DNA of 64,000 nucleotides from a virus, in IMG/VR virus record IMGVR_UViG_3300038301_000548, positions 124,001-188,000 of that record. One strand, written 5' to 3'. The notes below the pieces were generated by a model. It worked only from the letters and a program-made list of their open reading frames with translations. It searched no databases and had not been told where the DNA came from. The translations under genes were made by a program, and so were the position numbers. This document shows, one piece after another, positions 1 to 64,000 of this stretch (within the stretch, counting starts at the first letter, position 1; the number at the start of each line of letters is the position of its first letter).

Positions 1-3000
1 GAGCTTCTATAAATTTTTTGCATGCCTTGCTGTGTTCTATCAAAAAAGTCTAAAGAGAAGTCGGGAAATCGCCCTGTCCACTCTCTCTGTCTGTCAGCTC
101 CTGGAGCAGCAGCAGCAGCAAGGATCTTGTTATCGAGAGAAGTTATTCTGTGCGGGTTATCATCATCATCTGCAGATAAGGCCTGAACGAAGCCGTTGTG
201 AAGGTTGGTAAAGTCAGTCATGATATCCCTTATAGCTACATTAAGTTTGCCTATGTTTGACTGTATCGCGCCTATGCGGGAAAGTCCTTGTGTAGTTATG
301 GATGTTGACTTCTTAAGGTCTTCTAAGTATTCTGGAAGGACCACTTTGCAATAGACTTCTGAAGGTCTTGATTGGCCAGAGATATACACTCGTGTCACCA
401 ATATTCTTAGGGGTATAGGATATATGTTTGGAGGTAATAATTTATGTTTTTTAGCTCTGAGATCCAGGCGGCCGTTGGCCCGGGCTTCAAAGAACTCGGG
501 TACCTCATGCAGAATCTTACATGTTTCACCCCGGGGGTCTTCTGAATCTAGGCGCGCGGCGCCTAGATTCATGGGGTCCCCACCGCCGATTGGTTGAAAA
601 CTCCAAGATTCATTCTGGGCTCTCCTGAGCCAGTGGAGCATACTAGCTTCGACGTTAGTACGCTGAAAAGGACAATCTTCTTCTCTATAGTTCTCATTAG
701 CTGTCTCTGTTCCGCGGGCGTTTGAGTTCGCTGACGGGTTCGCTATAAGCCATGGCGCGGTAAGAGCTATATTCGACAATTTATCGATGCCCATGGGCCG
801 TATAATGTACGGACCCAAGGGCAAGCCGTCTATGTCTAGACGATTGTCGGGGACCGGGCGCTGGTCGGATCTTCTCATAAAGAATGTGCGGCTGTTCTGA
901 ACCAGGGCCGGGTCGAGCATTGTGTTGTTATCATTCTCACCTGTTCCGATTAGATGGCCATCGGAGTCATACCCGTCTACCTCGTCATACAGTAGCTGCA
1001 ATGTGTTTTCGTGGAAATCCCCAAAAAGATTAGAAGTCTCTTGTTCCGGGATAAAATGCAACACTGCTGGGTCAAATGTATCCCCTATTGTGAATGAGCC
1101 ATGGAGGCCTGCCAAGATAGACGCGTCACCAGAGAATTCGTAAACCGTCTCGACCCAATGTTCTTCTCTTGTTGCTTGATCCCGGGGACTCATCAAGGGC
1201 GTCTCAAAGGCCGCGCGGGCGGTGTCAAAACTTTGCTCGTCTTCAAACTCTCCTAGCTTGTTTTCAAAAATTCTTTGCCGGTGGGGCGCGGCGGGATGGC
1301 GCATATGAACAAGCTGGTCTCGTGTTAAGTCAAAAATGTTATTATCATCGACAGGGAGTGTTCTTCCGAGAAGATCTCTTTGGACCCCTAAGGTCGCAGC
1401 TTGACTATCTTTGCCAATTGGAAAAGTCAAACCGTGCGGGATCCCATAAGCTCTCAGCATTGAGCCGTTAATTTGGTCGACGCGGGCTTGCCCGTTAGCA
1501 AACTTAATGTTCAACTCGTCTATGTTGGTGAATTCAATATTCTCATAATGCTGAGTCGAGGGTCCGGATTGAAAATCATGTTTAAGGTTTTCAGATATAT
1601 ACTCAAGATATTCTTTTGAATTCTCAGAGGCTTCTAGCAGAATATCAGACATTTTGGAAGATTGTTCAAGCGTTGTAAATGCGCCCGGGTCGCCGATATA
1701 CCTTAATCCTAATTCATGGTACATCTTCATAAGATCTTTGCCATCTTGAGCTATTATATAATAAGAGTCTTCAGAGTCGCCGTGAGTTATTGAGTTGGAG
1801 CATGCGCTTCGCAAGGCCGCGGCTGGCTGGTCGCCTGGAAAGCTTATGCTGCCATTCAACATCTCATGGAATTCAGAAAGAGAAGTATCACCCAGTGCGC
1901 CTTCAAAGAAGCTGCCAAAGCCGTGGCTTATAAAATCTTTGTTAAATTTTACGATTCTTCTAGTCTTCTTGATAAATCTGGTAGGGGTTCTATCTATTGC
2001 ATAAGGATACCCGTCGACTGTTTGGACGTCTGTATTGCGTTGGCGGCCGCCTGTGGCACTATCAGGATCCTCATCATAGTCATAAAGGCCCTGCATGTGT
2101 TTTATATATTTATCCAAGTCATCTTCATTCAAGGCACCGTTTATTGCTCCCAAGAAGTCGTCGATATGAAAGATCTCTTCTCTTTTATCTATCGTGCTAT
2201 CTGCGTCATATTCTTCAACAGAAGAACCCTGAGCACTGCCTGGGATAGCTGGTGTTTCTTTAAAATCATAATTTTCAATATTTGGATGTGAAACATTTTG
2301 CAAGCGACCTAAAGAGTCTTTAATATTTAATTTTTGTGGAATCCTGTTTTCTACATCGGTAAATAATTCCGGGTTGTCATCAATATTAGCTGTAGTGAAG
2401 GCTTCTATTATCTCCCTAGTCGGAAGAATCAAAGTCTCAAGAGCAGCTAGCGGACCAGTAACCCTTAGACCGTGTTCAATATGGAAAAACGGATCATTAC
2501 CATTTACATGATTAAGTGCTGTGCGTACCGAACCAAGACCAGAGTTGCTGTTTTCGATTTCTGGGTTTATTATTACATTATTTGTATCCCTTAAGGGGTG
2601 CTGCCACCAAAAATACTCAGGGCGCTCGAAATTTCTAAGATCTTCGGGCGGCTCTACAATCACTTCTCCGACGTCATTAATAAAAACGCCGGCTTCGATA
2701 TCAACTGGGTCCCCGTCGATCGATATCATAGTCCTGGAAACTTCTGATTGCGGTATAAAATAGCTCGTAAACCATTTATAGTAATCTAGATTCGGATTAT
2801 TGTTATATACATTTTTAGATAAGTCTTGCATTTTCATTGATTGCTGCTGGACTAGTCTTTTTAACGCGATATATGGGGCTTGTATACCGGTAATTCTTGA
2901 AATTATAGGCTTCCACTCATCCCTAATCGACGGGATTCTTTCTATTTCGTGCTTTATGAATTCGTAAATAAACTCTTTCATCAAGGGTTCATCATAAACA

Positions 3001-6000
3001 CCTTCAAAATCCCAAACAGAATATGCTAGGGATCCCTTCAATAACAACTCCACCAAACAAATTCTAACAAACCCAATCATGCAAACGTTCTGTATTGCTT
3101 TCTCTATCGGGCCGAGGTCGTCATAATCGACATTTTCAAATGAATTCTCTGGCCTAGACATTTCTGCTCTGAGCTGACGGCCAATTTCATCCGTTATGAG
3201 TTTTTCGAATGACAAGGTTCCAAGCTGAGATACACTATATCTGTTTTTATAACAATCCTCTATCTCGTTGTAAAAAACCTGGCCAGCGACTCGTCGGCGG
3301 AATGAGTCAAAATAACCATCCTCATCGTAAACTCTTGAATTTCTTAGCGAATAAAAAACTTGCTCAAAGATACCTTCTAAAAATTCTGGGTATTGTTTAT
3401 GATATAAATTATCTCTGATTTCCCCGTCAATTGTTAATTTATCAAACTCTTCCTGTATTTCATCGGCGCGCTCGGCGGCGGGCAGCTCATACCTTTGCGC
3501 CATTGAAGTTAGAGATTTCAAATGCATTCTTGCAAATATTTCTCTCCTAGTATAAACCCCGGGAGGGATATTTTGATAGTTAGTAAATACGTGAGTGGCC
3601 ACTGTGCTGCCACGATCGTGTGAAGCTTCAATATAAGTCACTTGCCTGTCCGAGTCGGCCCTGACAGTTATCAGATTGGCGTCCTGGATCTCATTATCTG
3701 GACCCACTATTGAATCACAAAACCGGAAAACTTTTGGATTTTCTGCACTTGTATCGCGGAATAGGTTGTCGCCATATAATGTTATAGTATATGGATCGTA
3801 TTTCTTTTGATCCAGTGAGTTCTCTGGGAGAGCGCTCGTTTTTGATTTAAATTCATACAAAGAGATCGACGGACCCGGGACGCCGAGCGCGCTCTTGAAA
3901 TCTATCGTTAACTTTCTAACGTCGGGCCCATCGATGAATCGGTTGTTTTGATCGACAGCCGGTGCATCAAAATAAATCCCCTGTGTTGGATGAGTTAGCG
4001 GATTTAGACCTCTCGCGGCGATGTCACGGAGTTCGGCGGAAGTCTCCTTACTAGCGCTTAATACATCTTTTATTATTTCAAGGTGCGATTCATGTGGTAT
4101 AGGTGTTGAAACATTTGGCAAGTATGTCGACAAGATACCTTGCAACTCCATAAGCCTATCTTGCAGCACCTGTTGTAAATAACTGACTTGGGATCCTGGT
4201 TCCAGCTCTTCTGCGCTTTCGGCGTTCGCGAGGAGCTTATAATTATTGACAAAGTGATAGGGTACACCAGACTCATATACCAAGTAATTGCTGCCAAAAT
4301 TAAACAAACCTAGGTTTGCCTGGTCTGCGTGCGCGGTGGAGTCGATTTGCGCAAGGGTGTCCTCAGCTTGTTCACCTGACGTGATATACTTGTTCGTAAT
4401 ATTGTTTGATTCATCTTTTTCAAAAAAACTATTGCGGCTAAAACCTATTGGCCTTGGATACAGACGTGTCTCTTTGGAATTACCGGCGCGAGACCTCTCA
4501 TCGTAGGTTGCTTCGCGGTAGGGGGCTAGTGCTTCTTCTGCTGGCCAGAGTTGATGCTGTGGTTTTGCCGAAGCTGGGACATTATGGATTGGATGAGCCG
4601 CATTAGCCGCATTTTGATATTTAAAAAGTTTAAGGATTCTCTTATCGCTGGTCTCATATTTTTTTGTCTCGTATATTTGGTGTAAAATATGGATTTGCTT
4701 TTGCAAAGAATCGATCGAATTAGCTCCGCCGGATGCTTCGTCTCTAATAACTTGAAGCAGTCTAAAATTCTCTAGTATGGTTTCTACTGTTATGTTAGCT
4801 GCATCGTCGAAGTCTTCGTCTTCTGGTGTTGGTAATTTAAACCCATCTAGATAATAAGCTGGACCATATGCACTCAATGAGGAAACATAAGACATCTTTG
4901 TTGGCTCGAACATGTCCTTTATTGATTTAATTGCTTGGTCATTTAGATTCTTTGGTAACTGATTTACTATCGCGTCAGGGTTTGACATGTCTAGTAACGG
5001 AGGGATAATTGCATTCAGGCCCTGTTCCGATAGCAGTTCAAAGGCGCGAGCCTGAGACATCAATTGATCTTTAGCTTCGTCTAGAACCCGGTTGATTTCT
5101 TCTTCAGATGCGTCGTTGGCTAGCAAGCTTCTTCTTAGGTCAGATATGGCAGTCGCAGTGTCTTCGCATGTTGTTGCTGTTGTTAGCCAGTCAGTACCTG
5201 ACAGTGCTTCGCAAAAGCCATCCGGCATGAACGTGCCGATATGGTCATATAGTTGCATAATAGATTCTTCATCGTCTAATTGATCCAAACCCATTGATCT
5301 AGCTATCGAGGTTAACATTGCTATTGTAGCTGGATCTAATGGGTCACCTTGTAGTAAACGACACAATTCTCGGTTTGTTAAAACTACTCCTGATCGTTCT
5401 ATAAAGTCGGGCGCCAAATCTGCGTTCTTCTGGTCTAGGCCTAAATCAACGAGGCCTCGAGCCATAGCATTCTGGACTACGGAGGTTGAAGAACTAGCTT
5501 CCCCATATAATTGATCTCTTAAGATCTCTTCACACCATGGTATTCTTAAGAAATCTATGATTGTTCTTGCAAGAGTACATAAGAATCGTCCAATGATCTT
5601 ACCTAGCTTATCCCAAAGAAATTTCCAGGCTCCGGCCCACCATCTAAATATGCTAAAATCTGGCCAATCCGGATAACTAAAGTTAGGTATGCTGAGATTG
5701 AACGCTGGGATCTTTAGACACTTTAAGAAATCACATAAGAGAGCCCCGGGAGATACTCTGTCAATAAATTCTGAAAAGACCTTTGGGACAGTACATGCAT
5801 TACCGAGCATTTTTAAATGCTCGTCTTGACCAAAGACGCTATCTAAATTTGTAAAATCTTTTGATGTGGTTCTTTCATCATACCACTCTTTGAAAGGCGC
5901 CTTGATGTTTTGATCGGTCCAAATCTGCAAGGCGTCATATGTCTTTGCGATTCCATCAAGACCTGGAGTGTACCTCTTTAAATATGCTAGGCCCTTCTTT

Positions 6001-8840
6001 CCCAAGTCGAGGTCACTGCAAAGCTCAGAGTTTGAAAGATCGAAGAAATTTAACCATGAGCCCATGGCCAAGCCACCTGACATACGATACAGTTGAGAGA
6101 GATAGATTGACGTCATAGGCCTTGTTAGTGCAGGCGCCTGAGCTTTAAGGTCACTATACTTTCCTTTGATGCCGCGGCCCTTTCGACTTTCAAAAATTAT
6201 ATTTTTGCCGGCTTGGATCGATTCAATCTGGCCAGTATTCGCTGAAAATATAATTTTAATGTTGTTGGGGTATTTCCATCTCCAGTTTGATGCTGCGCCG
6301 TCAGCGTCGGCGCCGCCCTGAATTGCATCAAAACCACTAAGCTCCTGCGCATATGGAATCTCGGACACCAGGCCTGCTAGTGTGTCATCACCAAACTCAA
6401 AATCTGAACTTTGAGGCAGTTTTTTCTTGATATAATTTTTTAACTGCAGCAGACCATCTTCTAACTTTGTCGCCTCTAAGTTGCCATCGTAATTGCTGGA
6501 AAATCTTATTTTGTCTTCTTTGCACGAAGCGAAAGCTTCTCTTATATCTTTGGCCGAGATATCGACGCGATCTTTTATCTCGCGATAAGTCATATAAATT
6601 TCAACGTAACGTCGATTGCCAAATTTCTTGTTATATGCCCATTCACTAAACGCGTCTAATGGCGTCTTAAGTAGACTGGTTCCTACTTTTAACACACTAT
6701 TGCTAAACTCGTCTTGTGAGCCAGAAAAGTCTCCTAGGTTTATTGGGCCCAGGTTTACATTTGCGTTACCAAAAACGCCCAGATCAACGCTGGTATTTGC
6801 AGTTTCAGCACGGTTTTGGAGTTCGGCAGCTGCAGTCTGTGACTCTCTTAAAGCCCGGGCAATTTCCCTTCTTCTTTTAGCGGCTAAAGCCCTGTATTCT
6901 TCATACCTCCTCTCTTGCTGGTCTTCTGTAAGAGGTGCATCGTTGCATGAGTCAGTTGGATTAGATGGCTCTTGTATTACCGGTGCTAAGGCACCTTGGC
7001 TATTTTGGCTTTCCGAAATTCTTAATTGGCTTTCTAGGATTCCATTATCTTCTGTGATCTGTGCCAGCTTCGCTCTATTTATAAGGAATTTAGCCCTATA
7101 TTTGTCGCCTGGGCGGAGGGACGGAAACCTAAATTCTACAAACTTTATTAATGGCTCTGCTGTGTTTATACTCAGCATGAGGCCTCGGGAGTCGGGATCA
7201 GCGCTTTCGTATACTTCTATGTCAGTATAAGGTTGTATAGACTGGATTGTCTGCACGAGGTCTTCACTTAAATCTTGATATCCCGGAGACTCAAACTGCT
7301 CTAAAAAATTGTCTAGAAAAACATCAGGGGCTAGGAGCCATTCTCCGGATGATACATTCAGCTTTGGGAATATCTGTGATATTCTTTCTTTTGCGGGGGA
7401 TCCCGTAGGGCTATTGAGCCGGCTGGCTCCGTCTTGGCCTTGGATGGTATCATATTCACTCCCCACAACGGTGAATGCGTCTTGGAAAGATGCTGATTTT
7501 GGATCTAATTTAAATAATATTGGTTTGTTTAGATGAACAAGAAGACTATATAAAGCTTTCTGCTCCAACTCTCTTATCGCTTGTTGGTACTCTACTTTCT
7601 CATCCAGAGTAGCTGTTGGTGCTGGTCTGAATGGAGGCAAATTGCTTAAAGTAAAATCAGTCTTATAGAAGTACCCCATAACGGTGTTACTAATAACAAA
7701 TGGGTCTGGGTCTGTTAAGGGGTCTGGTTCACCAATTCGAGATACCGCATCTGCATAATCGCCTGAGGACATAGTTGAAACGCTTTCTGATTTTGGAAAA
7801 TTATTTGAGACCTCTAGGAAAGCAGAATACAAAACACTCTTCCTACTCCTCTCTATAAGTTCATACCTTAAAGCAGCGAAATGCCTGTGGGCCAAGTCCC
7901 TGTATTGATCGTTGATATTATTACCGTCTAGACCCAGATCGACCGGCTGCAGAGGGTTTAATACACTTAAAGATTCACTTGGGCGAGCGGTGGCGTTATA
8001 TTTCTCTAGCGAGGCTATGAAATTCGAACCATCAGGGCCGAGATAATCTTTAAAGCCGGCGGGGCCGGCGCCCTGATCATATGAATAATTTGGGTGGTTT
8101 GGTATGCCTGCGAGGCCTTGCTTATTGTTAATTCCTTGCGACGTTGCTAGATCTTGAGAAAGGGTGCCCTCTACCAAAGACTGGTGCAAAGTGCGAGGAA
8201 TAATATCGTGAGCAAGAGTTTCGTTTTGGAAAACATTCGGGTCATGGTAGTATGTTGTCGCTCCGACTCTTGTTCTTGGGCGCCAGCCATGGAGCACTGC
8301 TAAGGTGGCCTCACCCAGAGTACCAAACTCAGATTGGAAAAAAGTGTCTATAGCCTCAAGTTGATCTTGCGCTAATTGTAGTATTTGGCTCTCAGCTCTT
8401 CTTTCCCGCTCATCGTCAGTTAGGTAACCGTCGTCTTCGACGTCTTTGTTGGAGCTGAAAACTTTGTTATAAACTTTTGAAGGTATTCCATATTTTGAAA
8501 ATAAGTAGCTTAGTATGTAAAATTGGTTATCTAATTGGAATTTTGTAAGGTAGGCTTCCATTGTGGAATCAAATGTTGCCGCCTCTCTCAATGAGACTTC
8601 CTTCCCAGTCATACAGTCCAGCCAATGATTCTTGTTGTCGAACACATCGGGATTCGCTTCTTCGGGAGCAAGAAGCTCTACAGATCCGAGCGCTTTACGA
8701 ACTACTAGAATGTCGCGACCTTGGTCACCGGGGCGACGTGGACCAAAACTTATTTTTTCTGATTGTTCAGTATTAGAGCTTGGAGTCTCTAACTCTAATT
8801 TGTATGGCCTGGTTGCGCTATATCTTCTATTATTGCTCAT
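1..8840 (-). CDS. Giant virion-type protein, C-terminus outside window
   Basis: The frame opening at the ATG at 8840 (MSNNRRYSATRPYKLE) shows no in-frame stop down to base 1, giving at least 2,946 residues. I checked that the reading phase is the same near 6065 and near 23. The sequence is mostly soluble and alpha/beta-like, with one hydrophobic amphipathic patch (KIIGRFLCTLARTIIDFL). I recognise no enzyme motif. It lies 20 bp downstream of three further virion-like genes and the late sigma gene, so a baseplate, tail-fibre or other large structural role is inferred from context and size only. The family is not recognised. Confidence 0.85.
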   Translation of the reverse strand, partial: MSNNRRYSATRPYKLELETPSSNTEQSEKISFGPRRPGDQGRDILVVRKALGSVELLAPEEANPDVFDNKNHWLDCMTGKEVSLREAATFDSTMEAYLTKFQLDNQFYILSYLFSKYGIPSKVYNKVFSSNKDVEDDGYLTDDERERRAESQILQLAQDQLEAIDTFFQSEFGTLGEATLAVLHGWRPRTRVGATTYYHDPNVFQNETLAHDIIPRTLHQSLVEGTLSQDLATSQGINNKQGLAGIPNHPNYSYDQGAGPAGFKDYLGPDGSNFIASLEKYNATARPSESLSVLNPLQPVDLGLDGNNINDQYRDLAHRHFAALRYELIERSRKSVLYSAFLEVSNNFPKSESVSTMSSGDYADAVSRIGEPDPLTDPDPFVISNTVMGYFYKTDFTLSNLPPFRPAPTATLDEKVEYQQAIRELEQKALYSLLVHLNKPILFKLDPKSASFQDAFTVVGSEYDTIQGQDGASRLNSPTGSPAKERISQIFPKLNVSSGEWLLAPDVFLDNFLEQFESPGYQDLSEDLVQTIQSIQPYTDIEVYESADPDSRGLMLSINTAEPLIKFVEFRFPSLRPGDKYRAKFLINRAKLAQITEDNGILESQLRISESQNSQGALAPVIQEPSNPTDSCNDAPLTEDQQERRYEEYRALAAKRRREIARALRESQTAAAELQNRAETANTSVDLGVFGNANVNLGPINLGDFSGSQDEFSNSVLKVGTSLLKTPLDAFSEWAYNKKFGNRRYVEIYMTYREIKDRVDISAKDIREAFASCKEDKIRFSSNYDGNLEATKLEDGLLQLKNYIKKKLPQSSDFEFGDDTLAGLVSEIPYAQELSGFDAIQGGADADGAASNWRWKYPNNIKIIFSANTGQIESIQAGKNIIFESRKGRGIKGKYSDLKAQAPALTRPMTSIYLSQLYRMSGGLAMGSWLNFFDLSNSELCSDLDLGKKGLAYLKRYTPGLDGIAKTYDALQIWTDQNIKAPFKEWYDERTTSKDFTNLDSVFGQDEHLKMLGNACTVPKVFSEFIDRVSPGALLCDFLKCLKIPAFNLSIPNFSYPDWPDFSIFRWWAGAWKFLWDKLGKIIGRFLCTLARTIIDFLRIPWCEEILRDQLYGEASSSTSVVQNAMARGLVDLGLDQKNADLAPDFIERSGVVLTNRELCRLLQGDPLDPATIAMLTSIARSMGLDQLDDEESIMQLYDHIGTFMPDGFCEALSGTDWLTTATTCEDTATAISDLRRSLLANDASEEEINRVLDEAKDQLMSQARAFELLSEQGLNAIIPPLLDMSNPDAIVNQLPKNLNDQAIKSIKDMFEPTKMSYVSSLSAYGPAYYLDGFKLPTPEDEDFDDAANITVETILENFRLLQVIRDEASGGANSIDSLQKQIHILHQIYETKKYETSDKRILKLFKYQNAANAAHPIHNVPASAKPQHQLWPAEEALAPYREATYDERSRAGNSKETRLYPRPIGFSRNSFFEKDESNNITNKYITSGEQAEDTLAQIDSTAHADQANLGLFNFGSNYLVYESGVPYHFVNNYKLLANAESAEELEPGSQVSYLQQVLQDRLMELQGILSTYLPNVSTPIPHESHLEIIKDVLSASKETSAELRDIAARGLNPLTHPTQGIYFDAPAVDQNNRFIDGPDVRKLTIDFKSALGVPGPSISLYEFKSKTSALPENSLDQKKYDPYTITLYGDNLFRDTSAENPKVFRFCDSIVGPDNEIQDANLITVRADSDRQVTYIEASHDRGSTVATHVFTNYQNIPPGVYTRREIFARMHLKSLTSMAQRYELPAAERADEIQEEFDKLTIDGEIRDNLYHKQYPEFLEGIFEQVFYSLRNSRVYDEDGYFDSFRRRVAGQVFYNEIEDCYKNRYSVSQLGTLSFEKLITDEIGRQLRAEMSRPENSFENVDYDDLGPIEKAIQNVCMIGFVRICLVELLLKGSLAYSVWDFEGVYDEPLMKEFIYEFIKHEIERIPSIRDEWKPIISRITGIQAPYIALKRLVQQQSMKMQDLSKNVYNNNPNLDYYKWFTSYFIPQSEVSRTMISIDGDPVDIEAGVFINDVGEVIVEPPEDLRNFERPEYFWWQHPLRDTNNVIINPEIENSNSGLGSVRTALNHVNGNDPFFHIEHGLRVTGPLAALETLILPTREIIEAFTTANIDDNPELFTDVENRIPQKLNIKDSLGRLQNVSHPNIENYDFKETPAIPGSAQGSSVEEYDADSTIDKREEIFHIDDFLGAINGALNEDDLDKYIKHMQGLYDYDEDPDSATGGRQRNTDVQTVDGYPYAIDRTPTRFIKKTRRIVKFNKDFISHGFGSFFEGALGDTSLSEFHEMLNGSISFPGDQPAAALRSACSNSITHGDSEDSYYIIAQDGKDLMKMYHELGLRYIGDPGAFTTLEQSSKMSDILLEASENSKEYLEYISENLKHDFQSGPSTQHYENIEFTNIDELNIKFANGQARVDQINGSMLRAYGIPHGLTFPIGKDSQAATLGVQRDLLGRTLPVDDNNIFDLTRDQLVHMRHPAAPHRQRIFENKLGEFEDEQSFDTARAAFETPLMSPRDQATREEHWVETVYEFSGDASILAGLHGSFTIGDTFDPAVLHFIPEQETSNLFGDFHENTLQLLYDEVDGYDSDGHLIGTGENDNNTMLDPALVQNSRTFFMRRSDQRPVPDNRLDIDGLPLGPYIIRPMGIDKLSNIALTAPWLIANPSANSNARGTETANENYREEDCPFQRTNVEASMLHWLRRAQNESWSFQPIGGGDPMNLGAARLDSEDPRGETCKILHEVPEFFEARANGRLDLRAKKHKLLPPNIYPIPLRILVTRVYISGQSRPSEVYCKVVLPEYLEDLKKSTSITTQGLSRIGAIQSNIGKLNVAIRDIMTDFTNLHNGFVQALSADDDDNPHRITSLDNKILAAAAAPGADRQREWTGRFPDFSLDFFDRTQQGMQKIYRS

Positions 8841-8860
8841 TTTTTTATAGTAAGTTCCGT

Positions 8861-10336
8861 TTAATTAACCGTATTATTGCGGCTATTGATGTACTTTGGG
8901 CCGCCGGGATCTAAATACTTCGTAGCATACAGACCTTTGTTTAGATCATTCATAAATAGTCCTAACCTAGTATTAATCAATAAGTCTAAAGTTGTTAATA
9001 TACCTTGTAGTGTTGCTTCGATACTCGGAGGAGTCGGCAGCAGTTCTGGCAATATATGGTAGTGGTTTGCTAAAATCTGATTAAAGTTCATTTGACTTGC
9101 GGCAAACGCATCAACGATGCCGCCTAATTTACTTATCAAGTCCACCATCTTTGTCAACCCCTCAACTAGATTATCCCCTAATACTAGTGGCTGTTGTGGT
9201 AATCTTTTTCCCGATTTATCACTACCATTCTCAGATATCAGGTGGATGCCGTTATTTTGTGTTATCCTATTGCCTTGCGAGTTAAACTTCTCATGGCGGC
9301 CGCCGGTAATGATCTTTATATCTTGTCGCGAATGGAGTCTAAGTTTATCCGCTTTCAACATTATCCCAGAACAAGGGTAAAGCTTTGTCTTCTTTTCCTG
9401 TTGTTGAGTGGCTGCATCAGGTGACTTAATGTTAAAATTATAATCTAAAGTTGTCATCTGTCCCATGTATATGCGAGCAGCGTCCATGCAGATTCCTGGG
9501 TGGTAGCCGCCTTTAAGTTGAACATTCTTAATCTCTGGTGTATTATGAGTGTTGAACATTGGGCCTGCGTTGATTGACCCTGAGTGCGAATCTTTATTAA
9601 TTGGAAATGGGGCCATTCTCCCTACAACCAAATCTAAACAGCCTGCTCCCATATGATCTGAATATCTAGATTCTATATTTCGCTTGTTTGAATTTACCGA
9701 ATATGAAAAGCCTGGATCATTTGTTCTTTCTCTTCCGAAGAAAATAGATGCGTTGTTATTAGTAGCTGACTTATTTAGTGTCTTTGCTGTCAGCACTATT
9801 TCTCCAGGCCTCAATATGTGGCCGGGTAATGGTTCTTCTAGAGTGCGGCCGCTTTTGCCATCATTGCCGCCAGGAAAATCTATATGGTTCCTTGGTAGGC
9901 CCTTGATCATCGATCTTTTTGGAGGATCAGACTGTGCAGATGCGGGGGTCCCTAGCGACATACTTTTAGGTTCCGGGTCGTCGGTATCGGCGGCGGATGA
10001 CTTAATTGGGTCTGGTATCAGACTATCCAGCTTGTTGGATTTCGTTGCCGATTCTACTGACAGGGTCTGGGGATCTGCTTCTTCAAGTACTCCTCGCAAT
10101 AGCCTCTGGCTCACATCAAACTTATGCTCAAACTGAGAATATTTTCCATAGACAGTGCTTGTAAAACGCTCCATAGCAGAACTATATGCTGCGCTTTCGG
10201 TATTACCAGATGCTTCGACAGATGTTGACTCATTATCAATTTCTACCGAAATTCTCACCTTATGTTTGCCGGTCTGTTTGTCGTACATTCGAGAGAATCT
10301 AGGAGCCTTTGTGATCGTTAGGCCGTTATACTTCAT
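8861..10336 (-). CDS. Putative baseplate/tail-associated structural protein
   Basis: 491 residues, with ATG at 10336. The N-terminal 100 residues look globular. A low-complexity Asp/Pro/Ser linker follows (about 105-150), then a Gly/Asn-rich middle with short beta-type repeats (for example GIMLKADKLRLHSRQDIKI) as in spike or hub proteins, and a helical C-terminus. The motif ADKLRLHSRQDIKIITGG resembles beta-helical spike segments of phage hub proteins. It sits in a run with the giant ORF downstream and a 168-residue protein upstream. The assignment to the tail or baseplate is inference from composition and context. Confidence 0.8.
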   Translation of the reverse strand: MKYNGLTITKAPRFSRMYDKQTGKHKVRISVEIDNESTSVEASGNTESAAYSSAMERFTSTVYGKYSQFEHKFDVSQRLLRGVLEEADPQTLSVESATKSNKLDSLIPDPIKSSAADTDDPEPKSMSLGTPASAQSDPPKRSMIKGLPRNHIDFPGGNDGKSGRTLEEPLPGHILRPGEIVLTAKTLNKSATNNNASIFFGRERTNDPGFSYSVNSNKRNIESRYSDHMGAGCLDLVVGRMAPFPINKDSHSGSINAGPMFNTHNTPEIKNVQLKGGYHPGICMDAARIYMGQMTTLDYNFNIKSPDAATQQQEKKTKLYPCSGIMLKADKLRLHSRQDIKIITGGRHEKFNSQGNRITQNNGIHLISENGSDKSGKRLPQQPLVLGDNLVEGLTKMVDLISKLGGIVDAFAASQMNFNQILANHYHILPELLPTPPSIEATLQGILTTLDLLINTRLGLFMNDLNKGLYATKYLDPGGPKYINSRNNTVN

Positions 10337-10344
10337 TATAATCC

Positions 10345-10851
10345 TTATTTAATAATCCCATGAGAATAGTCGTACTCTCGGTCGAACTCAATCCGGACGG
10401 TAGTTAGCTTTCCTGGTTTTGTGCCGTCAATTTTTCTCTTGTAACCTTTTGGAAACCTAGAGATTCTTTTCAGAGTCATAGCTATATCACTTTTTTGATT
10501 ACCTTTTTTCTCACCGGGGGTATTGAGGAGATCTATGCCGGTCCGCGTGGGTTGGGGTAGTGGGGCACAAATCTCCTCGACGTAAACGATTACTTCAAAG
10601 ATAGTTGTGTTGGGATCCATATCATTACCCTCGGTTACTGCCTCAATAAAGTCCTGGTCAAAGCGTTTTTGAAAGTCTTTAAATTTAATCTCTGTTGTAT
10701 ATAATGCGAAACCCGTAAACGTCATTGTTTCATTAGCTCTACTGGCTTCTTGGATTTTGTTAAATACCATAGCGTCCAGGTTTTCTTTCTTGGTTGCAGG
10801 AGTCCCAGTGGTCGCCTTTGGTGCAGCCTTTTGTTTCGCGGTACCGCCCAT
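10345..10851 (-). CDS. Uncharacterised virion-region protein (168 aa)
   Basis: Ala/Lys/Thr-rich N-terminus (about 25 residues, probably disordered) followed by a compact mixed alpha/beta domain. There is no signal peptide and no recognised catalytic motif. The start ATG overlaps the last base of the upstream 103-aa gene, and the downstream 491-aa gene starts 8 bp after the stop, so it is translated as part of the sigma-factor/structural operon. A tail or baseplate assembly role is possible but not shown. Confidence 0.75.
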   Translation of the reverse strand: MGGTAKQKAAPKATTGTPATKKENLDAMVFNKIQEASRANETMTFTGFALYTTEIKFKDFQKRFDQDFIEAVTEGNDMDPNTTIFEVIVYVEEICAPLPQPTRTGIDLLNTPGEKKGNQKSDIAMTLKRISRFPKGYKRKIDGTKPGKLTTVRIEFDREYDYSHGIIK

Positions 10852-11162
10852 CAGGAGACCTCCCCTTCCGGTGGCTGAATCTCTTGATTAATAAGATCGA
10901 ATATTTCTTGTTTATCCTCTTCTGTTATATTTTGGGAAACGGCAGAATCTTTTTGCACTAGTGCTGCTAGCTTGACTAACTGCTCATTTGATCTCTGAAG
11001 CGTTTCTAGATATTTAGCTGCAACCAGGCCGACTTCGCGGTGGCGATCGTCACTAGATTGCATATATTTCATAAGATTCATCAACAGAGTCTTAGTGGCG
11101 GCGCGGTCCTCAGTTATATTGCTCTTGGCCTGTTCTATAAAATTTTCTACTTTTTTAGACAT
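10851..11162 (-). CDS. Small helical protein next to late sigma gene
   Basis: 103 residues, almost entirely predicted helix, acidic C-terminus (QEIQPPEGEVS). It carries a charged segment (EDRAATKTLLMNLMKYMQSSDDRHREVG) of a kind seen in conserved T4-like phage hypothetical proteins. It lies between the gp55-like gene and structural genes. An accessory role in late transcription (as for T4 gp33) is conceivable from position but no sequence motif supports it. Confidence 0.75.
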   Translation of the reverse strand: MSKKVENFIEQAKSNITEDRAATKTLLMNLMKYMQSSDDRHREVGLVAAKYLETLQRSNEQLVKLAALVQKDSAVSQNITEEDKQEIFDLINQEIQPPEGEVS

Positions 11163-11190
11163 AATATAATTATATTTTAATAAAAAATAT

Positions 11191-11913
11191 TCACTCTTTA
11201 TCCCACTTGGTTTTAAAATTCCTGTATCTTTCTCTTAATTTATTTAAGTTATTTACAACTTGCTTTGTATTCAAGCCCGTAAGTTCTCTTAAATACAGGT
11301 ATACTGCTTTCTTGTTGAATATTTCGATATCGTCAATATTATGCAAGAGAACCTTTACTGCATCTAAAACTATTTTTTCATTCTTCTTAAGGTTTCCGTT
11401 ATCCCATCTATCCAAATTGTTTAATAAAGTATTCCAAAACTCCACTTCAATTCTTTGAGACAAGTACGAGTCAGTGCCATCTGTTGTGCCTAGTATATCT
11501 GGGCCTCCATTGTGGACCAAATTTTCAAAAGATACTTCTTTTTTTAATTTTTTAGAATTTGCTTTTACTTTGTGTATAAACCAATTTTTTGTTACCACTG
11601 AAAAGTAGGAGAAGGCCTTTGATCCCCTGTTCGGGTTGTACTTATTTAGTATGGTAGTTAGCCATACTTTACAGTCTTCCCTGAGTGAATCTATATTCGG
11701 AAGGATATTAAACTTATAAGTAAATACTATTTTATCAACCATTTCACTAAAGGCGGGTTGAATCAATGTCACATAGAGTCTTGTTCTTTCTACATTGCAG
11801 GTTATCTTGCAATATTCTACGATGGCGTTTTCGTGTGTTTTCGTAAAATAATTATTTTTTGTTCTTTTGCGACGCTTTCGCTTAAACATTACCGGCTTCT
11901 TGTCGGGGTCCAT
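11191..11913 (-). CDS. gp55-like sigma factor for late transcription
   Basis: 240 residues, very basic N-terminus (KRKRRKRTKNN), then helical segments including SKAFSYFSVVTKNWFIHKVK, the region where T4-type gp55 proteins and sigma region 2 show conserved aromatic and basic residues for -10 recognition and opening. Length is within the usual range for phage late sigma factors (about 185-240). In T4, gp55 with the sliding clamp and gp33 directs host RNA polymerase to TATAAATA promoters. Here the recurring upstream element is ACTATTTA (see finding). The family call is from motif memory, not a search. Confidence 0.7.
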   Translation of the reverse strand: MDPDKKPVMFKRKRRKRTKNNYFTKTHENAIVEYCKITCNVERTRLYVTLIQPAFSEMVDKIVFTYKFNILPNIDSLREDCKVWLTTILNKYNPNRGSKAFSYFSVVTKNWFIHKVKANSKKLKKEVSFENLVHNGGPDILGTTDGTDSYLSQRIEVEFWNTLLNNLDRWDNGNLKKNEKIVLDAVKVLLHNIDDIEIFNKKAVYLYLRELTGLNTKQVVNNLNKLRERYRNFKTKWDKE

Positions 11914-12222
11914 CTAAATATCTCCGCCTTCAGATTCATTAATGTTTGATTCTACTGGATCTTCCTCCAATACTATATAATCTAAGGTATTGATCTTGTC
12001 TACAATTTCGCGGCCATGGGTAATTAAGTTCCCCAATGTGGGGTCACCGTAGAACATCTCCATTTCATGCACGCCATTTACATGAGAAACGTATTGTGAA
12101 ATAATATCAGCAGTAGCTCTGAAGTCTTCTTCGTTTGTTCTTGTTATCTTAATTAACCATCGGGTATACAAAAGAAAAGTTATGTTAAATATGAGGCTTA
12201 GTGATAGAATTATTTCTAGCAT
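11914..12222 (-). CDS. Small N-terminally anchored membrane protein
   Basis: 102 residues. One transmembrane helix at residues 2-20 (EIILSLSLIFNITFLLYT) is followed by a soluble acidic helical domain with YGDPTLGNLITHGREIV. Proteins with this plan occur next to late-transcription genes in T4-like marine phages. The start overlaps the stop of the upstream FmdB-like gene by one base (TAATG), indicating translational coupling. Function unknown; orientation probably N-out, C-in. Confidence 0.8.
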   Translation of the reverse strand: MLEIILSLSLIFNITFLLYTRWLIKITRTNEEDFRATADIISQYVSHVNGVHEMEMFYGDPTLGNLITHGREIVDKINTLDYIVLEEDPVESNINESEGGDI

Positions 12223-12476
12223 TATTGTTTTAGCTCCTTTTTGGCTTCTTCTTTTTGGTCCTTAAGGTCTTTCTTTGCGTCTTCTATGAAAGAATCGACA
12301 ACTGATCCTGTTTTGCGAGCTGTATCTTTCTCTTCTTTCTTTAATCGGAATTCCGGTATTTTTCTCAAGAAACCTAGCCGATGACATTTAATGCAAACTT
12401 CCTGTACAAAAAACATACCATGAGATACCTCAAAGTCTTGGTTGCATGCATCGCAAATATATGCGTATCGTGGCAT
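12222..12476 (-). CDS. FmdB-type zinc-ribbon protein
   Basis: 84 residues. The N-terminal MPRYAYICDAC with Cys8, Cys11, Cys28 and Cys31 forms the two CxxC knuckles of the FmdB/CxxC putative regulatory family. The C-terminal half is a highly charged coiled-coil-like tail (KDLKDQKEEAKKELKQ). FmdB-type ribbons are common in large phages, where their role is unknown but probably nucleic-acid or protein binding. Overlaps the downstream membrane-protein gene by one base. Confidence 0.8.
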   Translation of the reverse strand: MPRYAYICDACNQDFEVSHGMFFVQEVCIKCHRLGFLRKIPEFRLKKEEKDTARKTGSVVDSFIEDAKKDLKDQKEEAKKELKQ

Positions 12477-12479
12477 TGT

Positions 12480-12815
12480 TTAATCAGACCCTGTGGTGTT
12501 CTTTACTTCGTCTTGTGGTGGATCTTTTGTTTCTTTCAGTTTGAAGGTGGGAGGGTTCTTAACGGACAGTTGCTCGTTAGAATCGAGACTGAATTCGAAA
12601 GACTCTAAAGTTGGAACAATGTCTGTCTGTTCTAATAGTGATTTCTGAAGGGCCATCATCAGGGCGCCCATTGCTTGGTTCGATAATTTCATCATTAACT
12701 CCTTAGTAATATTTTCTTTTATTTTTATGGCCATTTCTCTTTTTGCGCTATGGCTATAAAAGTTTGTATTTTTTGGAAACTTATCTAGTATTTCTAATAT
12801 AAGATTATATAACAC
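12480..12815 (-). CDS. Uncharacterised 111-aa protein
   Basis: Helical N-terminal two-thirds with a Met/Lys-rich segment (MKLSNQAMGALMMALQKSLLEQ) and a polar, probably disordered C-terminus. The start lies 11 bp inside the end of the upstream glycosyltransferase gene, so it is coupled to the glycan operon, while it runs on into the FmdB/sigma cluster. No family recognised. Confidence 0.7.
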   Translation of the reverse strand: MLYNLILEILDKFPKNTNFYSHSAKREMAIKIKENITKELMMKLSNQAMGALMMALQKSLLEQTDIVPTLESFEFSLDSNEQLSVKNPPTFKLKETKDPPQDEVKNTTGSD

Positions 12816-13638
12816 TTTCTAATACTTTTTCATATATAAATTCTGGTGGTGGGTGCCAACCGTATTTATCTAGAAACTCTACCTTAGTATTCAGTGGGTT
12901 CCAGGTGTTTTCATACCTATATTGTGACATTTCTCTAGAGCCCCAAACTAAATGAGAACACTCGCATAGGCTGGCTAAATGCATCGGACCAGAAGAAGGT
13001 CCGATGGCGATGCGGGCATCCGAAAGTAACTGGCATGTTTCTTTCAGCGAACAACCCCTAAAATCAGTGGTGCCAGGTAGAGCAAGCGACTCTGTGGTCG
13101 AGCCCACACAAGCAATACTAAAGTCATTTTCCAGTAGCCCAATTAAGGTTTTCCAATTTGCCAAGCTCCAGTTGTCCTGCTCTCTCAGGTTTCTATTCCT
13201 AGCATGAACAATGATGTCGTGCCTTTTACCCTTCCCCATTTCTGCTTTATAAGAAATGTACTCCGGAGTTACCTGAAATGGACCTACCTCTACGTTGTCG
13301 TTCCAATTCGTGTATGGTGGGGTGCCGATTCGGCGAGGGGGAAGCCAAGAGAACTTATTCTTTCTTTTTCCTAAAATTGTGAAAAGAAGTTGTCGGTCCA
13401 AAAACAGACCCTGTTTAAAGAAGGAGTCAGAAAGACCTGTGTCTGGTGGGTCATAGGCTATTATCTCTTCAGCGAAATCCTCGTATAATTGTTCCGATCC
13501 TGGTTTGCAAATTATTACTATTTTCAGGTTGTGTTGTTTCTTTATCGCTCTTAGGTAGCCCTGCCAAGCAAACAACTCCCATCCGAATTCGCCAACCCAT
13601 GGGCCTGCGACGATTGTCTTACCCATATAATCTGTCAT
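12805..13638 (-). CDS. GT9-like (heptosyltransferase-type) glycosyltransferase
   Basis: 277 residues. The C-terminal half has the ADP-heptose:LPS heptosyltransferase (GT9) pattern IAIGPSSGPMHLASLCEC, where the conserved S/D-x-GPMHLA loop binds the nucleotide sugar. The N-terminal Rossmann half starts VAGPWVGEFGWELFAWQGYLRA. GT9 enzymes are normally about 320-350 aa, so this is slightly short. It is the last glycosyltransferase of the operon and overlaps its upstream neighbour by 20 bp. Substrate is inferred only; the operon also contains heptose-activating genes. Confidence 0.8.
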   Translation of the reverse strand: MTDYMGKTIVAGPWVGEFGWELFAWQGYLRAIKKQHNLKIVIICKPGSEQLYEDFAEEIIAYDPPDTGLSDSFFKQGLFLDRQLLFTILGKRKNKFSWLPPRRIGTPPYTNWNDNVEVGPFQVTPEYISYKAEMGKGKRHDIIVHARNRNLREQDNWSLANWKTLIGLLENDFSIACVGSTTESLALPGTTDFRGCSLKETCQLLSDARIAIGPSSGPMHLASLCECSHLVWGSREMSQYRYENTWNPLNTKVEFLDKYGWHPPPEFIYEKVLESVI

Positions 13639-14491
13639 AGTGTCCTACCAGTTTCTCTGCCCAGTGCTTCCTATTATATTTTTGCACTGTTTGGTTTCCT
13701 TTTTTCGCTATTTCTTCGCGAAGAGAATCATTTTCTAGAAAAAACTTAATCTTTTCGTTTAAATCTTGCGCATCGCGGTATATGACAAGGTCTTTTTGAT
13801 CTTCGAACATTTCATCTCTGCCTAGCCAATCGTTGGTAAGCAAGAAACCACCTGCGGCAAGAACCTTATATATACGATCGGAGGCGCCGCGGTCTGTACA
13901 AAAATTTAAATTAATCTTTGTTTTTGAGACACTTTCGGAATGTTGGGCGCCGAACGCGTTATTGATGACTACCAGTGGACTTTCTATTGATTCAATCCAT
14001 GTTTTCCTAGTTCCATAGACGTTACCGATAAACGATATATCATATTGTTTGTCAATCTGCTTCGGGTATTCGACCATTTCATCATACCCCTCACAAACGT
14101 GAAAAGATCTCTTATTTATGCCAAGTGCTTGGGATAAGACATTTTTCTTGTCACAGCAGAAAAAATCGACCAGAGAAGTTTTCTCTCTCATTTCGTCGTC
14201 ATAAGAGATCAGTGGGTCCATAAACCAAAGGCAGGTCTTTGAGTACTTTCTTGATTCCGCAAAAACATCGTATGAGACTTGGTTACATTTGCTGAATAAA
14301 ATTAAATCAAATTTACGTTCTTGAATTACCTCAAGCAGGTCGCGATCGCGGGCGCGTTGTCCGATTCTCGATGCCTTAATTCTATAATTATACCCCACAA
14401 CATGCTGGCCTAGGCGCTTCAAGCTTGCAATCTGGGAATTGTTTGTGGATTTTCCTATGTTGTCAAACACCCCTACAAAAAGAATTTTCAT
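13619..14491 (-). CDS. CgeB-like glycosyltransferase
   Basis: 290 residues. Two Rossmann-like halves; the C-terminal half (KTKINLNFCTDRGASDRIYKVLAAGGFLLTND) matches the CgeB/glycosyltransferase-family-1 variant in which the variable aromatic residues precede a R-x-[YF]-x-xLAAGG loop. CgeB-type enzymes transfer sugars in spore coats and surface polysaccharides. Overlaps the next gene by 20 bp; 7 bp gap to the RmlB-like gene upstream. Acceptor and donor unknown. Confidence 0.8.
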   Translation of the reverse strand: MKILFVGVFDNIGKSTNNSQIASLKRLGQHVVGYNYRIKASRIGQRARDRDLLEVIQERKFDLILFSKCNQVSYDVFAESRKYSKTCLWFMDPLISYDDEMREKTSLVDFFCCDKKNVLSQALGINKRSFHVCEGYDEMVEYPKQIDKQYDISFIGNVYGTRKTWIESIESPLVVINNAFGAQHSESVSKTKINLNFCTDRGASDRIYKVLAAGGFLLTNDWLGRDEMFEDQKDLVIYRDAQDLNEKIKFFLENDSLREEIAKKGNQTVQKYNRKHWAEKLVGHYDRLYG

Positions 14492-14498
14492 TTTTTAA

Positions 14499-15455
14499 TC
14501 ACCACCTAAAGTTCTTTTTATAAAACTTTACTATTTTTTGAATTTCTTGGTCGAAATCTCTCTCGGGCTTCCATCCTAAGTCGCGTATTTTCTTATCATC
14601 TAGTGCATATCTTACATCTTGGCCCTGGCGAACATGCTTCAGGTCGACATGATTCTGCCAACCTTTATCACTCAATATACCAAAAAAAGATTTATAAATT
14701 TTCTTAAAAGTTTCTTTGTTTTTTTGTTCAAAGCCCCCGGAAATATTGTAAATTTCATTAGTTTTGCCAGATTTTATAATTTTAATAATAGCGGATGCGG
14801 TATCATCAGCGTGTAGCCAATTTCTTATTGGTTCCCCTTTGTTGTGAAGTCTCAGTTTTTTATTACGAAGGAGATTCTTGACGGTTACTGGTATCAGCTT
14901 TTCTGGATATTGACCTTTCCCGTAGTTATTAGTTGGTCTAACTATAACATATTTAACTTGATAAGTTCTAGCCCAGGCCAAGACCAACATGTCGGCTGCA
15001 GCCTTCGAGGCAGAGTATGGATTTGAGGGGTTCAGTATGGTGTCTTCTTTGTGGTGGCCTTCTTTTATATCCCCATATACCTCGTCAGTACTGAAATGTA
15101 AAAGAATTGGAGGGTCAACTACGTTTTTTGGCTTCTTCTTTATAAGGTCTAATAAGTTTTTCACGCCTACCACGTTAGATTGTATGAAGTTATCACTGTT
15201 TACAATACTGTTCCCAACATGTGATTCGGCCGCTGTATTGATTACATAATCACAATCGGGGAGAAAATCTAAGTCTGCAATATCTTTTTTTATAAATTTA
15301 AAATTCTCATTTTTTTCAAACTTTGACAAAAATGGTAAATTTGCCGCATAAGTCAAACTGTCAATACCGTAAACTTTCCAGCCTAAATCTAGGCACCTTT
15401 TGGTTATATGTGAGCCTATTAATCCCAGGCAACCGGTTACAGTAACTAAAAACAT
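14499..15455 (-). CDS. NDP-sugar 4,6-dehydratase (RmlB-like)
   Basis: 318 residues, extended short-chain dehydrogenase. NAD-binding TGCLGLIGS at 7-15 (a Gly-x-x-Gly-x-x-Gly with unusual Leu/Leu), the catalytic T123-D124-E125 of dTDP-glucose dehydratases within STDEVYGD, and the Tyr147/Lys151 pair in YSASK. RmlB converts dTDP-glucose to the 4-keto-6-deoxy sugar, the branch point to deoxy and amino sugars. No RmlA/C/D is in the window, so it must use host precursors or make another 6-deoxysugar. Confidence 0.88.
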   Translation of the reverse strand: MFLVTVTGCLGLIGSHITKRCLDLGWKVYGIDSLTYAANLPFLSKFEKNENFKFIKKDIADLDFLPDCDYVINTAAESHVGNSIVNSDNFIQSNVVGVKNLLDLIKKKPKNVVDPPILLHFSTDEVYGDIKEGHHKEDTILNPSNPYSASKAAADMLVLAWARTYQVKYVIVRPTNNYGKGQYPEKLIPVTVKNLLRNKKLRLHNKGEPIRNWLHADDTASAIIKIIKSGKTNEIYNISGGFEQKNKETFKKIYKSFFGILSDKGWQNHVDLKHVRQGQDVRYALDDKKIRDLGWKPERDFDQEIQKIVKFYKKNFRW

Positions 15456-16147
15456 TAGCTGTATACCTTTTTATAATCTGATTGCAGTTGGTGCAGTTTC
15501 GAGCCTATTCCCGACTCAAACACACCTCTGCCTGCATAATGTATGATGTGGGAATCGAACCTGTCTGGCATGCCGAACCATGGTTCGTTGAACATTGCCA
15601 TGTGGTTGTATTTATATGATAGTTGGCATACTTTAAATTTGTTCTTTTTTATGAGGTACCCCATGTGAGCGTCGTCATAGCCCCAGCCAACCCAATAATA
15701 GTTGTCAATCTTTCTATATATATCCCTGTGTTGCTTTGATGTTAAGAAGGTTCCAGTATTGATGTAACCTTCTCTCCAACCAATGTCGCCGTATTTTTGT
15801 TGCACTTGGTTGATAACGTCTTTTCTTACAGGCTCCCTAGAGCCAACATCTTCATAGATGCTACCTATACTATCTTCCGGAACCTCTTCGAATAAATTCG
15901 GACAAGATGGCAATAAAAGCATATCAGTGTCAAGGTGAAGAATTCTATCATATTTTTCATGCAATTCGTAGTGCTTCATTATCCGATAATGCCAACGGCC
16001 GTCGCCATCATGACAATCAGTGGTATGATCCAATACCATAAAATCGGCGCTGACTTTCGAGGCATAGTTTTTAAAAATGGGGTGAGTTATGTCACTAAAT
16101 GCTGCTACCCCTTCATCTGCTCGGGTAGTAATCAAAAGCTTACTCAT
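15455..16147 (-). CDS. DxD glycosyltransferase (GT8-like)
   Basis: 230 residues from the ATG at 16147, chosen because AAGGAG lies 7 nt upstream; an in-frame TTG 6 nt earlier is less likely. Fold pattern of metal-dependent GT-A enzymes, with LDTDMLLLP carrying the DxD motif and a later YINTGTFL and H-containing C-terminal segment as in GT8/glycogenin-like proteins. Overlaps the sulfotransferase gene upstream. Donor and acceptor unknown. Confidence 0.8.
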   Translation of the reverse strand: MSKLLITTRADEGVAAFSDITHPIFKNYASKVSADFMVLDHTTDCHDGDGRWHYRIMKHYELHEKYDRILHLDTDMLLLPSCPNLFEEVPEDSIGSIYEDVGSREPVRKDVINQVQQKYGDIGWREGYINTGTFLTSKQHRDIYRKIDNYYWVGWGYDDAHMGYLIKKNKFKVCQLSYKYNHMAMFNEPWFGMPDRFDSHIIHYAGRGVFESGIGSKLHQLQSDYKKVYS

Positions 16148-16826
16148 AGCCAAACTCCTTAAGATACTTTTCTAGGTCGACAAATAAACTATCTAGATCC
16201 ATATCATGTTCCCTAAAAAAGCCGTCATATATATCTTCCCTGCGGCGGTAAAGGCCCACTTGTGTTGTATCTAGTTTTTTATATCTCTTTGCCTTATGTG
16301 ACACCCTGTATCTGCTTGTAAAATCTCTCATACTTTCCTCAAATGGTATACCTATAAAGTTGCAGATATCTCCTATCGTTTGGTCGAAGTGCTGTATGAC
16401 GTCCTCCATTTTCACTACCTTGAGTCGCGATGGGAATGTCTTCTTTATATGGAGGTAAATCTTGTGCATCCACTCGATATCCTCCAGGCAACCATCATAT
16501 GTTGCATCGTCGGCACATTCTTTTGGGCCGGAATCGTTGCCTGGTTGGCCTCTATATATTTTCGATAAGGCACAGTCTCTAAGGTCCCTTATAGTCCACA
16601 GGATTTTTAAATCTAGATCCGCGGTCAATAGTCTTGTGACCATTTCCATATTATCAATATAAACCGTGTCGCACTTGCTGAGATATTTCTTATACAGTGG
16701 GTCCGGCGACCTGAAGACTGTTTTGTCCTCTGCAGGGTTTGTGGCTACCAAAATTTTCGAGCCTCTTAGGATTTCTAGCAGCATGTTTGTGCCTGTTCTC
16801 CCGCAACTTAATATCAACACCTTCAC
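16140..16826 (-). CDS. PAPS-dependent sulfotransferase
   Basis: 228 residues with a GTG start at 16826 and a GGAGG 8 nt upstream. The N-terminal LSCGRTGTNMLLEIL is the 5'-phosphosulfate-binding loop, and TIRDLRDCALSKIYR is the 3'-phosphate-binding helix of the sulfotransferase superfamily. It would transfer sulfate from PAPS to a hydroxyl, probably on the glycan made by this operon. Sulfated surface glycans are unusual for phage products. Substrate is inferred. Confidence 0.82.
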   Translation of the reverse strand: MKVLILSCGRTGTNMLLEILRGSKILVATNPAEDKTVFRSPDPLYKKYLSKCDTVYIDNMEMVTRLLTADLDLKILWTIRDLRDCALSKIYRGQPGNDSGPKECADDATYDGCLEDIEWMHKIYLHIKKTFPSRLKVVKMEDVIQHFDQTIGDICNFIGIPFEESMRDFTSRYRVSHKAKRYKKLDTTQVGLYRRREDIYDGFFREHDMDLDSLFVDLEKYLKEFGYE

Positions 16827-16830
16827 TATC

Positions 16831-17475
16831 TTACCTCCAAGCGTATATTTCTTTTCCAGGGTATTGTTCTACTGAAAATCCTAAATTTCGAAGCGTTTTT
16901 TTAACTTCTTGGTTTTTTTCGTCGTCATGCTCTTCGAATGATATTTGTTTTATTTGTTTTGCTGTCGACACTGTTAGGTTCTCAAGGACTTCATATTCGG
17001 CCCCTTCTATGTCCATTTTTAGAAAGTCTATGCTGCCTAGCGGCGCGAATCGGTCGATAATTTCTTGTATTGTTGTTGTTCCAACTTCATATTCATTGAT
17101 CAGGACGTCATCAGAAACCTTGTCCCTGTGGTTTCCATAAATATTATTCCATTGGTGGTATCTATTCGTTCCGTCTGATTTTAACTCTCCCACAAACTCA
17201 GTCATTATAACTTTTTCTTTGTTTTTTGGTGTTTGGCCAACTAATGCAAGATTTAATAATTTAAAATTACTAAACCCTTTCGAATCAATTACTTCGCAAT
17301 TTCGCAGTGATGGTTCGATTCCAACAACTTGCGTACTCTCCAAGCCGGCTATAGATCTCAGCCTTTGCACAAAGAGGCCCACATTGCAGCCAGCGTCAAT
17401 GATGACACTATCTTTATTTAAGCGAGATATGTCGCAAATATGGTTCAGGCCTTCGCCGAAATTAATTTTTTTCAC
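16831..17475 (-). CDS. FkbM-family methyltransferase
   Basis: 214 residues from a GTG start at 17475 with GGAGAG just upstream (an in-frame TTG 12 nt earlier is possible). SAM-binding DAGCNVGLFVQRLRSI, then IDFLKMDIEGAEYEVLENL, the diagnostic FkbM signature. FkbM enzymes O-methylate sugars or polyketides; in glycan operons they usually cap or decorate a sugar. Overlaps the upstream methyltransferase by 14 bp and ends 4 bp before the sulfotransferase start. Confidence 0.85.
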   Translation of the reverse strand: MKKINFGEGLNHICDISRLNKDSVIIDAGCNVGLFVQRLRSIAGLESTQVVGIEPSLRNCEVIDSKGFSNFKLLNLALVGQTPKNKEKVIMTEFVGELKSDGTNRYHQWNNIYGNHRDKVSDDVLINEYEVGTTTIQEIIDRFAPLGSIDFLKMDIEGAEYEVLENLTVSTAKQIKQISFEEHDDEKNQEVKKTLRNLGFSVEQYPGKEIYAWR

Positions 17476-17965
17476 TTTTCTCTCCAAAAATCATAAAAGA
17501 ATTATTTAAATCAACACCTGATTTGAATATCTTTCTGTAGCCTAAATTTAACATGAAATCTTTGATGATTTCAGGTGTAAAAATATTTTTATGTTTCTTG
17601 TTGTTCCATGGTCGCCAATATTTTTGACTATAATCTGGTAAGTATAAGAATAATACTCCTCCAGGTTTTAGCATTTTGTGCCAATATTCCATTACCTCAA
17701 TCCAATCTTTTATGTGCTCCAGGCAGTGACTAGAAAAAATATAATCTACATTCTTCATCGGTAAATTTTCGGCATGCCAATCATCTGGAAAATCTTTGTC
17801 TATAGGTATCGACCCAGAGAGGGCCCAATCCTTATTCTTGCAGCCAATATCATACCCTATACCAGCGCAGACCATAGACGCATACGCCGCGGCGAATCTG
17901 CTAGCATGCCCGGATGCTTGAAACGCAGGGTATTGTTGATCCTCAAACTTAATTGTCTTTATCAT
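17462..17965 (-). CDS. Class I SAM methyltransferase
   Basis: 167 residues. SAM fold with a GIGYDIGCKNKD motif I-like glycine loop, D-x-IPIDKD acidic strand, and HCLEHIKDWIEVMEYWHKML, KPGGVLFLYLPD of the UbiE/Methyltransf_11 type. Somewhat short (usual 200-250) but the core strands are present. Placed between a GT9-like enzyme and FkbM, so a sugar or lipid-linked intermediate is the likely substrate. Overlaps its upstream neighbour by 4 bp. Confidence 0.82.
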   Translation of the reverse strand: MIKTIKFEDQQYPAFQASGHASRFAAAYASMVCAGIGYDIGCKNKDWALSGSIPIDKDFPDDWHAENLPMKNVDYIFSSHCLEHIKDWIEVMEYWHKMLKPGGVLFLYLPDYSQKYWRPWNNKKHKNIFTPEIIKDFMLNLGYRKIFKSGVDLNNSFMIFGEKSEKN

Positions 17966-18891
17966 TTATTTACTTTTGCTAATATTTTCTGCTCAACTAC
18001 CGGAATCAATTCCTTGCGATTGCAGCCTTGAAAATTTGTATTTTTGACAAAAATGGTCTCTGCATTATCGTTGACTGGGTTGAGGCATAGAAGATTTGTG
18101 CTGTGGTTAGGAAGGTAGTTGGTTACTAGGTGGATGGCCGGATGTGAGTAGGCGCCCATTACCCACATAGGACCAGTGTCTACTCCAAGTGTTACATTGG
18201 TAGCTAGGCATGCCTTTACTTGATCAAAAAAATTTAAATAAGTCATATTATTATAGCCTTCCTTATTTGATAGCACTGGGTCATCACTTTTTCCAAAATG
18301 AAAAACGTTAATTCCTGACTCGACAAGGAGAGAAATAAGACTAGACCACCAAGAGTTTTCAGGATTTCTCCCGGGGCCGGCGCCTTGGCCGAAGGGCCAT
18401 ATACCGACACTGTTTTCAAAAATTGATAAATCGCTATTTCTAGTTTTCGTATAGGTGTGGGCGGTGGGGTCGTCTAAGCCAACGTCGAACCATTTTTTCA
18501 ACTTTGGTTTCTTTTCACTACTAGACAGTGTTGAGTTTAAGTCTCCTATATCTATGCCCGCTACGAAGGCGGTCTCCTCTATAAAGGAAACTTTATTGTA
18601 CCAATAGCTATCCGAATGTGACCAGTCTTCAAACCTTGTTGTAATATCACAACTGGATCTGATTTTCTTATCTTCTTCCCCCATATCGTTCCAGTGGTCA
18701 GTGATTTTTATCCTATCTATAAGAGGATGGTTCAAGAATAAAGGCGCGGTGAAGGCACACTTTTTTTGTATGACCCAATACTTATAGCTCCCGGGGTATT
18801 TCTTCTCATAATATGTTAACAGAGGTAATCCAGCGATTAAATCTCCAATAAGGCCATAGCTCATTCCCCATATTTTGACTTGCTTGGTCAC
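17962..18891 (-). CDS. GT9-like heptosyltransferase
   Basis: 309 residues with the complete two-domain GT9 plan: N-terminal GLIGDLIAGLPLLTYYEKKYP (the G-D-x-x-x-x-P helix) and C-terminal VTLGVDTGPMWVMGAYSHPAIHL, the D-[ST]-GPMH-like donor-binding loop, though His is replaced by Trp here. GT9 enzymes move heptose from ADP-heptose onto LPS core or onto proteins. The presence of an HldE kinase and nucleotidyltransferase in the same operon fits. Second of two GT9-like genes in the window. Confidence 0.82.
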   Translation of the reverse strand: MTKQVKIWGMSYGLIGDLIAGLPLLTYYEKKYPGSYKYWVIQKKCAFTAPLFLNHPLIDRIKITDHWNDMGEEDKKIRSSCDITTRFEDWSHSDSYWYNKVSFIEETAFVAGIDIGDLNSTLSSSEKKPKLKKWFDVGLDDPTAHTYTKTRNSDLSIFENSVGIWPFGQGAGPGRNPENSWWSSLISLLVESGINVFHFGKSDDPVLSNKEGYNNMTYLNFFDQVKACLATNVTLGVDTGPMWVMGAYSHPAIHLVTNYLPNHSTNLLCLNPVNDNAETIFVKNTNFQGCNRKELIPVVEQKILAKVNK

Positions 18892-18898
18892 CTGTCGT

Positions 18899-19516
18899 TT
18901 ATCCTTGGACCGTTGAGGTGCCTGAAAATAATGGGAATTCTCTCAAGTCTCTATATTCTGGATATTCTGGAAGGTCTTTATTGTGATCAGGATAATTTTG
19001 CATCAACATTAGGCCGCGAGCGGCTTGCTCAGGGGTCATATATGCGTTCCACCCATTTATATCTATTTCGTCCTGGTGATACATGACTTCTGAACGGCCC
19101 TCATATCTTGATTTTTTTAGATATTTGGCTGCAGCGGGGTCGTCTGTTAGGATCATTCCACCTTTACCAATTTTTAAATGTTTCTTTATGTGAAAAGATA
19201 GACACATAAAAGTGCCTGGTATATACATGCCTGAAGTGAACCTCTTTGCAGCATCCCATATTGGATACGGCTCTAGTTGGTAAATACCCTTCCAGTGATA
19301 ATCTCTAAATTTTACTTTACCCCCTGCATTCATAATCGACTGCGGGACGGATAAATATGTCTTTGCTGGAATAGTTACTTCTTGCACCTTCAGATACTCA
19401 CAACACAACAACAATGCGTCAGTGCAGTTGTCTGTCGATATTGCATATTTAGAGCCACAATAGTCTGCCACTGTCTCTTCGAACATTTTTACTATTTTGT
19501 ATGGGTTATGTCTCAC
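18899..19516 (-). CDS. DegT/DnrJ/EryC1-type aminotransferase, short
   Basis: 205 residues against about 370 for the family. The PLP-binding half is present: FEETVADYCGSKYAISTDNCTDALLL at the N-terminus, the Asp of PIWDAA, and SFHIKKHLKIGKGG carrying the Schiff-base Lys (about residue 112). The C-terminal small domain is missing. DegT enzymes aminate 3- or 4-ketosugars such as the product of the RmlB-like gene in this operon. It may be a minimal version or a decaying one; no frameshift remnant is seen in the 3 bp before the cupin gene or in the downstream gene. Confidence 0.72.
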   Translation of the reverse strand: MRHNPYKIVKMFEETVADYCGSKYAISTDNCTDALLLCCEYLKVQEVTIPAKTYLSVPQSIMNAGGKVKFRDYHWKGIYQLEPYPIWDAAKRFTSGMYIPGTFMCLSFHIKKHLKIGKGGMILTDDPAAAKYLKKSRYEGRSEVMYHQDEIDINGWNAYMTPEQAARGLMLMQNYPDHNKDLPEYPEYRDLREFPLFSGTSTVQG

Positions 19517-19519
19517 TTT

Positions 19520-19879
19520 TTAATCTCCTTTTTCGATTCTATAGCTATCTGAATCGAAATGCTGGGTTGAAAACTCAAATAATTCCGTATCTTCCAAAGC
19601 AATCATCTGATGCCTCAAACCCCTATAAACGTGAAAGTTGTCCCCGGGGTTTAGGACCCTCTCTTTGGATTTTTCTACATTATCTTGTTCTGAATATTTC
19701 ACTAAAATCTTACCTGATTGTATATAAAACACTTCGTCTTTGAGTTTGTGATAGTGCCAGGAGCACCTCTTATCTTTTACAAAGTAAAGCAGCTTGCCAC
19801 AATATTCATCGCAGTTTACAATCCATTTTTCAAAGCCCCAACCTTTTGGGACAAACTTAATTTCCAAAGAATTGCTCAT
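19520..19879 (-). CDS. Cupin, mannose-6-phosphate isomerase-like
   Basis: 119 residues from the ATG at 19879 (GAGG 8 nt upstream; a longer frame begins 18 nt earlier). Cupin motif 1 is CSWHYHKLKDEVFYIQSG with metal-binding His-x-His and Glu, and motif 2 is NPGDNFHVYRGLRHQM. The N-terminal PKGWGFEKWIV is typical of type II phosphomannose isomerase/GDP-mannose pyrophosphorylase C-terminal cupins. A sugar-phosphate isomerase or epimerase role in the glycan pathway is likely. Confidence 0.8.
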   Translation of the reverse strand: MSNSLEIKFVPKGWGFEKWIVNCDEYCGKLLYFVKDKRCSWHYHKLKDEVFYIQSGKILVKYSEQDNVEKSKERVLNPGDNFHVYRGLRHQMIALEDTELFEFSTQHFDSDSYRIEKGD

Positions 19880-20180
19880 CACTAATTCCTCTATCATCTA
19901 TGTACAAATCACCTTGAGGTTTTCCAAGAAAAAGTGCATGATATTTCACCCCCCAGTTATCGAGTTGTTTTTTTGTAAATTCATAAAACTCTGCTATTGC
20001 CTGTGTTGTATTATTGTTATGCCGGCCCATTCCTCGAGCTGTCAAAAAGAAGATTTGATTACCTGAATCGAAAAGATTATTGATTAACTCAACCCTTTCT
20101 TTAAAAGGTTTAGCATTTTCATATTTTCCATCAGTGTTGCTGCAAATGGTGCCATCTATGTCAAAGACATAATTTTTCAA
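19857..20180 (-). CDS. HAD-superfamily phosphatase, capsule type
   Basis: 107 residues. HAD motif I FDIDGTIC, motif II FLTARG and motif IV YIDDRG are all visible, with no cap domain. Small HADs of this kind occur in capsule and LPS gene clusters. Between an HldE-like kinase and sugar enzymes, it could remove a sugar phosphate (the GmhB step of heptose activation) but that is inference. The start overlaps the kinase gene by 20 bp. Confidence 0.82.
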   Translation of the reverse strand: MKNYVFDIDGTICSNTDGKYENAKPFKERVELINNLFDSGNQIFFLTARGMGRHNNNTTQAIAEFYEFTKKQLDNWGVKYHALFLGKPQGDLYIDDRGISDEQFFGN

Positions 20181-20961
20181 TATCTCTCTCCTTTAGTGCA
20201 TAAGTTCCTGATTTGCTCACAACGTAAGAAGCTGCAATGTTAGCACACTTTATTGCTGAGTCTATATCTTTCTTGTTTCTAATATATTTATAAGATAAGA
20301 CTGCCAGAAAGGTGTCGCCGGCGCCGGATACGTCTGCTACTTGCTCTGTTCTTGTCGGATAGCTTCTGCCGTTCCAAGTAGCTCCGCGGGCGCCCTGGGT
20401 TATTATTAGCTGATGTTTGGGAAAGGGCTTTTTAAAATTAGACTGCTCCTTTTCATTAACTTTCACAATTGAACCCTCGTAACACATTATCTCTTTCTTT
20501 TTAGTATCGACAAAAATCGGGATTCCATGGGTTGCACAGGCTTCACATAACCACTTGGCTGTCGCAGGAGTGACAAATCCTTTATCATAGTCCGATATGA
20601 TCAGCAAATCATACCTGGAAATATTCTTTATTTCCTCACTCAACAGATTAACAGGCGATACTTTCTTCTTTTCACCTGAATCAAATCTCAGGATATGTTG
20701 GCCGGAGGCTTCATCTATAAATCTCTCTTTTATAATCTCTTCACTGTTTGTCAAGCAGTCTACTTTCACTTTCGAACCGAAAGCTTCTAGATTGTTTTTA
20801 ACGTTAATCACCATGCCACCCACTTCTTTGGTTGTTTTGTGTACCAATATTGGAATAGGTGCTTCTGGAGATAACCTGGTGCATGACCCATAGTGAAATC
20901 GGTCTAAGCATGAGTCACCTATTAGCAGTATTTTGCATAATTTTTGTGGTTGAGTATCCAT
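20161..20961 (-). CDS. PfkB-family kinase, HldE kinase-domain-like
   Basis: 266 residues. PfkB fold with the HldE N-domain features: GDSCLDRFHYGSCTRLSPEAP at the start, a VGGMVINVKNNLEAFG loop, and the anion-hole/catalytic DVSGAGDTFLA near residue 215. HldE kinase phosphorylates D-glycero-D-manno-heptose-7-phosphate at C1. Slightly short (usual about 315). Overlaps by 47 bp the separate nucleotidyltransferase gene upstream: the two parts of bifunctional HldE are split and in reversed order. Confidence 0.83.
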   Translation of the reverse strand: MDTQPQKLCKILLIGDSCLDRFHYGSCTRLSPEAPIPILVHKTTKEVGGMVINVKNNLEAFGSKVKVDCLTNSEEIIKERFIDEASGQHILRFDSGEKKKVSPVNLLSEEIKNISRYDLLIISDYDKGFVTPATAKWLCEACATHGIPIFVDTKKKEIMCYEGSIVKVNEKEQSNFKKPFPKHQLIITQGARGATWNGRSYPTRTEQVADVSGAGDTFLAVLSYKYIRNKKDIDSAIKCANIAASYVVSKSGTYALKERDIEKLCL

Positions 20962-21307
20962 CTATATAGCCAAATATAATAACTTTTCCAATCTCTTTTC
21001 CAACAACTTCGTGAGGTTTATAGTCTCCACCCTTAACAATAATATCTGGTTTTATCTTCTCTATTAGAGCTAGTGGTGTTGTTTCATCAAAGATATAAAC
21101 TTTTTTTACATATTTTAAAGATTCTAACATAAACTTTCTGTCTTTTTCAGAAAAATTAGGTCGTGAGGGTCCCTTGATAGCTTTCACACTATCATCACTA
21201 TTTATGCCCACCACTACATCCCCCATGGTGCTGCAAAATTTTAACAGCTCAAGGTGGCCGCGGTGCAAAATATCAAAACAACCATTTGTGAAAACTATTT
21301 TCTTCAT
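20915..21307 (-). CDS. HldE-type nucleotidyltransferase
   Basis: 130 residues, equal to the HldE/RfaE C-terminal domain. The cytidylyltransferase-like signature is at the N-terminus: TNGCFDILHRGHLELL with His15-x-x-His18. VKGGDYKPHEVVG and GYSTTKIMQ complete the active site. It would transfer AMP (or CMP) to heptose-1-phosphate, giving the activated sugar for the GT9 enzymes. Translated ahead of the kinase domain and coupled to it. Confidence 0.87.
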   Translation of the reverse strand: MKKIVFTNGCFDILHRGHLELLKFCSTMGDVVVGINSDDSVKAIKGPSRPNFSEKDRKFMLESLKYVKKVYIFDETTPLALIEKIKPDIIVKGGDYKPHEVVGKEIGKVIIFGYIDGYSTTKIMQNTANR

Positions 21308-22161
21308 TGGGGCTCGTTAGGGCATTGAGAAATGATTTGCGAAAACCTATCTAAAGCTAATTTTACATTATTCTCTACTCTAGATATGAGTTCTTTTCCG
21401 TTCAGATTAAACCATGGTTCATAAAACGCTCCTAACATTTTTGGAATAGTGATGAGCTTACAATTTACCATCTTAGCTTCAACAGCGAGCCGGCACATAG
21501 ATTCTAATACACCTGGAAAGAAAACGAGGCCATTGTATCTCGAGAGAGTTTCTATAAATTCATATGGGTCAGGTGATTTTATCAAGTCATATTCAATATT
21601 CTTACCTTTACAAAATTCAATCGCCATTTTGGTGTTCTTAATTGGGTTACTAGAGTCAACAATCGCAAATTTATTATTTTTAACTTTATTATTGTTTAGT
21701 TTTTTGATGAAATCTAACTTCGCGGTGCTCCACAAGCTACCAGATATTGATTCTAGATTATTTATTTTTAAATTTTTATGGATTATTTCTACTTGTTTCT
21801 GCCCCAAGCAGATGACTTTATATGCTTTTTTGTAGAATTCTCGGTTTAAGATGTGTTTTTCTGGTATTTCAAAATTGGGGAAGCGAGAGGGATCCCGAGT
21901 TGAGACATATTTGTGGTCGTGCTCGTAAATGATATATTTACTGTTGTTTTGTATAAAACTTTTTGACTCTTCGTCTAGCATGCAAAAATTAGAAATAACT
22001 AAATAATCAAATCTAGATAATTCTTCTATTATAATATCTTTCGAACTAATGCAGGTTACTTGAAATTCTTTTTCTAGGTGTGAAAGGAGAACAGAATCGT
22101 TTAGCTCGGCGCCGCCAAGAAGGTCCGAGTTAAAAAAATCAGCAATGAAGGCAACTTTCAC
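21304..22161 (-). CDS. Glycosyltransferase, GT-B fold
   Basis: 285 residues. N-terminal Rossmann strand KVAFIADFFNSDLLGGAELNDSVLL resembles GT4 openings (GGAE loop). The C-terminal part contains LSRYNGLVFFPGVLESMCRLAVEAKM, the acidic E-x7-E donor-binding motif of retaining GT4 enzymes (ESMCRLAVE). Shorter than usual (about 350). Overlaps both neighbours by 4 bp (ATGA), so co-translated with the glycan operon. Confidence 0.8.
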   Translation of the reverse strand: MKVAFIADFFNSDLLGGAELNDSVLLSHLEKEFQVTCISSKDIIIEELSRFDYLVISNFCMLDEESKSFIQNNSKYIIYEHDHKYVSTRDPSRFPNFEIPEKHILNREFYKKAYKVICLGQKQVEIIHKNLKINNLESISGSLWSTAKLDFIKKLNNNKVKNNKFAIVDSSNPIKNTKMAIEFCKGKNIEYDLIKSPDPYEFIETLSRYNGLVFFPGVLESMCRLAVEAKMVNCKLITIPKMLGAFYEPWFNLNGKELISRVENNVKLALDRFSQIISQCPNEPQ

Positions 22162-23444
22162 AAAATCTCAATCTCAGATAAGGCCGTGGCCCATTCTTGC
22201 TGCTTTGCTAGTTGTTCTTCTAGTTCTTTCGGTACCAGGGCGGCAGTCATTTGAGCTAATACATTTTCTTGCGAGTGTGTAGTTTGTAGACTTTCTTTTA
22301 GAACGTTGGCCCACTTCTTATACATTCCGTAATTTTTATAGACTTTCTCTATTTGCTGAGTGAACGACTTCTCCGTGGGTTCTGCCCATCTAGAACCCTC
22401 TTCGATCACTCCTTCCCATACAGCTTCTTTTGATACCTCCTGCAGGCTATAGTCCACCCTAGCAAATAACTTCTTCTGTTTTGTCTTACCATTTTCTTTA
22501 AAGTCTGCTGAAAGAAAATCTAAATGGCCGGACCAATCTGTCGCAATGATGGGCATGCCACTATAGGCTGCTTCAAAAACAGGTAGGCCATACCCTTCTC
22601 CGCGGGTGGTAGTCATATACGCCTTGATTTTTGGGTGAGTATACAGAGAGTGTACCTCGGCTTCGGTGAGGTCACCATGAAGTAGATAAATTTTGCAGCT
22701 TCGCGGACCTAACTCAGATAAGAGTGACTTAAGGTATGATTTCGTCTTCTCTCGGTCTAGTATGCTTGCTCTGGCGGTTGAAGTCTTAAGGACAAGGCCA
22801 ACGTTAGGGTTGTCTTTGAAATGCCCCACAAACCACTTTATTGAGCTTTCTATGTTCTTTCTGTGGCCTAGTAGGGCGACTGTGAGAAAATTAAATTCTG
22901 TTTCAAGGTTTAGACCAAGATCAGCTGGTTCGAAAGATTTTACAGGATAAGGCACCACCTCAACTGGGCAATTGCAGCTCACAACAGATTCGGTTTGTTT
23001 TGTCTTGTTAATAACCTCATAATTGGTGCTTCGAAAACCTGCCGCGGCATGTTCTGACGGGACGATAAGCTTATCTATACCCTTGTGTGTTTGAGACAAC
23101 CAGTTATAAGAAACTCTATCAGTCTCTATTCCAGCTGTGACGCACACAGAGTAATTAGCTTTTTTGTTAAACTCAGATGGTATGCCAACGTGGATTTGCA
23201 TATCGAATTGTTGGTCTATATTTTCAGCTTTGCACTTAGCCTCATTCATCAGGTATTTTTCGTTTGAGGCTTTCATGTCACCTAAATCTACCTGGTTTGC
23301 ATAAGTCCAACTGGTGAACCCCCACTCGAGCGCATTTGTGTAAATATCCGCGCCTGGTAGTTTTGCCAGTGATCGATAGACCAGCCGGGCATGTTCTCCA
23401 TATCCAGACCTAGTAAATATTGGTGCTTCTAGTAGGATTCTCAC
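22158..23444 (-). CDS. GT4-type glycosyltransferase
   Basis: 428 residues. Starts MRILLEAPIFTRSGYGEHARLVYRS, the Gly-rich acceptor loop of GT-B enzymes; the donor site is TTRGEGYGLPVFEAAYSGMPIIATDWSGHLDFL with the E-x7-E pair. Family length is normal. ATGA overlaps at both ends. Substrate unknown. Confidence 0.85.
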   Translation of the reverse strand: MRILLEAPIFTRSGYGEHARLVYRSLAKLPGADIYTNALEWGFTSWTYANQVDLGDMKASNEKYLMNEAKCKAENIDQQFDMQIHVGIPSEFNKKANYSVCVTAGIETDRVSYNWLSQTHKGIDKLIVPSEHAAAGFRSTNYEVINKTKQTESVVSCNCPVEVVPYPVKSFEPADLGLNLETEFNFLTVALLGHRKNIESSIKWFVGHFKDNPNVGLVLKTSTARASILDREKTKSYLKSLLSELGPRSCKIYLLHGDLTEAEVHSLYTHPKIKAYMTTTRGEGYGLPVFEAAYSGMPIIATDWSGHLDFLSADFKENGKTKQKKLFARVDYSLQEVSKEAVWEGVIEEGSRWAEPTEKSFTQQIEKVYKNYGMYKKWANVLKESLQTTHSQENVLAQMTAALVPKELEEQLAKQQEWATALSEIEIL

Positions 23445-24685
23445 AGTTCACAAATCTCCCAAGACTTATAGCCTTTCCTGTTCTCCCAAGAGCCGAATTC
23501 TTCGAAAACTTCTTTAAATGTTTTTTGCCAGAGTTTGGAGTAATTCTCAATACTATAATTGTTTAATACATGGCCGCGGCCTTTTTTACCCATCTCTGAT
23601 ACTTCTTCAGATGTCATATTAAAGAAGTCACGCATAGCAGACAGGAAGTCTTCCTTGTTACAACGATCTTCATATATATAAGGAACTTCTTGCGAACCGA
23701 TTATAGCCTTCGAGGCTGGTTCAATCCCAAAGCCAAACCATTCTTCACCATCAGTGACTTGTTCTTGGAGGCCTCCAGTCATATTTACTATGATGGGCGT
23801 TTCGCATGCCAGCGACTCCAGAGTAGCTAGGCCAAACCCTTCTGCATCTGATATATTTATTGTGCAATCTGCAATATTATATAACAAAGAAAGCTGATCA
23901 GGAGGCATCTTGGCAATAGATAGTATCACTTGGCCGTCTCGCAGATCTAGATTTTCGATTATTGCTTCAAGGTCTTGTCCGTTTGGGTCTTTGGGTTCAG
24001 TATGCATAATTAGGCACGCTTTGTCGTGGCCAACCTCATCAAGGAATTCTTTGAACCAATGTATTAGTGTTCCGGATTGTTTTCTTCGCGCGTTCCTATT
24101 ATTCCAGAAAAATACTTTCTTGCCTTCGCAGCCGGCTCGGTGAAGCAAGTGTATGTACTCTTCGAGAGGCCTTACTTTGAATACCTCGGTATCAACTGTG
24201 TGAGGAACTCTCACACACTTTACATCTGGTGATACGTTTCTTACAATATCATCTGTCAATTTACTTATTGTACACACAACATCATTTGAATCATAAAATG
24301 ATTTATTAAAATTTGGATAAGGGTAGTTGTCCCACACATGATAATAAATCATTGGTACGTTCTGTCTTATTTCATCTTCCATTTGCCATAGCCAGATATA
24401 GAATCGTGGATCAGTCATAAACCAAAGTGCGTCTGGTTTGTAATATTGTAGCATTTGTCTGATTATGGCAGGGTTTCCGTATCCATCGACTGGGTGGATC
24501 ACCCAGTCGTCCTCGTAAGGTTCAACTTTAAGGGGTCGGTAGTCTTCATGTTTAATTGCCCCAGCGAGACAGACAAAAGAGTACTCACCGGTTTTTAACA
24601 TTTCCTCTACCATATACCTAGTCTGAGTTCCTACTCCCGAGGGAGCTAATGGACTATCAGCTATAACTAAGATCTTTTTCTTCAT
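23441..24685 (-). CDS. GT4-type glycosyltransferase
   Basis: 414 residues. N-terminal KKKILVIADSPLAPSGVGTQTRYM, central VFFWNNRNARRKQSG and donor-binding ISDAEGFGLATLESLACETPIIVNMTGGL, the classical GT4 E-x7-E region. First gene of the glycan operon in transcription order; it overlaps the nuclease gene upstream by 4 bp, so the operon is coupled to the replication-type gene block. Confidence 0.88.
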   Translation of the reverse strand: MKKKILVIADSPLAPSGVGTQTRYMVEEMLKTGEYSFVCLAGAIKHEDYRPLKVEPYEDDWVIHPVDGYGNPAIIRQMLQYYKPDALWFMTDPRFYIWLWQMEDEIRQNVPMIYYHVWDNYPYPNFNKSFYDSNDVVCTISKLTDDIVRNVSPDVKCVRVPHTVDTEVFKVRPLEEYIHLLHRAGCEGKKVFFWNNRNARRKQSGTLIHWFKEFLDEVGHDKACLIMHTEPKDPNGQDLEAIIENLDLRDGQVILSIAKMPPDQLSLLYNIADCTINISDAEGFGLATLESLACETPIIVNMTGGLQEQVTDGEEWFGFGIEPASKAIIGSQEVPYIYEDRCNKEDFLSAMRDFFNMTSEEVSEMGKKGRGHVLNNYSIENYSKLWQKTFKEVFEEFGSWENRKGYKSWEICEL

Positions 24686-25470
24686 TTACAATGCTCTGTT
24701 TTATAAAATTTGCAATATTTGCAGGATAAGCGATTCTTTATCGCGACGCCTCTTTCAATATTTATAACAGACTTCTCAAGCAAACTTAAACAATTATTTG
24801 TTTTCTTTTCGGCGGAGGTGACTCTGTGTATTTCTATGTTTTCTTTTTTGGCAGTTCTCTTGAGTAGGCCAAAATAAGTCTCCACCATTTTTGGATCGAT
24901 ATTGTGTTTCTTTGCAAAGTAGTGTTTATACAAAGTTAATTGGTAGTTGATGATTTTATCCTGCTTTTTATGACTGCTCCAGCCCCATGAGCAAGTTTTC
25001 CAGTCTATCACATGAAATTTACCATCAGGAGTTTTTATTACTAAGTCTATAAAGCCCTTGAATTTCCTACCGTAAGAATCAAAATCGTCTATATTCTCCA
25101 TTAGCGCTTCTTCTACTGAAAACACTTCAAAGTCACCAAAGTGTTCTATTACTGCCGGCAGGAATTGAGTGCATAATAGGGGCGCTTGCTGGCGCATATC
25201 TGTTACTAGCTCTTTGTTTAGTTCTTTGTTTTCTTCCTTTATCTCTCTTAGACCTTCTAAGAAACTTTCCTCAAACACTGCCAAGGCGTCGACTGATGGA
25301 TCTACTATTTTCTCTTCACATGCTTTGTGAATAGCGGTACCAAATGCGGTATACTCGTTACTCGAAAAATGTGGCAATTCGTCGATGTATATTAGTTTAT
25401 GTTTATGCGTGCATTCATTCCAAATTTTAAATTCAGAATAACTGATCTTCTTCTCTTTGATTTCTCTCAA
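24682..25470 (-). CDS. PD-(D/E)XK nuclease, Cas4/RecB-like with Fe-S cysteines
   Basis: 262 residues. Nuclease core: SYSEFKIWNEC at the start, then H-containing AFGTAIHKACEE, the metal Asp in FKGFIDLVI and D-x-K in HVIDWKT, followed by motif QLTLYKHY. Cys20 at the N-terminus and Cys250, Cys253 and Cys261 at the C-terminus have the spacing of the 4Fe-4S cluster in Cas4/AddB-type nucleases. It would process DNA ends in recombination or degrade host DNA. No Cas1/Cas2 or CRISPR array accompanies it. Confidence 0.85.
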   Translation of the reverse strand: MREIKEKKISYSEFKIWNECTHKHKLIYIDELPHFSSNEYTAFGTAIHKACEEKIVDPSVDALAVFEESFLEGLREIKEENKELNKELVTDMRQQAPLLCTQFLPAVIEHFGDFEVFSVEEALMENIDDFDSYGRKFKGFIDLVIKTPDGKFHVIDWKTCSWGWSSHKKQDKIINYQLTLYKHYFAKKHNIDPKMVETYFGLLKRTAKKENIEIHRVTSAEKKTNNCLSLLEKSVINIERGVAIKNRLSCKYCKFYKTEHCK

Positions 25471-25487
25471 TTGTTTTCTTCTTTTTT

Positions 25488-25829
25488 TTAGTCTTTTACT
25501 AATTTAGAAATTCTGTTTCGAATCGAAGGTTTCTCATCTTGCGGAGTTTGGGGTTGTTTTTTTCTGGTAGCTGTTTTACGGGCTTGTTTTTTCTTTTCTA
25601 ATCTAAAAACCCATTGGCCAGTATGCGAGACTTTCTTGATATTCGAATTTCCAACTTTAACAAGAGGCTCTTCTATTACCTCTGCTATTTTGTATTCTTT
25701 ATTTAGTATATCAATTAATTTATCAGTTGTCAAGAGGATTACTGGATTTTTTGAATACCTCCTTACATTGCAGACTACCTTGACTTCTAACTTCTCTCCT
25801 ATTACTTTTTTTTCAATGCTCTGTATCAT
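25488..25829 (-). CDS. Uncharacterised 113-aa protein with basic tail
   Basis: A compact N-terminal domain (about 80 residues) is followed by a Lys/Arg/Thr/Gln-rich tail (KKKQARKTATRKKQ) likely to bind nucleic acid. Overlaps the upstream metallopeptidase gene by 17 bp. No family recognised. Confidence 0.7.
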   Translation of the reverse strand: MIQSIEKKVIGEKLEVKVVCNVRRYSKNPVILLTTDKLIDILNKEYKIAEVIEEPLVKVGNSNIKKVSHTGQWVFRLEKKKQARKTATRKKQPQTPQDEKPSIRNRISKLVKD

Positions 25830-26499
25830 AGCTTACCTCTGTTAATCCATAAATCTTCTTGAAAAGCTCTGGTGATAGCCTTTGTAAATGCGCGCCTTCT
25901 TTGAGATGGTAATAGGCTTCGAAGCCATTTGCAAAATATTCTCTCAATGATGTTGCAGCATAGGGTGAATAGAAAAGGTTTGCAGTCATTATCGATAAAG
26001 CAGTATAACCAACATCTTGGTAGAGAAATTGATCAAATTCATAATCATATTCAACATCCAAGTACTTAATTAGGTCCATATCATGTCCCTCAGAACTCAA
26101 TATCGAAAACAAACTTTTTCTTTTTGCTATAAATTCTCTTTCCAGTTTACCATCAGAATAGATGTGCTCTGCTCTGATTTCTTCTACTGAATGTGCAATT
26201 TCGTGAACTAAATCATCTGTCATGTCTTCTAAGTCGTCTTGTTCGTTCGTTACAAATATACTAGAATTTTCATAACTTGCTTGTACTTCTCTGTCTTTAA
26301 GGAAATCAAATTGACCTACATAAATTGAATCCAGGTTACTAAGCAATTGCTTCGGTATTAGTTTTCCCACTTCAGATAAAACGTCTTGTATACTAAAGTC
26401 AGTCGTAGATATAGGATCTTTTATGAACACTTCTATATCGTTCCATACAAAATGTTTTTTATTTTTTTGCTTGTTTTTAATGAAGTTCTTTAGTGGCAT
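25813..26499 (-). CDS. Zinc metallopeptidase (HExxH)
   Basis: 228 residues. LVHEIAHSVEE carries the zincin motif with His99, Glu100 and His103; a third ligand is probably the Glu in SLREYFANGFEAYY about 85 residues later. No signal peptide and no N-terminal tag of the kind seen at 31-60 kb. Proteins of this plan recur in large marine phages near PhoH; targets are unknown. Overlaps its upstream neighbour by 23 bp. Confidence 0.8.
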   Translation of the reverse strand: MPLKNFIKNKQKNKKHFVWNDIEVFIKDPISTTDFSIQDVLSEVGKLIPKQLLSNLDSIYVGQFDFLKDREVQASYENSSIFVTNEQDDLEDMTDDLVHEIAHSVEEIRAEHIYSDGKLEREFIAKRKSLFSILSSEGHDMDLIKYLDVEYDYEFDQFLYQDVGYTALSIMTANLFYSPYAATSLREYFANGFEAYYHLKEGAHLQRLSPELFKKIYGLTEVSYDTEH

Positions 26500-26746
26500 C
26501 TTCTTTTTTCTGATTCTTTACAAACTCGACATCGTTTAGAGCTTGGGTGTAGCCATTGATCCAGTTTTCTTCGGCCATGGCTATAATAAACTCTGGGAAT
26601 TCTTCTGCGAAGACCTCTGCTATGTGGGAGATAGTAACTTCTTCATTCTCCGGGTTTGTTTTGTTTCCGACAAAGTCAACAATGAGATCCTTCAATTTCG
26701 ACTCTTCTTTTCCGATTACTTGATCTTTGGTTTTTTCTATTTCCAT
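26477..26746 (-). CDS. Uncharacterised acidic 89-aa protein
   Basis: Helical, Glu-rich small protein (FAEEFPEFIIAMAEENWINGYTQALNDVEF) starting 2 bp after the stop of the PhoH gene and overlapping the metallopeptidase gene. The pattern AEENWxxGYxxAL resembles short conserved phage hypotheticals. No function assigned. Confidence 0.7.
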   Translation of the reverse strand: MEIEKTKDQVIGKEESKLKDLIVDFVGNKTNPENEEVTISHIAEVFAEEFPEFIIAMAEENWINGYTQALNDVEFVKNQKKEDATKELH

Positions 26747-26748
26747 AA

Positions 26749-28053
26749 TTATAACTTTAAAGCGGCAATTGTTGCGACTTTTGACCTTTCTCCTTTCAAT
26801 AATGTTATGTGGCCAGTTATGCTTTCATCTTTAAGGCGTTCTACGACGTATGAGAGGCCATTGTTGGTTGCATCTATATACACGTTGTCAATCTGTTCAA
26901 TGTCCCCTGTAAGGACGATCTTAGTGCCTTCTCCGACGCGCGTTAAAACAGTCTTGATCTCGTGCTGTGTCATGTTTTGCACTTCATCGATGACAATGAA
27001 TGCGTTTGATATTGATCTTCCGCGGATGAATGTCATTGCTTCTATTTCTATTTGGCCTTTTTCTTGATACATGTCTAGGGTCATTCTATCATCTCCCATA
27101 AGAAATTGCAAGTTATCTTGTATGGGTGCTAGCCATGGTAGCATTTTTTCCTCTAGAGTACCTGGTAAGAAGCCAATATCTTTGCCCACTGGTTCAACGG
27201 GTTTGGTAACTACTATCTTCTTGTAGACCGGTTTTCCTCCGAGTGTCTGCTCCAAGCCTGCAGCGAGGGCCAGCAGGGTTTTACCTGAGCCGGCTTTACC
27301 AATAAGACTGACTACTGGTATCTGTGGATCCATTAAAAGATTTAAGGCAAACTGTTGCTCTTTGTTCCGGGGTTTTGTTTCCCATGCGGTCGACTTTAAA
27401 ACTTTTCTTAATGGTTCATTTTTACTAACAAACTTGGCTAGGGCTGACTTCTTAGGGTTTGAATTAGAAATCATCATGATGAATTGATGCGGACAGAAGG
27501 CATAACTCTCATCTAGATGAACGGGCTTATCTTCATAAAAGTTTTCTATGATCTGATCGTCGACCAACACTTCACACAATCCAGAATAAAGATCATCTGA
27601 TTTGGCAACAACTTTTTCAACCTGAAAATCCTCTGTGAGTATTCCGAGAGCATCACACTTGACTCTCATATTAATATCTCTAGATACTACAACAACTTTT
27701 CGGGATTTGTTTTCTTCCATTTCCGAAAGTGCTGTTGCTATAATTTGGTTGTCTGAATCTTCTAAATCTAGATCGTCTGGAAGACAAAGCGGATTATAAC
27801 TCCTAACTTTAATTATGCCTTTCCCCTTCTCTAGGCGGACTCCTCTTGCGAGATTTCCCTTACTTCGAAGTTGGTCCAATTTGCGAATAGTCGATCTGGC
27901 TTGCATTCCGACTGTGTCTTGCCTTTTTTTATGTTTGTCGATTTCGTCTAAAACTTTTAAAGGTATTAAGATATCGTTATTTGTAAATGATGTTATAGAT
28001 TCTGCGTCTGTAAGATATACGTTAGTATCTAAGACGTAAGTTTTTTTTGCCAA
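26749..28053 (-). CDS. phoH: PhoH-like ATPase with N-terminal PIN domain
   Basis: 434 residues, the PhoH2/YlaK architecture. PIN nuclease domain at 1-150 (YVLDTNVYL, ... VVSRDINMRVK), then P-loop ATPase with Walker A GKAGSGKTLLALAAG (near 250) and Walker B FIVIDEVQNMTQHE (near 353). PIN-PhoH proteins are toxin-antitoxin-derived RNA helicase/nucleases; phoH is a common marine phage gene whose benefit is unresolved. Complete, with ATG at 28053. Confidence 0.93.
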   Translation of the reverse strand: MAKKTYVLDTNVYLTDAESITSFTNNDILIPLKVLDEIDKHKKRQDTVGMQARSTIRKLDQLRSKGNLARGVRLEKGKGIIKVRSYNPLCLPDDLDLEDSDNQIIATALSEMEENKSRKVVVVSRDINMRVKCDALGILTEDFQVEKVVAKSDDLYSGLCEVLVDDQIIENFYEDKPVHLDESYAFCPHQFIMMISNSNPKKSALAKFVSKNEPLRKVLKSTAWETKPRNKEQQFALNLLMDPQIPVVSLIGKAGSGKTLLALAAGLEQTLGGKPVYKKIVVTKPVEPVGKDIGFLPGTLEEKMLPWLAPIQDNLQFLMGDDRMTLDMYQEKGQIEIEAMTFIRGRSISNAFIVIDEVQNMTQHEIKTVLTRVGEGTKIVLTGDIEQIDNVYIDATNNGLSYVVERLKDESITGHITLLKGERSKVATIAALKL

Positions 28054-28096
28054 GATTGTTTTCCTTAATAGTGATAATATCCTATCATATTAAATA

Positions 28097-28276
28097 TTAT
28101 TTATTAAATGTTTTTGACCACGAGGTGGGCGCTTTTTTATAAAGCACCCGGTTATTATACTGAATAGTGGGTGATTGTGGCATTGATATATATAAATCAG
28201 CGGTTGCGGTTTCCGATACCGGTGGCAAAAAAGAAAATATGATAGTCGTCATAATCTCCATTAGATAATAATTCAT
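28097..28276 (-). CDS. Small exported peptide
   Basis: 59 residues from the ATG at 28276, chosen because AGGAG lies 6-7 nt upstream (a longer frame starts at 28303). Hydrophobic N-terminus MNYYLMEIMTTIIFSFLPPVSETATA looks like a signal peptide with an Ala-x-Ala-like end; the mature part is about 33 polar residues (SPTIQYNNRVLYKK). Faces the serine-protease gene across a 57-bp divergent gap. Role unknown. Confidence 0.6.
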   Translation of the reverse strand: MNYYLMEIMTTIIFSFLPPVSETATADLYISMPQSPTIQYNNRVLYKKAPTSWSKTFNK

Positions 28277-28333
28277 GAGATCTCCTATAGCTTTTGTTAA
28301 CAAAAAAGCTTTTTTATAGTATATTTATATTAT
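28277..28333. promoter_or_regulatory. Divergent promoter gap with hairpin
   Basis: The only head-to-head gap in the window. It holds an imperfect hairpin AGCTTTTGTTAACAAAAAAG (28290 onward, ending in a T run) and very AT-rich TATA-like strings (TATATTTATATTATATG) before the plus-strand gene. The string TATTTATA reads TATAAATA on the minus strand, the T4 late core, and could serve the small gene to the left. Confidence 0.4.
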
Positions 28334-29098
28334 ATGCAGACAAAAATACTATTTTTATTGACTATTTCTCTCTTTTTAGCGCCGGCATGCACTTTATCTA
28401 AAAATAATGCATATATAAAGCCCCCAATTGACAACTTTGTAAAGGTGTTCAAAGAAGCAAAAATAAAAAAATGTAATAGAAAAACAAAGGTTTGCGAAGA
28501 GAAAACCTTCTACTCCACTGGTAGTGGGTTAATCATAGATCTAATTATGGGAGAGACTATTGTCTTGTCCGCGGGTCATGTTTGTTCTTCTGATTTTAAG
28601 TTTCCAGATGATAAAAAGTTTTCGTTTAGTCACCAGGAGATAATTCTCGGCTTAGACAGTAAGGGTCTTTTTCACCCGGCACATGTTATAATATCTGAAC
28701 AACAGTCAGCTAAAGATGGCACTGCAGACCTATGCGCTCTTTTTATCCCCACTATAGACTATAAGAATATCAAAACAAGAGTAAGGTTTGATCCAAAAAC
28801 CCCAAGGGCCGGCGATGAAGTGTACTATTTGGGTGCACCGTTTGGTGTTTTTCACCCCCCGACAGTTCCGATATTTAAAGGAATCTATAGTGGAGTAGTC
28901 TCCACAACCTCAGCGCTGGCGACTTTTCCAGTGGCGCCTGGATCCAGTGGAGGTGTAGTCTTAAACCTCTCAAATAAAATAGTGGGAGTCGTGTATGCTG
29001 TGCATCCTGGGTTAAATCAAATCTCTATGATCACTAACCATCAGAAGACAAGAGAGTTTCTTATTAAGGTTAAGAACCGCTTTAGAGTTAAAAAGTGA
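28334..29098 (+). CDS. Secreted trypsin-like serine protease, lipoprotein
   Basis: 254 residues; the only convincing plus-strand gene. The signal peptide ends in a lipobox (LAPAC, Cys19). Chymotrypsin-fold triad: His82 in LSAGHVCSS, Asp132 in GTADLCALF, Ser205 in APGSSGGVV. Four extra Cys may form disulfides. It would act in the periplasm or at the outer face of the cell after lipidation. Opposite orientation suggests independent expression, perhaps during early infection or as a moron gene. Confidence 0.88.
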   Translation: MQTKILFLLTISLFLAPACTLSKNNAYIKPPIDNFVKVFKEAKIKKCNRKTKVCEEKTFYSTGSGLIIDLIMGETIVLSAGHVCSSDFKFPDDKKFSFSHQEIILGLDSKGLFHPAHVIISEQQSAKDGTADLCALFIPTIDYKNIKTRVRFDPKTPRAGDEVYYLGAPFGVFHPPTVPIFKGIYSGVVSTTSALATFPVAPGSSGGVVLNLSNKIVGVVYAVHPGLNQISMITNHQKTREFLIKVKNRFRVKK

Positions 29099-29389
29099 TT
29101 AGTCTTCGACTGGGTGGTATTGAATATAGACTTTATAATTCATCGATATACCATCCATTCCCTGGCCAGGACCAGGGGCTGCCGCGGTGAAAAACACATT
29201 CTTTACTTTCTCGTGTTCCATTAAAGAAATTAACAAGTCCAAAGACATTATGTTTACTGTGAATCTATAGAAATTCTCGTCTAGGCCCTTATAAGGAAAG
29301 GACCTGTGGTCTGATATTCTTACAAATTCTTCTTTGTCTTCGAATGGTCTAATTATTTCTCTTGATTCTTCTAATGTGATTGCTCTCAA
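29099..29389 (-). CDS. Uncharacterised 96-aa protein
   Basis: Converges with the serine-protease gene with no spacer: the stop codons are adjacent. The sequence has a mixed fold with TAAAPGPGQGMDGISMNYKVYIQYHPVED at the end. No recognised motif. Lies 22 bp downstream of clpP-like gene and is probably co-transcribed with it. Confidence 0.65.
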   Translation of the reverse strand: MRAITLEESREIIRPFEDKEEFVRISDHRSFPYKGLDENFYRFTVNIMSLDLLISLMEHEKVKNVFFTAAAPGPGQGMDGISMNYKVYIQYHPVED

Positions 29390-29411
29390 ATTTCATTTCT
29401 CCGCTTTGCCA

Positions 29412-30053
29412 TTAGATAAGCTCATCTACCAATCCGTATTCTAAGCACTTTTCGGCTTCCCACCAAATATCGTGTTTTAATAGATTATCCATCTCTCTCT
29501 TTGGTATCTTGGTATGTTCCCTGTAGATATCTTTTATTTTCTTCATTAGCATTTCTGAGTTTTTCATGTCATCTTGCATTTCTTGGAACTTACCCCACAT
29601 GAGACCTGAAAGTTGGTGAACCAACATGCATGCATTCTTATGCATAAAGCGGCGTTCTCCCACACAAGACATTAAAGTTGCTGCGGAGGCTGCGCAGCCA
29701 TCAATTACTGTGTGTACTGGAACTTTAGAGTTCTTTATATAATCTACTGCTGATAAGCCTGCAAAGACCGAACCGCCGTAACTGTTTATGTGAAGTTTGA
29801 TTGGGGGCGGTGCGTACTCAAGCGGCCCTGTCTTAGACAGCATTGAAATATTCATATTAAAAATGCCTTTATTAAGCTTTAATATCTTAGGTCGCGTTAC
29901 ACCGGAATAAAAGTAAATCCTATTATGACTAAAATCTACAATGTTGTGATCTTCTGACGCGTGGCCTTTGCTTTCAGACGCATAGTCATGAGGCGTCATA
30001 CCATCCTCTTCTTCTGGACCCTCTGTTGTGGATCCCCAAAAATAATCTCTCAA
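29412..30053 (-). CDS. clpP: ClpP-like serine protease
   Basis: 213 residues. The ClpP core with catalytic Ser123 (DGCAASAATLMS), His146 (CMLVHQLSG) and Asp195 (KHDIWWEAEKCLEYGLVDEL). INSYGGSVFAGL forms the oxyanion/GG loop. The N-terminal 40 acidic residues are an extension not seen in bacterial ClpP. Phage ClpP homologues act as prohead proteases or as host-type ClpP subunits; without a scaffold next to it the role stays open. If it acts on proheads it would be a candidate for cutting the tagged cargo, but T4-like phages use the unrelated gp21 fold. Confidence 0.88.
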   Translation of the reverse strand: MRDYFWGSTTEGPEEEDGMTPHDYASESKGHASEDHNIVDFSHNRIYFYSGVTRPKILKLNKGIFNMNISMLSKTGPLEYAPPPIKLHINSYGGSVFAGLSAVDYIKNSKVPVHTVIDGCAASAATLMSCVGERRFMHKNACMLVHQLSGLMWGKFQEMQDDMKNSEMLMKKIKDIYREHTKIPKREMDNLLKHDIWWEAEKCLEYGLVDELI

Positions 30054-30054
30054 T

Positions 30055-30627
30055 TTATATCTCCCTCGAAAGTTTCTTTAATATTTGTTTTTTCTGCTCT
30101 TTATTAAACTTTTTTATATTCTTTATGCTAGTATATAATATTTCTATATATATGCCTTCATGGTCCCCCAGTAATGCCGCGGTGATTGTGAAACCATTGG
30201 CACCATTAGCCCAGTATGCTCTTGCTTCCTTTATGCCAGTTTTTATTGCATGGCACTTGGAAGAATAGATTAACTCGTTGATGATCGATGCATCGCGGTG
30301 GACTCGATGTTGTGGGGGTCCATACTTTTTTGTTAAAAATTTAAGAACTAAGTTATATCTTGCTAGACAATTAGAATCCGTAATTCCTCTTGGACCGAAG
30401 ATAAGTAAAGCCTTTGATAATTTATTGTTTGAGAAATAAAGCTGAACCTCTGTCTCCATCGACAAAAGAAGAGTTTTGTTTAGATAAGTCAAAGATCCTG
30501 ATTTTATTGAACCCGTATAGTATCTATAGCCCTCTACTTTAGGAGGTTTTGCGTGCTCTTTGCCCCAGTCTAAACCTAGAGGGCTATAAAACGTCGTAAT
30601 TATCAATAATGTTGCAATATTTATCAT
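30055..30627 (-). CDS. Exported protein of unknown function
   Basis: 190 residues; N-terminal hydrophobic stretch NIATLLIITTFYSPLG suggests export. The remaining part is mixed alpha/beta with SLTYLNKTLLLSMETEVQLYFSNNKLSKALLIF. A 12-bp inverted repeat (TATAGCCCTCTA, 30525-30536, and its complement at 30577-30588) lies in the early coding part and could fold in the mRNA. Starts 18 bp after the tRNA. Confidence 0.7.
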   Translation of the reverse strand: MINIATLLIITTFYSPLGLDWGKEHAKPPKVEGYRYYTGSIKSGSLTYLNKTLLLSMETEVQLYFSNNKLSKALLIFGPRGITDSNCLARYNLVLKFLTKKYGPPQHRVHRDASIINELIYSSKCHAIKTGIKEARAYWANGANGFTITAALLGDHEGIYIEILYTSIKNIKKFNKEQKKQILKKLSREI

Positions 30628-30645
30628 AATTTTTTATTAAGTTAG

Positions 30646-30719
30646 TGGGCCTCCGCGGACTTGAACCGCGAACCTGCCGGTTATGAGCCGGATGCTCTGA
30701 CCAATTGAGCTAGAGGCCC
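30646..30719 (-). tRNA. tRNA with CAU anticodon, probably tRNA-Ile2 (lysidine)
   Basis: 74-nt cloverleaf: acceptor GGGCCTC pairs with GAGGCCC, D-stem GCTC/GAGC, anticodon loop CTCATAA, T-arm CGCGG-TTCAAGT-CCGCG, discriminator A, no encoded CCA. The first pair of the anticodon stem is mismatched (T27/C43). The anticodon CAU could be Met or Ile2. The acceptor pairs C4-G69 and C5-G68 are the ones TilS is known to need in E. coli tRNA-Ile2, and a tilS gene lies 19 bp upstream, so Ile2 reading AUA is preferred. Confidence 0.88.
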
Positions 30720-30738
30720 CCACATGAACAATATACAC

Positions 30739-31344
30739 CTATTTAACATAAAGTTCAAGCAGTTTTTTTCGAATAGTTTTGCGAATTCCTGGATTTACTT
30801 TCAAAACGGCTGGTATGACGTTATGACGTATGTGATTTCTCATATGATTTGTGTGCTGGTTTGAAGGATCTTCAGTCCACGGAATGCTATGGTTCTCTGC
30901 GTATGATAGTATTGATTTTTTATCTGTCAAAAGAAAGGGCCTATATATATTTGGATCTCTTTTGTACGGAATAACTTTTCCATTTCCATGGAAACTAGAC
31001 ATAAGCCAAGTCTCTACACAGTCATCGAGGTGATGACAAGTAATAATAAAGTTACTGCGAAGCCTGTTGAAAAAAGCATATCTTTCATCCCTCCAGAATT
31101 CCTCAAGTGATCTTTTGCCTTTAAACCCCTTGATCTTACCAATAACTAGGTTTAAACTATGCTGAAATGCATAATTTTCTACAAAAGAAAGCGCTTCTTT
31201 TGAGTGAATGGTGTCGTGATCAAAATAAGCTAAGCTAACGTCTCTCTTGCCATGTGTAAGGAAATGAGAAACAACCATTGAATCGATTCCGCCGGAGCAT
31301 GCAATTGTTACCTTGTGTGGTATTTTTCCAATTATTCTTAACAT
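30739..31344 (-). CDS. tilS: tRNA(Ile)-lysidine synthase, minimal
   Basis: 201 residues. N-type ATP-pyrophosphatase with the PP-loop SGGIDS at 17-22, then DHDTIH, the TilS-typical CHHLDDCVETWLM and WTEDPSNQHTNHMRNHIRH segments. Only the catalytic N-domain is present; E. coli TilS (432 aa) has two more domains and Aquifex TilS (about 317) one more. It adds lysine to C34 of tRNA-Ile2, changing both charging and codon reading from AUG to AUA. Directly upstream of the CAU tRNA. Confidence 0.9.
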   Translation of the reverse strand: MLRIIGKIPHKVTIACSGGIDSMVVSHFLTHGKRDVSLAYFDHDTIHSKEALSFVENYAFQHSLNLVIGKIKGFKGKRSLEEFWRDERYAFFNRLRSNFIITCHHLDDCVETWLMSSFHGNGKVIPYKRDPNIYRPFLLTDKKSILSYAENHSIPWTEDPSNQHTNHMRNHIRHNVIPAVLKVNPGIRKTIRKKLLELYVK

Positions 31345-31382
31345 TTTAAAATTATATCAAATAACTATAAAAATATCAAATA

Positions 31383-32729
31383 CTATTTTCTCGTAGTTCT
31401 GGCGGCTACCTTGTCTAAGCCGCTTGTTGCAGTGTCGACTATATCAACAAAGGGGTTTCTCTCAGGGTAAAGGTCTTGACCAGGAGTGACTGCTTTCTTT
31501 TTTCCTTTAGATTTGATCCAAACTTTTGTATTTCTACTTTTCTTGAAAGACTTTAATAACTTCTTAGCCAAGGGGCGCCCCCTTTTCACAGACTCTGGGG
31601 CGAACACTCTGACATGTATATGGTTTTTATGATTACTTACCTTGCCATTAAGATTGATTTTGCCATTAGGTTTTCCTTTTGTTTTGGGCGCGCCCACATG
31701 CCACGAGGACTTTTCCCCAAAAAGGGTAGCAGCTACCTTCAGAGAACTATGTAGGGACTTATCTATGATAGTCATTTCGACTAGGCCAGACTTAGCAAGG
31801 CCCGCGATCAGTTTCCAAGTTCTTATTGGATCAAACGTACCTAGGAGAACTTTCAGCGCGGTGATTCGATCCGTCCAGTCTTTATCCGGGTAAGTTGTTA
31901 CTATGCTTTCTAGCTCTGCTCTGCCTATAAATTCCGGTGTTAAAGCTCTAGGAGGAGATGCTACTTTGAACCCTTCAACCATCTCATATCCAGGCATCAT
32001 ATAGAAACCTAAATCTCCATCTTGGCCGGTCTGATGGGATCCATGGCCGGCGACTTTGCGTCCTCCGTGGTAAGTGTTCCCGTAGATGTCAGTATGATGA
32101 GGGGCCACGCCTAAATCCTCTATCAGTAATTTAGATGTCTCTACTGGAATGATCTTTTCTTTTTTTAAAAAATCAATATACTTCTGGTCTTCATTCTCCA
32201 CGACGGACTGGCCAGGTTCTCCTAGGATATAGGCTAGCCATAATCTATCATACTCTTCCTGCTTGGTTGCGTGGACGTGTGCGATGCCTTTTTTTATTGT
32301 TTTTATTAGCTCGTTAGTTCCATAATGATTCTTCTTTCCATTGCCCTGCTTGTTTGCGCCTAGTTCCCAGCGCGGGTCTGTTCCTATGTGTTCTCCGTTA
32401 AGAAATAGGCCGTATGGAGCTGGCGCCCTGATTTTTATTTTTTTAGCAGTCTTTGTGCCGTCGTCATTTGTTATTGTTTTTGTTTTGTATTTTGGCTTTT
32501 TGCCGGTTCCGCGGAGACTCCCTATAACAGCTGATTTCTTTGTTTTTTCTGGCTCTGGTCGACGAATTGATTCTGGGGGCTCTAGGTCTTCCTCTGGAGG
32601 GTAGTCCACTGTGATTCCTCCCTCTAGACTATTATCCATAGACAGCCAGGGAGTTGCTTCTTGTTCTTGCAAGTTTGCTTCTTTTTCTTTGAAGCTTCTC
32701 CAATATTGTAATATTTCTGTCATCAACAT
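31383..32729 (-). CDS. M74 (MepA-like) murein endopeptidase with N-terminal tag
   Basis: 448 residues, ATG at 32729 behind AAAGGAG (ATG at codon 3 also possible). The N-terminus (MTEILQYWRSFKEKE) resembles the tag of the cargo genes downstream. Residues 35-100 are Pro/Glu/Lys-rich linker. The peptidase has H229-x-x-H232 and D237-x-D239 in GHGSHQTGQDGDLGFYM and a distal HIHVR, the LAS-type zinc site of penicillin-insensitive D,D/L,D-endopeptidases. A basic C-tail follows. It would cut peptide cross-links, either on entry (if packed in the head) or at lysis. Confidence 0.85.
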   Translation of the reverse strand: MLMTEILQYWRSFKEKEANLQEQEATPWLSMDNSLEGGITVDYPPEEDLEPPESIRRPEPEKTKKSAVIGSLRGTGKKPKYKTKTITNDDGTKTAKKIKIRAPAPYGLFLNGEHIGTDPRWELGANKQGNGKKNHYGTNELIKTIKKGIAHVHATKQEEYDRLWLAYILGEPGQSVVENEDQKYIDFLKKEKIIPVETSKLLIEDLGVAPHHTDIYGNTYHGGRKVAGHGSHQTGQDGDLGFYMMPGYEMVEGFKVASPPRALTPEFIGRAELESIVTTYPDKDWTDRITALKVLLGTFDPIRTWKLIAGLAKSGLVEMTIIDKSLHSSLKVAATLFGEKSSWHVGAPKTKGKPNGKINLNGKVSNHKNHIHVRVFAPESVKRGRPLAKKLLKSFKKSRNTKVWIKSKGKKKAVTPGQDLYPERNPFVDIVDTATSGLDKVAARTTRK

Positions 32730-32753
32730 TTTTTTTCTCCTTTGCTTCCTCAG

Positions 32754-33581
32754 TTACCTTACACGCAGGTTAGAAAAAGCAGATTCTCCCCCTGGGAGCC
32801 AATTACGATCAACATCGCCGGGGATGCCTTGAATGCTGCCAGAGCCAGTCCACTGCCATATTGACCAATCATTCCAATTTCCTAAACGATCTTTTTTAAT
32901 CCCTGACTTAAAGGCTTTTTGGCTATAGTAGGCATGCCATAATTCATACTCGTCCAAGCCAGTTGTATCCCTGTTCAAGTGATACTTCACCATGTTCCCT
33001 CCAGTATAAAGGATTGGCTTGGTGCCAAGCTTCTTCTCAGTTTGCCTTAGAAACGTCAAAACCCAGTCTCTTAGTGAGTTTGCGGTGTGGGTGCCGGCAG
33101 TTTCGAAGTCTAAAACTGGTCTCATACCACCAGTGAAAACTGGGCAGTTTTTTGCAAAATTCTCTATTTCCTTGTGGGGGTCATCATGCAGATCTGGTCT
33201 TGCGAAGTGATAGCCGCCGGCGGGTATATTGACTGACTTAGCTCCGGAGAAATGTGATTTAATTGTTTTCTGTACATGACTATTACCCTCTGTTGTTTTG
33301 ATCCAACAGAAATTAGCCAGGCCTGATTGTTTTAAGGTATTCCAATCTATATTCTTCTGATAGGCACTAATGTCTATCCCTGCGTAGATTTCTATTGCCA
33401 TGGAGGCTCGAGTTGCTGGTCCGACTTTAGAATCTATCGTAAGGCCATTTTCAGATTGGTATTGCTTTACTGCTTGTTTTGTTATGGGGCCAAAATCGCC
33501 GTCTGGTTCGAGATTCAAGACTTGCTGAATTCTCTTTACTTCTTGGCCTTTACTTCCTTCTTCATGAACCCAATATTTCAT
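32754..33581 (-). CDS. GH25 muramidase with peptidoglycan-binding domain (endolysin)
   Basis: 275 residues. Peptidoglycan-binding type 1 domain at 1-62 (GSKGQEVKRIQQVLNLEPDGDFGPIT). GH25 domain from 66 with AGIDISAYQ (Asp70), FCWIKTTEG, AGGYHFARP and PVLDFE (Asp158, Glu160), the catalytic acidic residues on the barrel strands. It cleaves MurNAc-GlcNAc bonds. No export signal, so release would need a holin, which I did not identify. Ends 24 bp before the M74 gene. Confidence 0.9.
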   Translation of the reverse strand: MKYWVHEEGSKGQEVKRIQQVLNLEPDGDFGPITKQAVKQYQSENGLTIDSKVGPATRASMAIEIYAGIDISAYQKNIDWNTLKQSGLANFCWIKTTEGNSHVQKTIKSHFSGAKSVNIPAGGYHFARPDLHDDPHKEIENFAKNCPVFTGGMRPVLDFETAGTHTANSLRDWVLTFLRQTEKKLGTKPILYTGGNMVKYHLNRDTTGLDEYELWHAYYSQKAFKSGIKKDRLGNWNDWSIWQWTGSGSIQGIPGDVDRNWLPGGESAFSNLRVR

Positions 33582-33583
33582 AA

Positions 33584-34009
33584 TTACACTCGAGGAGATA
33601 ATCTATTTATCAGGTCCTGAATCTCACTATCGTCCATAGCTGATAGATTATTTTTTATGTTGGCTAACATTACCTCTACTTGCTCCAAGGCGCGGTTTCT
33701 GTCCAGTGGCATGGTTAGTTCTTCTTCTAATTGGCCGTGATCTCTTGCTTTATTTCCTGCGATGTATCGAGCTGCTGATGACATATAGTCTCCTGCCTTT
33801 GTGATCTTCGCTTCAAGCCACTCAGGTAAATCGTCTTCGTCAGTGACCAGGTCAAGTAGGACAGTCGTATCCGCTACTAGATGAGCTAGCGTGGTCCTAT
33901 GCATACGAGCCTCTTCACCATGGTGAGAATTCTTATACTTACCAGGACCGCTAGCACATGTGCTGGCTGCATATTCTGTTATTTTTAATTTTATTGTCTT
34001 GTTATTCAT
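33584..34009 (-). CDS. Conserved phage protein with EWLEAKITKAGDY motif
   Basis: 141 residues, helical. The central LPEWLEAKITKAGDYMSSAARYI is a motif seen in many small T4-like marine phage proteins of unknown function, generally virion-associated. Ends 2 bp before the endolysin start, so it belongs to the lysis/cargo operon. Confidence 0.75.
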   Translation of the reverse strand: MNNKTIKLKITEYAASTCASGPGKYKNSHHGEEARMHRTTLAHLVADTTVLLDLVTDEDDLPEWLEAKITKAGDYMSSAARYIAGNKARDHGQLEEELTMPLDRNRALEQVEVMLANIKNNLSAMDDSEIQDLINRLSPRV

Positions 34010-34085
34010 GTAGGGTCCCCATAGATGGTCTAGCGATCTTAATTAATTAGTAAAATTTGACAACAAAAGTTTGAATTATTGAAAT

Positions 34086-34373
34086 TTAAAAAGAATTCCT
34101 CAAAAGATACAAGATAGGATCCCGAGATTTTTTCATATGTTCATTCTTTTCTTTTTCTCTTAGCTTGCGTAATATAACTTCTTCTTCTGATAATTTCTTG
34201 AAGATGGAGTCTTTGAAGGCAACGGTACCGTATGAGTCTTGGGGGATCTTAAAGTTGTAGATAATTCTCTTATTTCTCGTGTCGACTCTATCAAAAACAA
34301 AAGTTGTCCCGGGAGGGTAGTATTTACCTCGAGGAGAGACCCACCCTCTCTTAAGGGTAGCTTTAATTATCAT
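34086..34373 (-). CDS. Uncharacterised 95-aa protein
   Basis: Beta-rich N-terminal 60 residues (GWVSPRGKYYPPGTTFVFD), charged C-terminal helix. It starts 15 bp after the stop of the tagged metallopeptidase. Its ATG follows a GATTCC string without a clear Shine-Dalgarno. No family recognised. Confidence 0.65.
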   Translation of the reverse strand: MIIKATLKRGWVSPRGKYYPPGTTFVFDRVDTRNKRIIYNFKIPQDSYGTVAFKDSIFKKLSEEEVILRKLREKEKNEHMKKSRDPILYLLRNSF

Positions 34374-34388
34374 GGAATCGATTTAGTA

Positions 34389-35417
34389 TCAAATACCAGC
34401 CCAGCTTTTGAATCTTGATAACATATTTGAATATATCGAACCCTCTTCTTTGTCCGGTTTACAACCTTTCGGATATAGGGGTTGACCATTTATCTTTTGA
34501 GCGCATGGAAGTTGGGCCCTTGCGTAAGCCATTAGTGCTGATTTCCACATTGACAACCCTCTAACTAACTCATCCTTATTTTCAATCTTTTTATGAAGAG
34601 CTGCGACGGAGTCAGAGTCTCCTTCTGATTCTGCTTTTTTTGTTTCTTCATAATAATCCTCTATGGAGAATTCTGATGTCTTCTTTATGTTTTCTATATT
34701 CTTGTTTACCACATCCTCAAATGTTAAATTAAACCTCTTCGCCTCTTCGTAGTATCCTCGAGCGTGGGCTTCGACTTCATGAGAACTCATATAATAGCTC
34801 AAATCTTTCCCGAGTTCAACTGTTTTCGAGCTGGCGGTGACAGCCTGGCGCGCATGAGTTAATTCATGAGCTAATGCTTCTGTAATTTTGATTCGGATGT
34901 TCTCTAGTTGTTTGCGGAAAAGAGCTACAGTACTTACTTCTAACTCATTGATTATAATTTTTATATTTAATTCTGTCCTTTCTAATGAATATTCAGAATT
35001 TGCATCAACAAATATTTGATCTTTTGAGCCAAAACTGCCGGCGACCACAAAAGGTCGCGAATCATGTTCGCTGCTTCTTAAAATTACCCTTAAATTAAAG
35101 ACCTCTATTGGGGATATTCCAACTTTTCTGTTGGAGCGTCGCTGGCGCCCTCGATAATCAGAAGATGAACCTGAGTACTCGTCAGGCAGGCCATCCTGAA
35201 AACCGTCTGCATAAGGGTCTTTTCCAAGTTTCCAACTCCAATTGTTATACTGGATATTAAAGGCTTCCCTTAGTGTGTCTTCTGGGTTTGAGTTCTTTGT
35301 TTTGTGGGTCAAAAGAGTCATGATAGCTCGCGACCATGTGGTGACTAGGCTTCGGACCTGGGTCTCGGTTATAATTTGCTCTTCAAACCCTTTCCAATTT
35401 TCCATTATAAGTTTCAT
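34389..35417 (-). CDS. Tagged zinc metallopeptidase (HELTH)
   Basis: 342 residues. It opens with the class A tag MKLIMENWKGFEEQIITE. A zincin motif follows at H184-E185-x-x-H188 (TEALAHELTHARQ), and SSHEVEAHARGYYEEA about 30 residues later offers a third ligand as in gluzincin-like phage peptidases. Two Cys near the end. Preceded by a cassette-junction repeat and the ACTATTTA element; no Shine-Dalgarno is visible before the ATG. Probably a head-packaged cargo protease acting on a host protein after injection (inference). Confidence 0.85.
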   Translation of the reverse strand: MKLIMENWKGFEEQIITETQVRSLVTTWSRAIMTLLTHKTKNSNPEDTLREAFNIQYNNWSWKLGKDPYADGFQDGLPDEYSGSSSDYRGRQRRSNRKVGISPIEVFNLRVILRSSEHDSRPFVVAGSFGSKDQIFVDANSEYSLERTELNIKIIINELEVSTVALFRKQLENIRIKITEALAHELTHARQAVTASSKTVELGKDLSYYMSSHEVEAHARGYYEEAKRFNLTFEDVVNKNIENIKKTSEFSIEDYYEETKKAESEGDSDSVAALHKKIENKDELVRGLSMWKSALMAYARAQLPCAQKINGQPLYPKGCKPDKEEGSIYSNMLSRFKSWAGI

Positions 35418-35422
35418 AATAT

Positions 35423-35430
35423 TAAATAGT
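35423..35430 (-). promoter_or_regulatory. ACTATTTA element before tagged metallopeptidase
   Basis: Minus strand reads ACTATTTA 5 nt before the ATG at 35417. The same octamer or the variant ACTACTTA occurs upstream of at least eight other genes in the cargo region. A candidate late-promoter core for the gp55-like factor, but here it is too close to the start codon unless the transcript is leaderless. Confidence 0.45.
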
Positions 35431-35442
35431 TTCCAATATAAG

Positions 35443-35469
35443 AAAAGTTGGTGGAGGTGGCGGGAGTTA
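35443..35469 (-). repeat. Cassette junction repeat, copy 1
   Basis: Plus-strand core GTTGGTGGAGGTGGCGGGAG; on the coding strand it reads CTCCCGCCACCTCCACCAAC and begins inside the stop codon of the 35467 gene. One of seven copies between 35.4 and 39.4 kb. It contains CACCTCC, identical to the anti-Shine-Dalgarno end of 16S rRNA. Confidence 0.85.
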
Positions 35470-35784
35470 TGCTAAATTTCTGTCTCCAAGATTGCCCTTT
35501 AGGCGCTGCAGCATTATATTAACAATCAGGAATTTTTCTAACTCTGGATTTCCGGAGGAATATTTTTTTGCTAATTCTTCTGGTGGGGTGGCGGAGGCTA
35601 TTTCTCCAGATTTCTGCATGGCGACCGTCACTTCGTATGCATCATCTAACCAATCAGGCGCGATGTCATGTTGGTCTTCCATCTCCTGCTGTGACCAACG
35701 GCGCCCAAGGTCGTATTTCTGCTGATCTGAATGCTCCTCTGTTACGAACTTTCTCCAGTTTTCCATTATAAGTTTATGTTTCAT
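35467..35784 (-). CDS. Tagged cargo protein (105 aa)
   Basis: Starts MKHKLIMENWRKFVTEE, class A tag with candidate cleavage after VTE. The remaining 85 residues are helical and acidic (WSQQEMEDQHDIAPDWLDDAYE) with no recognised domain. Bracketed by junction repeats on both sides, with ACTACTTA 5 nt before the ATG. A packaged small protein, like the T4 internal proteins, is the best inference. Confidence 0.8.
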   Translation of the reverse strand: MKHKLIMENWRKFVTEEHSDQQKYDLGRRWSQQEMEDQHDIAPDWLDDAYEVTVAMQKSGEIASATPPEELAKKYSSGNPELEKFLIVNIMLQRLKGNLGDRNLA

Positions 35785-35789
35785 AATAA

Positions 35790-35797
35790 TAAGTAGT
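35790..35797 (-). promoter_or_regulatory. ACTACTTA element before 105-aa tagged gene
   Basis: Variant of the ACTATTTA octamer, followed by TTATT and then the ATG. The context (GGGGACTACTTATTATTATG) is nearly identical to that of the next cassette at 36558-36565. Confidence 0.45.
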
Positions 35798-35810
35798 CCC
35801 CAAAATAAGA

Positions 35811-35892
35811 AAAGTTGGTGGACAAAAGGTATACAGCTAGAGCCAGGTGTATACCTTTTGTTACGGTGTGGATTTGGAGGTGGCGGGAGTTA
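35811..35892 (-). repeat. Cassette junction repeat, copy 2, split by hairpin insert
   Basis: The two halves of the junction repeat (35811-35821 and 35876-35892) are separated by a 54-bp insert. The insert begins with a perfect 13-bp inverted repeat, ACAAAAGGTATAC at 35822-35834 and its complement at 35849-35861, with a 14-nt loop; it could fold as a strong terminator-like hairpin on either strand. Confidence 0.8.
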
Positions 35893-36552
35893 GTTGGCAC
35901 TTGTAATGCGGGGGTCGCTATATGTGTCTTTTATCTCATCTTCGGCCTTTTCAGCTGCATAATCTTTGCCTGATTTATCTGTTCCGGATGTTGAAATAAT
36001 TTTTGTTATTGCCTCTATCTTGTTTAGCCAACTAATATTTATTTTCTTTCCCTGGGTAATTAATCTCTTTTGCAATTTTGCCGCGCGTGGATTTATTTTG
36101 GGATCCCCCCCAGCATAACGAATAGACATTATAACTGCTTGGTGAAGATCTTGAAACGCGCTTCGATTGTGTTTTCCCAATGTGGCTCTCATACTGTCAA
36201 GAAGAACGCGATGGCTGCAGAATTCTTCCTGGCCGGGTGAAGTGGAACACTCACTATTGCGCGCAGAGGTAAGATCTGATAATGTTGTATAGTAGGCATT
36301 ATCTCCTTTGTATAAAGCACTAAAATCAGATTCTTGTTTTGTTTTGATTTTGCCCGTGCGCGTTTCCTCTTCCATCTGATATATTCTAACAGTGGCTGGG
36401 TTGAATTTTTTCCCTTTTACAAAATTCTCGTACCATACTGCAATTAATATATACTTTTCATTTTCAGACATCGCTCTTGCATAAGATGAGTGCTTCGCCT
36501 CTTCCTCTGCTAGGAACTTCTTCCAGTTTTCCATTATAAGTTTATGTTTCAT
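35890..36552 (-). CDS. Tagged cargo protein (220 aa)
   Basis: Starts MKHKLIMENWKKFLAEEEA, the closest match to the T4 capsid-targeting plan, with candidate cleavage after LAE. The rest is soluble, with a helical C-terminal half (SWLNKIEAITKIISTSGTDKSGKDYAAEKAEDEI). No domain recognised. Shares its 5' flank and first 13 codons almost base for base with the 35467 gene, while the bodies are unrelated, as expected of exchanged cassettes. Confidence 0.8.
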   Translation of the reverse strand: MKHKLIMENWKKFLAEEEAKHSSYARAMSENEKYILIAVWYENFVKGKKFNPATVRIYQMEEETRTGKIKTKQESDFSALYKGDNAYYTTLSDLTSARNSECSTSPGQEEFCSHRVLLDSMRATLGKHNRSAFQDLHQAVIMSIRYAGGDPKINPRAAKLQKRLITQGKKINISWLNKIEAITKIISTSGTDKSGKDYAAEKAEDEIKDTYSDPRITSAN

Positions 36553-36557
36553 AATAA

Positions 36558-36565
36558 TAAGTAGT
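36558..36565 (-). promoter_or_regulatory. ACTACTTA element before 220-aa tagged gene
   Basis: Same octamer variant and spacing to the ATG as the preceding cassette. Upstream lies junction-repeat copy 3. Confidence 0.45.
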
Positions 36566-36578
36566 CTCCAAAAATAAT

Positions 36579-36603
36579 AAAAGTTGGTGGAGGTGGCGGG
36601 AGT
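36579..36603 (-). repeat. Cassette junction repeat, copy 3
   Basis: Full-length copy beginning at the stop codon of the 36604 gene. The downstream (coding strand) sequence continues into the ACTACTTA element, so the conserved junction spans about 70 bp including the tag codons. Confidence 0.85.
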
Positions 36604-36897
36604 TTATGTTTTAGAACTTGATGTAGTGTCTGTTACGTGTGGTTGTTTTTCGTGCTTTCTTACAAGGCGCTCAAGATACTTTATTCTTTTTTGTAATTTT
36701 AAAATCTTATCTTGTGTGGCATCACGGCCAGTGTTTGGGTCTCCAAGCTCTTGCCACAAGGCGGACAAATACTGTTGGTGATGCAATGTAAACGGGATTG
36801 TTTTGTTGGTGCTTGTGCCTTCACTCCACTCTTCTTTAAGTATCTGTCTTGTCTCTTGTTCTATCATTTCTATCAACAATTTCTTTGTGATTTTCAT
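36604..36897 (-). CDS. Class B tagged protein, coiled-coil
   Basis: 97 residues. Starts MKITKKLLIEMIEQETRQI followed by LKEE, the class B tag with candidate cleavage after LKE. The rest contains a heptad-like helix (KILKLQKRIKYLERLVRKHEK) and a Ser/Thr tail. AAGGAG 8 nt upstream of the ATG gives a normal start, unlike the class A cassettes. Flanked by junction repeats. Confidence 0.78.
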   Translation of the reverse strand: MKITKKLLIEMIEQETRQILKEEWSEGTSTNKTIPFTLHHQQYLSALWQELGDPNTGRDATQDKILKLQKRIKYLERLVRKHEKQPHVTDTTSSSKT

Positions 36898-36915
36898 TAT
36901 AAAATCTCCTTACAG

Positions 36916-36923
36916 TAATTAGT
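36916..36923 (-). promoter_or_regulatory. ACTAATTA element
   Basis: Variant of the octamer placed about 19 nt before the ATG at 36897, a distance compatible with a short leader carrying the AAGGAG. Confidence 0.35.
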
Positions 36924-36936
36924 GCTGAATATAAGA

Positions 36937-36961
36937 AAAAGTTGGTGGAGGTGGCGGAAGT
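36937..36961 (-). repeat. Cassette junction repeat, copy 4
   Basis: Full copy with one change (GGCGGAAG). It follows the stop of the outer-membrane-like protein gene by 9 bp. Confidence 0.82.
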
Positions 36962-36969
36962 CGTTTATT

Positions 36970-37518
36970 TTACCAGTTTACGCCGGTAGTGATAGCTGTA
37001 GCCCAATAGTTGTTGACGTCGGGCACAAAACTCAAGTGAACCGGTACACTAAACACGCCGGCGTCCATTGTGTAGCCGATGGCTGCTGTCAGGTGAACAT
37101 ATTTGTCTTCTCCTGAAGGATCGTGGAATGACAACTGAGGGCCGACTGCTAATTGAATTGATTTGTCGATCTCAAACCCAACTAAAACCCGAGCTGATGG
37201 TGATACTACGCTTTGATCTAATCCTGTGATACTCACATTTTGAATAAACAGGACATCCAACCAATCTCCCCCTGGCATACATTGCTGCAGTTCGAATCCC
37301 ATTGTGAACATGTGTGGACTGTTAAGCTTCGATTCTGTGCCATCTGCATCAGGTGCGTCAGCCTTGTTGGCATAAACATAACCTAACCTGAGTCCTGAGC
37401 GCTTTGTCCATTTTTTGACACCCTCTTTATCTGTTGGGTGGGCCTTTGCTTGTGGGCACCCAATGAGTGCCAAAGTTGCGAACATTACTGTTGCTACTAA
37501 AATTATTTTCTTTAACAT
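36970..37518 (-). CDS. Outer-membrane beta-barrel-like lipoprotein
   Basis: 182 residues. Signal peptide LVATVMFATLALIGC with lipobox Cys21. The mature part alternates polar and hydrophobic residues in short strands (GLRLGYVYAN, HMFTMGFELQQ, ARVLVGFEI, IQLAVGPQLSFHD, VHLTAAIGYTMD) and ends in Trp (ATAITTGVNW), as Bam-dependent barrels end in an aromatic. Lipobox and barrel together are odd. It may alter phage receptors or exclude superinfection (inference). It sits within the cassette array without a tag. Confidence 0.75.
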   Translation of the reverse strand: MLKKIILVATVMFATLALIGCPQAKAHPTDKEGVKKWTKRSGLRLGYVYANKADAPDADGTESKLNSPHMFTMGFELQQCMPGGDWLDVLFIQNVSITGLDQSVVSPSARVLVGFEIDKSIQLAVGPQLSFHDPSGEDKYVHLTAAIGYTMDAGVFSVPVHLSFVPDVNNYWATAITTGVNW

Positions 37519-37582
37519 TTATATACTCCTATCTTTTTTAATGCTAGGGGTAGTATACAATATTTCCATCTATATGTTAAAT

Positions 37583-37608
37583 AAAAGTTGGTGGGGGTGG
37601 CGGGAGTC
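37583..37608 (-). repeat. Cassette junction repeat, copy 5
   Basis: Full copy with one base change (GGTGGGGGTGG). It is upstream of the barrel-protein gene by about 65 bp, so this gene too is enclosed by two copies. Confidence 0.82.
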
Positions 37609-37695
37609 ATTTTCTTTATCCTTGGACAAAACTTACCCCCCCTAGCACCAATGGTATACACCTTTTGTTTCCCACTTTGCGGGAACATAAAAATA

Positions 37696-37746
37696 TTATT
37701 GACTAACATAAGCATAACCATCTTGACGCTCAATGTGAATAGTCAT
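37696..37746 (-). CDS. 16-residue mini-ORF with strong RBS
   Basis: MTIHIERQDGYAYVSQ, with AAGGAG 6-7 nt before the ATG at 37746. The well-placed Shine-Dalgarno is the only evidence. It could be a leader peptide, a remnant of a lost cassette, or a true microprotein. Confidence 0.35.
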   Translation of the reverse strand: MTIHIERQDGYAYVSQ

Positions 37747-37900
37747 TTTCTTCTCCTTCTTTGTTTGGCGAGGATTCAAATGAGACAATTATACTCCATT
37801 TAGAAGTAAATGTCGACCTTTTGTCTCGGATAAAACTTACTCCACTTGGCTCCAAGTGTTGACCTTTAAGGTGGAAACGCCCAAAGTTTTGGGTGGATTT

Positions 37901-37918
37901 GGAGGTGGCGGGAGTTTA
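37901..37918 (-). repeat. Cassette junction repeat, copy 6 (half)
   Basis: Only the GGAGGTGGCGGGAGT half is present, preceded by GTGGATTT exactly as in the right half of split copy 2. This suggests that both derive from the same inserted form. Confidence 0.75.
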
Positions 37919-37940
37919 ATCGCCATGGATCCAGAACTTT

Positions 37941-39347
37941 TTACTTGTCGATATTTTTCGTTGGGCGAACGATTATGTTTGGTCTGTTTCTTGTCGACAG
38001 CCGCGGCAGAAGGTGTACATGAGTAGTCCGAGCATCCAAGACCGCGACGACGCCTACATCGGGAGTCGGGTGAAATGGTACCGAGCTAACATATTCTACA
38101 GCGTGGCTTTTAACACCACGGGCGTGGGATCTTGATGGGACATTCATTCGAACGGGGGTGACCAGATTTTTTGCAAAAGCTTCTGGCCGCTTGCCGCGTG
38201 GGGTTCTATAAACATTAGTTATATGGCTTACCATATTATCTGGGCCCCCGCCAGTGGCTCCTTTGGGACCCGGATTGGTGAATATCCGGCTTGAAAAGAT
38301 CCTTCTTGCTATCTCTAGAGAAGTGAGTCCTTCTTCCGCAGATGAAATCTTTCCAAAAGTAGGTCTCGCGGGATTCAAAAGGAACCCTTTTTCTCTAATT
38401 GCGTAATTAACATCTAACATTGTTTGGCCTTTCGATGCGTATCGCACTTTGTGAATATAATAATCGTATGAAGGATCTAAAACTTCGGAGAGATTATCCA
38501 TAAGAACGATGTCCTCTTGAGCAATATCTAGCCGGTCTTTTCTCTGTGGGCGGCCACCGGCGCGTGGACCGTATCTGGGCGTTGGCGCCATGGGTGGCGC
38601 GCCGGAGAAAAAAGCGCCACCGGGTTGAATACCATCTGCCCTGTACATTCCATAATTTTCGCGAGGGACTTTTTTTGACATCTTAATTTCGCGGTTTGCG
38701 GCGTCCACTTTCGGCCGGCCGGGTTCACGGCCCCATGAATGCCTCATCGATTTCGCCAACTTTGTTTTAGAAAAAACCTTGCTAACTAATCCCAGGATCC
38801 TGCTGATACTTACAGAAAGGGCGCCGATTCCGGCACTGATGGCGATTTGTTCGACAAGTGCTTGAGTGGCTTCCTCGATTTTTTCAAACGGAGTTAGATA
38901 AGTTTCGCCCTGATAACTTTGGTTTTTAGTTTTAGTGGAATCTCCAAAAGCCATCCCGTCAAAGCGTCGCGGCGTAGATAAAGTGGACCCACGCTGGACG
39001 TCACGCGTAAAATGGAAGTCTAACCAACCCGGGTTTTCGTCTTCAATAGCTTTTATTTGAGGTACCTCCTTAAAAAATTTTATTGTTTCCGATTGGGCGC
39101 GCCAAGTATCCATATCAGTAGCCAGTAACTTATCATAATAAATTTTAATCTTTCTGATAAGGCTGTTATACCACTTTTGATACTCCAAGGTTTTTTTTTC
39201 TTTTTTTTCTTTTTCTTTTTTTTCTTCTTCTTCTTCTTCTCTCTCACTTTTTTGCTTCTGTCGTTTGTGGTAAGCGCGGCGCGCCGGGTCTTCTTTAAGG
39301 ATTTCAGATCCAACATAGGCGCGCCAAATTTCCATTATAAGTTTCAT
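37941..39347 (-). CDS. Tagged cargo protein (468 aa), possible effector
   Basis: Starts MKLIMEIWRAYVGSEILKE, class A tag. Residues 25-55 are a Glu/Lys run coded by a long purine tract, making a charged helix or linker. A short hydrophobic helix follows (ALVEQIAISAGIGALSVSISRILGLVSKVF, about 165-195), then a Gly/Pro/Arg-rich hinge and a C-terminal globular domain of about 180 residues beginning YDYYIHKVRYASKGQ. Large, tagged and multi-domain, it occupies the place of T4 Alt, but I see no clear ADP-ribosyltransferase triad. Confidence 0.78.
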   Translation of the reverse strand: MKLIMEIWRAYVGSEILKEDPARRAYHKRQKQKSEREEEEEEKKEKEKKEKKTLEYQKWYNSLIRKIKIYYDKLLATDMDTWRAQSETIKFFKEVPQIKAIEDENPGWLDFHFTRDVQRGSTLSTPRRFDGMAFGDSTKTKNQSYQGETYLTPFEKIEEATQALVEQIAISAGIGALSVSISRILGLVSKVFSKTKLAKSMRHSWGREPGRPKVDAANREIKMSKKVPRENYGMYRADGIQPGGAFFSGAPPMAPTPRYGPRAGGRPQRKDRLDIAQEDIVLMDNLSEVLDPSYDYYIHKVRYASKGQTMLDVNYAIREKGFLLNPARPTFGKISSAEEGLTSLEIARRIFSSRIFTNPGPKGATGGGPDNMVSHITNVYRTPRGKRPEAFAKNLVTPVRMNVPSRSHARGVKSHAVEYVSSVPFHPTPDVGVVAVLDARTTHVHLLPRLSTRNRPNIIVRPTKNIDK

Positions 39348-39367
39348 ATATAAGACTCTCCTCTTTA

Positions 39368-39375
39368 TAAGTAGT
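39368..39375 (-). promoter_or_regulatory. ACTACTTA element before 468-aa tagged gene
   Basis: Octamer variant about 20 nt before the ATG at 39347. GGAGAG lies between the two and can serve as the ribosome site. Confidence 0.45.
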
Positions 39376-39402
39376 TTATATTAAGGTATTAAAGAACAAG
39401 AA

Positions 39403-39426
39403 AAAACTTGTGGAGGTGGCGGGAGT
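39403..39426 (-). repeat. Cassette junction repeat, copy 7
   Basis: Full copy with ACTTG instead of GTTGG at the outer end. It overlaps the TGA stop of the 39426 gene by its first bases. It is the last copy in this direction; none is seen beyond 39.4 kb. Confidence 0.8.
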
Positions 39427-39866
39427 CATTCTATGTTGTCTAAGTCAATAAGCCAAACCTCTACAGGGTAGTTAACATCTCTACAATGTTGCATCCCCAT
39501 CATGGTCAACCTAGTGTTACCAGCAATAAGAGTATATTCCCCATTAACTTTTTTAACTATTGGCAACTCTATTTCTCCAGAATCAAACATTTTGCCTACG
39601 CGTTCCTGTCTATCTGATGTGAGATTTTGATACTCTTCTTCCATTTCTTTGCAGATATCCGAAAACTGTGTGTTCTTAATTTGGCCTGCTATTGGTAGGG
39701 CATCTATTACTTTCCCCTTTGAGGATATTTCTATCCAAGATTCTTTTGTTGGAAAATCTTCACTATGATGAACTCTTGCTTCATCCCACTCAAAATTAAA
39801 GTTTGGGTCTCGAAAACTTATAGATTCGTTTAAATATCTTCTCCAGCTTTCCATTATAAGTTTCAT
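39426..39866 (-). CDS. Tagged ParB/Srx-fold protein
   Basis: 146 residues, class A tag MKLIMESWRRYLNES (candidate cut after LNE). The C-terminal half IELPIVKKVNGEYTLIAGNTRLTMM matches the ParB/sulfiredoxin-type nuclease/CTPase fold, with the G-N-T-R-L in place of the ParB G-x-R-R/H-R-x box. Such folds act as nucleases or nucleotide-binding modules. The ATG overlaps the stop of the upstream HTH gene (ATGA). A packaged DNA-acting protein is inferred. Confidence 0.8.
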   Translation of the reverse strand: MKLIMESWRRYLNESISFRDPNFNFEWDEARVHHSEDFPTKESWIEISSKGKVIDALPIAGQIKNTQFSDICKEMEEEYQNLTSDRQERVGKMFDSGEIELPIVKKVNGEYTLIAGNTRLTMMGMQHCRDVNYPVEVWLIDLDNIE

Positions 39867-40243
39867 AGTACTTCATATTCCCTGTTGGTACTATTTAGTT
39901 TAATTTTGTGCTTTTTGATTAGATTATTCAGCTGATGCAGGTTTATCTTTAATATGGCCGCGGCGTCTCTTTTGTTTTTCGAAGCAGTTAATGCATACAG
40001 TAAAAAAGCTTCCTTGCAAATATCAGGCAACATTTTCATAATAGGAAACCCCAACAATTTACCGCCAAGACTAGAAGCTATTGACTCTATTTTAAGATAG
40101 ACCACCTCTTCTAAGGTTAGTAATTTAATCCTATTAATAAAATCTTTATTTATCTTTCTTTCTCTTAGAAGTTTTTTTTTATAATCAAAATTTTCATTTT
40201 CTGATTTGTATTTACAACCTCTAAGTGAGTTATCGAATAACAT
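39863..40243 (-). CDS. Fis-type HTH protein
   Basis: 126 residues from the ATG at 40243, preferred because AAGGA lies upstream (a TTG-started frame is 11 codons longer). The C-terminal ASKNKRDAAAILKINLHQLNNLIKKHKI is the Fis/NtrC-type helix-turn-helix (A-A-x-L-x-[IL]-x-x-x-x-L-x-x-x-I-K). The N-terminal part is basic and unassigned. A regulator of the adjacent cassette genes is plausible. Confidence 0.75.
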   Translation of the reverse strand: MLFDNSLRGCKYKSENENFDYKKKLLRERKINKDFINRIKLLTLEEVVYLKIESIASSLGGKLLGFPIMKMLPDICKEAFLLYALTASKNKRDAAAILKINLHQLNNLIKKHKIKLNSTNREYEVL

Positions 40244-40316
40244 GCTGTCCTTTTCTGCCGAACCCAACCACCTCAACTAAAATAACATATTCAAAAGCAA
40301 AAATCAAGTCTTTTAT

Positions 40317-43300
40317 TTAACTAGAACTGAGACCCGGGTTCTCTTCAGGGTTCTTAGCCTGTTCATATTCATCATTAGTCGGTTCTTCTGGGGGACTAGG
40401 TGACATCTCGTTATCCCATTTATCAAAATATAATTTAGTGTTAGCTATTAAATAATCATAAAACATCTCTTGATCCTCTGGGTTGTCTAGTTCTCCATAA
40501 TAATCAACTATAGACTTCTCAATGGTAGGATAAACTCTCTCTGCTTTATTTCTTCCGGTAGTGTCTGCGCCGGAGATCGCGCCCATTTCTTCTTCCTCTT
40601 CTTCCATTTCTGGTTCTGGCTGGGGTGCACCATCATCTGCGTCGATAAATTTATCGATGTCGCCAATACCAGTTGCAGCATCAACGCCCTCAATATCAAC
40701 ACCGACAGCTTCGGCTAGTTGCTCATCCTCAGTGCTACCGATATCATTAAGTTTGACGGGAGCTAGTGTGTCCTGAATCCATTTTACAATATGCGCTCGA
40801 AACGAAAGTTTTTGGTCCTCATCGGTTGTTAGGGTTTTGTATACGTTTCTCAAAGTTGAAAGAACGTTTGAATTCTTAAGAAGATCCTTAAGAGTGTTAA
40901 TTCCAGTACTGTCAGCTATATCAACAGTTGGATCCTCAGAAGCTGCTTCTAAAATCATTTCTCTTAGAGACAATCTAAGCTTATTCTCCTGTAAAACATA
41001 ATTGATTAAATTATCATTTTCTTTTTTCTTGGATTTAAAGAATTCTTGGAGGCCAATTCTTATTGATCTTCTAAGAGTCTCTTCCTTTTCTTCTTGTTTC
41101 ATTTCTTCTTCCTCATAATTTTTTATTAGTGGTATTGGGGCCGCATAGCCGGCAATTGCGGGTGACGCTGATGTTTCTTTTATTTCTTCCTCATCTTCCG
41201 CTAAATAGGCGTTGGAGGCGCCCGGTGTGCGCGCCTGGGTAAAGGCACCCCCGTATTGGGTTAAGTCCTTGCGGCCGCCATCAAGCAGCTTCCTGTGAGC
41301 CGGCAGCAGCTTTGCCCTCATCGCAACGAGAAAAGGATCTTGAGAGGGCGCGCCCTTGGGTGCTTTCTGAGCTTTGAAACCTTCCGATACCAGATTTATT
41401 AATGTTCCTTTGATCATTTCTTTTAAATCTTCTGCATCAATTTCTGGCTCTTTTACTTGATCTGATTCACTGTCTTGCGTGAGCGCAGGATTAATGCCAA
41501 GTATTTTTAAAACGGCCGCTACATCAGATATATCTGTTACAAAATCTTCTAAGAAAATAAGCCCGATAGGATCTTCTGATGCCAAATCGATAAAGTCTCT
41601 CATATCAGAAGCATGGAACAAATGTTTATCAGCAACCTTGCCTTCTAGCCTTTCTTCGTCTGTGAGATCTTCCGGTGATATTCTTCCTTTACCCTTATTC
41701 AACATTTGCAAGATCGTTGGGTTTTCATCTAAAAGTTCTAGATATCTAGTTGAGTGTTCAAACGGTCCAACGGATTTTGTTTGAATCGTTAGATCAGGCC
41801 TTTTCTCTTTACTTTTTTGCATGACTTTGCCACCGTATCTATCTGCGTCGGTTCCTTTTGCTCCGACACCCAGGATAACAGTCGCGCCTTTCGGCGCCGC
41901 GAATATATTATTTGGATCTGCAGGATGTTGTATGAAATCGATCGCTGTCATCATCGATGAAGCTACGCCCGCGGGGCCCAACATCACTTTTGCTTTGTTT
42001 CTTATAGGTGATTTGTCGATCATCACATTCCAACATTGTATGGCTTGATCAGCGCTAATACTTCCTCCGCCCTTAAGGGCCCGCCCTGACAGTTGTGGTG
42101 CTGACACAAAAATATAAATAACGTCAGCACCCTGAGCTAACGCTTCTGCCGCCAGGACATGTCCTTTATGTGGTGGCTTAAATGAACCAGGAAACAAAGC
42201 AATCTTTAAAGGCTGAGTCTCGCCTTGTGCGCTCTGTTCTGCGTCTTGTGAAGGTTCTATAGGACCGAACCTACCATAGCGCTCTGTGCCCAAGATTTGG
42301 TTGCTTGGAGCGAACCACCCTGTAAACTTGTAGGTGGTACCATTGAAATCAAACACAAAGCCCTCTGACGGGGTATTAATGTTTTGAACATCTTTTAATT
42401 TCGCGTATTGTTTCTTTAAATCTTCTTTGGCCGCTTCATTTGAAGAATTCTGTATTTTTGATATCGTATCAGAAATTTCATTTTGAAGTTTTTTTATTGT
42501 TGCTTCATTATCTGAGATAAAAGCAGAATGAAATCCTTCCAGGATAGCGTTTGTAAAGTCATAAAGAGAATTACTCAAAGCTGCAGTATAATTTTGGTAT
42601 TTAAAATTATCATCAAATTCTTTTATTTCGTCTTTAAGTTCTTGAGGTATACCGGCAGTGATATCCCTCATTGTCGGCCGCGGCTCGTGTAAAGGCTTTT
42701 TTGTTATAGGGTCTTTAAGTCCGCAAGGTATGAGCTGAGTCTTGTCTTTTAAGCTTCTGCAAAGCCCCATTAACCTTTGCACCAAAAGTTTGTTCCTATC
42801 CTCTGTTAATCCGAACGCGTCTATAATGGGAGTTATTTGAACCATAACAAGATCTTGTATTGTGTTAGAGTCATCGAGTCCAAAGTCTCGAACAAGATTG
42901 TCAATAGCAGATATTGAAGTCTCAAGGACAGCACCTGCTTTCTCCTGCCCTGCAGGTTCTAATCTTCTTTCTGCATGAGTCTCCACAGAAAAAATACCAG
43001 GTTCGTCAGTGCCTTTGCCCATTAGGGATTTTTCTAAAAGTTCATAGTTAGACGATAGATCTGCAGCAGCTGAACCTAGATGTTTTGAAGTAAGAGACAT
43101 TGCTGTTTTAGGGTGAAATTTGTCATGGCCGACGGCATGTATTAAGAGTGTTTTCTTATCATAAGGAATGACGTTGGTAGTGCCTTGACTTCTTGGGTCA
43201 TCTTCTTCAAGTCCGGGGGTGCCAGGATTCATGACTTCTGTATTGAAATAGATATTATCCTTCTTGGTACCAAAAATCTTTAATTGAGTATCTTTATCTA

Positions 43301-43634
43301 GCTCTGTTATAACATCTTCGAAAGCTTGGAGTGCTTCTACAAAACTATAGCGTAAAGCTTGGTTTGGGTGAGCGGAGAAAAACTCATCAAACTGCTCGAC
43401 GTCGAGACCTCCTGCTAGGATGTGCGATTTATTTCGTATAGCTCTCGCTCTTTGAGTGGCTACATCAAAGGACAGATAGACATTTTGACCGTCTGTCTTT
43501 TCAGTTCCTCGTAATCGGCCATCGACGGCCGCCTGTAATAATTGCTTCAACTCCCCGAAGGTCATCTCACCATTATCATAAATGTGGTTCATGTGACCAG
43601 CGACAGCACCCTCAGTCAGAATAGAATTACTCAC
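40317..43634 (-). CDS. Ligase-like / NMN-adenylyltransferase-like fusion (1105 aa)
   Basis: Domain 1 (about 1-445) has the nucleic-acid ligase nucleotidyltransferase motifs: I at K46 (GTEKTDGQN), a motif III-like IYFNTEVMNP, IV SEGFVFDF (near 425) and V-like TYKFTGWF. Domain 2 (about 470-650) is a cytidylyltransferase-fold enzyme: LKIALFPGSFKPPHKGHVLAAEAL with HxGH, as in NMN/nicotinate adenylyltransferases. The rest (650-1105) is helical and acidic. An early SILTE may be a prohead cleavage site. Likely roles are RNA/DNA end repair or NAD chemistry after injection (inference). Confidence 0.82.
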   Translation of the reverse strand: MSNSILTEGAVAGHMNHIYDNGEMTFGELKQLLQAAVDGRLRGTEKTDGQNVYLSFDVATQRARAIRNKSHILAGGLDVEQFDEFFSAHPNQALRYSFVEALQAFEDVITELDKDTQLKIFGTKKDNIYFNTEVMNPGTPGLEEDDPRSQGTTNVIPYDKKTLLIHAVGHDKFHPKTAMSLTSKHLGSAAADLSSNYELLEKSLMGKGTDEPGIFSVETHAERRLEPAGQEKAGAVLETSISAIDNLVRDFGLDDSNTIQDLVMVQITPIIDAFGLTEDRNKLLVQRLMGLCRSLKDKTQLIPCGLKDPITKKPLHEPRPTMRDITAGIPQELKDEIKEFDDNFKYQNYTAALSNSLYDFTNAILEGFHSAFISDNEATIKKLQNEISDTISKIQNSSNEAAKEDLKKQYAKLKDVQNINTPSEGFVFDFNGTTYKFTGWFAPSNQILGTERYGRFGPIEPSQDAEQSAQGETQPLKIALFPGSFKPPHKGHVLAAEALAQGADVIYIFVSAPQLSGRALKGGGSISADQAIQCWNVMIDKSPIRNKAKVMLGPAGVASSMMTAIDFIQHPADPNNIFAAPKGATVILGVGAKGTDADRYGGKVMQKSKEKRPDLTIQTKSVGPFEHSTRYLELLDENPTILQMLNKGKGRISPEDLTDEERLEGKVADKHLFHASDMRDFIDLASEDPIGLIFLEDFVTDISDVAAVLKILGINPALTQDSESDQVKEPEIDAEDLKEMIKGTLINLVSEGFKAQKAPKGAPSQDPFLVAMRAKLLPAHRKLLDGGRKDLTQYGGAFTQARTPGASNAYLAEDEEEIKETSASPAIAGYAAPIPLIKNYEEEEMKQEEKEETLRRSIRIGLQEFFKSKKKENDNLINYVLQENKLRLSLREMILEAASEDPTVDIADSTGINTLKDLLKNSNVLSTLRNVYKTLTTDEDQKLSFRAHIVKWIQDTLAPVKLNDIGSTEDEQLAEAVGVDIEGVDAATGIGDIDKFIDADDGAPQPEPEMEEEEEEMGAISGADTTGRNKAERVYPTIEKSIVDYYGELDNPEDQEMFYDYLIANTKLYFDKWDNEMSPSPPEEPTNDEYEQAKNPEENPGLSSS

Positions 43635-43643
43635 AATATTGCC

Positions 43644-44036
43644 CTATCTAGTCCAAAGTTTTGTTAATTTATTGAAAATATTCTCGTCTCTTTGTCCGAA
43701 GCGATTTTCATATATAGCGTGTTCTTCCTCTGGGGTTTGGACTTCCTGTTTCACGCTCGCAGCGCTGCTGTCTTTATCTTCTTTTGGGCACGCACACTTG
43801 GCGCCTGCGGCTGCATTTTTCTTACAAGCAGGACAGGCGTCTCCTTTACATTGATCGCCTGCTGCGCATTTGTGACCTTCACCTTCTTTGATAGTCTCTT
43901 CATCAGTGTCGTCGTCACGCTTATGGTTGCCGCAACCGCCTTCATCTATCTCTTCTGGCGCTTTTTGTTTCTCTAATTTTGCCTCGAGAATCTTCCCAAT
44001 GAGACCCTTGAGTTCTTTTTTTGAAATCTTAACCAT
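43644..44036 (-). CDS. Internal in-frame start product: class B tagged Cys-rich protein
   Basis: Starting at the ATG at 44036 (codon 144 of the longer frame) gives 130 residues with a proper class B tag at the N-terminus. AAAGGAG lies 9 nt upstream. The reading frame is continuous with the peptidase, so either a stop codon was lost between two genes or both forms are made. Confidence 0.5.
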   Translation of the reverse strand: MVKISKKELKGLIGKILEAKLEKQKAPEEIDEGGCGNHKRDDDTDEETIKEGEGHKCAAGDQCKGDACPACKKNAAAGAKCACPKEDKDSSAASVKQEVQTPEEEHAIYENRFGQRDENIFNKLTKLWTR

Positions 44037-44465
44037 TTTCTTATTCTCCTTTAAATTAATAGTTACATTATCTATATTTATTTGTGTTTTATAGTTGTCT
44101 TCCCAGTCTCGGAAACACATATTGCCCTTCTCGTAAGCTTCCCTTTCCATTTCGCGCATATGCGGGTTTGTTTGGGCATATCCCATTCCCATTTCTCCAC
44201 ATTTTTCAGCGCTGAGATCTCCCCGTAGATTTTGTGTATGATGCACTAGCTCATGGGCATAAGATCTTAGGACATCTTTCGGGTGCCTGTTTGAAACAAA
44301 AAGGGTAATAGATTCGTCTTGAGGGTCGTAATATGCAGTTTTTCCTAGAATATTTGAAGCATTTTCTGGGTCTTTCTTATAAAAAAGCTTCGGAGGCCTT
44401 TTAAAGCCCAGTCTTTTTTTAGCAAAACCTTGTAAACTGTCAATAAGTGGCTGTAATTCTTGCAT
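43644..44465 (-). CDS. Zinc metallopeptidase fused to a tagged Cys-rich protein
   Basis: 273 residues. The first 140 carry a zincin motif H71-E72-x-x-H75 (RSYAHELVHHTQ) and EREAYEKGNMC as likely third-ligand region. From residue 144 a class B tag begins internally (MVKISKKELKGLIGKILEAK), preceded by AAAGGAG; then a Cys-rich zinc-ribbon-like segment (KCAAGDQCKGDACPACKK) and an acidic tail. Probably two proteins are made from one frame. Confidence 0.82.
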   Translation of the reverse strand: MQELQPLIDSLQGFAKKRLGFKRPPKLFYKKDPENASNILGKTAYYDPQDESITLFVSNRHPKDVLRSYAHELVHHTQNLRGDLSAEKCGEMGMGYAQTNPHMREMEREAYEKGNMCFRDWEDNYKTQINIDNVTINLKENKKMVKISKKELKGLIGKILEAKLEKQKAPEEIDEGGCGNHKRDDDTDEETIKEGEGHKCAAGDQCKGDACPACKKNAAAGAKCACPKEDKDSSAASVKQEVQTPEEEHAIYENRFGQRDENIFNKLTKLWTR

Positions 44466-44497
44466 GCATAGTCCCTATAAGCTCAAATCGCTATAAA

Positions 44498-44505
44498 TAA
44501 ATAGT
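44498..44505 (-). promoter_or_regulatory. ACTATTTA element before peptidase gene
   Basis: ACTATTTA followed by TTTATAGCG, about 33 nt before the ATG at 44465. It starts just after the stop codon of the 58-aa gene. The longest leader in the series and a plausible genuine promoter spacing. Confidence 0.5.
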
Positions 44506-44506
44506 T

Positions 44507-44683
44507 TTAGGTCCTTTGTTCGCCAACAAAAGTTTCATAGTGATCTGCGAGGCTCTGGCCTCTAAGATTGGGTGCACCCTTAACACTCAACCTGAATGGT
44601 ATAATAGTTGCACTAGTGCGTTCGCTCAATGTTGTAGCATGGTTAGTGATAATATAATCATTTGAAATATTTTTAGTCGACAT
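44507..44683 (-). CDS. Small 58-aa protein
   Basis: MSTKNISNDYIITNHATTLS... ending in HYETFVGEQRT. A perfect GGAGG lies 9-10 nt before the ATG at 44683. Soluble, no recognised domain. It lies between the adenylosuccinate synthetase-like gene (34 bp gap) and the peptidase. Confidence 0.65.
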   Translation of the reverse strand: MSTKNISNDYIITNHATTLSERTSATIIPFRLSVKGAPNLRGQSLADHYETFVGEQRT

Positions 44684-44717
44684 TAATTTTCCTCCATTAG
44701 TATACAGGATAAATAGG

Positions 44718-45725
44718 CTAAATGTATTCTTTATCTCCGGAAAAGAATATTTCTATGTCTTCATTAACTAACATATGTAGTTTTGTAGTTAGCCAGAATT
44801 CTATATCGTCGCGGGAATCAAATTCTAAGATATGTGGACCATCATAAACACACCATTTTCCAACCTCGTCTAAAATATCCATTTTATTGAATACTATGTT
44901 ATTAGTACCGTTCATTCTTGTGGCCATCTTTAGTAGATCAAAGTCTAGCCAGTTTATTTGGCGCGCACGACCGGTTGTCGCTCCATATTCTTCCCCTAAA
45001 TTCCTAATTTGTTCGAATTCGTCATAAGGGCCTTCAAAGTCCTTAGCTCCTACATAGGTCTCATAAATCTTAGCAACGCCCCAAATATCCCTAATGGCTT
45101 TTGGAGGAACACCGTTCAAAAGTGCAGATCCCACTGTGCAATGAGAAGAGGTAACATAAGGGTAGTCACCCCAGTCAATATCCAGCCCAAAACCTTGGGC
45201 GCCCTCAAATAGAATCTCTATATTTTCAAATTCTTCATTTTCATACAATTCTAAATATAAATTAATCAGATAATTGCTTAGTCGTGGGTCTTCGAGGGCC
45301 CGTATTCCTTTTCTGGCATACTTATCCCTATAGGCCGGACCATTTCCTCTCCTAGTCGTGCCTATTTCTGTATCTTTTGAGTCTTGAATCCGATGAAAAT
45401 CAGTAATTAAGTGAGCATTGGTAGAGACTTTTACCAACTCTTTTGCTGGTATACCAGCTTCTTCAAGTTGTTCAATCTCTTCTAAAAATGTCTCGACATG
45501 GACAACACAACCTGGTCCAATGATCGATTTTATGCCAAAGAAAACACCACAAGGTATATGATGTGTGACAAATTTAACACCTTCATGATATATTGTATGA
45601 CCAGCGTTACAGCCGCCGTTATATCTTATCACGTGAGTATAATCTTTGTCTTTACACAGGGCGTGCGCAATTTTACCTTTTCCACAATCTCCATACTGAA
45701 GATCTACAACTATGTCCGCTATCAT
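44718..45725 (-). CDS. purA: Adenylosuccinate synthetase-like enzyme (PurA type)
   Basis: 335 residues, shorter than bacterial PurA (about 430) and close to archaeal and phage forms. VVDLQYGDCGKGK has catalytic Asp13, NAGHT the His43 general acid, then IGTTRRGNGPAY, ILFEGAQGFGLDIDWGDYPYVTSSH, and FNKMD, the N-K-x-D guanine-binding motif for GTP. It would join Asp to IMP. Phage PurZ enzymes of 2-aminoadenine genomes normally have Ser at the Asp13 position, so a PurA-type reaction is favoured. Confidence 0.85.
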   Translation of the reverse strand: MIADIVVDLQYGDCGKGKIAHALCKDKDYTHVIRYNGGCNAGHTIYHEGVKFVTHHIPCGVFFGIKSIIGPGCVVHVETFLEEIEQLEEAGIPAKELVKVSTNAHLITDFHRIQDSKDTEIGTTRRGNGPAYRDKYARKGIRALEDPRLSNYLINLYLELYENEEFENIEILFEGAQGFGLDIDWGDYPYVTSSHCTVGSALLNGVPPKAIRDIWGVAKIYETYVGAKDFEGPYDEFEQIRNLGEEYGATTGRARQINWLDFDLLKMATRMNGTNNIVFNKMDILDEVGKWCVYDGPHILEFDSRDDIEFWLTTKLHMLVNEDIEIFFSGDKEYI

Positions 45726-45766
45726 GGTTAATCCTTTTATAAATTAAAATATAAAAGTATTGTATA

Positions 45767-45943
45767 TTATTGTTGTTGTTCTTTTAAGGTCTTTCGGCTT
45801 AGTTTAGGGTTCATAATACATGCTATGGTAAGTTTTTTGACTTTTTGGATCTCGCTAGTTAGCTTATTTTGCCGGTAAAGCAATAATCCGCAAAAAAGTA
45901 AGTTAATCATAATTAGACCTAGGTCAAAATATTCGTATTTCAT
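45767..45943 (-). CDS. Small single-pass membrane protein
   Basis: 58 residues (59 if the preceding ATG is used). One transmembrane segment, DLGLIMINLLFCGLLLYRQ, then a basic cytoplasmic tail ending KTLKEQQQ. GAGGAT lies 7 nt before the ATG at 45943. A small membrane protein of unknown role between two enzyme genes. Confidence 0.6.
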   Translation of the reverse strand: MKYEYFDLGLIMINLLFCGLLLYRQNKLTSEIQKVKKLTIACIMNPKLSRKTLKEQQQ

Positions 45944-45956
45944 CATTTATCCTCTT

Positions 45957-46826
45957 TTATTGGTCTTCATCTATTTTTCCCCATGGTGCGGGACCAGAGG
46001 GATCTAGTAAATCATCTAGATTGTATTGACCTTCGAATTCGAAGTGATCGGAATCTTTTTTCTCATTAAAGTAATCTTTCACATAAATTTCAGTCAATGA
46101 CATCATATTATCATACGCTTTGACTTTCAGATCCGAAAGTTTTTCAAGATAATTAGAATTTCTAAGCATTTTAAACGCTAAGTTTTCTGGTGAGTAGATT
46201 CCATCTCGAGAAAGACCAGCTGTGCGCATATTTGATATTTTAGTCTTAATTTTTGAAGCATAATTATAAGACTGTTCATTCTTTTTCTGATCATAAAGAT
46301 CTAGTGCATGGTCAATTGATTTAGCAATAGTTTCAGCTTTTTTCTCTGCATTTCGAAGATCTAAGTCTGGATTTAGCTTTACTGGTTCTGCAATCCACTT
46401 ATTTTCTTTCAATGACCATATGCCATTTGCTTCATGTGGTTCAGTCACATCTTGAAAATATATTTCTACTTCATGGTCGCGAATCATAATATCGTGTGTC
46501 TTATTCCAATTGATGCGTGATTGATCAAGCATTCTTTTAACTAATTCAAGATTTTTATCAATTTCGCCAAAAGAAAACATGATATGGAGATCAATATCAG
46601 AAAGATCATGCCAATTGTATGAAGCAGTGGATCCTGTGATTATAATGTCTTTTACTTCTGCTTTAATTTCCATGCTGTGTATTACATCATCCACAATTGC
46701 TTGCAACTGTTTTGATACTTCTTCGTCTAATTGGTCGTTCTGCCAAAATTTTGGATTAAGATTATCTTTGGGCTCTAGAAAACTAATATCGGACAAACTA
46801 TCATTTACTATATTAATGTTAATCAC
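45957..46826 (-). CDS. Nucleotidyltransferase (Pol-beta superfamily)
   Basis: 289 residues. IIITGSTASYNWHDLSDIDLHIMFSF has the GS-x-...-D77-x-D79 motif of minimal nucleotidyltransferases, with a later Asp/Glu in the third position (DHEVEIYFQD). The C-terminal half is helical (KTKISNMRTAGLSRDGIYSPENLAFKMLRNS), a plan common to T4-like phage nucleotidyltransferases. It could modify RNA, tRNA or a protein. Overlaps the Nudix gene upstream by 8 bp. Confidence 0.85.
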   Translation of the reverse strand: MININIVNDSLSDISFLEPKDNLNPKFWQNDQLDEEVSKQLQAIVDDVIHSMEIKAEVKDIIITGSTASYNWHDLSDIDLHIMFSFGEIDKNLELVKRMLDQSRINWNKTHDIMIRDHEVEIYFQDVTEPHEANGIWSLKENKWIAEPVKLNPDLDLRNAEKKAETIAKSIDHALDLYDQKKNEQSYNYASKIKTKISNMRTAGLSRDGIYSPENLAFKMLRNSNYLEKLSDLKVKAYDNMMSLTEIYVKDYFNEKKDSDHFEFEGQYNLDDLLDPSGPAPWGKIDEDQ

Positions 46827-47214
46827 CTTGTATCATCTCCAGTACTTCTAATGCTATTTTCTCAAATTTATTGCTCTTGTTCAAATTTTCTTTAGCATAG
46901 AAGCCATAACTAATATGTTCAGAACTGAGCTTTATTTTTTGAAAATCATATTTCATATGGTAAAAATATTTATTTTCTACTTTTTTGAAGAAAACAGCAT
47001 GCTTAACCTTAAGTCCGGTTTCCTCATAAACTTCTCTTTTTAAACCTTTTTCAATCGATTCACCTTGTTTGGTATGTCCACCAGGTAGATCCCTGGCACC
47101 AGGATACTTTTTGTGATCTACTGACCTTTTAAGTAGAAGAATTCGATTCTTACTATCTATCACCACTACCTTAACAACAGTATTGGAATCTTTTTTTACT
47201 TTCATTCTTATCAT
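46819..47214 (-). CDS. Nudix hydrolase
   Basis: 131 residues; complete Nudix box at residues 46-68 (GHTKQGESIEKGLKREVYEE followed by TGL) fitting G-x5-E-x7-R-E-x-x-E-E-x-G. It hydrolyses nucleoside diphosphate linkages: candidates are NAD, ADP-ribose, NADH caps or mutagenic dNTPs. With the NMNAT-like domain and nucleotidyltransferase nearby, pyridine nucleotide or RNA-cap chemistry is one reading. Confidence 0.9.
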   Translation of the reverse strand: MIRMKVKKDSNTVVKVVVIDSKNRILLLKRSVDHKKYPGARDLPGGHTKQGESIEKGLKREVYEETGLKVKHAVFFKKVENKYFYHMKYDFQKIKLSSEHISYGFYAKENLNKSNKFEKIALEVLEMIQGD

Positions 47215-47215
47215 A

Positions 47216-47383
47216 TTATATGTCTATTATTATGACTGAGTTTTTTTCTTCTTGATCTTCTTCTTCATCTGTGATATAATAATCTTGTATTTCTAATTGA
47301 ATACTAGGTCGTTCTTCGACCTGCATATCTTCTTTCTCTTTTCTAATTAGTAAATCTAATATATAGTCTATATAACTTCTCAT
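47216..47383 (-). CDS. Small acidic 55-aa protein
   Basis: MRSYIDYILDLLIRKEKEDM... with an acidic patch DEEEDQEEKN and hydrophobic end SVIIIDI. It starts 3 bp after the stop of the 47387 gene and ends one base before the Nudix start codon, so it fills the space exactly and is coupled at both ends. No family recognised. Confidence 0.6.
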   Translation of the reverse strand: MRSYIDYILDLLIRKEKEDMQVEERPSIQLEIQDYYITDEEEDQEEKNSVIIIDI

Positions 47384-47386
47384 GCT

Positions 47387-47728
47387 TTAATTAGGTATTT
47401 CATGTCTTAAATTTTCTAAATTATCTGTTAAGAGCTTTCCACCTGAGTATATTTGCATATATGGGTGGCTCTCAAATGTAACTAAAGTATCCATAACAAA
47501 GAAGCAGTCACGTACGTCATCTAAGATGATAGTCAGGATTTTGTTATTGTATAAGGCTCCTTCGTCGAGCGCAAAGCCGGCGCGCTTGAGCAATTCCTTA
47601 TGATTGACAGCATCCCACACGATTATAACGTTATCTTCAGGGTGCATTGTTTCTATCCATATATCTACCATGTCACGAAAAGATACACTGTAAATTAAAG
47701 GATTTAGTATTTTGTTGTTTTCGCTCAT
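47387..47728 (-). CDS. Uncharacterised 113-aa protein
   Basis: Start placed at the ATG (MSENNKILNPLIYSV) that overlaps the upstream TGA (ATGA); the open frame continues 12 codons further back. Alpha/beta fold with a beta-rich C-terminus (HPYMQIYSGGKLLTDN). Unknown function. Confidence 0.7.
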   Translation of the reverse strand: MSENNKILNPLIYSVSFRDMVDIWIETMHPEDNVIIVWDAVNHKELLKRAGFALDEGALYNNKILTIILDDVRDCFFVMDTLVTFESHPYMQIYSGGKLLTDNLENLRHEIPN

Positions 47729-48207
47729 TTTGAATGCCTGTCTGCAACAGACTGTGAAGCCCATGCATTGGGTTTAAGCTTGCAAGCTAGGCCATAGCCT
47801 TGAACATACCCTTTAAGCATCTCAGAGAGCCTAGCTGTCTCGTTCTTGGTCCCACTTGGAGAAACATCCAGGTGTAATTCGAATCGTTTAGCGGGAATTT
47901 TATAATTAGTTACAAAGTGTTCCGCAATCTCTATAGATCTACGTACTTCTTCTGTTATTCTGGTTGGCAAATTTTGATACCTCGTAAGTGAAACATTTTC
48001 TTTATAGAAGAAATATCTCCCTCCTAGATTTTTAGTTAATAAGCATATAGCTGTTACAAAGCATATTTTGTTTTTTATGATAAAAGAATCTGATCCAATA
48101 AATATTTTTTTATTTTTTTTTGAATGTTTTGACACTAAATCCTCAACTTTGCTGAAATTAAGACTCCTTCCTAAACCGGTCGTCCAAAATTTCTCTTTAA
48201 GGATCAC
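47725..48207 (-). CDS. DUF458/YkuK-like RNase H-fold protein
   Basis: 160 residues. IFIGSDSFIIKNK gives the first acidic residue, FELHLDVSPSGTKNETARLSE the second, and the ending KPNAWASQSVADRHSK matches the conserved K-P-x-A-x-A-x-x-V-A-D-R of the YkuK family, predicted to be RNase H-like nucleases. ATGA overlap with the downstream gene and 2 bp gap to the 1295-aa gene. Confidence 0.8.
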   Translation of the reverse strand: MILKEKFWTTGLGRSLNFSKVEDLVSKHSKKNKKIFIGSDSFIIKNKICFVTAICLLTKNLGGRYFFYKENVSLTRYQNLPTRITEEVRRSIEIAEHFVTNYKIPAKRFELHLDVSPSGTKNETARLSEMLKGYVQGYGLACKLKPNAWASQSVADRHSK

Positions 48208-48209
48208 AA

Positions 48210-48524
48210 TTATGCCATTTTGTTTTGATTATTAGGGCTTTCTTCCATCTTTCTCAATATTTCCGCCCCAAGGGATTGGTCTTTGCCCACTGCATCTAAG
48301 ACAAAAGTTAATAATTCAAATTCTTTAACTAATATTTTTGCAAATTGTATTGCACGGTCTCTCGAACGATCCTCTAGGATTTCCAGAGACATGCTATCCC
48401 AGTCTTGCTGGTAGTCTTGAGGGTCATCTTCTTCTTGTCCTGCCTTATGACTATAGGGATATTTGCCGTAAACATTATCCTGGAAAGCTTCTTTTATTAA
48501 ATTGTAAATTTCGCTTTTTTGCAT
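48210..48524 (-). CDS. Internal in-frame start product: conserved 104-aa phage protein
   Basis: From the ATG at 48524 (codon 1192 of the longer frame) with AAAGGAG about 11 nt upstream. The product has a class B-like N-terminus, then YGKYPYSHKAGQEEDD and a helical C-terminus (GKDQSLGAEILRKMEE), a plan I associate with a stand-alone conserved small protein of marine phages. Thus either a fusion by stop loss or dual initiation. Confidence 0.5.
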   Translation of the reverse strand: MQKSEIYNLIKEAFQDNVYGKYPYSHKAGQEEDDPQDYQQDWDSMSLEILEDRSRDRAIQFAKILVKEFELLTFVLDAVGKDQSLGAEILRKMEESPNNQNKMA

Positions 48525-51500
48525 GACTTTTGGTCTCCTTTTATTTTCTTTAACTGTCCCGTCTATAGCTATTGCACCAAGTATAACTTCTCTCTTTTCT
48601 TTAATAAAGGTCACTAATTTCGTAAAAAAAGAATCGTTTCCATGGAAGGCCACTTCGTCCATTTCTCCGACGGGCGCGCCACTGAAGTGGTCATTGAATT
48701 TCGTATCCGCGTGCAGCCTTTTGCTTTTAATGACTGGTCCGGCGTATACCAAAGGGAGAACAGGCACCCAACTTTTATCTTTTTCAAACCAGCCCATCGC
48801 TTCGTCACTCTCCCCTGTGCTTGGTCTTATTTGGTCATAAGCCCTGATGATACCGGCGCCAGCGCCGGGGCGTTCTGTAAGCCAGATAATCAATGGCCAT
48901 ATATTCTGGTCCTCCTTGGTTTCCTTAGTAGCCTTAAATATTTCCTTAACTTTGACCTCGCGCTGGGCGTTCTTTAGGGAAAACTGTAACGTGTTGTACA
49001 ACGCTGTAAAACTACTCTTTACTAGGAGGAGTTTTTGAGCTGAATTGAGCGTATTCCATTTTTTCTTAAATTCAGAACTGAGTGCACTGGAATCAACATT
49101 GTCAGAGATAGAATCTTTATAATAATATAGACTAACGCTTGGCGCCAAATAGCCGCTCACTTTGGCCGCGGCGGCGCCGACCTTCATTGGCTTATTCTCC
49201 GGGTTGAATAGGTCCCGCAGCATTCGGCTTTTCTCGTACCAGTTAGGGTCTCTCACAAGCTGACCCCCTGCCAGGCCAGCCTCGGCTGCATCCTCGGGAT
49301 CAACCCCACGCCCAACTCTGTATCTTAACTTTTTGGCGAAAGCTTTTGCTACAGCTTCTCGGAATTCCGTAGGATAGGCGCCTTGAGTATCAAAATACCT
49401 ATCGGCAGTAGTATAGGCCGCCTTGCCTTTCGTCGCGACAGCTGCTTTAACCCATTCTTGAAGCTGACGACTACGACTTTGGAAAACTACTTCAAGTTCT
49501 TCTAATTTTAAAAGAACTTCAGCTTCAGCCTTATGACAAGCCTCAAACGCTTCTAAGATCTTAGTCCGCTTCGTTATCTCACTTGCGCCGGCGCCTAGGT
49601 CATCGAATCTTCTCCTGATATTATCTCCGATTTTCCGGATCGCTTTATTAGTCTCCGCGGCCGGATTGCGTAGGTGATCAAGAATATCTTTAGCGACAAG
49701 ATCACCACCAGACATGTGGCGCCTAAGCTTATCCTTGAGTGCATTAAAAATATCAGTAGAAGCTTTTAAATTTTCGTCACCAGCCCCAAGGGCTTCATTA
49801 AATGCCTTTCTAGCCTCGAGATATCTATCAACACTAGCTACAAGCTCTTTTCCGCCGGCTGAATTATCTAACGTTTCTTTAGCTAGTTTTCCTATAACCT
49901 TTAGCAATGGCTTAATGGTGATATCCTTACCTTCCTCAGCAGCTGCTTGAACCTCATCAATTATTTTCTTGGTTGATCTAACAATATCTTCCATCTTATC
50001 GATCCGATTCGCGTCCATTTCGGCGGTGGCTTTCCGCAAACGGTGATTCAACAAACCTGCCAGTTCTACGTAATCCTCAGTCTCCTTGGCAAGGTCATAC
50101 GCGTTGTCACCAACCGGCAACTGGCGCGCCGCGCTCTTTTGCAATGATATTGTGTCATCAACCAGCCAGAGCACCTCGCCCGATTCGGGCATATACTCAA
50201 GATACAGCTTTTTGCTCTTTATTGCCTCATTGATAATTTCTTCAATTGACATTGCACCCTCTTTCATCGCCGCGGCAGTTCTCATACCATCGCGGGTGCT
50301 CTCGGCCTTTTTCAGTGCCTCTTTGGCCTGCTCCAAATCTTTTTGTGCTGCAGCCGCGTCATAACCGCTTTGTGCTACATTATCAAACTCGCCGCGCGCA
50401 TTGGCCCTGACCCGGTTGTAGTTGGCCTGGGCGCCTTTAACGGCATCCTTCGCGACCCTATAGGCCGTTTCTGCCTCGCCGGCCTTTATCTGCTTGGCGC
50501 CGGCGCGGTCAGCCGCATAAAGAAAGTCGACTTCTTGACGGTCAGCGAGTTCTCGCAACTCCTCATCAATCTTGTTGATATCTGTTGCAATATCCTGTTG
50601 AACCCTCAGCGCCAGCTCTGTTCGGTTTAATCCAATAAGCTCAGCGGTTTCATCACCGATTACAAATGGTATCTTTTCAGCTTTGGCCTTTTCTACCTTA
50701 TTAAAAAGGGCCTTTCCACTTCGCGTTAGGCTTCGAACAGCCTCGGGTGTCGCGACTGCTCCGGTACCGATTATTGCACCAAGTAAGATTTTATCTAAAA
50801 CGCACGTAATCTCTGTCTCATCCAAATAAAGGCCGGCCCCGACTACCATGACCGCGGTAACTGGGTTAAAGAGGCCTATGCTACCCCCTACAATACCCGC
50901 CGCGGCATCCTCGGCACCAGAAGCGTGAGCCACATAACCTGCACCACCTGCGGCGCCTATCTGCAAGAGCCACTTTGTTAAACTTCTTTTTCCTGTACCT
51001 GGTTTTCTTAATTTACTAAAAAGCTTACTCAGTAAAGTTGCTTCACCTTTCATCTTTGCCATCGTTGCCATAGTGAGTCTTGCGCTCTGTGTGGCCGCGT
51101 TCGTTGTAATGACCGCGGCGAGTGCTTTCTGAGCCAGGCTGTTTTGCTCCCAGGATCCACAATCATTGAGGTTATCAAGGTTTAGATGTATCGCATTCGG
51201 ACTCACTTCTATTCCAGGCTGTTGCCCTGGTGGTTTTGATGGCGGTGGTTTATCTTGTGGATTATCGTCTTTTGCTGTTTTACTAACTTTTGTACCGCCG
51301 GCGGTATCAATTTTGTCTGACTCGGGTGGAGCCACAATTCTCTCTGCTGCAGCGAGGGCCCCGGTGCCAATTGGTTTCGTTGTAAGAGCCCAACACAGTT
51401 TCGCAATATCAAGGGCTGTGACGGTGGTGCCTTCGAAGGACTTTTCTGAATTCAGCTTTTTAATCTTTCTCATCTCTTCGTATGCTGCAATGTACATTGG

Positions 51501-52097
51501 CCCAAATTGTGGGACCATCTTCACCGGTGACCCAGCACTGTCGCCGCTTTCAGGGTCACTAGACCTAAAACGACTTGGGTATCTCTCGAGATCGCGCACC
51601 GACCATGTATAATCGGGATCATTTTGGCGGAACCATTCTACCCATTCCACGCCGCTGTATTTCACGTGGCTCTTCAATTTGTTCTCAAATTGCTGCTTTT
51701 GCCACAGCTCTTTGCCAATGACTCCCATCAAAGGAAAATCGCCACCAGCGCCTTTGTCAATGCTCTTATTTGCAAATTTCATGCCGCGCGCGAGGTGCGA
51801 ATCGTATTCTAGGTTGCCCACTTCGTCTTCAAACTGCAGTTTGTTCTGATCCAACACAAGGTTCAAAAAACCGAAATATTCGTAAGGGTGCGTTGGGTAC
51901 CTATTCATTCTTGCGACCATTCCCCGCATAGGCGTTAACGCCTTATTCGCCTCCTTAAAATCAGTTTGCTTTTTCATTACCTCATGGCTGGCGCCAGCGT
52001 ACCAAGAATGTCTAAGAATTTCAGCAAAGATTAAAGCCATGGCATATGTTTGTTTTAACGTTAATTCATCTAAATTCAGTGTACTATTTTTCGACAT
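48210..52097 (-). CDS. Large helical virion/ejection-type protein (1295 aa)
   Basis: N-terminal 350 residues are globular with a Pro/Lys linker (about 280-305). A hydrophobic membrane-like stretch (GGAGYVAHASGAEDAAAGIVGGS, GLFNPVTAVMVVGAGLYL, about 385-460) is followed by about 600 residues of Ala/Glu/Lys-rich coiled coil. The last 104 residues begin MQKSEIYNLIKEAFQ with their own RBS (see next entry). The size, coiled coil and membrane-like patch fit an injected internal protein or tape-measure-like protein, but no family is recognised. Confidence 0.8.
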   Translation of the reverse strand: MSKNSTLNLDELTLKQTYAMALIFAEILRHSWYAGASHEVMKKQTDFKEANKALTPMRGMVARMNRYPTHPYEYFGFLNLVLDQNKLQFEDEVGNLEYDSHLARGMKFANKSIDKGAGGDFPLMGVIGKELWQKQQFENKLKSHVKYSGVEWVEWFRQNDPDYTWSVRDLERYPSRFRSSDPESGDSAGSPVKMVPQFGPMYIAAYEEMRKIKKLNSEKSFEGTTVTALDIAKLCWALTTKPIGTGALAAAERIVAPPESDKIDTAGGTKVSKTAKDDNPQDKPPPSKPPGQQPGIEVSPNAIHLNLDNLNDCGSWEQNSLAQKALAAVITTNAATQSARLTMATMAKMKGEATLLSKLFSKLRKPGTGKRSLTKWLLQIGAAGGAGYVAHASGAEDAAAGIVGGSIGLFNPVTAVMVVGAGLYLDETEITCVLDKILLGAIIGTGAVATPEAVRSLTRSGKALFNKVEKAKAEKIPFVIGDETAELIGLNRTELALRVQQDIATDINKIDEELRELADRQEVDFLYAADRAGAKQIKAGEAETAYRVAKDAVKGAQANYNRVRANARGEFDNVAQSGYDAAAAQKDLEQAKEALKKAESTRDGMRTAAAMKEGAMSIEEIINEAIKSKKLYLEYMPESGEVLWLVDDTISLQKSAARQLPVGDNAYDLAKETEDYVELAGLLNHRLRKATAEMDANRIDKMEDIVRSTKKIIDEVQAAAEEGKDITIKPLLKVIGKLAKETLDNSAGGKELVASVDRYLEARKAFNEALGAGDENLKASTDIFNALKDKLRRHMSGGDLVAKDILDHLRNPAAETNKAIRKIGDNIRRRFDDLGAGASEITKRTKILEAFEACHKAEAEVLLKLEELEVVFQSRSRQLQEWVKAAVATKGKAAYTTADRYFDTQGAYPTEFREAVAKAFAKKLRYRVGRGVDPEDAAEAGLAGGQLVRDPNWYEKSRMLRDLFNPENKPMKVGAAAAKVSGYLAPSVSLYYYKDSISDNVDSSALSSEFKKKWNTLNSAQKLLLVKSSFTALYNTLQFSLKNAQREVKVKEIFKATKETKEDQNIWPLIIWLTERPGAGAGIIRAYDQIRPSTGESDEAMGWFEKDKSWVPVLPLVYAGPVIKSKRLHADTKFNDHFSGAPVGEMDEVAFHGNDSFFTKLVTFIKEKREVILGAIAIDGTVKENKRRPKVMQKSEIYNLIKEAFQDNVYGKYPYSHKAGQEEDDPQDYQQDWDSMSLEILEDRSRDRAIQFAKILVKEFELLTFVLDAVGKDQSLGAEILRKMEESPNNQNKMA

Positions 52098-52123
52098 TAC
52101 TGTTTATTTCCTTTTTTTCTTTT

Positions 52124-53152
52124 TCATTTCGGGTCGACATCTGATCCTTTGCGTCGAGTGGTGGTTGCCGTAGCACCAGCGCGCCCCGGGGTGCTTACAG
52201 TAGCCAGGCTTTCTGCGTTGCTGTCAATCTGATTAATAGCTGCCAGCAAGGGATCCCCCGGTTCCAATCCTTTTGAACTGAAGAATTTTTGGCGCCAAGA
52301 CATATAATATTTTTTAAATTCCACCGGCTTGATATTGGCGCCAGTGGTTTGATTATGCATTGCAGCAAAGTCCTTGAAGTTCATGTTATCGTCTTTTTTT
52401 ACAATATAGCCTTTTGACAAGAAATATAAAACAACAGTATACTTTTTTTCTACATTTAAATTGTCGAAGGCATCCGGTAATTTTAATTCAGATAATTTGC
52501 TGGACATTTTTGTGCCGGCTTTAAGAAATTTCGCAACTGTCAATTCCAGGTTTCCGATGACCTTCTCGTCCTCGATCTTGAAAAGTTCTTTCAATGCACT
52601 TGTCTCCTCATCAACATTCCCAGAAGCATTGAAGACTATCTTCTCCTTGCCGCGTGGCCCTTGATCAACGGTGTATGTGGTAATATACTGGCTGCTCTCA
52701 GGCCTGAAATCACTCCCTAGGGTTATTGACATCTCCGTGTGGCCCTCAGTTTGTTTGTTTTTCTCATCTTTTTTGTTCACCCCGGGTGTAGATTCAGGTG
52801 TAGATTCAGGCGGCCTTACTGCTGTTTGATCTTTAGGTTTAGGTTTAGGATCAGATATAGGCGTTTTTGCTCCTGTTTGATCTTTAGGTTTAGGTTTAGG
52901 CAGTTTTACTGTTTTTTGCCCGGTGTTATCACCGTCATCTGCATTTGGTGTTTTTCCATCGTCCTCTTTCTTTTTGCCGTCACCGCCTTCACCTTTAGAT
53001 TTCACTGGCCAGTTTTTCAGGCCGCCTTTACCACCAGATGTTGTATTTATTTTTATGGCAGGCTCGGTCTTTTTGAGCAGACCCCCTTGCTCTACCAAAA
53101 GAAATTGTTCTTTTATTAGATTCTTTATTTCATCTCTTGTAAAATCAATCAT
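52124..53152 (-). CDS. Class B tagged protein with Pro/Lys repeats (342 aa)
   Basis: Starts MIDFTRDEIKNLIKEQFLLVE, class B tag with candidate cut after LVE. Residues 30-140 are disordered, Gly/Lys/Asp-rich with two copies of the repeat PKPKPKDQT. The C-terminal 190 residues look folded (DGLELTVAKFLKAGT-like helices and VVLYFLSKGYIVKKDDNMNF). ATG lies 2 bp after the stop of the 1256-aa gene. Confidence 0.78.
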   Translation of the reverse strand: MIDFTRDEIKNLIKEQFLLVEQGGLLKKTEPAIKINTTSGGKGGLKNWPVKSKGEGGDGKKKEDDGKTPNADDGDNTGQKTVKLPKPKPKDQTGAKTPISDPKPKPKDQTAVRPPESTPESTPGVNKKDEKNKQTEGHTEMSITLGSDFRPESSQYITTYTVDQGPRGKEKIVFNASGNVDEETSALKELFKIEDEKVIGNLELTVAKFLKAGTKMSSKLSELKLPDAFDNLNVEKKYTVVLYFLSKGYIVKKDDNMNFKDFAAMHNQTTGANIKPVEFKKYYMSWRQKFFSSKGLEPGDPLLAAINQIDSNAESLATVSTPGRAGATATTTRRKGSDVDPK

Positions 53153-53154
53153 GA

Positions 53155-56100
53155 TTAAAGGTCATCCTCCACTTCTCGCGAAAGTCTAGAGATGGTCTCC
53201 CCTGGTCGCATTATTGCCAAGAGGGTCTCGTTACTAGGGTTGCTTTGAAAACCGCGGATTGCCTGGCTTAATAGTCGGCATGCCAATATAAAATTATTGC
53301 ATAGCTTCAAAACTTCTTGGAGAAGCTTTGGGTCTTTATTAAATACATACCTTTCTTTTTTCCTTTGTTCCATTACCATAAACCCTCTAAAGGCAACAGC
53401 CCTCCTATGATAATCTTTAAGAGTATTAAGAATTCGTTTAAATTCAAGTTTCTCCGGAGAGATTATATCAAGATCAGCAACACTCTTGCCGCCTTTCATA
53501 GCCCAGAGAAAGGCATCAGCGCGGCTCCATGTTTCTATTCCAGACTCGAAGCAGAATGCCCTCTTTTCTCTCTTTGAAACATGAAGAAAGCCAATATTAT
53601 AAACACCTGGACTCTTCCTATCAGGGTCGCCCCTATCAAGGTCAAACGCACCAAAGTTTAGACCATATATATCACTAAATGAGTTGTCTAGATTCCATTT
53701 AAACTTCTTTACTTCCCCTGGGGCCCCACCAGCCAAGTGATCTTCCATATTCCTCCAAAAAATGTTCTTAATGTTATTGGATATCCTTATCTGATCTCTG
53801 ATTGCTTGCTCAGACGCCTTCCCAATATATTGAGCATTACTCAAGTAACTATAGGCCGTCGAGAATGTCTTTCTACCTGCGCGGTCGTCTTCACCTAGGC
53901 CGTATTTACAATACTCCCCGCCTTTCAGGATAAGTGCAAGGGTATTTCTCAAATCATAGCCATTCTTGATGTTTTTTGCGCCATGGCATGCTGTTTTGGA
54001 TGTCGCGCCTCTTTGAGGTGGCGCGCTGCCGGTTGGAGTTTGCGTATTTGAACCCAGACTCCAACTCTTTATGATTTTTGCAGTATCGCTTTCGTCTCCT
54101 TCAGTATTGGCGCCACTGGTGACCTTGGCCTCCGCGCCGAGCGCCGTGGCAATCTTGCCTTTATCGCCCCATGCAACTCTTGATCCTCTTATATCATAAT
54201 GGACCCATCCATCGTAATAGCCTAGGCCACCCGCGGTGATTTCTCCCGAAGCCATCATATCATTGACGATTTTATAAATCTGAGGGATCGTCTTGGTATT
54301 ACCCTTTGCTGGCTTGATATCCGCAGCTCTACCCAGCATATGTTGTGATGTTGTAGCGCCATTGATGGAGGTATTATAATCTGGAGTTCTATATCCTGAA
54401 CTTATTCCTAAGGCCCCTGTCTTATTACGAATCTTTTCTAGTTCAATGGCCAAGGCTCTAACATTTTTCTTATATTTCTCAGGGACAGGGGTATTATTTT
54501 TATCTTTACACTTAAATTCTTCATACGAAAAGTGTGGCGCACCGGGGATTTTTGTTGTTGTTTTCTTCTTCTGCTCTTCGAGTTGATTCATCATCATAGC
54601 CTTTGGTGATGGCGCATTAGTCCTCAGTACTTCTCCTGTCTTTGTACTCTTTATCTGTGTTGACCCATCCTGGCCATAGGTAGTGGTTGTTGTTGGGTTC
54701 CTCTTTTGTCGTTGTCGAATATTTAAATTATTTTTATCTATTTTTATTTTTAAACCTTTTTTTATTTTCTTATTAAGATTCCTGTAGAACAACATTGTTG
54801 ATTCGAGCTGCCGACACAATTTCTTATAAAATAGGGCCGGGCGCGCCGTTGAATCACTGCAGGCTTTATTGAACAAATCCCTCATATCTGCTTGAACCCG
54901 CTTCGTCTCCGGGGTAAGTTCAACTTTGAGATTCTTTCTATTGATTTCACCAGAGCCCTGTTGCGTATTTTTAGAATACACTGTCATGATCGCTGTTGCG
55001 GCCGCATCGATAACTTTAAAGCTATTTTCAACCCTTTTTTTAATTAGCGTCTCGTCTTCCTTCAGATCCTTTTTGAAATTTTTAAAGTTAATACTAGTTT
55101 TCTTTCCATCGGCTCTTAGAACTTTTAATATGTTCTGAAATTCACGATCCATTTCCTTCGCCTGGATCTCTGTCTCTGTCCAAAGATTATGCACCCACAT
55201 CCCAATTAACAACGCTATCTCCATCGCCTCAATTTTCATCAAACCTTTTGCGATGAGTATTTGTGACGCTTTTGTCAGCCTAGCCCGGGTGGCCGCTGCG
55301 CGCGCAAGAGTGAGTCCTTTGCCCATCTGAAAGGGTAAGGCATACAGGAGTATGTCCCCTAGGATTTCTAGAGATTTCCTAAAGGTCGACTTGGCTTCTT
55401 CTTCGTCTTTCTCTATCCTTTGTCTGGCCCAATTTTGAAACTGCGTTGCTTTCGCGAGTTCTCTTACGGCTATCTTTTTCTGCTCCTCACTACCCTTGGA
55501 TGCGGCAGCCAACGAAGCATTGATGTTTACAAGGAATTCACTACTATAATAATCAATCATCGTCATAAGGTTGGGAAATTTGCTTATATCACCACGAGAG
55601 ACTCCTTCGTTAGAGAAAGGGATATCAAGTATACAGATCATTAAGTGCTTGATCAAGTCATCAGAAAATGTCGAATCAAGCTCTTTAGCACACCCGGCAT
55701 CAGTGCCAGGTTCCGGAGCCATTCCACCTAAGTTAGTCGATTGACCGACAGCTTTCATAAGGGTGTGCACACTTCCACCTCGGCCCCATATCTTGTCAGC
55801 TAGACTTCTAAATTTTGGATCCTTATCAACCCTCGTGTAATATTGGCGCCAATTTTTCCATTGCGGACTGTCTTTTGGTAGACACATCCCCACAACCAGA
55901 CCCATTTCTTTTAAGTACCATTGCTTGGCTCTCAGACCTTCTTCCGTTTTATGCGCAACCTGGTAAGCCTCTATGGTTTTATAACCTTCGCCGCAGTTTC
56001 TGCCGTCCCTCGCGCGGAAGATTTTAAGCTCTCGATCAAAGACTTGAGAAATTTCTTTAGGAGGGTTCTGAGGGTCGTAACCCCCACCGGTCCAATCTTT

Positions 56101-56925
56101 GCCGGTTGTTGTGTCAGCCATGTCGATATCAGTGGAACTGCCTACCATTGTCGGATATTCTGTCAACAATGCGACACCCTCTTCTAGTCCATAACCCACC
56201 GGTGCAGTTCTCAAGGTATTTATGGACCCATCCGAAGCATTTCCGGGGTTATAAGATTTGCTTGTTGCTTTTTTTACCTTTTGGGGCTCTATTTTATTTT
56301 CTGAAGGTTTCCACTTCTTAAAACCTTCCTTGTTTTTAAAAGTGCCCTTAACCCCGACTCTGATAATTTTCCAGACAATATCTAAAAATTCCGAGTTTGC
56401 TTTTCGAAAATACTCATCTTTTAGGTCCGGAAACTCTTCTTGTAGATTTTCTTGTAGATTTTCTAATATTGAAGCTACTAACTTTTTATTTATTTCAATA
56501 AAATTGTCTTTACAAAACTCGTCTTTTATAAATTTTCTAGTTTTTAATACTATTTTTCTTTCTTTTTGGTCAAATTCAGGATCTACAATTGGTCGTAATG
56601 CAGCGCTCCCAGCTATTGGCGCGCCCACACTTGGTAATTTCATAAAAGCTGCCCAGACGATGCGCGCCCCGACGGTAGAATATTTTACGTCAGGCTCTAC
56701 GGTTTTCTCAAGCTGTTTCCATATCCAGTTGCCGGCAGGAGCCACTGTGGCATCCCAAGCCTCTCCTGGCGTTGGGTACATACCCATACTTTTCGAATCT
56801 TGAGATGGATCGACCTCATTTAAGATTATTCTTTGAATTTCTGGGTCATCTTTAAAAGCTGTTTCTAGTTTCTGTTCTAGTTTTAGCTTTTTTAGCTCTT
56901 CTATTATAAATTTTTCTATATTCAT
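53155..56925 (-). CDS. Large protein with M15-type D-Ala-D-Ala peptidase domain (1256 aa)
   Basis: Opens MNIEKFIIEELKKLKLEQ, a class B-like tag. Helical middle with a membrane-like stretch (about 535-575, ALPFQMGKGLTLARAAATRA ... MEIALLIGMWVHNLW). Peptidase domain at about 800-920: GISSGYRTPDYNTSINGATT followed by SQHMLGRAADIKP, and WVHYDIRG, giving the His/Asp/His zinc site of M15_3 (VanY/endolysin-type) carboxypeptidases. The C-terminal 330 residues are helical. Likely a packaged or tail-borne peptidoglycan hydrolase. Confidence 0.85.
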   Translation of the reverse strand: MNIEKFIIEELKKLKLEQKLETAFKDDPEIQRIILNEVDPSQDSKSMGMYPTPGEAWDATVAPAGNWIWKQLEKTVEPDVKYSTVGARIVWAAFMKLPSVGAPIAGSAALRPIVDPEFDQKERKIVLKTRKFIKDEFCKDNFIEINKKLVASILENLQENLQEEFPDLKDEYFRKANSEFLDIVWKIIRVGVKGTFKNKEGFKKWKPSENKIEPQKVKKATSKSYNPGNASDGSINTLRTAPVGYGLEEGVALLTEYPTMVGSSTDIDMADTTTGKDWTGGGYDPQNPPKEISQVFDRELKIFRARDGRNCGEGYKTIEAYQVAHKTEEGLRAKQWYLKEMGLVVGMCLPKDSPQWKNWRQYYTRVDKDPKFRSLADKIWGRGGSVHTLMKAVGQSTNLGGMAPEPGTDAGCAKELDSTFSDDLIKHLMICILDIPFSNEGVSRGDISKFPNLMTMIDYYSSEFLVNINASLAAASKGSEEQKKIAVRELAKATQFQNWARQRIEKDEEEAKSTFRKSLEILGDILLYALPFQMGKGLTLARAAATRARLTKASQILIAKGLMKIEAMEIALLIGMWVHNLWTETEIQAKEMDREFQNILKVLRADGKKTSINFKNFKKDLKEDETLIKKRVENSFKVIDAAATAIMTVYSKNTQQGSGEINRKNLKVELTPETKRVQADMRDLFNKACSDSTARPALFYKKLCRQLESTMLFYRNLNKKIKKGLKIKIDKNNLNIRQRQKRNPTTTTTYGQDGSTQIKSTKTGEVLRTNAPSPKAMMMNQLEEQKKKTTTKIPGAPHFSYEEFKCKDKNNTPVPEKYKKNVRALAIELEKIRNKTGALGISSGYRTPDYNTSINGATTSQHMLGRAADIKPAKGNTKTIPQIYKIVNDMMASGEITAGGLGYYDGWVHYDIRGSRVAWGDKGKIATALGAEAKVTSGANTEGDESDTAKIIKSWSLGSNTQTPTGSAPPQRGATSKTACHGAKNIKNGYDLRNTLALILKGGEYCKYGLGEDDRAGRKTFSTAYSYLSNAQYIGKASEQAIRDQIRISNNIKNIFWRNMEDHLAGGAPGEVKKFKWNLDNSFSDIYGLNFGAFDLDRGDPDRKSPGVYNIGFLHVSKREKRAFCFESGIETWSRADAFLWAMKGGKSVADLDIISPEKLEFKRILNTLKDYHRRAVAFRGFMVMEQRKKERYVFNKDPKLLQEVLKLCNNFILACRLLSQAIRGFQSNPSNETLLAIMRPGETISRLSREVEDDL

Positions 56926-56930
56926 GGTAA

Positions 56931-56938
56931 TAAATAGT
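56931..56938 (-). promoter_or_regulatory. ACTATTTA element before 1256-aa gene
   Basis: ACTATTTA 6 nt before the ATG at 56925, again too near for a normal leader and without a clear Shine-Dalgarno, as in the class A cassettes. Confidence 0.45.
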
Positions 56939-56955
56939 TTTTTTTAGCTATTATA

Positions 56956-57249
56956 TCATCTTAATGAGGGATCTTTACTAGTATTTTTCAATTTTGGTAA
57001 AAAATCTCTTTTAAGTTTAAGCAATTTTTCAAATCTAACCTTTTGTTTGGCATCTGTGTATAAGACTTGTGGTTTTTTATACTGTCCATTGATCAGGAGG
57101 TCATCAAAATTATAAAATTTTGTTTTAGTGGACTTTTTATGCTGGACTTTTATATACAGGGCTTTAAAATTGTATAATTTAGTTTTTTCCTGGGAATTTG
57201 CTGTTGTTACGAAGAAAGAAAATATAAAAAAAGTAAAAATTGCTTTCAT
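56956..57249 (-). CDS. Exported protein with duplicated YNFDDLLINGQYKKP-like motif
   Basis: 97 residues. Signal peptide MKAIFTFFIFSFFVTTANSQ. The mature part repeats a unit twice (KLYNFKALYIKVQHKK and KFYNFDDLLINGQYKK) and ends VRFEKLLKLKRDFLPKL. The second unit recalls a motif I associate with gliding-motility and envelope proteins of myxobacteria and Bdellovibrio-type bacteria. Could be a host-derived envelope component. Recognition is from memory only. Confidence 0.65.
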   Translation of the reverse strand: MKAIFTFFIFSFFVTTANSQEKTKLYNFKALYIKVQHKKSTKTKFYNFDDLLINGQYKKPQVLYTDAKQKVRFEKLLKLKRDFLPKLKNTSKDPSLR

Positions 57250-57277
57250 GTTGGATTAATCTCCGATTTTTGCAAAA

Positions 57278-57622
57278 TTATAAGATTTTAATGTTGCCTG
57301 CTAGAGTAAGTACTGTATTTTTTACTTCTTCTCTTGTTAATTGCTTGTTTTTGGAAAAGATTTCAAATATTTTCTCCAAAAGTGACTTTGCAAATGCATT
57401 ATTTTTATTTTCGTGGCCATCGGGAAGGCTTGAGACAATTTCGTTCACTGCATCAACAGCATATTGACCAAAGTCACCAGTTTCCGAAAGATCCTTTGAT
57501 TCCAAATTGAGTATTTTCAAATATTTTTCTGCTTTTTTGCTTGACTTTGAGCACCCTTTCTTTTTTTTTCCGCCATTCTTAAGAATTTTAAAAACACATT
57601 TACCTTTTTGTTTCCATGGCAT
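57278..57622 (-). CDS. Small helical protein (114 aa)
   Basis: Start at MPWKQKGKCVFKI (57622) because GGAG lies about 10 nt upstream; the open frame continues 8 codons back. Basic N-terminus (NGGKKKKGCSKSSKK) then helices with FGQYAVDAVNEIVSSLPDGHE. No family recognised. Confidence 0.65.
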   Translation of the reverse strand: MPWKQKGKCVFKILKNGGKKKKGCSKSSKKAEKYLKILNLESKDLSETGDFGQYAVDAVNEIVSSLPDGHENKNNAFAKSLLEKIFEIFSKNKQLTREEVKNTVLTLAGNIKIL

Positions 57623-57627
57623 TATTT

Positions 57628-57864
57628 TTACTCTCCATAATTGCAATCACAGGGATCGCATTCGCAAAATTCGCAAAATTCGCAAGTTTGTTGCAACGTC
57701 TCTCCAAAGTTTAGAGAAATTTCTTCAAATATGGCATCTGAGATCTTCTTGTCAACCTCTCTGGCATGATCGTGACCAATTTTCTCTACCATTTCGCTCA
57801 AATTTCTTCTAGCTTCCCATGGTGATAGGGTGTTTTTGTCCATTTCGATACAAATTATGCACAT
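57628..57864 (-). CDS. Small protein with Cys-rich tail (78 aa)
   Basis: Start uncertain (MDKNTLSPWE, 7 codons in, is equally likely). Helical body, then a C-terminus with seven cysteines in 18 residues (TCEFCEFCECDPCDCNYGE), suited to zinc or Fe-S binding. The tail is encoded by a tandem TTCGCAAAA repeat (57660-57683), so it may have grown by slippage. Confidence 0.65.
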   Translation of the reverse strand: MCIICIEMDKNTLSPWEARRNLSEMVEKIGHDHAREVDKKISDAIFEEISLNFGETLQQTCEFCEFCECDPCDCNYGE

Positions 57865-57869
57865 GAAGG

Positions 57870-58643
57870 TTATCTTCGCTTCTCTGGGTTGGCAAAGCCA
57901 ACACCAACTGGCTCATGAGCACCAGGAAAGTATTTTTTACTAGCGCTGACCGGCCTGAATAAAGACTTTTCGCCTCCGATAGCATATTTTTGCCAACCAG
58001 GATAAGCACCTGTCTCCCCAAGAGTGCGGATAAACCAAGAAGCATTCCTTATATAGCTTCTCATATCTCTTATAGATGCTCCAAACTGCCCAGGACGACT
58101 CTCCTGTTCTGGCATGCCACTATTTATATAGGCTTCTATATTGGTGTACTTTCTTTTGGCGACATCTCTCCCGTAGTCATCCCACTTTTCCGCAAAATAA
58201 TCTATCTCATCGGCCGAGAACTTATACCACTTTTGAGGCGCCGCGGAACGTAACAGCTCTTCTTTGATAGTTGATTGGATCTCTCTGTCAGTATAGCCGA
58301 GGCGTAAAGCATACCGGTACGCCCAATCCATAGCGGTCTCTAAGATTTTACCGTTAGAGTCTTTTCTTAAATATAGGTGGTTTCCAGATTCTCCAGTTAC
58401 AGTTAGGACCTGTAAGGACACATACACGGTCGCTATTTTTTCAAGAGCTACTCGTTTTCGACTATTGGGATCGTCTGCTGCTGTTTCTTTTTCAGGTTCA
58501 GCCGGGTTCTGCCCGCCGCCACTGCCTCCCCCTCCTTTATCATCGGGGATCCCACTTTGGCCACCACCCCCATCCAGAGGGTAACTCCCGGGAGCAAGAT
58601 CTTCAGAGATATACTTTCTCCAGTTTTCAAATAATTTCTTCAT
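57870..58643 (-). CDS. Class A tagged cargo protein (257 aa)
   Basis: Starts MKKLFENWRKYISED, the same tag in a diverged form, candidate cut after ISE. A Gly-rich linker (about 25-48) follows, then a folded helical domain with SADEIDYFAEKWDDYGRDVAKRK and a Tyr/Trp-rich end. AAGGAG 12 nt upstream of the ATG. No domain recognised; lies outside the junction-repeat zone. Confidence 0.8.
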   Translation of the reverse strand: MKKLFENWRKYISEDLAPGSYPLDGGGGQSGIPDDKGGGGSGGGQNPAEPEKETAADDPNSRKRVALEKIATVYVSLQVLTVTGESGNHLYLRKDSNGKILETAMDWAYRYALRLGYTDREIQSTIKEELLRSAAPQKWYKFSADEIDYFAEKWDDYGRDVAKRKYTNIEAYINSGMPEQESRPGQFGASIRDMRSYIRNASWFIRTLGETGAYPGWQKYAIGGEKSLFRPVSASKKYFPGAHEPVGVGFANPEKRR

Positions 58644-58712
58644 GGGCTAAAAGGCTCCTTTCCTGACAATATTTTCGCCCTTTCCAAGGCGTTATCGATA
58701 AGCATTACAAGT

Positions 58713-58889
58713 TCATAATCTATTTTTTTGTTCAACCTCTATTTTATGCAAACACAGAATGAGATCATCTCGAAGGCTATTAATCAATTCGGGGCGGTTG
58801 ACATCTTCTCCGGATGGGCTTATAGGATCCTTAAGGGAGTCCATCTCTTCACGAATTAATTTTTCAAGATATATTTTTGTTAATTTCAT
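58713..58889 (-). CDS. Class B tagged small protein (58 aa)
   Basis: MKLTKIYLEKLIREEMDSLKD and a short helical rest ending LHKIEVEQKNRL. AGGAG about 9-10 nt before the ATG at 58889. The tag makes up one third of the protein. Together with the next two genes it forms a run of three class B genes with the same promoter-like element. Confidence 0.7.
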   Translation of the reverse strand: MKLTKIYLEKLIREEMDSLKDPISPSGEDVNRPELINSLRDDLILCLHKIEVEQKNRL

Positions 58890-58917
58890 ATATTACAGCT
58901 CCTTTTGACAGCATAAA

Positions 58918-58925
58918 TAAATAGT
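58918..58925 (-). promoter_or_regulatory. ACTATTTA element before 58-aa tagged gene
   Basis: Context GATACTATTTATTTATGC, 29 nt before the ATG. Shares GATACTATTTA with the element at 59841. Confidence 0.5.
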
Positions 58926-59053
58926 ATCTAAATTTCGAGGTTTCTCAAATTTTTTTGCGGGATTTTTTCTCGTCATAAAGCAGTGCAAGCACAATTGGCA
59001 GGGAAAGGTATACCCGAAACGGTAAAATCCCGTTAAAAGCTTATTCTCGACCC

Positions 59054-59368
59054 TTAGAAGCCAGGTTCACCAAACTTGTCGTCTTCAGCTCCGAGCTTTT
59101 TACTCAATCTCGCCGAATCGCGATAACTTTGGCGGAAGATTTCATCAATCGACCCCATAATGCTAGCATAAGCAATTGCGGCAGACTCGTGATCTGGTCT
59201 CATCTCTTGAAAAACTTCAGCTATTGCAACCGTAATCGCCGCTGTTAAGTCTTCACCGCTGACGCGGCCTGGTATATCCCCTTCTTTCTGAAGAAACTTT
59301 AAAGCTTCCTCTTCTATGATAGTTTGCAATTTGCTTCTGGACATTTTCATGGTGATCTCCTTTTCCAC
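59054..59368 (-). CDS. Class B tagged protein (104 aa)
   Basis: Begins MEKEITMKMSRSKLQTIIEEE; the tag proper may start at MKMSRSKLQ (codon 7) behind AAGGAG. Candidate cuts after IIE or LQKE. The rest is helical and acidic (VAIAEVFQEMRPDHESAAIAYASIM). Unknown function. Confidence 0.75.
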   Translation of the reverse strand: MEKEITMKMSRSKLQTIIEEEALKFLQKEGDIPGRVSGEDLTAAITVAIAEVFQEMRPDHESAAIAYASIMGSIDEIFRQSYRDSARLSKKLGAEDDKFGEPGF

Positions 59369-59372
59369 TCTT

Positions 59373-59380
59373 TAAATAGT
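59373..59380 (-). promoter_or_regulatory. ACTATTTA element before 104-aa tagged gene
   Basis: Context GAACTATTTAAAGAGTGGAA. The trailing AAAGAGT is shared with the element at 59841-59848, so the conserved block is about 15 bp. Confidence 0.55.
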
Positions 59381-59389
59381 TCTCCGCGG

Positions 59390-59818
59390 CTAGTTTGGTA
59401 TCCTCAATTTGGTACCAATTGGCAATCTTCTTGGTGGTATAGGCTTCCCATTACGCAAATTGGCTCGTTGAATTTGTTTCCATTTGCGTGGATCACCCAA
59501 ATATTTCCTGGATAGTTCCCAAAACGTGTCGCCTTTTACAACCGTATGTACATTTGCCGATGATCCTGTGCGACTTTGTGGTTCTACATCTTGGGTTGCA
59601 CTAATTTCTGCCTCCGGTTGTTCGACTTCTTCTTCTGACTTGATTGCTTCTTCTCTTTTTATTCCAAATCTTTCGAAAGCTGCACAAAGCTGCTTAAATA
59701 CATCTTTTAAATACTCAAGATCCGCTAGTCTTTCTTCTGCGCAGCTTTTTTCTTCCATTATTGCTTTAACTGCTTCTTCTGCAATTATTTTTTGCAGTGT
59801 TTTTTTGGAAATTTTCAT
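59390..59818 (-). CDS. Class B tagged LysM protein (142 aa)
   Basis: Starts MKISKKTLQKIIAEEAVKA and continues IMEE. Central acidic linker (KSEEEVEQPEAEISATQDVEPQ). C-terminal LysM domain at about 92-142: VVKGDTFWELSRKYLGDPRK ... IPNxxL-like ending GTKLRIPN, with the Trp-x-x-I-x-x-x-N helix. LysM binds GlcNAc in peptidoglycan, so the processed protein could anchor to the cell wall. AGGAG precedes the ATG. Confidence 0.85.
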   Translation of the reverse strand: MKISKKTLQKIIAEEAVKAIMEEKSCAEERLADLEYLKDVFKQLCAAFERFGIKREEAIKSEEEVEQPEAEISATQDVEPQSRTGSSANVHTVVKGDTFWELSRKYLGDPRKWKQIQRANLRNGKPIPPRRLPIGTKLRIPN

Positions 59819-59839
59819 TAAACGCTCCTATCTGACTCT

Positions 59840-59977
59840 TTAAATAGTATCCTGCTTGTGTAATCCATCACGCAATTTAACCAATTTGGCTATAGCTTCT
59901 CGATTCTTAGCTATAGCCTTCATCAAGTCGATTATTTTTTTTTGAATTTTTTCATGCTCTAGATTAATGTCTTTCAT
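59840..59977 (-). CDS. Small coiled-coil protein (45 aa)
   Basis: MKDINLEHEKIQKKIIDLMK... ending KLRDGLHKQDTI. Heptad-like helix throughout. It starts 6 nt after the thioredoxin-like gene, and its last codons (ACT ATT TAA) are themselves the ACTATTTA element of the next gene. Confidence 0.55.
   Translation of the reverse strand: MKDINLEHEKIQKKIIDLMKAIAKNREAIAKLVKLRDGLHKQDTI
59841..59848 (-). promoter_or_regulatory. ACTATTTA element before LysM gene
   Basis: GATACTATTTAAAGAGTCAG, 23 nt before the ATG at 59818, with AGGAG in the leader. The best-formed member of the series. Confidence 0.55.
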
Positions 59978-59982
59978 AACCG

Positions 59983-60414
59983 TTAATATCTTAACGCCAA
60001 ATAGGAAACAATTCGGCCGGCCCCGATCCGAACTGCTTTGTTTTTATTGTCTGCCCCGACGTGCAGCATTAATGGAACTGTCTTAATGTTCATAATCGCT
60101 GCAACCTCTTGTGCCCACTGTTCATCCATATTGATCCAATGCACTGTGATGTTGAATTTGGCTTGATCAATTGCTGATCTCACGAGGTCGCAACCCCCAC
60201 ACCAATCAGCACCAAACACAACAATCACTTCTTTCCCTCTATTTAACAATGCCCGCAGTTCTGCATTCCCAATATATCGCGAATCTCTACGATACTCCTC
60301 CACTCCATTATATCGCACGACCAATGAAGCGCTTCGATCATTATTATACTCCCAACTGGTACCGCATGATAGTAGCAATATTGCGCTTATAACAGCGCCA
60401 ATAAGTTTTTTCAT
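59983..60414 (-). CDS. Thioredoxin-like lipoprotein
   Basis: 143 residues. Signal peptide with lipobox (ILLLSC, Cys17). Thioredoxin fold with W71-C72-G-G-C75 and cis-Pro114 (KTVPLML). A lipidated periplasmic thiol-disulfide protein, of a type rare in phages; it could reduce or scramble disulfides of envelope proteins or assist the exported proteins of this phage. AGGAGG-like TAGGAGGATT lies 8 nt before the ATG. Confidence 0.85.
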   Translation of the reverse strand: MKKLIGAVISAILLLSCGTSWEYNNDRSASLVVRYNGVEEYRRDSRYIGNAELRALLNRGKEVIVVFGADWCGGCDLVRSAIDQAKFNITVHWINMDEQWAQEVAAIMNIKTVPLMLHVGADNKNKAVRIGAGRIVSYLALRY

Positions 60415-60875
60415 ATATAATCCTCCTAGGTGTTATAATAACTAGGTCGAAAATCTCCGAAATTTTCTGTGTGTGGCGATAACGGGTGTATTAAGCGCGT
60501 GTAGGTGCGTTGCCTACATAGACTTACATTCGGCTACATGTAGGTGCGGGGGAGGGGGGGTAGCACCCCCTACTACATTATCTTACATGTAAGTTTTTTG
60601 TTTACATTTAATTACTTTTAATTACATTCTCTCACAATGTAGGTTGATGTAGGATAGTGTAGATAAAAAAATACCTTTGGTTACATGTAGGGAAGGGTAA
60701 CCAAAGGTAAGACATGTGCGTGGGGTGCACACAGTGTAGGTATGTGTAAGCAGGAACACACATAGCAGCAGGATGTAGTCAAAGGTAGGGCAAGGCACAC
60801 ACCCGATGACATTGTAGGTGCATGTAGGACAAGGTAAGCGATAACCTACCTCATCCTACATGTGGGATGTTTTAT
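60415..60875. repeat. Non-coding block with CTACATGTAG-type palindromes (left cluster)
   Basis: No gene. Palindromes CTACATGTAG (60534-60543) and CTTACATGTAAG (60582-60593), further ACATGT cores at about 60683, 60712 and 60857, and many TGTAGG half-sites, mostly pointing the same way. A perfect 12-bp inverted repeat ACCTTTGGTTAC/GTAACCAAAGGT (60673-60684/60697-60708) encloses one core. A GGGGG-TAGCA-CCCCC hairpin is near 60558. Candidate binding array for a replication, partition or regulatory protein. Confidence 0.75.
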
Positions 60876-61118
60876 TTATTTCTGCCCGTGAGCATGCTCC
60901 GAGAGTATTTCCGCGAGTGCCGTTTGCAGGTCGACCAAAGCGTCTCGGTCAAGCTTGATTTCTGCGCTCTTGCGCGCCCCGTTGACGGTGCGAAAGCCGA
61001 CGCCGGCGCTCACGCCGTTGACGATGGCCTGGGAGAGCTGTACGCCGCTCTTGCCGTCCTCCGTGGTGATGGAGAAAGCGAGGTTAATGATGTTTGATTG
61101 TTGTCGTCGTAAAGCCAT
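60876..61118 (-). CDS. Small early-type protein, paralogue A (80 aa)
   Basis: MALRRQQSNIINLAFSITTED and so on. It shares the pattern QSNIINLAFxIT...GVxLxQAxVNGxSAGxxxRTxNGAxKSAxIKLD with the gene at 62383-62637, so the two are clear paralogues. No known family. GC-richer than neighbours. Driven by promoter P1; AAAGGG upstream of the ATG. Confidence 0.8.
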   Translation of the reverse strand: MALRRQQSNIINLAFSITTEDGKSGVQLSQAIVNGVSAGVGFRTVNGARKSAEIKLDRDALVDLQTALAEILSEHAHGQK

Positions 61119-61199
61119 TTTAATGACCCTTTCATTTTCCCGCTACAATGCGGGGTTGTTTATTTCGAGGCTAGGAACCTTCCCTAACCTTCTATATAT

Positions 61200-61227
61200 A
61201 TTATACTCTTTTTATTGAAAAAATCAA
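61200..61227 (-). promoter_or_regulatory. Sigma70-type promoter P1
   Basis: Minus strand TTGATT, 16-bp spacer, TATAAT, then ATATATAG. Weaker -35 and shorter spacer than P2-P4. Drives the 60876-61118 gene. Confidence 0.7.
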
Positions 61228-61398
61228 GTTTATTTAAAAAACCTAATGATTTCAAGCACTTAACTTTTCGACCCTTTTGGGTCTTTGTGCCCATGAGATG
61301 CCCGTAAAGCCAAAAAAGGCCATTCTGAGAAACCCAATGATTTCAACTACTTAGTTTAACTTGCTCCGGGTGAAAACAAAACTAATTGCCTACACCCG

Positions 61399-61630
61399 CC
61401 TACATGTAGGATAAATGGGATTAAACCTCGACCACCTTATCCTACATGTAGGCAAACTACCCCGATATCCTACCCTCGGCATGCCTCAACACACAGCATC
61501 CTACATGTGTGTGCCTGCCGACATGTGGTCTCGAGTAGCTATAGCACCTACATCATCAACGGTACCGTGGCCACTTCCACCTACATGTCGGTCTTGCGCC
61601 TACATCCGACTACGTGTCGCACATGTAGGT
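61399..61630. repeat. CCTACATGTAGG palindrome array (right cluster)
   Basis: Two perfect 12-bp palindromes CCTACATGTAGG (61399-61410, 61441-61452) and further ACATGT cores at about 61503, 61520, 61582 and 61621, with CCTACA half-sites, mostly in the opposite orientation to the left cluster. The two clusters flank the 60876 gene and P1. Confidence 0.8.
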
Positions 61631-61669
61631 CTTTTGCCTACCCTCCGCATACTCTCGAAGGCCTCGACT

Positions 61670-61988
61670 GTTAATAAATTAACACTAGCCAAGGAAAAAA
61701 CATTGGTTCCAAGCATCGATAATCATTGGTGTTTCTCGAATTATTCCGGCGTTGATATATTTTGCAATATCAAGTATATATCCACAACTTATCATTATCA
61801 TATTTTCTCTCTGCAATGCGTTAATTTATTAACGATTGACTATTTTGTCGTATATGTATTAAATCACCACCCACTTTCTACCACTTCCTAACAAAGAATA
61901 ACACTTTTTTGCTGTGTTTAGTCTGTTATAGTGGTATAGGTGGGGGTAACCTATTTCTTTTCTATTTAGAAAGGGTTAATTTATTAAC
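61670..61988. repeat. Three GTTAATTTATTAAC boxes at about 150-bp spacing
   Basis: Near-palindromic 14-mers: 61670-61683 (reads GTTAATAAATTAAC on plus), 61820-61833 and 61975-61988 (GTTAATTTATTAAC). Intervals 150 and 155 bp. The third is extended to GGGTTAAT...ATTAACCC. Probably binding sites of a dimeric regulator or initiator. Confidence 0.75.
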
Positions 61989-62048
61989 CCCTTCGTTTTG
62001 TTTTTGTCCAGGCTGCACTAACACGAGTTTTCTTTTTGGTCGCCATGA

Positions 62049-62246
62049 TTAAATCATCTCCTCGTCTGGTGAATAGTCCGAACCGATAACCCTGATAGTA
62101 TCTGGATTCTTGAGGTCTGCGGTCATAACCCATCGCTGCCTGCCGTTCTCCCATTGGACCAAGGTCTCTTGCTTTCCTCGACGTTGACGAATGGCTAGAC
62201 CATTCTTGTGATTGTGTGTTGTCTCGATATTACTTTCTACAAACAT
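62049..62246 (-). CDS. Small early-type protein (65 aa)
   Basis: MFVESNIETTHNHKNGLAIR with a beta-rich centre (RRGKQETLVQWENGRQRWVMTADL). The ATG follows the stop of the 41-aa ORF by one base, so it is translationally coupled. Unknown family; basic and small, as many early phage proteins that bind host enzymes. Confidence 0.7.
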   Translation of the reverse strand: MFVESNIETTHNHKNGLAIRQRRGKQETLVQWENGRQRWVMTADLKNPDTIRVIGSDYSPDEEMI

Positions 62247-62247
62247 A

Positions 62248-62373
62248 TTATCTTATCTCCAGGTCAATTTTAATCGGTCGATTTACTGGAACCCTTACAG
62301 GTCTTAGTCCAGCTCTATGTGCTAAATACGATACGTCTCTAAGACGTCTTCTTGGTGGTGTTGAAAAAAACAT
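62248..62373 (-). CDS. Small basic protein (41 aa)
   Basis: MFFSTPPRRRLRDVSYLAHRA, strongly basic, ending IKIDLEIR. It starts 9 nt after the stop of paralogue B, and its TAA is one base before the next ATG. Supported mainly by this exact tiling. Confidence 0.5.
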   Translation of the reverse strand: MFFSTPPRRRLRDVSYLAHRAGLRPVRVPVNRPIKIDLEIR

Positions 62374-62382
62374 ATTTATTTC

Positions 62383-62637
62383 TTATCCCTCCGCCGATGC
62401 TAGGACTTCATTGACAGCATCGAGAAGGTCTCGCAAGCTCTGTTCATCGAGCTTGATTGCTGCCGATTTGGTCGCACCGTTTAGGGTGCGAAGGCTGCAA
62501 CCGGCAGACTGGCCGTTTACAACAGCCTGATTTAATTCGACGCCCTGTGTCTTCATCGGGCGGCCTTTGGTGTCCTTTGCTGGCTGGTTTGTGATAGTGA
62601 ATGCGAGGTTGATGATGTTGCTTTGTACGCGCTTCAT
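62383..62637 (-). CDS. Small early-type protein, paralogue B (84 aa)
   Basis: Start at MKRVQSNIINLAFTITNQ (62637) because AAAGGAC precedes it; a longer frame exists upstream but runs through promoter P2. Paralogue of the 60876-61118 gene with an insertion (AKDTKGRPMKTQ). First gene of a three-gene coupled operon under P2. Confidence 0.8.
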   Translation of the reverse strand: MKRVQSNIINLAFTITNQPAKDTKGRPMKTQGVELNQAVVNGQSAGCSLRTLNGATKSAAIKLDEQSLRDLLDAVNEVLASAEG

Positions 62638-62718
62638 AATGTTGTCCTTTCGGGACGTGTTGGCCTGTGGCCGTTTGGTTTCAAGAATAAAGGACCTTCC
62701 CTCATTCTCAATATATAT

Positions 62719-62747
62719 ATTATACCCTATTCGGATAGGGAAGTCAA
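62719..62747 (-). promoter_or_regulatory. Sigma70-type promoter P2
   Basis: TTGACT, 17-bp spacer, TATAAT on the minus strand. The spacer holds the perfect palindrome CCCTAT-CCGA-ATAGGG, a possible operator. A CRP/FNR-like box lies just upstream (62755-62769). Confidence 0.85.
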
Positions 62748-62754
62748 GAAAAAA

Positions 62755-62769
62755 GTGACCTAAATCACA
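62755..62769 (-). promoter_or_regulatory. CRP/FNR-like box upstream of P2
   Basis: TGTGATTTAGGTCAC on the minus strand, close to TGTGA-N6-TCACA. Its centre is about 14 nt upstream of the -35 hexamer. The same 15-mer with identical flanks occurs at P3. Confidence 0.55.
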
Positions 62770-62783
62770 AAATAATTTAATGT

Positions 62784-62999
62784 TTATCCGCGATAATAAA
62801 CGCGGTTTTGCCACTCGGATTCGGCGTCTGAATCGATGCGGGCCTGCACGTCGTTGTGGCATATGTTTGCAGTCTGGATTATGGCTTTCAATACCGCCCT
62901 TTGGACTTCTGGATTGTCAATCATAACGGCCTCGGATAGTAGGTCGTCAACTGTGGTTGCTGCCGTTGGTGCGTCAAACTTCTTAATTGGGTTTAGCAT
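62784..62999 (-). CDS. Small early-type protein (71 aa)
   Basis: Start at MLNPIKKFDAPTAATTVDDL (62999) with AAAGGC upstream; the longer open frame includes the promoter. Acidic, helical, ending SEWQNRVYYRG. Driven by P3. Unknown family. Confidence 0.75.
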   Translation of the reverse strand: MLNPIKKFDAPTAATTVDDLLSEAVMIDNPEVQRAVLKAIIQTANICHNDVQARIDSDAESEWQNRVYYRG

Positions 63000-63033
63000 A
63001 ATCAATGCCTTTCTCGATTGTTTGTATATATAC

Positions 63034-63062
63034 ATTATAGCCCATTAGGGACCAAATGTCAA
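63034..63062 (-). promoter_or_regulatory. Sigma70-type promoter P3
   Basis: Consensus TTGACA, 17-bp spacer, TATAAT on the minus strand. The spacer contains CCC-TAAT-GGG. Leader GTATATATACAAACAATCGA is almost the same as at P4. Confidence 0.9.
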
Positions 63063-63069
63063 GAAAAAA

Positions 63070-63084
63070 GTGACCTAAATCACA
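63070..63084 (-). promoter_or_regulatory. CRP/FNR-like box upstream of P3
   Basis: Second copy of TGTGATTTAGGTCAC, with the following TTTTTTCTTGAC also identical to P2, so about 30 bp are duplicated between the promoters. Confidence 0.55.
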
Positions 63085-63097
63085 AAATAAATTCAAC

Positions 63098-63298
63098 CTA
63101 AAACATCATAACAGATCGAGGTCGGATAAAGAACTCGAATGGACCTACATGTAAGACACTGTAGGGCGATGTAGTATCCTCGTTAATCACTAGGGCGAAT
63201 CGCTTCAAGCTGAAGCCCCACCCTTGATTGGTGCTGGTGCTTACTACATAGGGAAATGTTAGCATCAATTGCCCTTTCAATGTTGTCCACAACTTCAT
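63098..63298 (-). CDS. Small early-type protein (66 aa)
   Basis: MKLWTTLKGQLMLTFPYVVS with a beta-rich body (WGFSLKRFALVINEDTTSPY). The ATG overlaps the stop of the upstream gene (TAATG), so coupled. A CTACATGTAGG-like site lies inside it (about 63143-63152). Unknown family. Confidence 0.65.
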   Translation of the reverse strand: MKLWTTLKGQLMLTFPYVVSTSTNQGWGFSLKRFALVINEDTTSPYSVLHVGPFEFFIRPRSVMMF

Positions 63299-63477
63299 TA
63301 TGCCATCTCGTTTTCATAATCGTCAAGTAAACACTCGCGGAGCAATTCGGTTGATTCATGGTCATAGACCGCTGAGCCCCTAAGCTCTAACCACTCTTGA
63401 AGCTCTGCGCGGGTCGCGTTCCTAATCATAGAACGGTCTAAATAAATGTTATCGCCTCGGTGCGTCTCTAAATACAT
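63298..63477 (-). CDS. Small early-type protein (59 aa)
   Basis: Start at MYLETHRGDNIYLDRSMIRN (63477) with AAAGG upstream; a longer frame would begin near the promoter. Acidic, helical, TRAELQEWLELRG looks like a SAP- or LEM-like helix pair. Driven by P4. Confidence 0.7.
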   Translation of the reverse strand: MYLETHRGDNIYLDRSMIRNATRAELQEWLELRGSAVYDHESTELLRECLLDDYENEMA

Positions 63478-63511
63478 TGGCTCTTGGCCTTTCTCGATTG
63501 TCTGTATATAC

Positions 63512-63540
63512 ATTATAGTCTATTTATAGTCTCTTGTCAA
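63512..63540 (-). promoter_or_regulatory. Sigma70-type promoter P4
   Basis: Consensus TTGACA, 17-bp spacer, TATAAT on the minus strand; the spacer includes TATAAATA, the T4 late core, perhaps by chance. No CRP-like box here. Confidence 0.9.
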
Positions 63541-63590
63541 CAACTATTTTAGTCTCTTTGGAAAAAAATAGCGCGCGAAAAATCGTCGAA

Positions 63591-63674
63591 TTAACGTCTC
63601 ATCGATATTGTGAACGTGAAAACCAAACAACACGTCAAGACGGCTAACAGTGAACCGAGTGCACACCAATTCAT
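63591..63674 (-). CDS. 27-residue membrane peptide
   Basis: MNWCALGSLLAVLTCCLVFT then FTISMRR. One hydrophobic helix with a basic end (positive-inside). The ATG overlaps the TGA of the upstream 106-aa gene (ATGA), so it is translated by coupling. A plausible small membrane toxin-like or regulatory peptide. Confidence 0.5.
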   Translation of the reverse strand: MNWCALGSLLAVLTCCLVFTFTISMRR

Positions 63675-63991
63675 GCTAGACCAAGTTTTTTAAGCATATC
63701 CTGAACATCATCAAATGACGCTGGCACGTCTGCAAACGACTTGAACTTCTTAACCTTCGGCTGAATCGAGGTGTGCTCTCGAATCGCCTCCTCGGTCCAC
63801 TTGCCCGATTCAAGTTGCTTGCAAGTCAACACCAAGGTGTTCGCCGGTAGGCGCTCGACCCTCATATGCTGGGCAACAGCTCGACGAGCTAGGGCGGGTG
63901 ATAGGTTAGATGCAACAGTGACGGCGCCGGTCCATAGGGCTTTGTCGTTGTTGTTGTCGTCTTGTAATCGGAAGTGTACTCGTTTGGTCAT
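63671..63991 (-). CDS. Small early-type protein (106 aa)
   Basis: MTKRVHFRLQDDNNNDKALW with a basic helical middle (ALARRAVAQHMRVERLPANT) and ending DDVQDMLKKLGLA. Complete within the window, although its promoter is outside. GC-richer, with CGA/CGT-type Arg codons. Unknown family. Confidence 0.75.
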   Translation of the reverse strand: MTKRVHFRLQDDNNNDKALWTGAVTVASNLSPALARRAVAQHMRVERLPANTLVLTCKQLESGKWTEEAIREHTSIQPKVKKFKSFADVPASFDDVQDMLKKLGLA

Positions 63992-64000
63992 ATCTAAGAC

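Follow-up and report, generated by a model that had tools for sequence, protein, structure and literature searches.

The stretch of DNA analysed here (the window, 64 kb) corresponds to bases 124001–188000 of a 190,698-base virus record from a large uncultivated phage. On its minus strand, a gene for a 201-residue protein assigned to the TilS family (tilS) is followed by a tRNA gene with the anticodon CAU in the same direction, across a gap of 19 nt (Table 1). The original prediction had placed a TilS of this length directly upstream of a CAU tRNA, and this is the arrangement found. The whole record contains three tRNAs only: tRNA-Lys(UUU), tRNA-Arg(UCU) and the CAU tRNA. Each gene of the pair is preceded by a promoter-like site. 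The −35 element of the tRNA site lies within the last codons of tilS, and TTGAAM spaced by 17–18 nt from a −10-like hexamer is present in 20/20 linked loci of the window's clade; because this −35 element coincides with conserved codons, its conservation is not independent evidence. The −10 element of the tilS site ends 6 nt before the ATG (exactly 6 nt in 10/21 clade loci), which suggests that the putative promoter yields a leaderless tilS mRNA.

Table 1 Features of the tilS–tRNA locus, in window coordinates
Feature	Position	Strand	Remarks
tilS	30739..31344	−	201 aa, ATG start; N-terminal PP-loop catalytic domain only, without CTD1/CTD2
PP-loop ATP-binding motif SGGIDS, TilS residues 17–22	31279..31296	−	S17, G18, G19, D21 and S22 invariant in 45 phage TilS
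tRNA-Ile2(CAU), predicted class	30645..30719	−	A73 at 30646; 3′ CCA incompletely encoded (ACT)
Promoter-like site for tRNA, TTGAAC-17-TATATT	30730..30758	−	Consensus match only
Promoter-like site for tilS, TTGATA-17-TATAAT, extended TG	31351..31379	−	Consensus match only

Neighbouring minus-strand genes encode a ClpP-like protease (29412–30053), a GH25 lysozyme with a peptidoglycan-binding domain (32754–33581) and a protein with a strong match to the phage adenylosuccinate synthetase-like (2-amino type) family (44718–45725); the last might point to modified phage DNA. In relatives, a one-piece tmRNA is located 1.3–3.8 kb upstream of tilS (L008:3384-3693, L009:943-1250 and L017:3124-3429), with tags such as ANDDVEIFEDFALAA; unlike these relatives, the 64-kb window contains no tmRNA.

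The 201-residue protein matched the TIGR02432 model (lysidine_TilS_N) over residues 11–178 with 122.9 bits, above the cut-off of 93.6, and PF01171 with an E value of 1.5e-33. Its best sequence matches in the PDB were 1wy5, 1ni5 and 3a2k, the TilS of Aquifex, E. coli and Geobacillus, respectively. A Foldseek search with the AlphaFold model (pLDDT 94.9) returned TilS 2e21 as the top match (E 5.9e-15), with 1wy5, 2e89, 1ni5 and 3a2k also among the best (1wy5, 1ni5 and 3a2k in the top six), and the structural match comprised the catalytic domain of the solved TilS only. The SGGxDS ATP motif of TilS is present as SGGIDS, and 30 residues are invariant among 45 phage TilS with identities down to 45%, including the PP-loop residues S17, G18, G19, D21 and S22 as well as H104/H105 and D108/E111. 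TtcA, the tRNA 2-thiocytidine 32 synthetase, was rejected as an assignment at 27.3 bits against a family cut-off of 272, and ThiI and QueC-like assignments were likewise far weaker than TilS. Together, the domain cut-off and the predicted fold identify the protein as a TilS family member, for which lysidine synthesis is the predicted activity.

The phage enzyme stops 23 residues past the TilS_N match, and its sampled phage relatives are 189–212 aa long. TilS of type I (E. coli, Geobacillus) contain the C-terminal domains CTD1 and CTD2, and those of type II (Aquifex, Mycobacterium smegmatis) CTD1 only; CTD2 touches the acceptor stem, and E. coli-type TilS uses its C-terminal domains for distal recognition (PMC12514573). 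The phage enzyme shares the PP-loop catalytic domain, motifs and fold of both types but ends at the catalytic domain and has neither of these tRNA-contacting domains, and it is therefore a variant of the family that belongs to neither type. The TilS known so far have one or two further domains at the C-terminus, so a catalytic domain on its own may work poorly or require a partner. Nearly all of the bacterial TilS relatives scanned have 91–253 residues beyond the catalytic domain; the exceptions were a fragment at a contig end, one protein with 47 such residues and a phage-like contig binned as Halobacteriovorax. In a tree built by a quick method, the phage TilS occupied one side of a branch with a support of 100. 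Seemingly full-length TilS in the phage collection were, judged as a set, largely short or unannotated records that resemble host DNA, and they were set aside. The contig binned as Halobacteriovorax encodes a phage-type TilS without C-terminal domains at 45% identity (L223:3001-3600) and gives a weak hint to the host range of this phage group; searches by PhoH and by the tmRNA of the relatives found no close cultivated relative from which a host could be inferred.

The tRNA scored 67.8 bits against the Rfam tRNA model and folds as a cloverleaf (z −3.5). A tRNA-Met, elongator or initiator, that happens to lie beside tilS would account for the CAU anticodon and for the tRNA-Met label given by ARAGORN, but the body of the phage tRNA is of another kind. 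The acceptor stem (GGGCCTC/GAGGCCC) is paired at G1-C72 and contains G3-C70 together with C4-G69 and C5-G68, both of which the original prediction had reported, in place of the elongator pairs U4-A69 and A5-U68; the unpaired 1-72 and the three G-C pairs at 29–31 of initiators are absent. Outside the D-loop elements G16, U20 and U21, the bacterial Ile identity set comprises A73, C4-G69, U12-A23, C29-G41, A35, U36, A37 and A38 (PMC9976931), all of which are found in the phage tRNA with its loop CUCAUAA; C29-G41 is variable among relatives. Compared bacterial CAU tRNAs, whose classes were assigned from sequence type except in E. coli, have acceptors of the form CGCGGG... (initiator), GGCTACG or AGCGGCG (elongator Met) and GGGCCTA, GGACCTT or GGTCCTA (Ile2 of Salinibius, Sporosarcina and Arenibacter, respectively), and the phage GGGCCTC groups with the Ile2 acceptors. 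Its best matches in E. coli are tRNA-Ile as judged from their annotation. Two of the E. coli TilS determinants are kept in the window's clade (C4-G69 in 21/21 loci, C5-G68 in 20/21); the third, G27-U43, is replaced by U27/C43. Among bacteria, conservation of the stem determinants is confined to the gammaproteobacteria (PMC12069591), so G27-U43 does not define the tRNA-Ile2 class. These sequence features support an assignment of the tRNA to the Ile2 class and make a tRNA-Met highly improbable.

The pair is conserved well beyond the window. A scan with the phage TilS yielded 17 viral loci; in the 15 that are 61–73% identical, tilS is without exception directly followed by a CAU tRNA. A broader scan detected relatives encoded in 472 viral stretches, of which the best 80 were retrieved. 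Among 63 distinct tilS loci with enough flank, a CAU tRNA lies no more than 100 nt from tilS in 29 and is missing from this range in 34, some of the latter having none in the whole contig (the contigs are fragments). In the window's clade the tRNA lies 9–25 nt downstream of tilS in 20/21 distinct loci, and 633 nt downstream in the sole exception. Outside this clade, the same order is seen in L060, L087, L090 and L099 and the reverse order in L061, L075, L094, L100 and L133, with the tRNA 15–90 nt upstream of tilS in four loci; on the tree, the linkage label changes state nine times. All 27 tRNAs within 100 nt of tilS have the CAU anticodon, compared with 4/31 of those farther away in the same loci (Fisher p 1e-12, relatedness ignored), and the bias holds outside the window's clade (8/8 versus 3/30; p 3e-6, relatedness ignored). 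Relatives of 158–193 kb encode 1–5 tRNAs each, with a CAU tRNA in every set; in a 175-kb relative it is the single tRNA gene. As many phages that are only distantly related share the pairing, the tRNA and TilS very probably act as one working unit that would let the phage use AUA freely.

These patterns also bear on two readings in which the enzyme and the linked tRNA are not partners. In one, host tRNAs are the main targets of the phage TilS, which either tops up tRNA-Ile2 or rewrites tRNA-Met(CAU) so that host translation is shifted or shut off, and the linked tRNA is secondary. Such an enzyme, lacking the domains for distal recognition, could be loose in specificity, E. coli Met and Ile2 tRNAs have the loop CUCAUAA in common, and many tilS phages have no CAU tRNA nearby. 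We consider this unlikely, given that the pairing recurs, involves CAU tRNAs exclusively and is seen in either gene order, and that the phage itself has to decode AUG. In the other, the host TilS lysidinylates the linked tRNA, as presumed in T4-like phages without tilS, and the phage enzyme is redundant, regulatory or inactive. Among 119 sampled viral loci with a tRNA of the same pattern, tilS is present in the fetched stretch of 20 and absent from that of 99, so this Ile2-type tRNA often travels without the enzyme; C4-G69 and C5-G68 fit an E. coli-type host TilS; and k2C34 has been measured on a vibriophage tRNA, according to a review (PMC13191261). Against a dispensable phage enzyme stand the catalytic motifs kept across the divergent clade and the repeated changes of linkage state, always involving CAU tRNAs, and we regard this reading as very unlikely. 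All three alternatives, including a tRNA-Met, are less likely than a phage enzyme that serves the phage tRNA.

AUA is the commonest isoleucine codon of the 64-kb window, with 497 of 1167 Ile codons (42.6%; 29.4 per thousand), above the 38.6% expected from the third-base composition of fourfold sites; for E. coli, AUA usage is listed as 4.9 (PMC12514573). Loci with a downstream-linked CAU tRNA have an AUA share of 0.424 (expected 0.393), and tilS phages with no CAU tRNA nearby one of 0.312 (expected 0.418), a difference to which the window's clade contributes most. In most other tilS phages, some linked ones included, AUA is used well below composition. High AUA use is thus mainly a property of the window's clade and is confounded by ancestry. 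In the tilS genes of linked phages, AUA codons occupy the same types of alignment column as AUU and AUC, and AUA therefore most likely encodes isoleucine. The AUA noted earlier inside the tag AAA CTT ATA ATG is borne out: the minus strand has five copies of it, each in frame where a gene starts. The five proteins with this tag have the common N-terminus MK(HK)LIME-x-W (34389–35417, 35467–35784, 35890–36552, 37941–39347 and 39426–39866, all on the minus strand); its LIME resembles an LxE site of the T4-type prohead protease, and by this analogy the proteins could be capsid-targeted internal head proteins.

C4-G69 and C5-G68 had been put forward as TilS determinants; this holds for E. coli-type TilS but should not be presumed for the phage enzyme, because E. 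coli-type TilS reads these pairs through domains that the phage TilS lacks, and in two further phage lineages (L090 and L099) the linked tRNA has G4-C69/G5-C68 instead. The two pairs are good evidence of the Ile2 class and would suit IleRS and possibly a host TilS. The missing domains are those that touch the tRNA at sites distant from the anticodon, and we therefore infer that the phage TilS recognizes mainly the anticodon arm. We tentatively suggest, as an idea that may well prove wrong, that phages harbour a third architectural class of TilS, without C-terminal domains, reading the anticodon arm only and tied to its own tRNA by linkage, the tRNA body then being free to drift.

CAU tRNAs whose variable arm is long and class II-like occur beside or near the tilS of a sister clade (L075:3825-3910, L100:3899-3984, L058:3014-3097 and L098:2891-2973). 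In L061 and L094 the tRNA, likewise just upstream of tilS, has an ordinary body, and its acceptor and T arms are similar to those of the long-arm tRNAs. AUA is under-used in these loci. Reassignment of AUA to leucine in the phages with class II-like CAU tRNAs is unsupported: the few AUA codons in their tilS (7 usable) align to Ile columns, not Leu columns.

The evidence is best explained by a two-gene phage lysidine module, in which a phage TilS and a phage tRNA-Ile2 jointly serve AUA, and we hold this to be likely. The phage tRNA-Ile2 would be transcribed with a CAU anticodon; the minimal, catalytic-domain TilS would activate C34 with ATP and join lysine to it; and with the resulting LAU anticodon, the tRNA would receive isoleucine from the host IleRS and read AUA. 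The phage would thereby contribute its own substrate and its own enzyme capacity for AUA, without relying on how abundant or how specific the host TilS is. The sequences show the identities of the genes, their domain content, the class of the tRNA, the conserved and recurrent pairing and the use of AUA; we infer the catalysis, the charging by host IleRS, the role of the linked tRNA as main substrate and the selective reason. That the phage supplies an AUA-reading tRNA together with the enzyme that lysidinylates it, as first proposed for this locus, is supported by the family assignment, the identity elements of the tRNA, the conserved and recurrent linkage and the AUA use.

Both components have precedents in phages. 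TilS was reported in 2019 in the Pseudomonas jumbo phages MIJ3 and PA5oct; these proteins are of the same length class and 43% identical to that of the window, but the tRNA genes lie >5 kb from tilS, the CAU tRNAs are annotated as tRNA-Met and no pairing is described (PMC6892783). Phage-borne TilS has also been noted in pelagimyophages (PMC7029224) and in the Ralstonia phage RsoM2USA (PMC8504454), likewise with no tRNA pairing described; the latter protein has 349 aa, which shows that some phage TilS are larger than the minimal form. In T4-like phages, a tRNA-Ile(CAU) was predicted in 2006 to be lysidine-modified; it is a phage tRNA-Ile2 as in the window, but no phage tilS is described beside it and the host enzyme is presumed to act (PMC1524935). 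In the literature searched, whose scope excluded most subscription papers, we found no description of the tilS–tRNA gene pair or of a TilS without the C-terminal domain. Phage TilS, and phage tRNA-Ile2 since T4, were thus known before; what is new is the conservation of the two genes as a pair and a TilS clade, confined to phages, without the C-terminal domain.

Known TilS separate tRNA-Ile2 from tRNA-Met partly via their C-terminal domains, and a natural, conserved TilS without these domains would reveal the catalytic domain's own capacity and the basis of Ile/Met fidelity. Where a phage tRNA that adjoins tilS is annotated as tRNA-Met, it should be treated as a candidate tRNA-Ile2. Together, these results suggest that phages carry a tRNA along with the modification enzyme predicted to switch its identity.

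Follow-up and report, generated by a model that had tools for sequence, protein, structure and literature searches.

The DNA analysed here, which we call the window, is a 64,000-nt stretch comprising bases 124001–188000 of a 190,698-bp IMG/VR virus record (label G000), from an uncultured, probably marine phage. Genes run leftward almost throughout G000 and the gene set is T4-like, with terminase, gp32 and UvsX. The replication genes that it encodes (PolIII-alpha, a DnaB-like helicase, RecA/UvsX-like and gp32-like proteins and a 5′-3′ exonuclease) all lie more than 50 kb from the arrays described below, even with the record closed as a circle, and the terminase gene is ∼90–100 kb away from the locus. 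PhoH is also encoded. The immediate neighbours of the arrays are genes for a small protein of 80 aa and a thioredoxin-like protein. We found no isolate relative: the region and its core have no match in phage records, TerL reaches at most 45% identity, to a Flavobacterium phage, and the sole match among GTDB genomes is a partial PhoH at 27%.

The left part of the locus is a non-coding core of ∼110 bp (60450–60562, plus strand) that could be aligned in 20 phage contigs. It lies directly upstream of the leftward genes starting at 60414 and adjoins the first of two arrays, whose first sites overlap it. The core contains Box I, AAAATCTCCGAAATTTTC (60450–60467), a GTGTAT/AAGCGCG block between Box I and Box IV, Box IV itself, GACTTACATTCGGCTAC (60521–60537), and a purine tract, GGGGGAGGGGGGG (60548–60560); its overall make-up is AAATCT..AAATTT, a GCG/GTGTAT/TTAGCC block, GACTTACATTCGG and a GGGGGAGGGGGG tract. 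Within the G000 record, matching at up to two mismatches finds each of Box I and Box IV only once. Six of the 23 contigs collected with the core pattern (L110, L113, L123–L126) were discarded as chance matches. We also discarded a stable hairpin in the core, for which the arms look complementary by eye but the fold z-scores (−0.85 to +0.36) show no significant excess of stability. In one contig (G024, L153) the core seems, by eye, to have its G-tract turned round, so that it reads as a C-tract alongside the other boxes.

To describe the arrays we listed half-sites of the forms [TG]GTAGG, TGTAAG and TGTGGG on both strands, a dyad being CCTACA|TGTAGG. Array 1 (60500–60866) holds 17 half-sites and 15 dyads, among them the palindromes CTACATGTAG at 60534 and CTTACATGTAAG at 60582. 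Array 2 (61389–61642) holds 12 half-sites and 10 dyads, with two perfect copies of CCTACATGTAGG at 61399 and 61441, and to its right lies a stretch that is AT-rich by eye. The distances between half-sites fall into three series: those in the same orientation peak at 10, 19–20, 29, 39, 49, 59 and 68 bp, pairs facing away from each other at 6, 16 and 26 bp, and facing pairs at 13 and 23 bp. All three series are explained if the CCTACA|TGTAGG dyads sit on a single lattice with a period of 9.75 bp, on which half-sites of either orientation fall. Perfect palindromes, with a centre spacing of 6 bp, account for 15 pairs in arrays of this kind, which we call type A. The best dyad period is 9.5–9.8 bp in all six of the genomes analysed (G000, G002, G012, G029, G036 and G037), and in each of them none of 300 random placements was phased as well as the observed sites. 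For G000 this comparison took in both arrays, whose dyads share the one 9.75-bp lattice.

A sequence-only reading of this DNA had reported dense palindromes in 60415–61660, and the clustering is confirmed: 11 of the 24 ACATGT cores in the window lie there, where the density in the remainder of the window would predict ∼0.26. The two perfect 12-mers and the copy of CTTACATGTAAG given above are positioned as that reading had them. It had also called for a count over the complete genome, and in the whole record ACATGTAGG has 11 exact sites, all 11 of them within 2.7 kb (record 184533–187155). For CTACATGTAG the whole record holds three exact sites and four with one mismatch, and apart from 63145 every one of them is in this region; the reversed control has two at one mismatch. 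At two mismatches the enrichment disappears, with 27 sites in the window against an expected 21 ± 5. Loose matching to CTACATGTAG alone would therefore miss the feature, because the signal is clustering combined with phasing. The near-copies noted at 63.1 kb turn out to form a mini-array on the plus strand (63144–63175), made of CCTACATGTAAG, TGTAGG and TGTAG, with half-sites at 63150, 63160 and 63170 in exact 10-bp steps. The description of the two clusters as oppositely oriented holds as a tendency in G000, where array 1 has 12 forward and 5 reverse half-sites and array 2 has 3 and 9, but the bias is lost in G002 and G012. Scanning IMG/VR for double CTACATGTAG sites was unproductive: it returned 22 contigs, mostly by chance, and the core was in none of the loci fetched. 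Two or more CTACATGTAG pairs inside 50 bp are present in L006, L010, L024 and L027, viral contigs that lack the core.

Between the arrays lies the flanked gene that had been claimed, on the minus strand at 60876–61118, together with its promoter-like element TTGATT-16-TATAAT (61227–61200, minus strand), which we call sigma70-like by its match to the consensus. The gene encodes the 80-aa protein, which has homologues in G002, G012, G018, G036 and G037 and a paralogue at 62383–62637, with identities of 45–73% within the family. AlphaFold2 predicts a beta-beta-beta-beta-alpha arrangement (pLDDT 70.5, pTM 0.38), for which the best PDB folds found by Foldseek include SP_0782, YdbC and PURA, weakly, at E ≥ 0.55. 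The protein is possibly a single-strand DNA-binding protein of PC4/PUR type, a lead drawn from weak similarity between a predicted model and known folds. Inside array 1, at 60672–60709, is a perfect 13-bp hairpin, TACCTTTGGTTAC/GTAACCAAAGGTA, which folds with z = −5.6 and has TTTTTTT after it on the minus strand. At the same place G036 has a T run and a hairpin whose paired letters differ, and G029 has an imperfect hairpin. The G000 hairpin is likely an intrinsic terminator of the 80-aa gene, and being accounted for in this way it was dropped as a candidate special element.

The orientation of the 80-aa gene relative to the core differs between genomes, G000, G036 and G018 being opposite to G002, G012 and G037 (read at 60876–61118 in the window and in L118, L128, L115, L111 and L122). 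We rejected an actively invertible segment: since orientation tracks the sub-groups of the protein, a single ancient inversion is more likely.

The DNA around and to the right of array 2 carries further motif classes. TTGAAATCATTRGG occurs twice on the minus strand (61242–61255 and 61333–61346), and these are its sole copies in the record at up to one mismatch; copies that look similar by eye are found in L101, L102, L103 and L115. The palindrome GTTAATAAATTAAC is found at 61670–61683, 61820–61833 and 61975–61988, with an imperfect version at 59982–59995. The three exact copies are the only ones in the record on either strand, and the record has one single-mismatch look-alike (record 103512). 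Right of the arrays, GTTAATWWATTAAC palindromes are accompanied by a sigma70-type promoter, TTGACT-N15-TATTAA (61836–61862, plus strand), with the operator-like GTTAAT palindrome GTTAATTTATTAAC, one of the GTTAATAAATTAAC copies, just upstream of its −35 element. This pair is conserved: TTGAC(A)-N15–17-TAT(T/A)A has the same form in G000, G002, G018, G036, G037 and the core-only genome G017, and a weaker version is present in G015, also core-only. The promoter points rightward and is thus opposed to the genome, since nearly all G000 genes run leftward; no ORF was seen just downstream of it, and a T-run follows at ∼50 bases.

Relatives were collected in IMG/VR by a PhoH search (63 loci) and through elements of the locus itself: the 80-aa gene recovered G002, G012 and G018, the palindrome G005 and G029, and the core pattern G036 and G037. 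Pairs of arrays stand in the same place in G002, G012, G036 and G037, G029 has array 1 plus a short block far off, and the G005 contig begins inside the locus. The sequence-only reading had looked to conservation in relatives for support, which is borne out for the syntenic place of the arrays and for the core but not for the letters of the arrays, which no longer align. Because the arrays align so poorly between relatives while their period is kept, the geometry outlives the sequence.

Six short contigs, some of them near-copies of each other (L107, L108, L112, L114, L119 and L121), have what we call type B: the same core is followed by two blocks of TGTCAA/TTGACA, and a TGTCAA block takes the place of the operator-like palindrome, abutting the rightward promoter. 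The type B repeats are mostly 11 bp apart, the commonest distance between TGTCA sites (25 pairs), and the fitted period is ∼11.3 bp, less sharp than in type A. Some of them form TTGACATGTCAA, which shares the ACATGT centre of CCTACATGTAGG and differs in its outer letters. A few TGTCAA sites are also present in G018. Finally, of the ∼20 contigs with the core, G015, G017, G027, G032 and G033 are without a TGTAGG array. Judged from these comparisons, the core rather than the palindrome is the general feature of this phage family. Since the core persists where the arrays are absent or changed, the arrays are a lineage-specific layer, accessory or replaceable and able to switch specificity, and the core and promoter would be the constant part.

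How should such a locus be understood? The 9.75-bp phasing of the dyads strongly supports protein-binding arrays, in that dimers bound in tandem, roughly one to each helical turn, would produce just such a lattice. Regular tandem sites of the kind found at iteron-type origins are also provided by this lattice, where one protein would presumably occupy all of them. A phyletic profile drawn up for the binder gave few proteins tied to array-bearing genomes, none resembling a DNA-binding regulator except the 80-aa family, and that family is missing from G029, which does bear an array.

Our preferred reading is that the locus is a replication origin or, more cautiously, a replication-control locus, for which we estimate a probability of roughly 0.48 from sequence comparison. 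The origin fits best because a single-copy core, an opposed operator-promoter and several clustered motif classes come together with a coordinated replacement of motifs. Also in its favour are the exclusive clustering within a 190.7-kb record, the lattice common to six genomes, the syntenic arrays, the conservation of core and promoter, the replication genes in the same genome, the motif swap with a kept centre and the weak PC4/PUR-like fold. Against it, there is no enrichment of DnaA boxes, no recognisable initiator (Rep) gene beside the arrays and no Rep family among the Pfam matches listed, and the replication genes are more than 50 kb distant. GC skew, which had been suggested as a check, does not change sign at the locus, a weak test where nearly all genes lie on one strand. 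Because several genomes keep the core without the arrays, the latter are not strictly required for replication across the family.

As an origin, the locus might work as follows. The CCTACA|TGTAGG dyads would be bound by a dimeric protein, encoded by phage or host. With one dimer to roughly every helical turn, the proteins would line up on nearly the same face of the DNA, and the resulting unbroken filament would wrap or stiffen both arrays. This protein–DNA complex and transcription started at the rightward operator-promoter would jointly open the DNA near the core, the single strand thus exposed may be held by the 80-aa protein, and replication would be primed with the phage DnaB-like helicase, PolIII-alpha polymerase, UvsX/RecA and gp32-like proteins. 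On this view the array would be a module of exchangeable specificity: TGTAGG half-sites give way to TGTCAA, or the array is missing altogether, and the core stays.

Origins of T4-type phages are poorly defined by sequence. The locus may even represent an undescribed type of origin in a large group of uncultured tailed phages, built of a universal core, an opposed operator-promoter and an exchangeable dyad lattice, a tentative proposal that we regard as doubtful. The lattice would then act as an address, written as TGTAGG at 9.75 bp, as TGTCAA at ∼11 bp or not at all, and the exchange of addresses is perhaps driven by origin-targeting satellites or nucleases.

Known systems offer partial parallels. 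In PLE satellites the ori and the DNA-binding domain of the initiator are exchanged as a module; the ori has three ∼30-bp iterons, with which the repA DNA-binding domain co-varies (PMC8263062). The change from CCTACATGTAGG to TTGACATGTCAA resembles this exchange of initiator and iterons (PMC8263062). Both systems have a non-coding region of repeated semi-palindromic sites in which the binding-site module is swapped and the rest kept. Unlike PLE, however, the present locus has two blocks with 25 dyads in all, spaced at 9.75 bp, a separate conserved core and no initiator that we could find. At ParR/parC and omega/parS, proteins form helices on tandem sites with about one dimer per helical turn and the DNA is wrapped (PMC5016525). 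Tandem sites at about one per turn, in blocks beside promoters, are shared with our arrays, but here no motor gene was found, the ∼9.75-bp sites are dyad-symmetric and in both orientations, and a core adjoins them. The ori1/crr of phage P4 likewise has its short sites, in either orientation, divided between two separate blocks and recognized by one initiator; its sites are octamers of the GGTGAACA type for the alpha protein, its blocks are kilobases apart, and we know of no strict lattice or family-wide core described for P4. The pac site of P1, ∼160 bp long and beside a packaging gene, shares with our locus the palindromic clusters in two groups, in that case of hexamers, whereas the arrays here exceed 600 bp and are far from the terminase. 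None of these four systems matches the locus in anatomy.

The main rival to the origin reading is control of transcription. The locus would then consist of the rightward promoter and of an upstream region, core plus arrays, that controls the leftward operon beginning at 60414; a phage regulator coating the arrays would time the switch from early to late genes. In the genomes read, the leftward operon does begin next to the core, the −35 element of the rightward promoter has the operator-like palindrome immediately beside it, and promoters and a terminator stand beside the arrays. However, a promoter element of this kind would be expected at many late operons while the core is single-copy, more than 20 dyads in two blocks ∼0.5 kb apart (∼1.1 kb in G002) seem excessive for one operon, and core-only genomes keep the operon without the arrays. 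Overall we consider a late-operon or early–late switch unlikely, though it is the alternative to be taken most seriously.

A good deal less probable is a role in binding a host response regulator (OmpR/PhoB type), which the phage would use or titrate; type A would then be read by another host regulator. The TGTCA direct repeats of type B at 11-bp steps resemble tandem Pho boxes, the phage carries PhoH, and no phage regulator of the Trans_reg_C type is among the Pfam families listed for the small proteins. Yet Pho-box spacing and letters are confined to type B, the G000 arrays having TGTAGG at 9.75 bp, and we know of no Pho box that matches the TGTAGG motif. OmpR-type proteins bind direct repeats, whereas palindromes are frequent here (the 15 pairs of type A, and TTGACATGTCAA in type B) and both orientations lie on one lattice.

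We think it marginally less probable still that the locus is a packaging (pac/cos) site, where the small terminase subunit would wrap the array and the core would be cut near the G-tract. Clusters of palindromic sites flank the cut at P1 pac, and contig ends are over-represented near the core, with 7 of 18 within 3.5 kb as tallied from coordinates against ∼1 expected (G005, G017, G024, G033, G037, G038 and G039), which keeps this alternative alive. The excess could reflect an assembly break, a genome end or a feature of coverage. Against packaging, the ends lie at differing distances to the left and right of the core, spread over kilobases, much as assembly breaks would, 11 of the 18 contigs run through, the terminase is far off as noted above, and the arrays are lineage-specific.

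Of the three functions offered by the sequence-only reading (iteron-type origin, centromere-like partition site, regulator array), the protein-binding array thus stands through its 9.75-bp phasing and the origin fits best, while the centromere is disfavoured. A partition site of a phage-plasmid, of ParMRC or ParA/RHH type, is very improbable: two iteron blocks around a promoter with ∼10-bp spacing do recall parC/ParR (PMC5016525), but the closest gene does not belong to a par system and the gene content is T4-like. The locus does not look like a member of the partition families, on two counts: a ParA-type ATPase (AAA_31) is absent from the whole record and was detected in 14 of 14 controls, and no centromere-binding (RHH) family is among the Pfam matches listed for 141 small proteins, of which the second list holds the best 25 of 32 families. 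StbA_N (ParM/StbA) had no match in G000, nor in the control genomes.

The single-copy core of ∼20 uncultured phages, combined with an array that changes specificity, makes a concrete candidate for an origin or master switch. The arrays nevertheless keep to roughly one site per helical turn, offering a natural experiment in the co-evolution of a protein with its DNA address code. Should the array prove to be an origin address, exchanging it would parallel the PLE/Odn conflict over origins.

Several features elsewhere in these genomes were also recorded. An open frame of at least 2946 codons (window 3–8840, minus strand) continues past the left end of the window, and more very large late genes lie in adjoining pieces, for example one of 3430 aa at record 104624. 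A 521-aa protein at record 26808–28373 (L129:6808–8373) starts with MTTKLEHGQTLRNKVLDGVNTLADYVAATLGPKGQNVL; from its GroEL-like start it is a putative phage-encoded chaperonin, with IMPDH-like and dUTPase-like neighbours. Many small early genes have a near-identical leader in common, a strong sigma70-like promoter and, behind it, a conserved AACAATCGAGAAAGG stretch (minus strand; for example window 63010–63040 and 63490–63530, L004 4580–4610 and 5200–5240). Small tandem paralogues with MKVGDLV-like starts, VISESR-like ends and head-to-tail overlaps fill L005:11835–15145, and similar runs occur in G029 (L105:13794–15116). Lastly, a UV damage endonuclease (UvdE, E = 5e-61) is encoded in the phage at L005:17552–18478.
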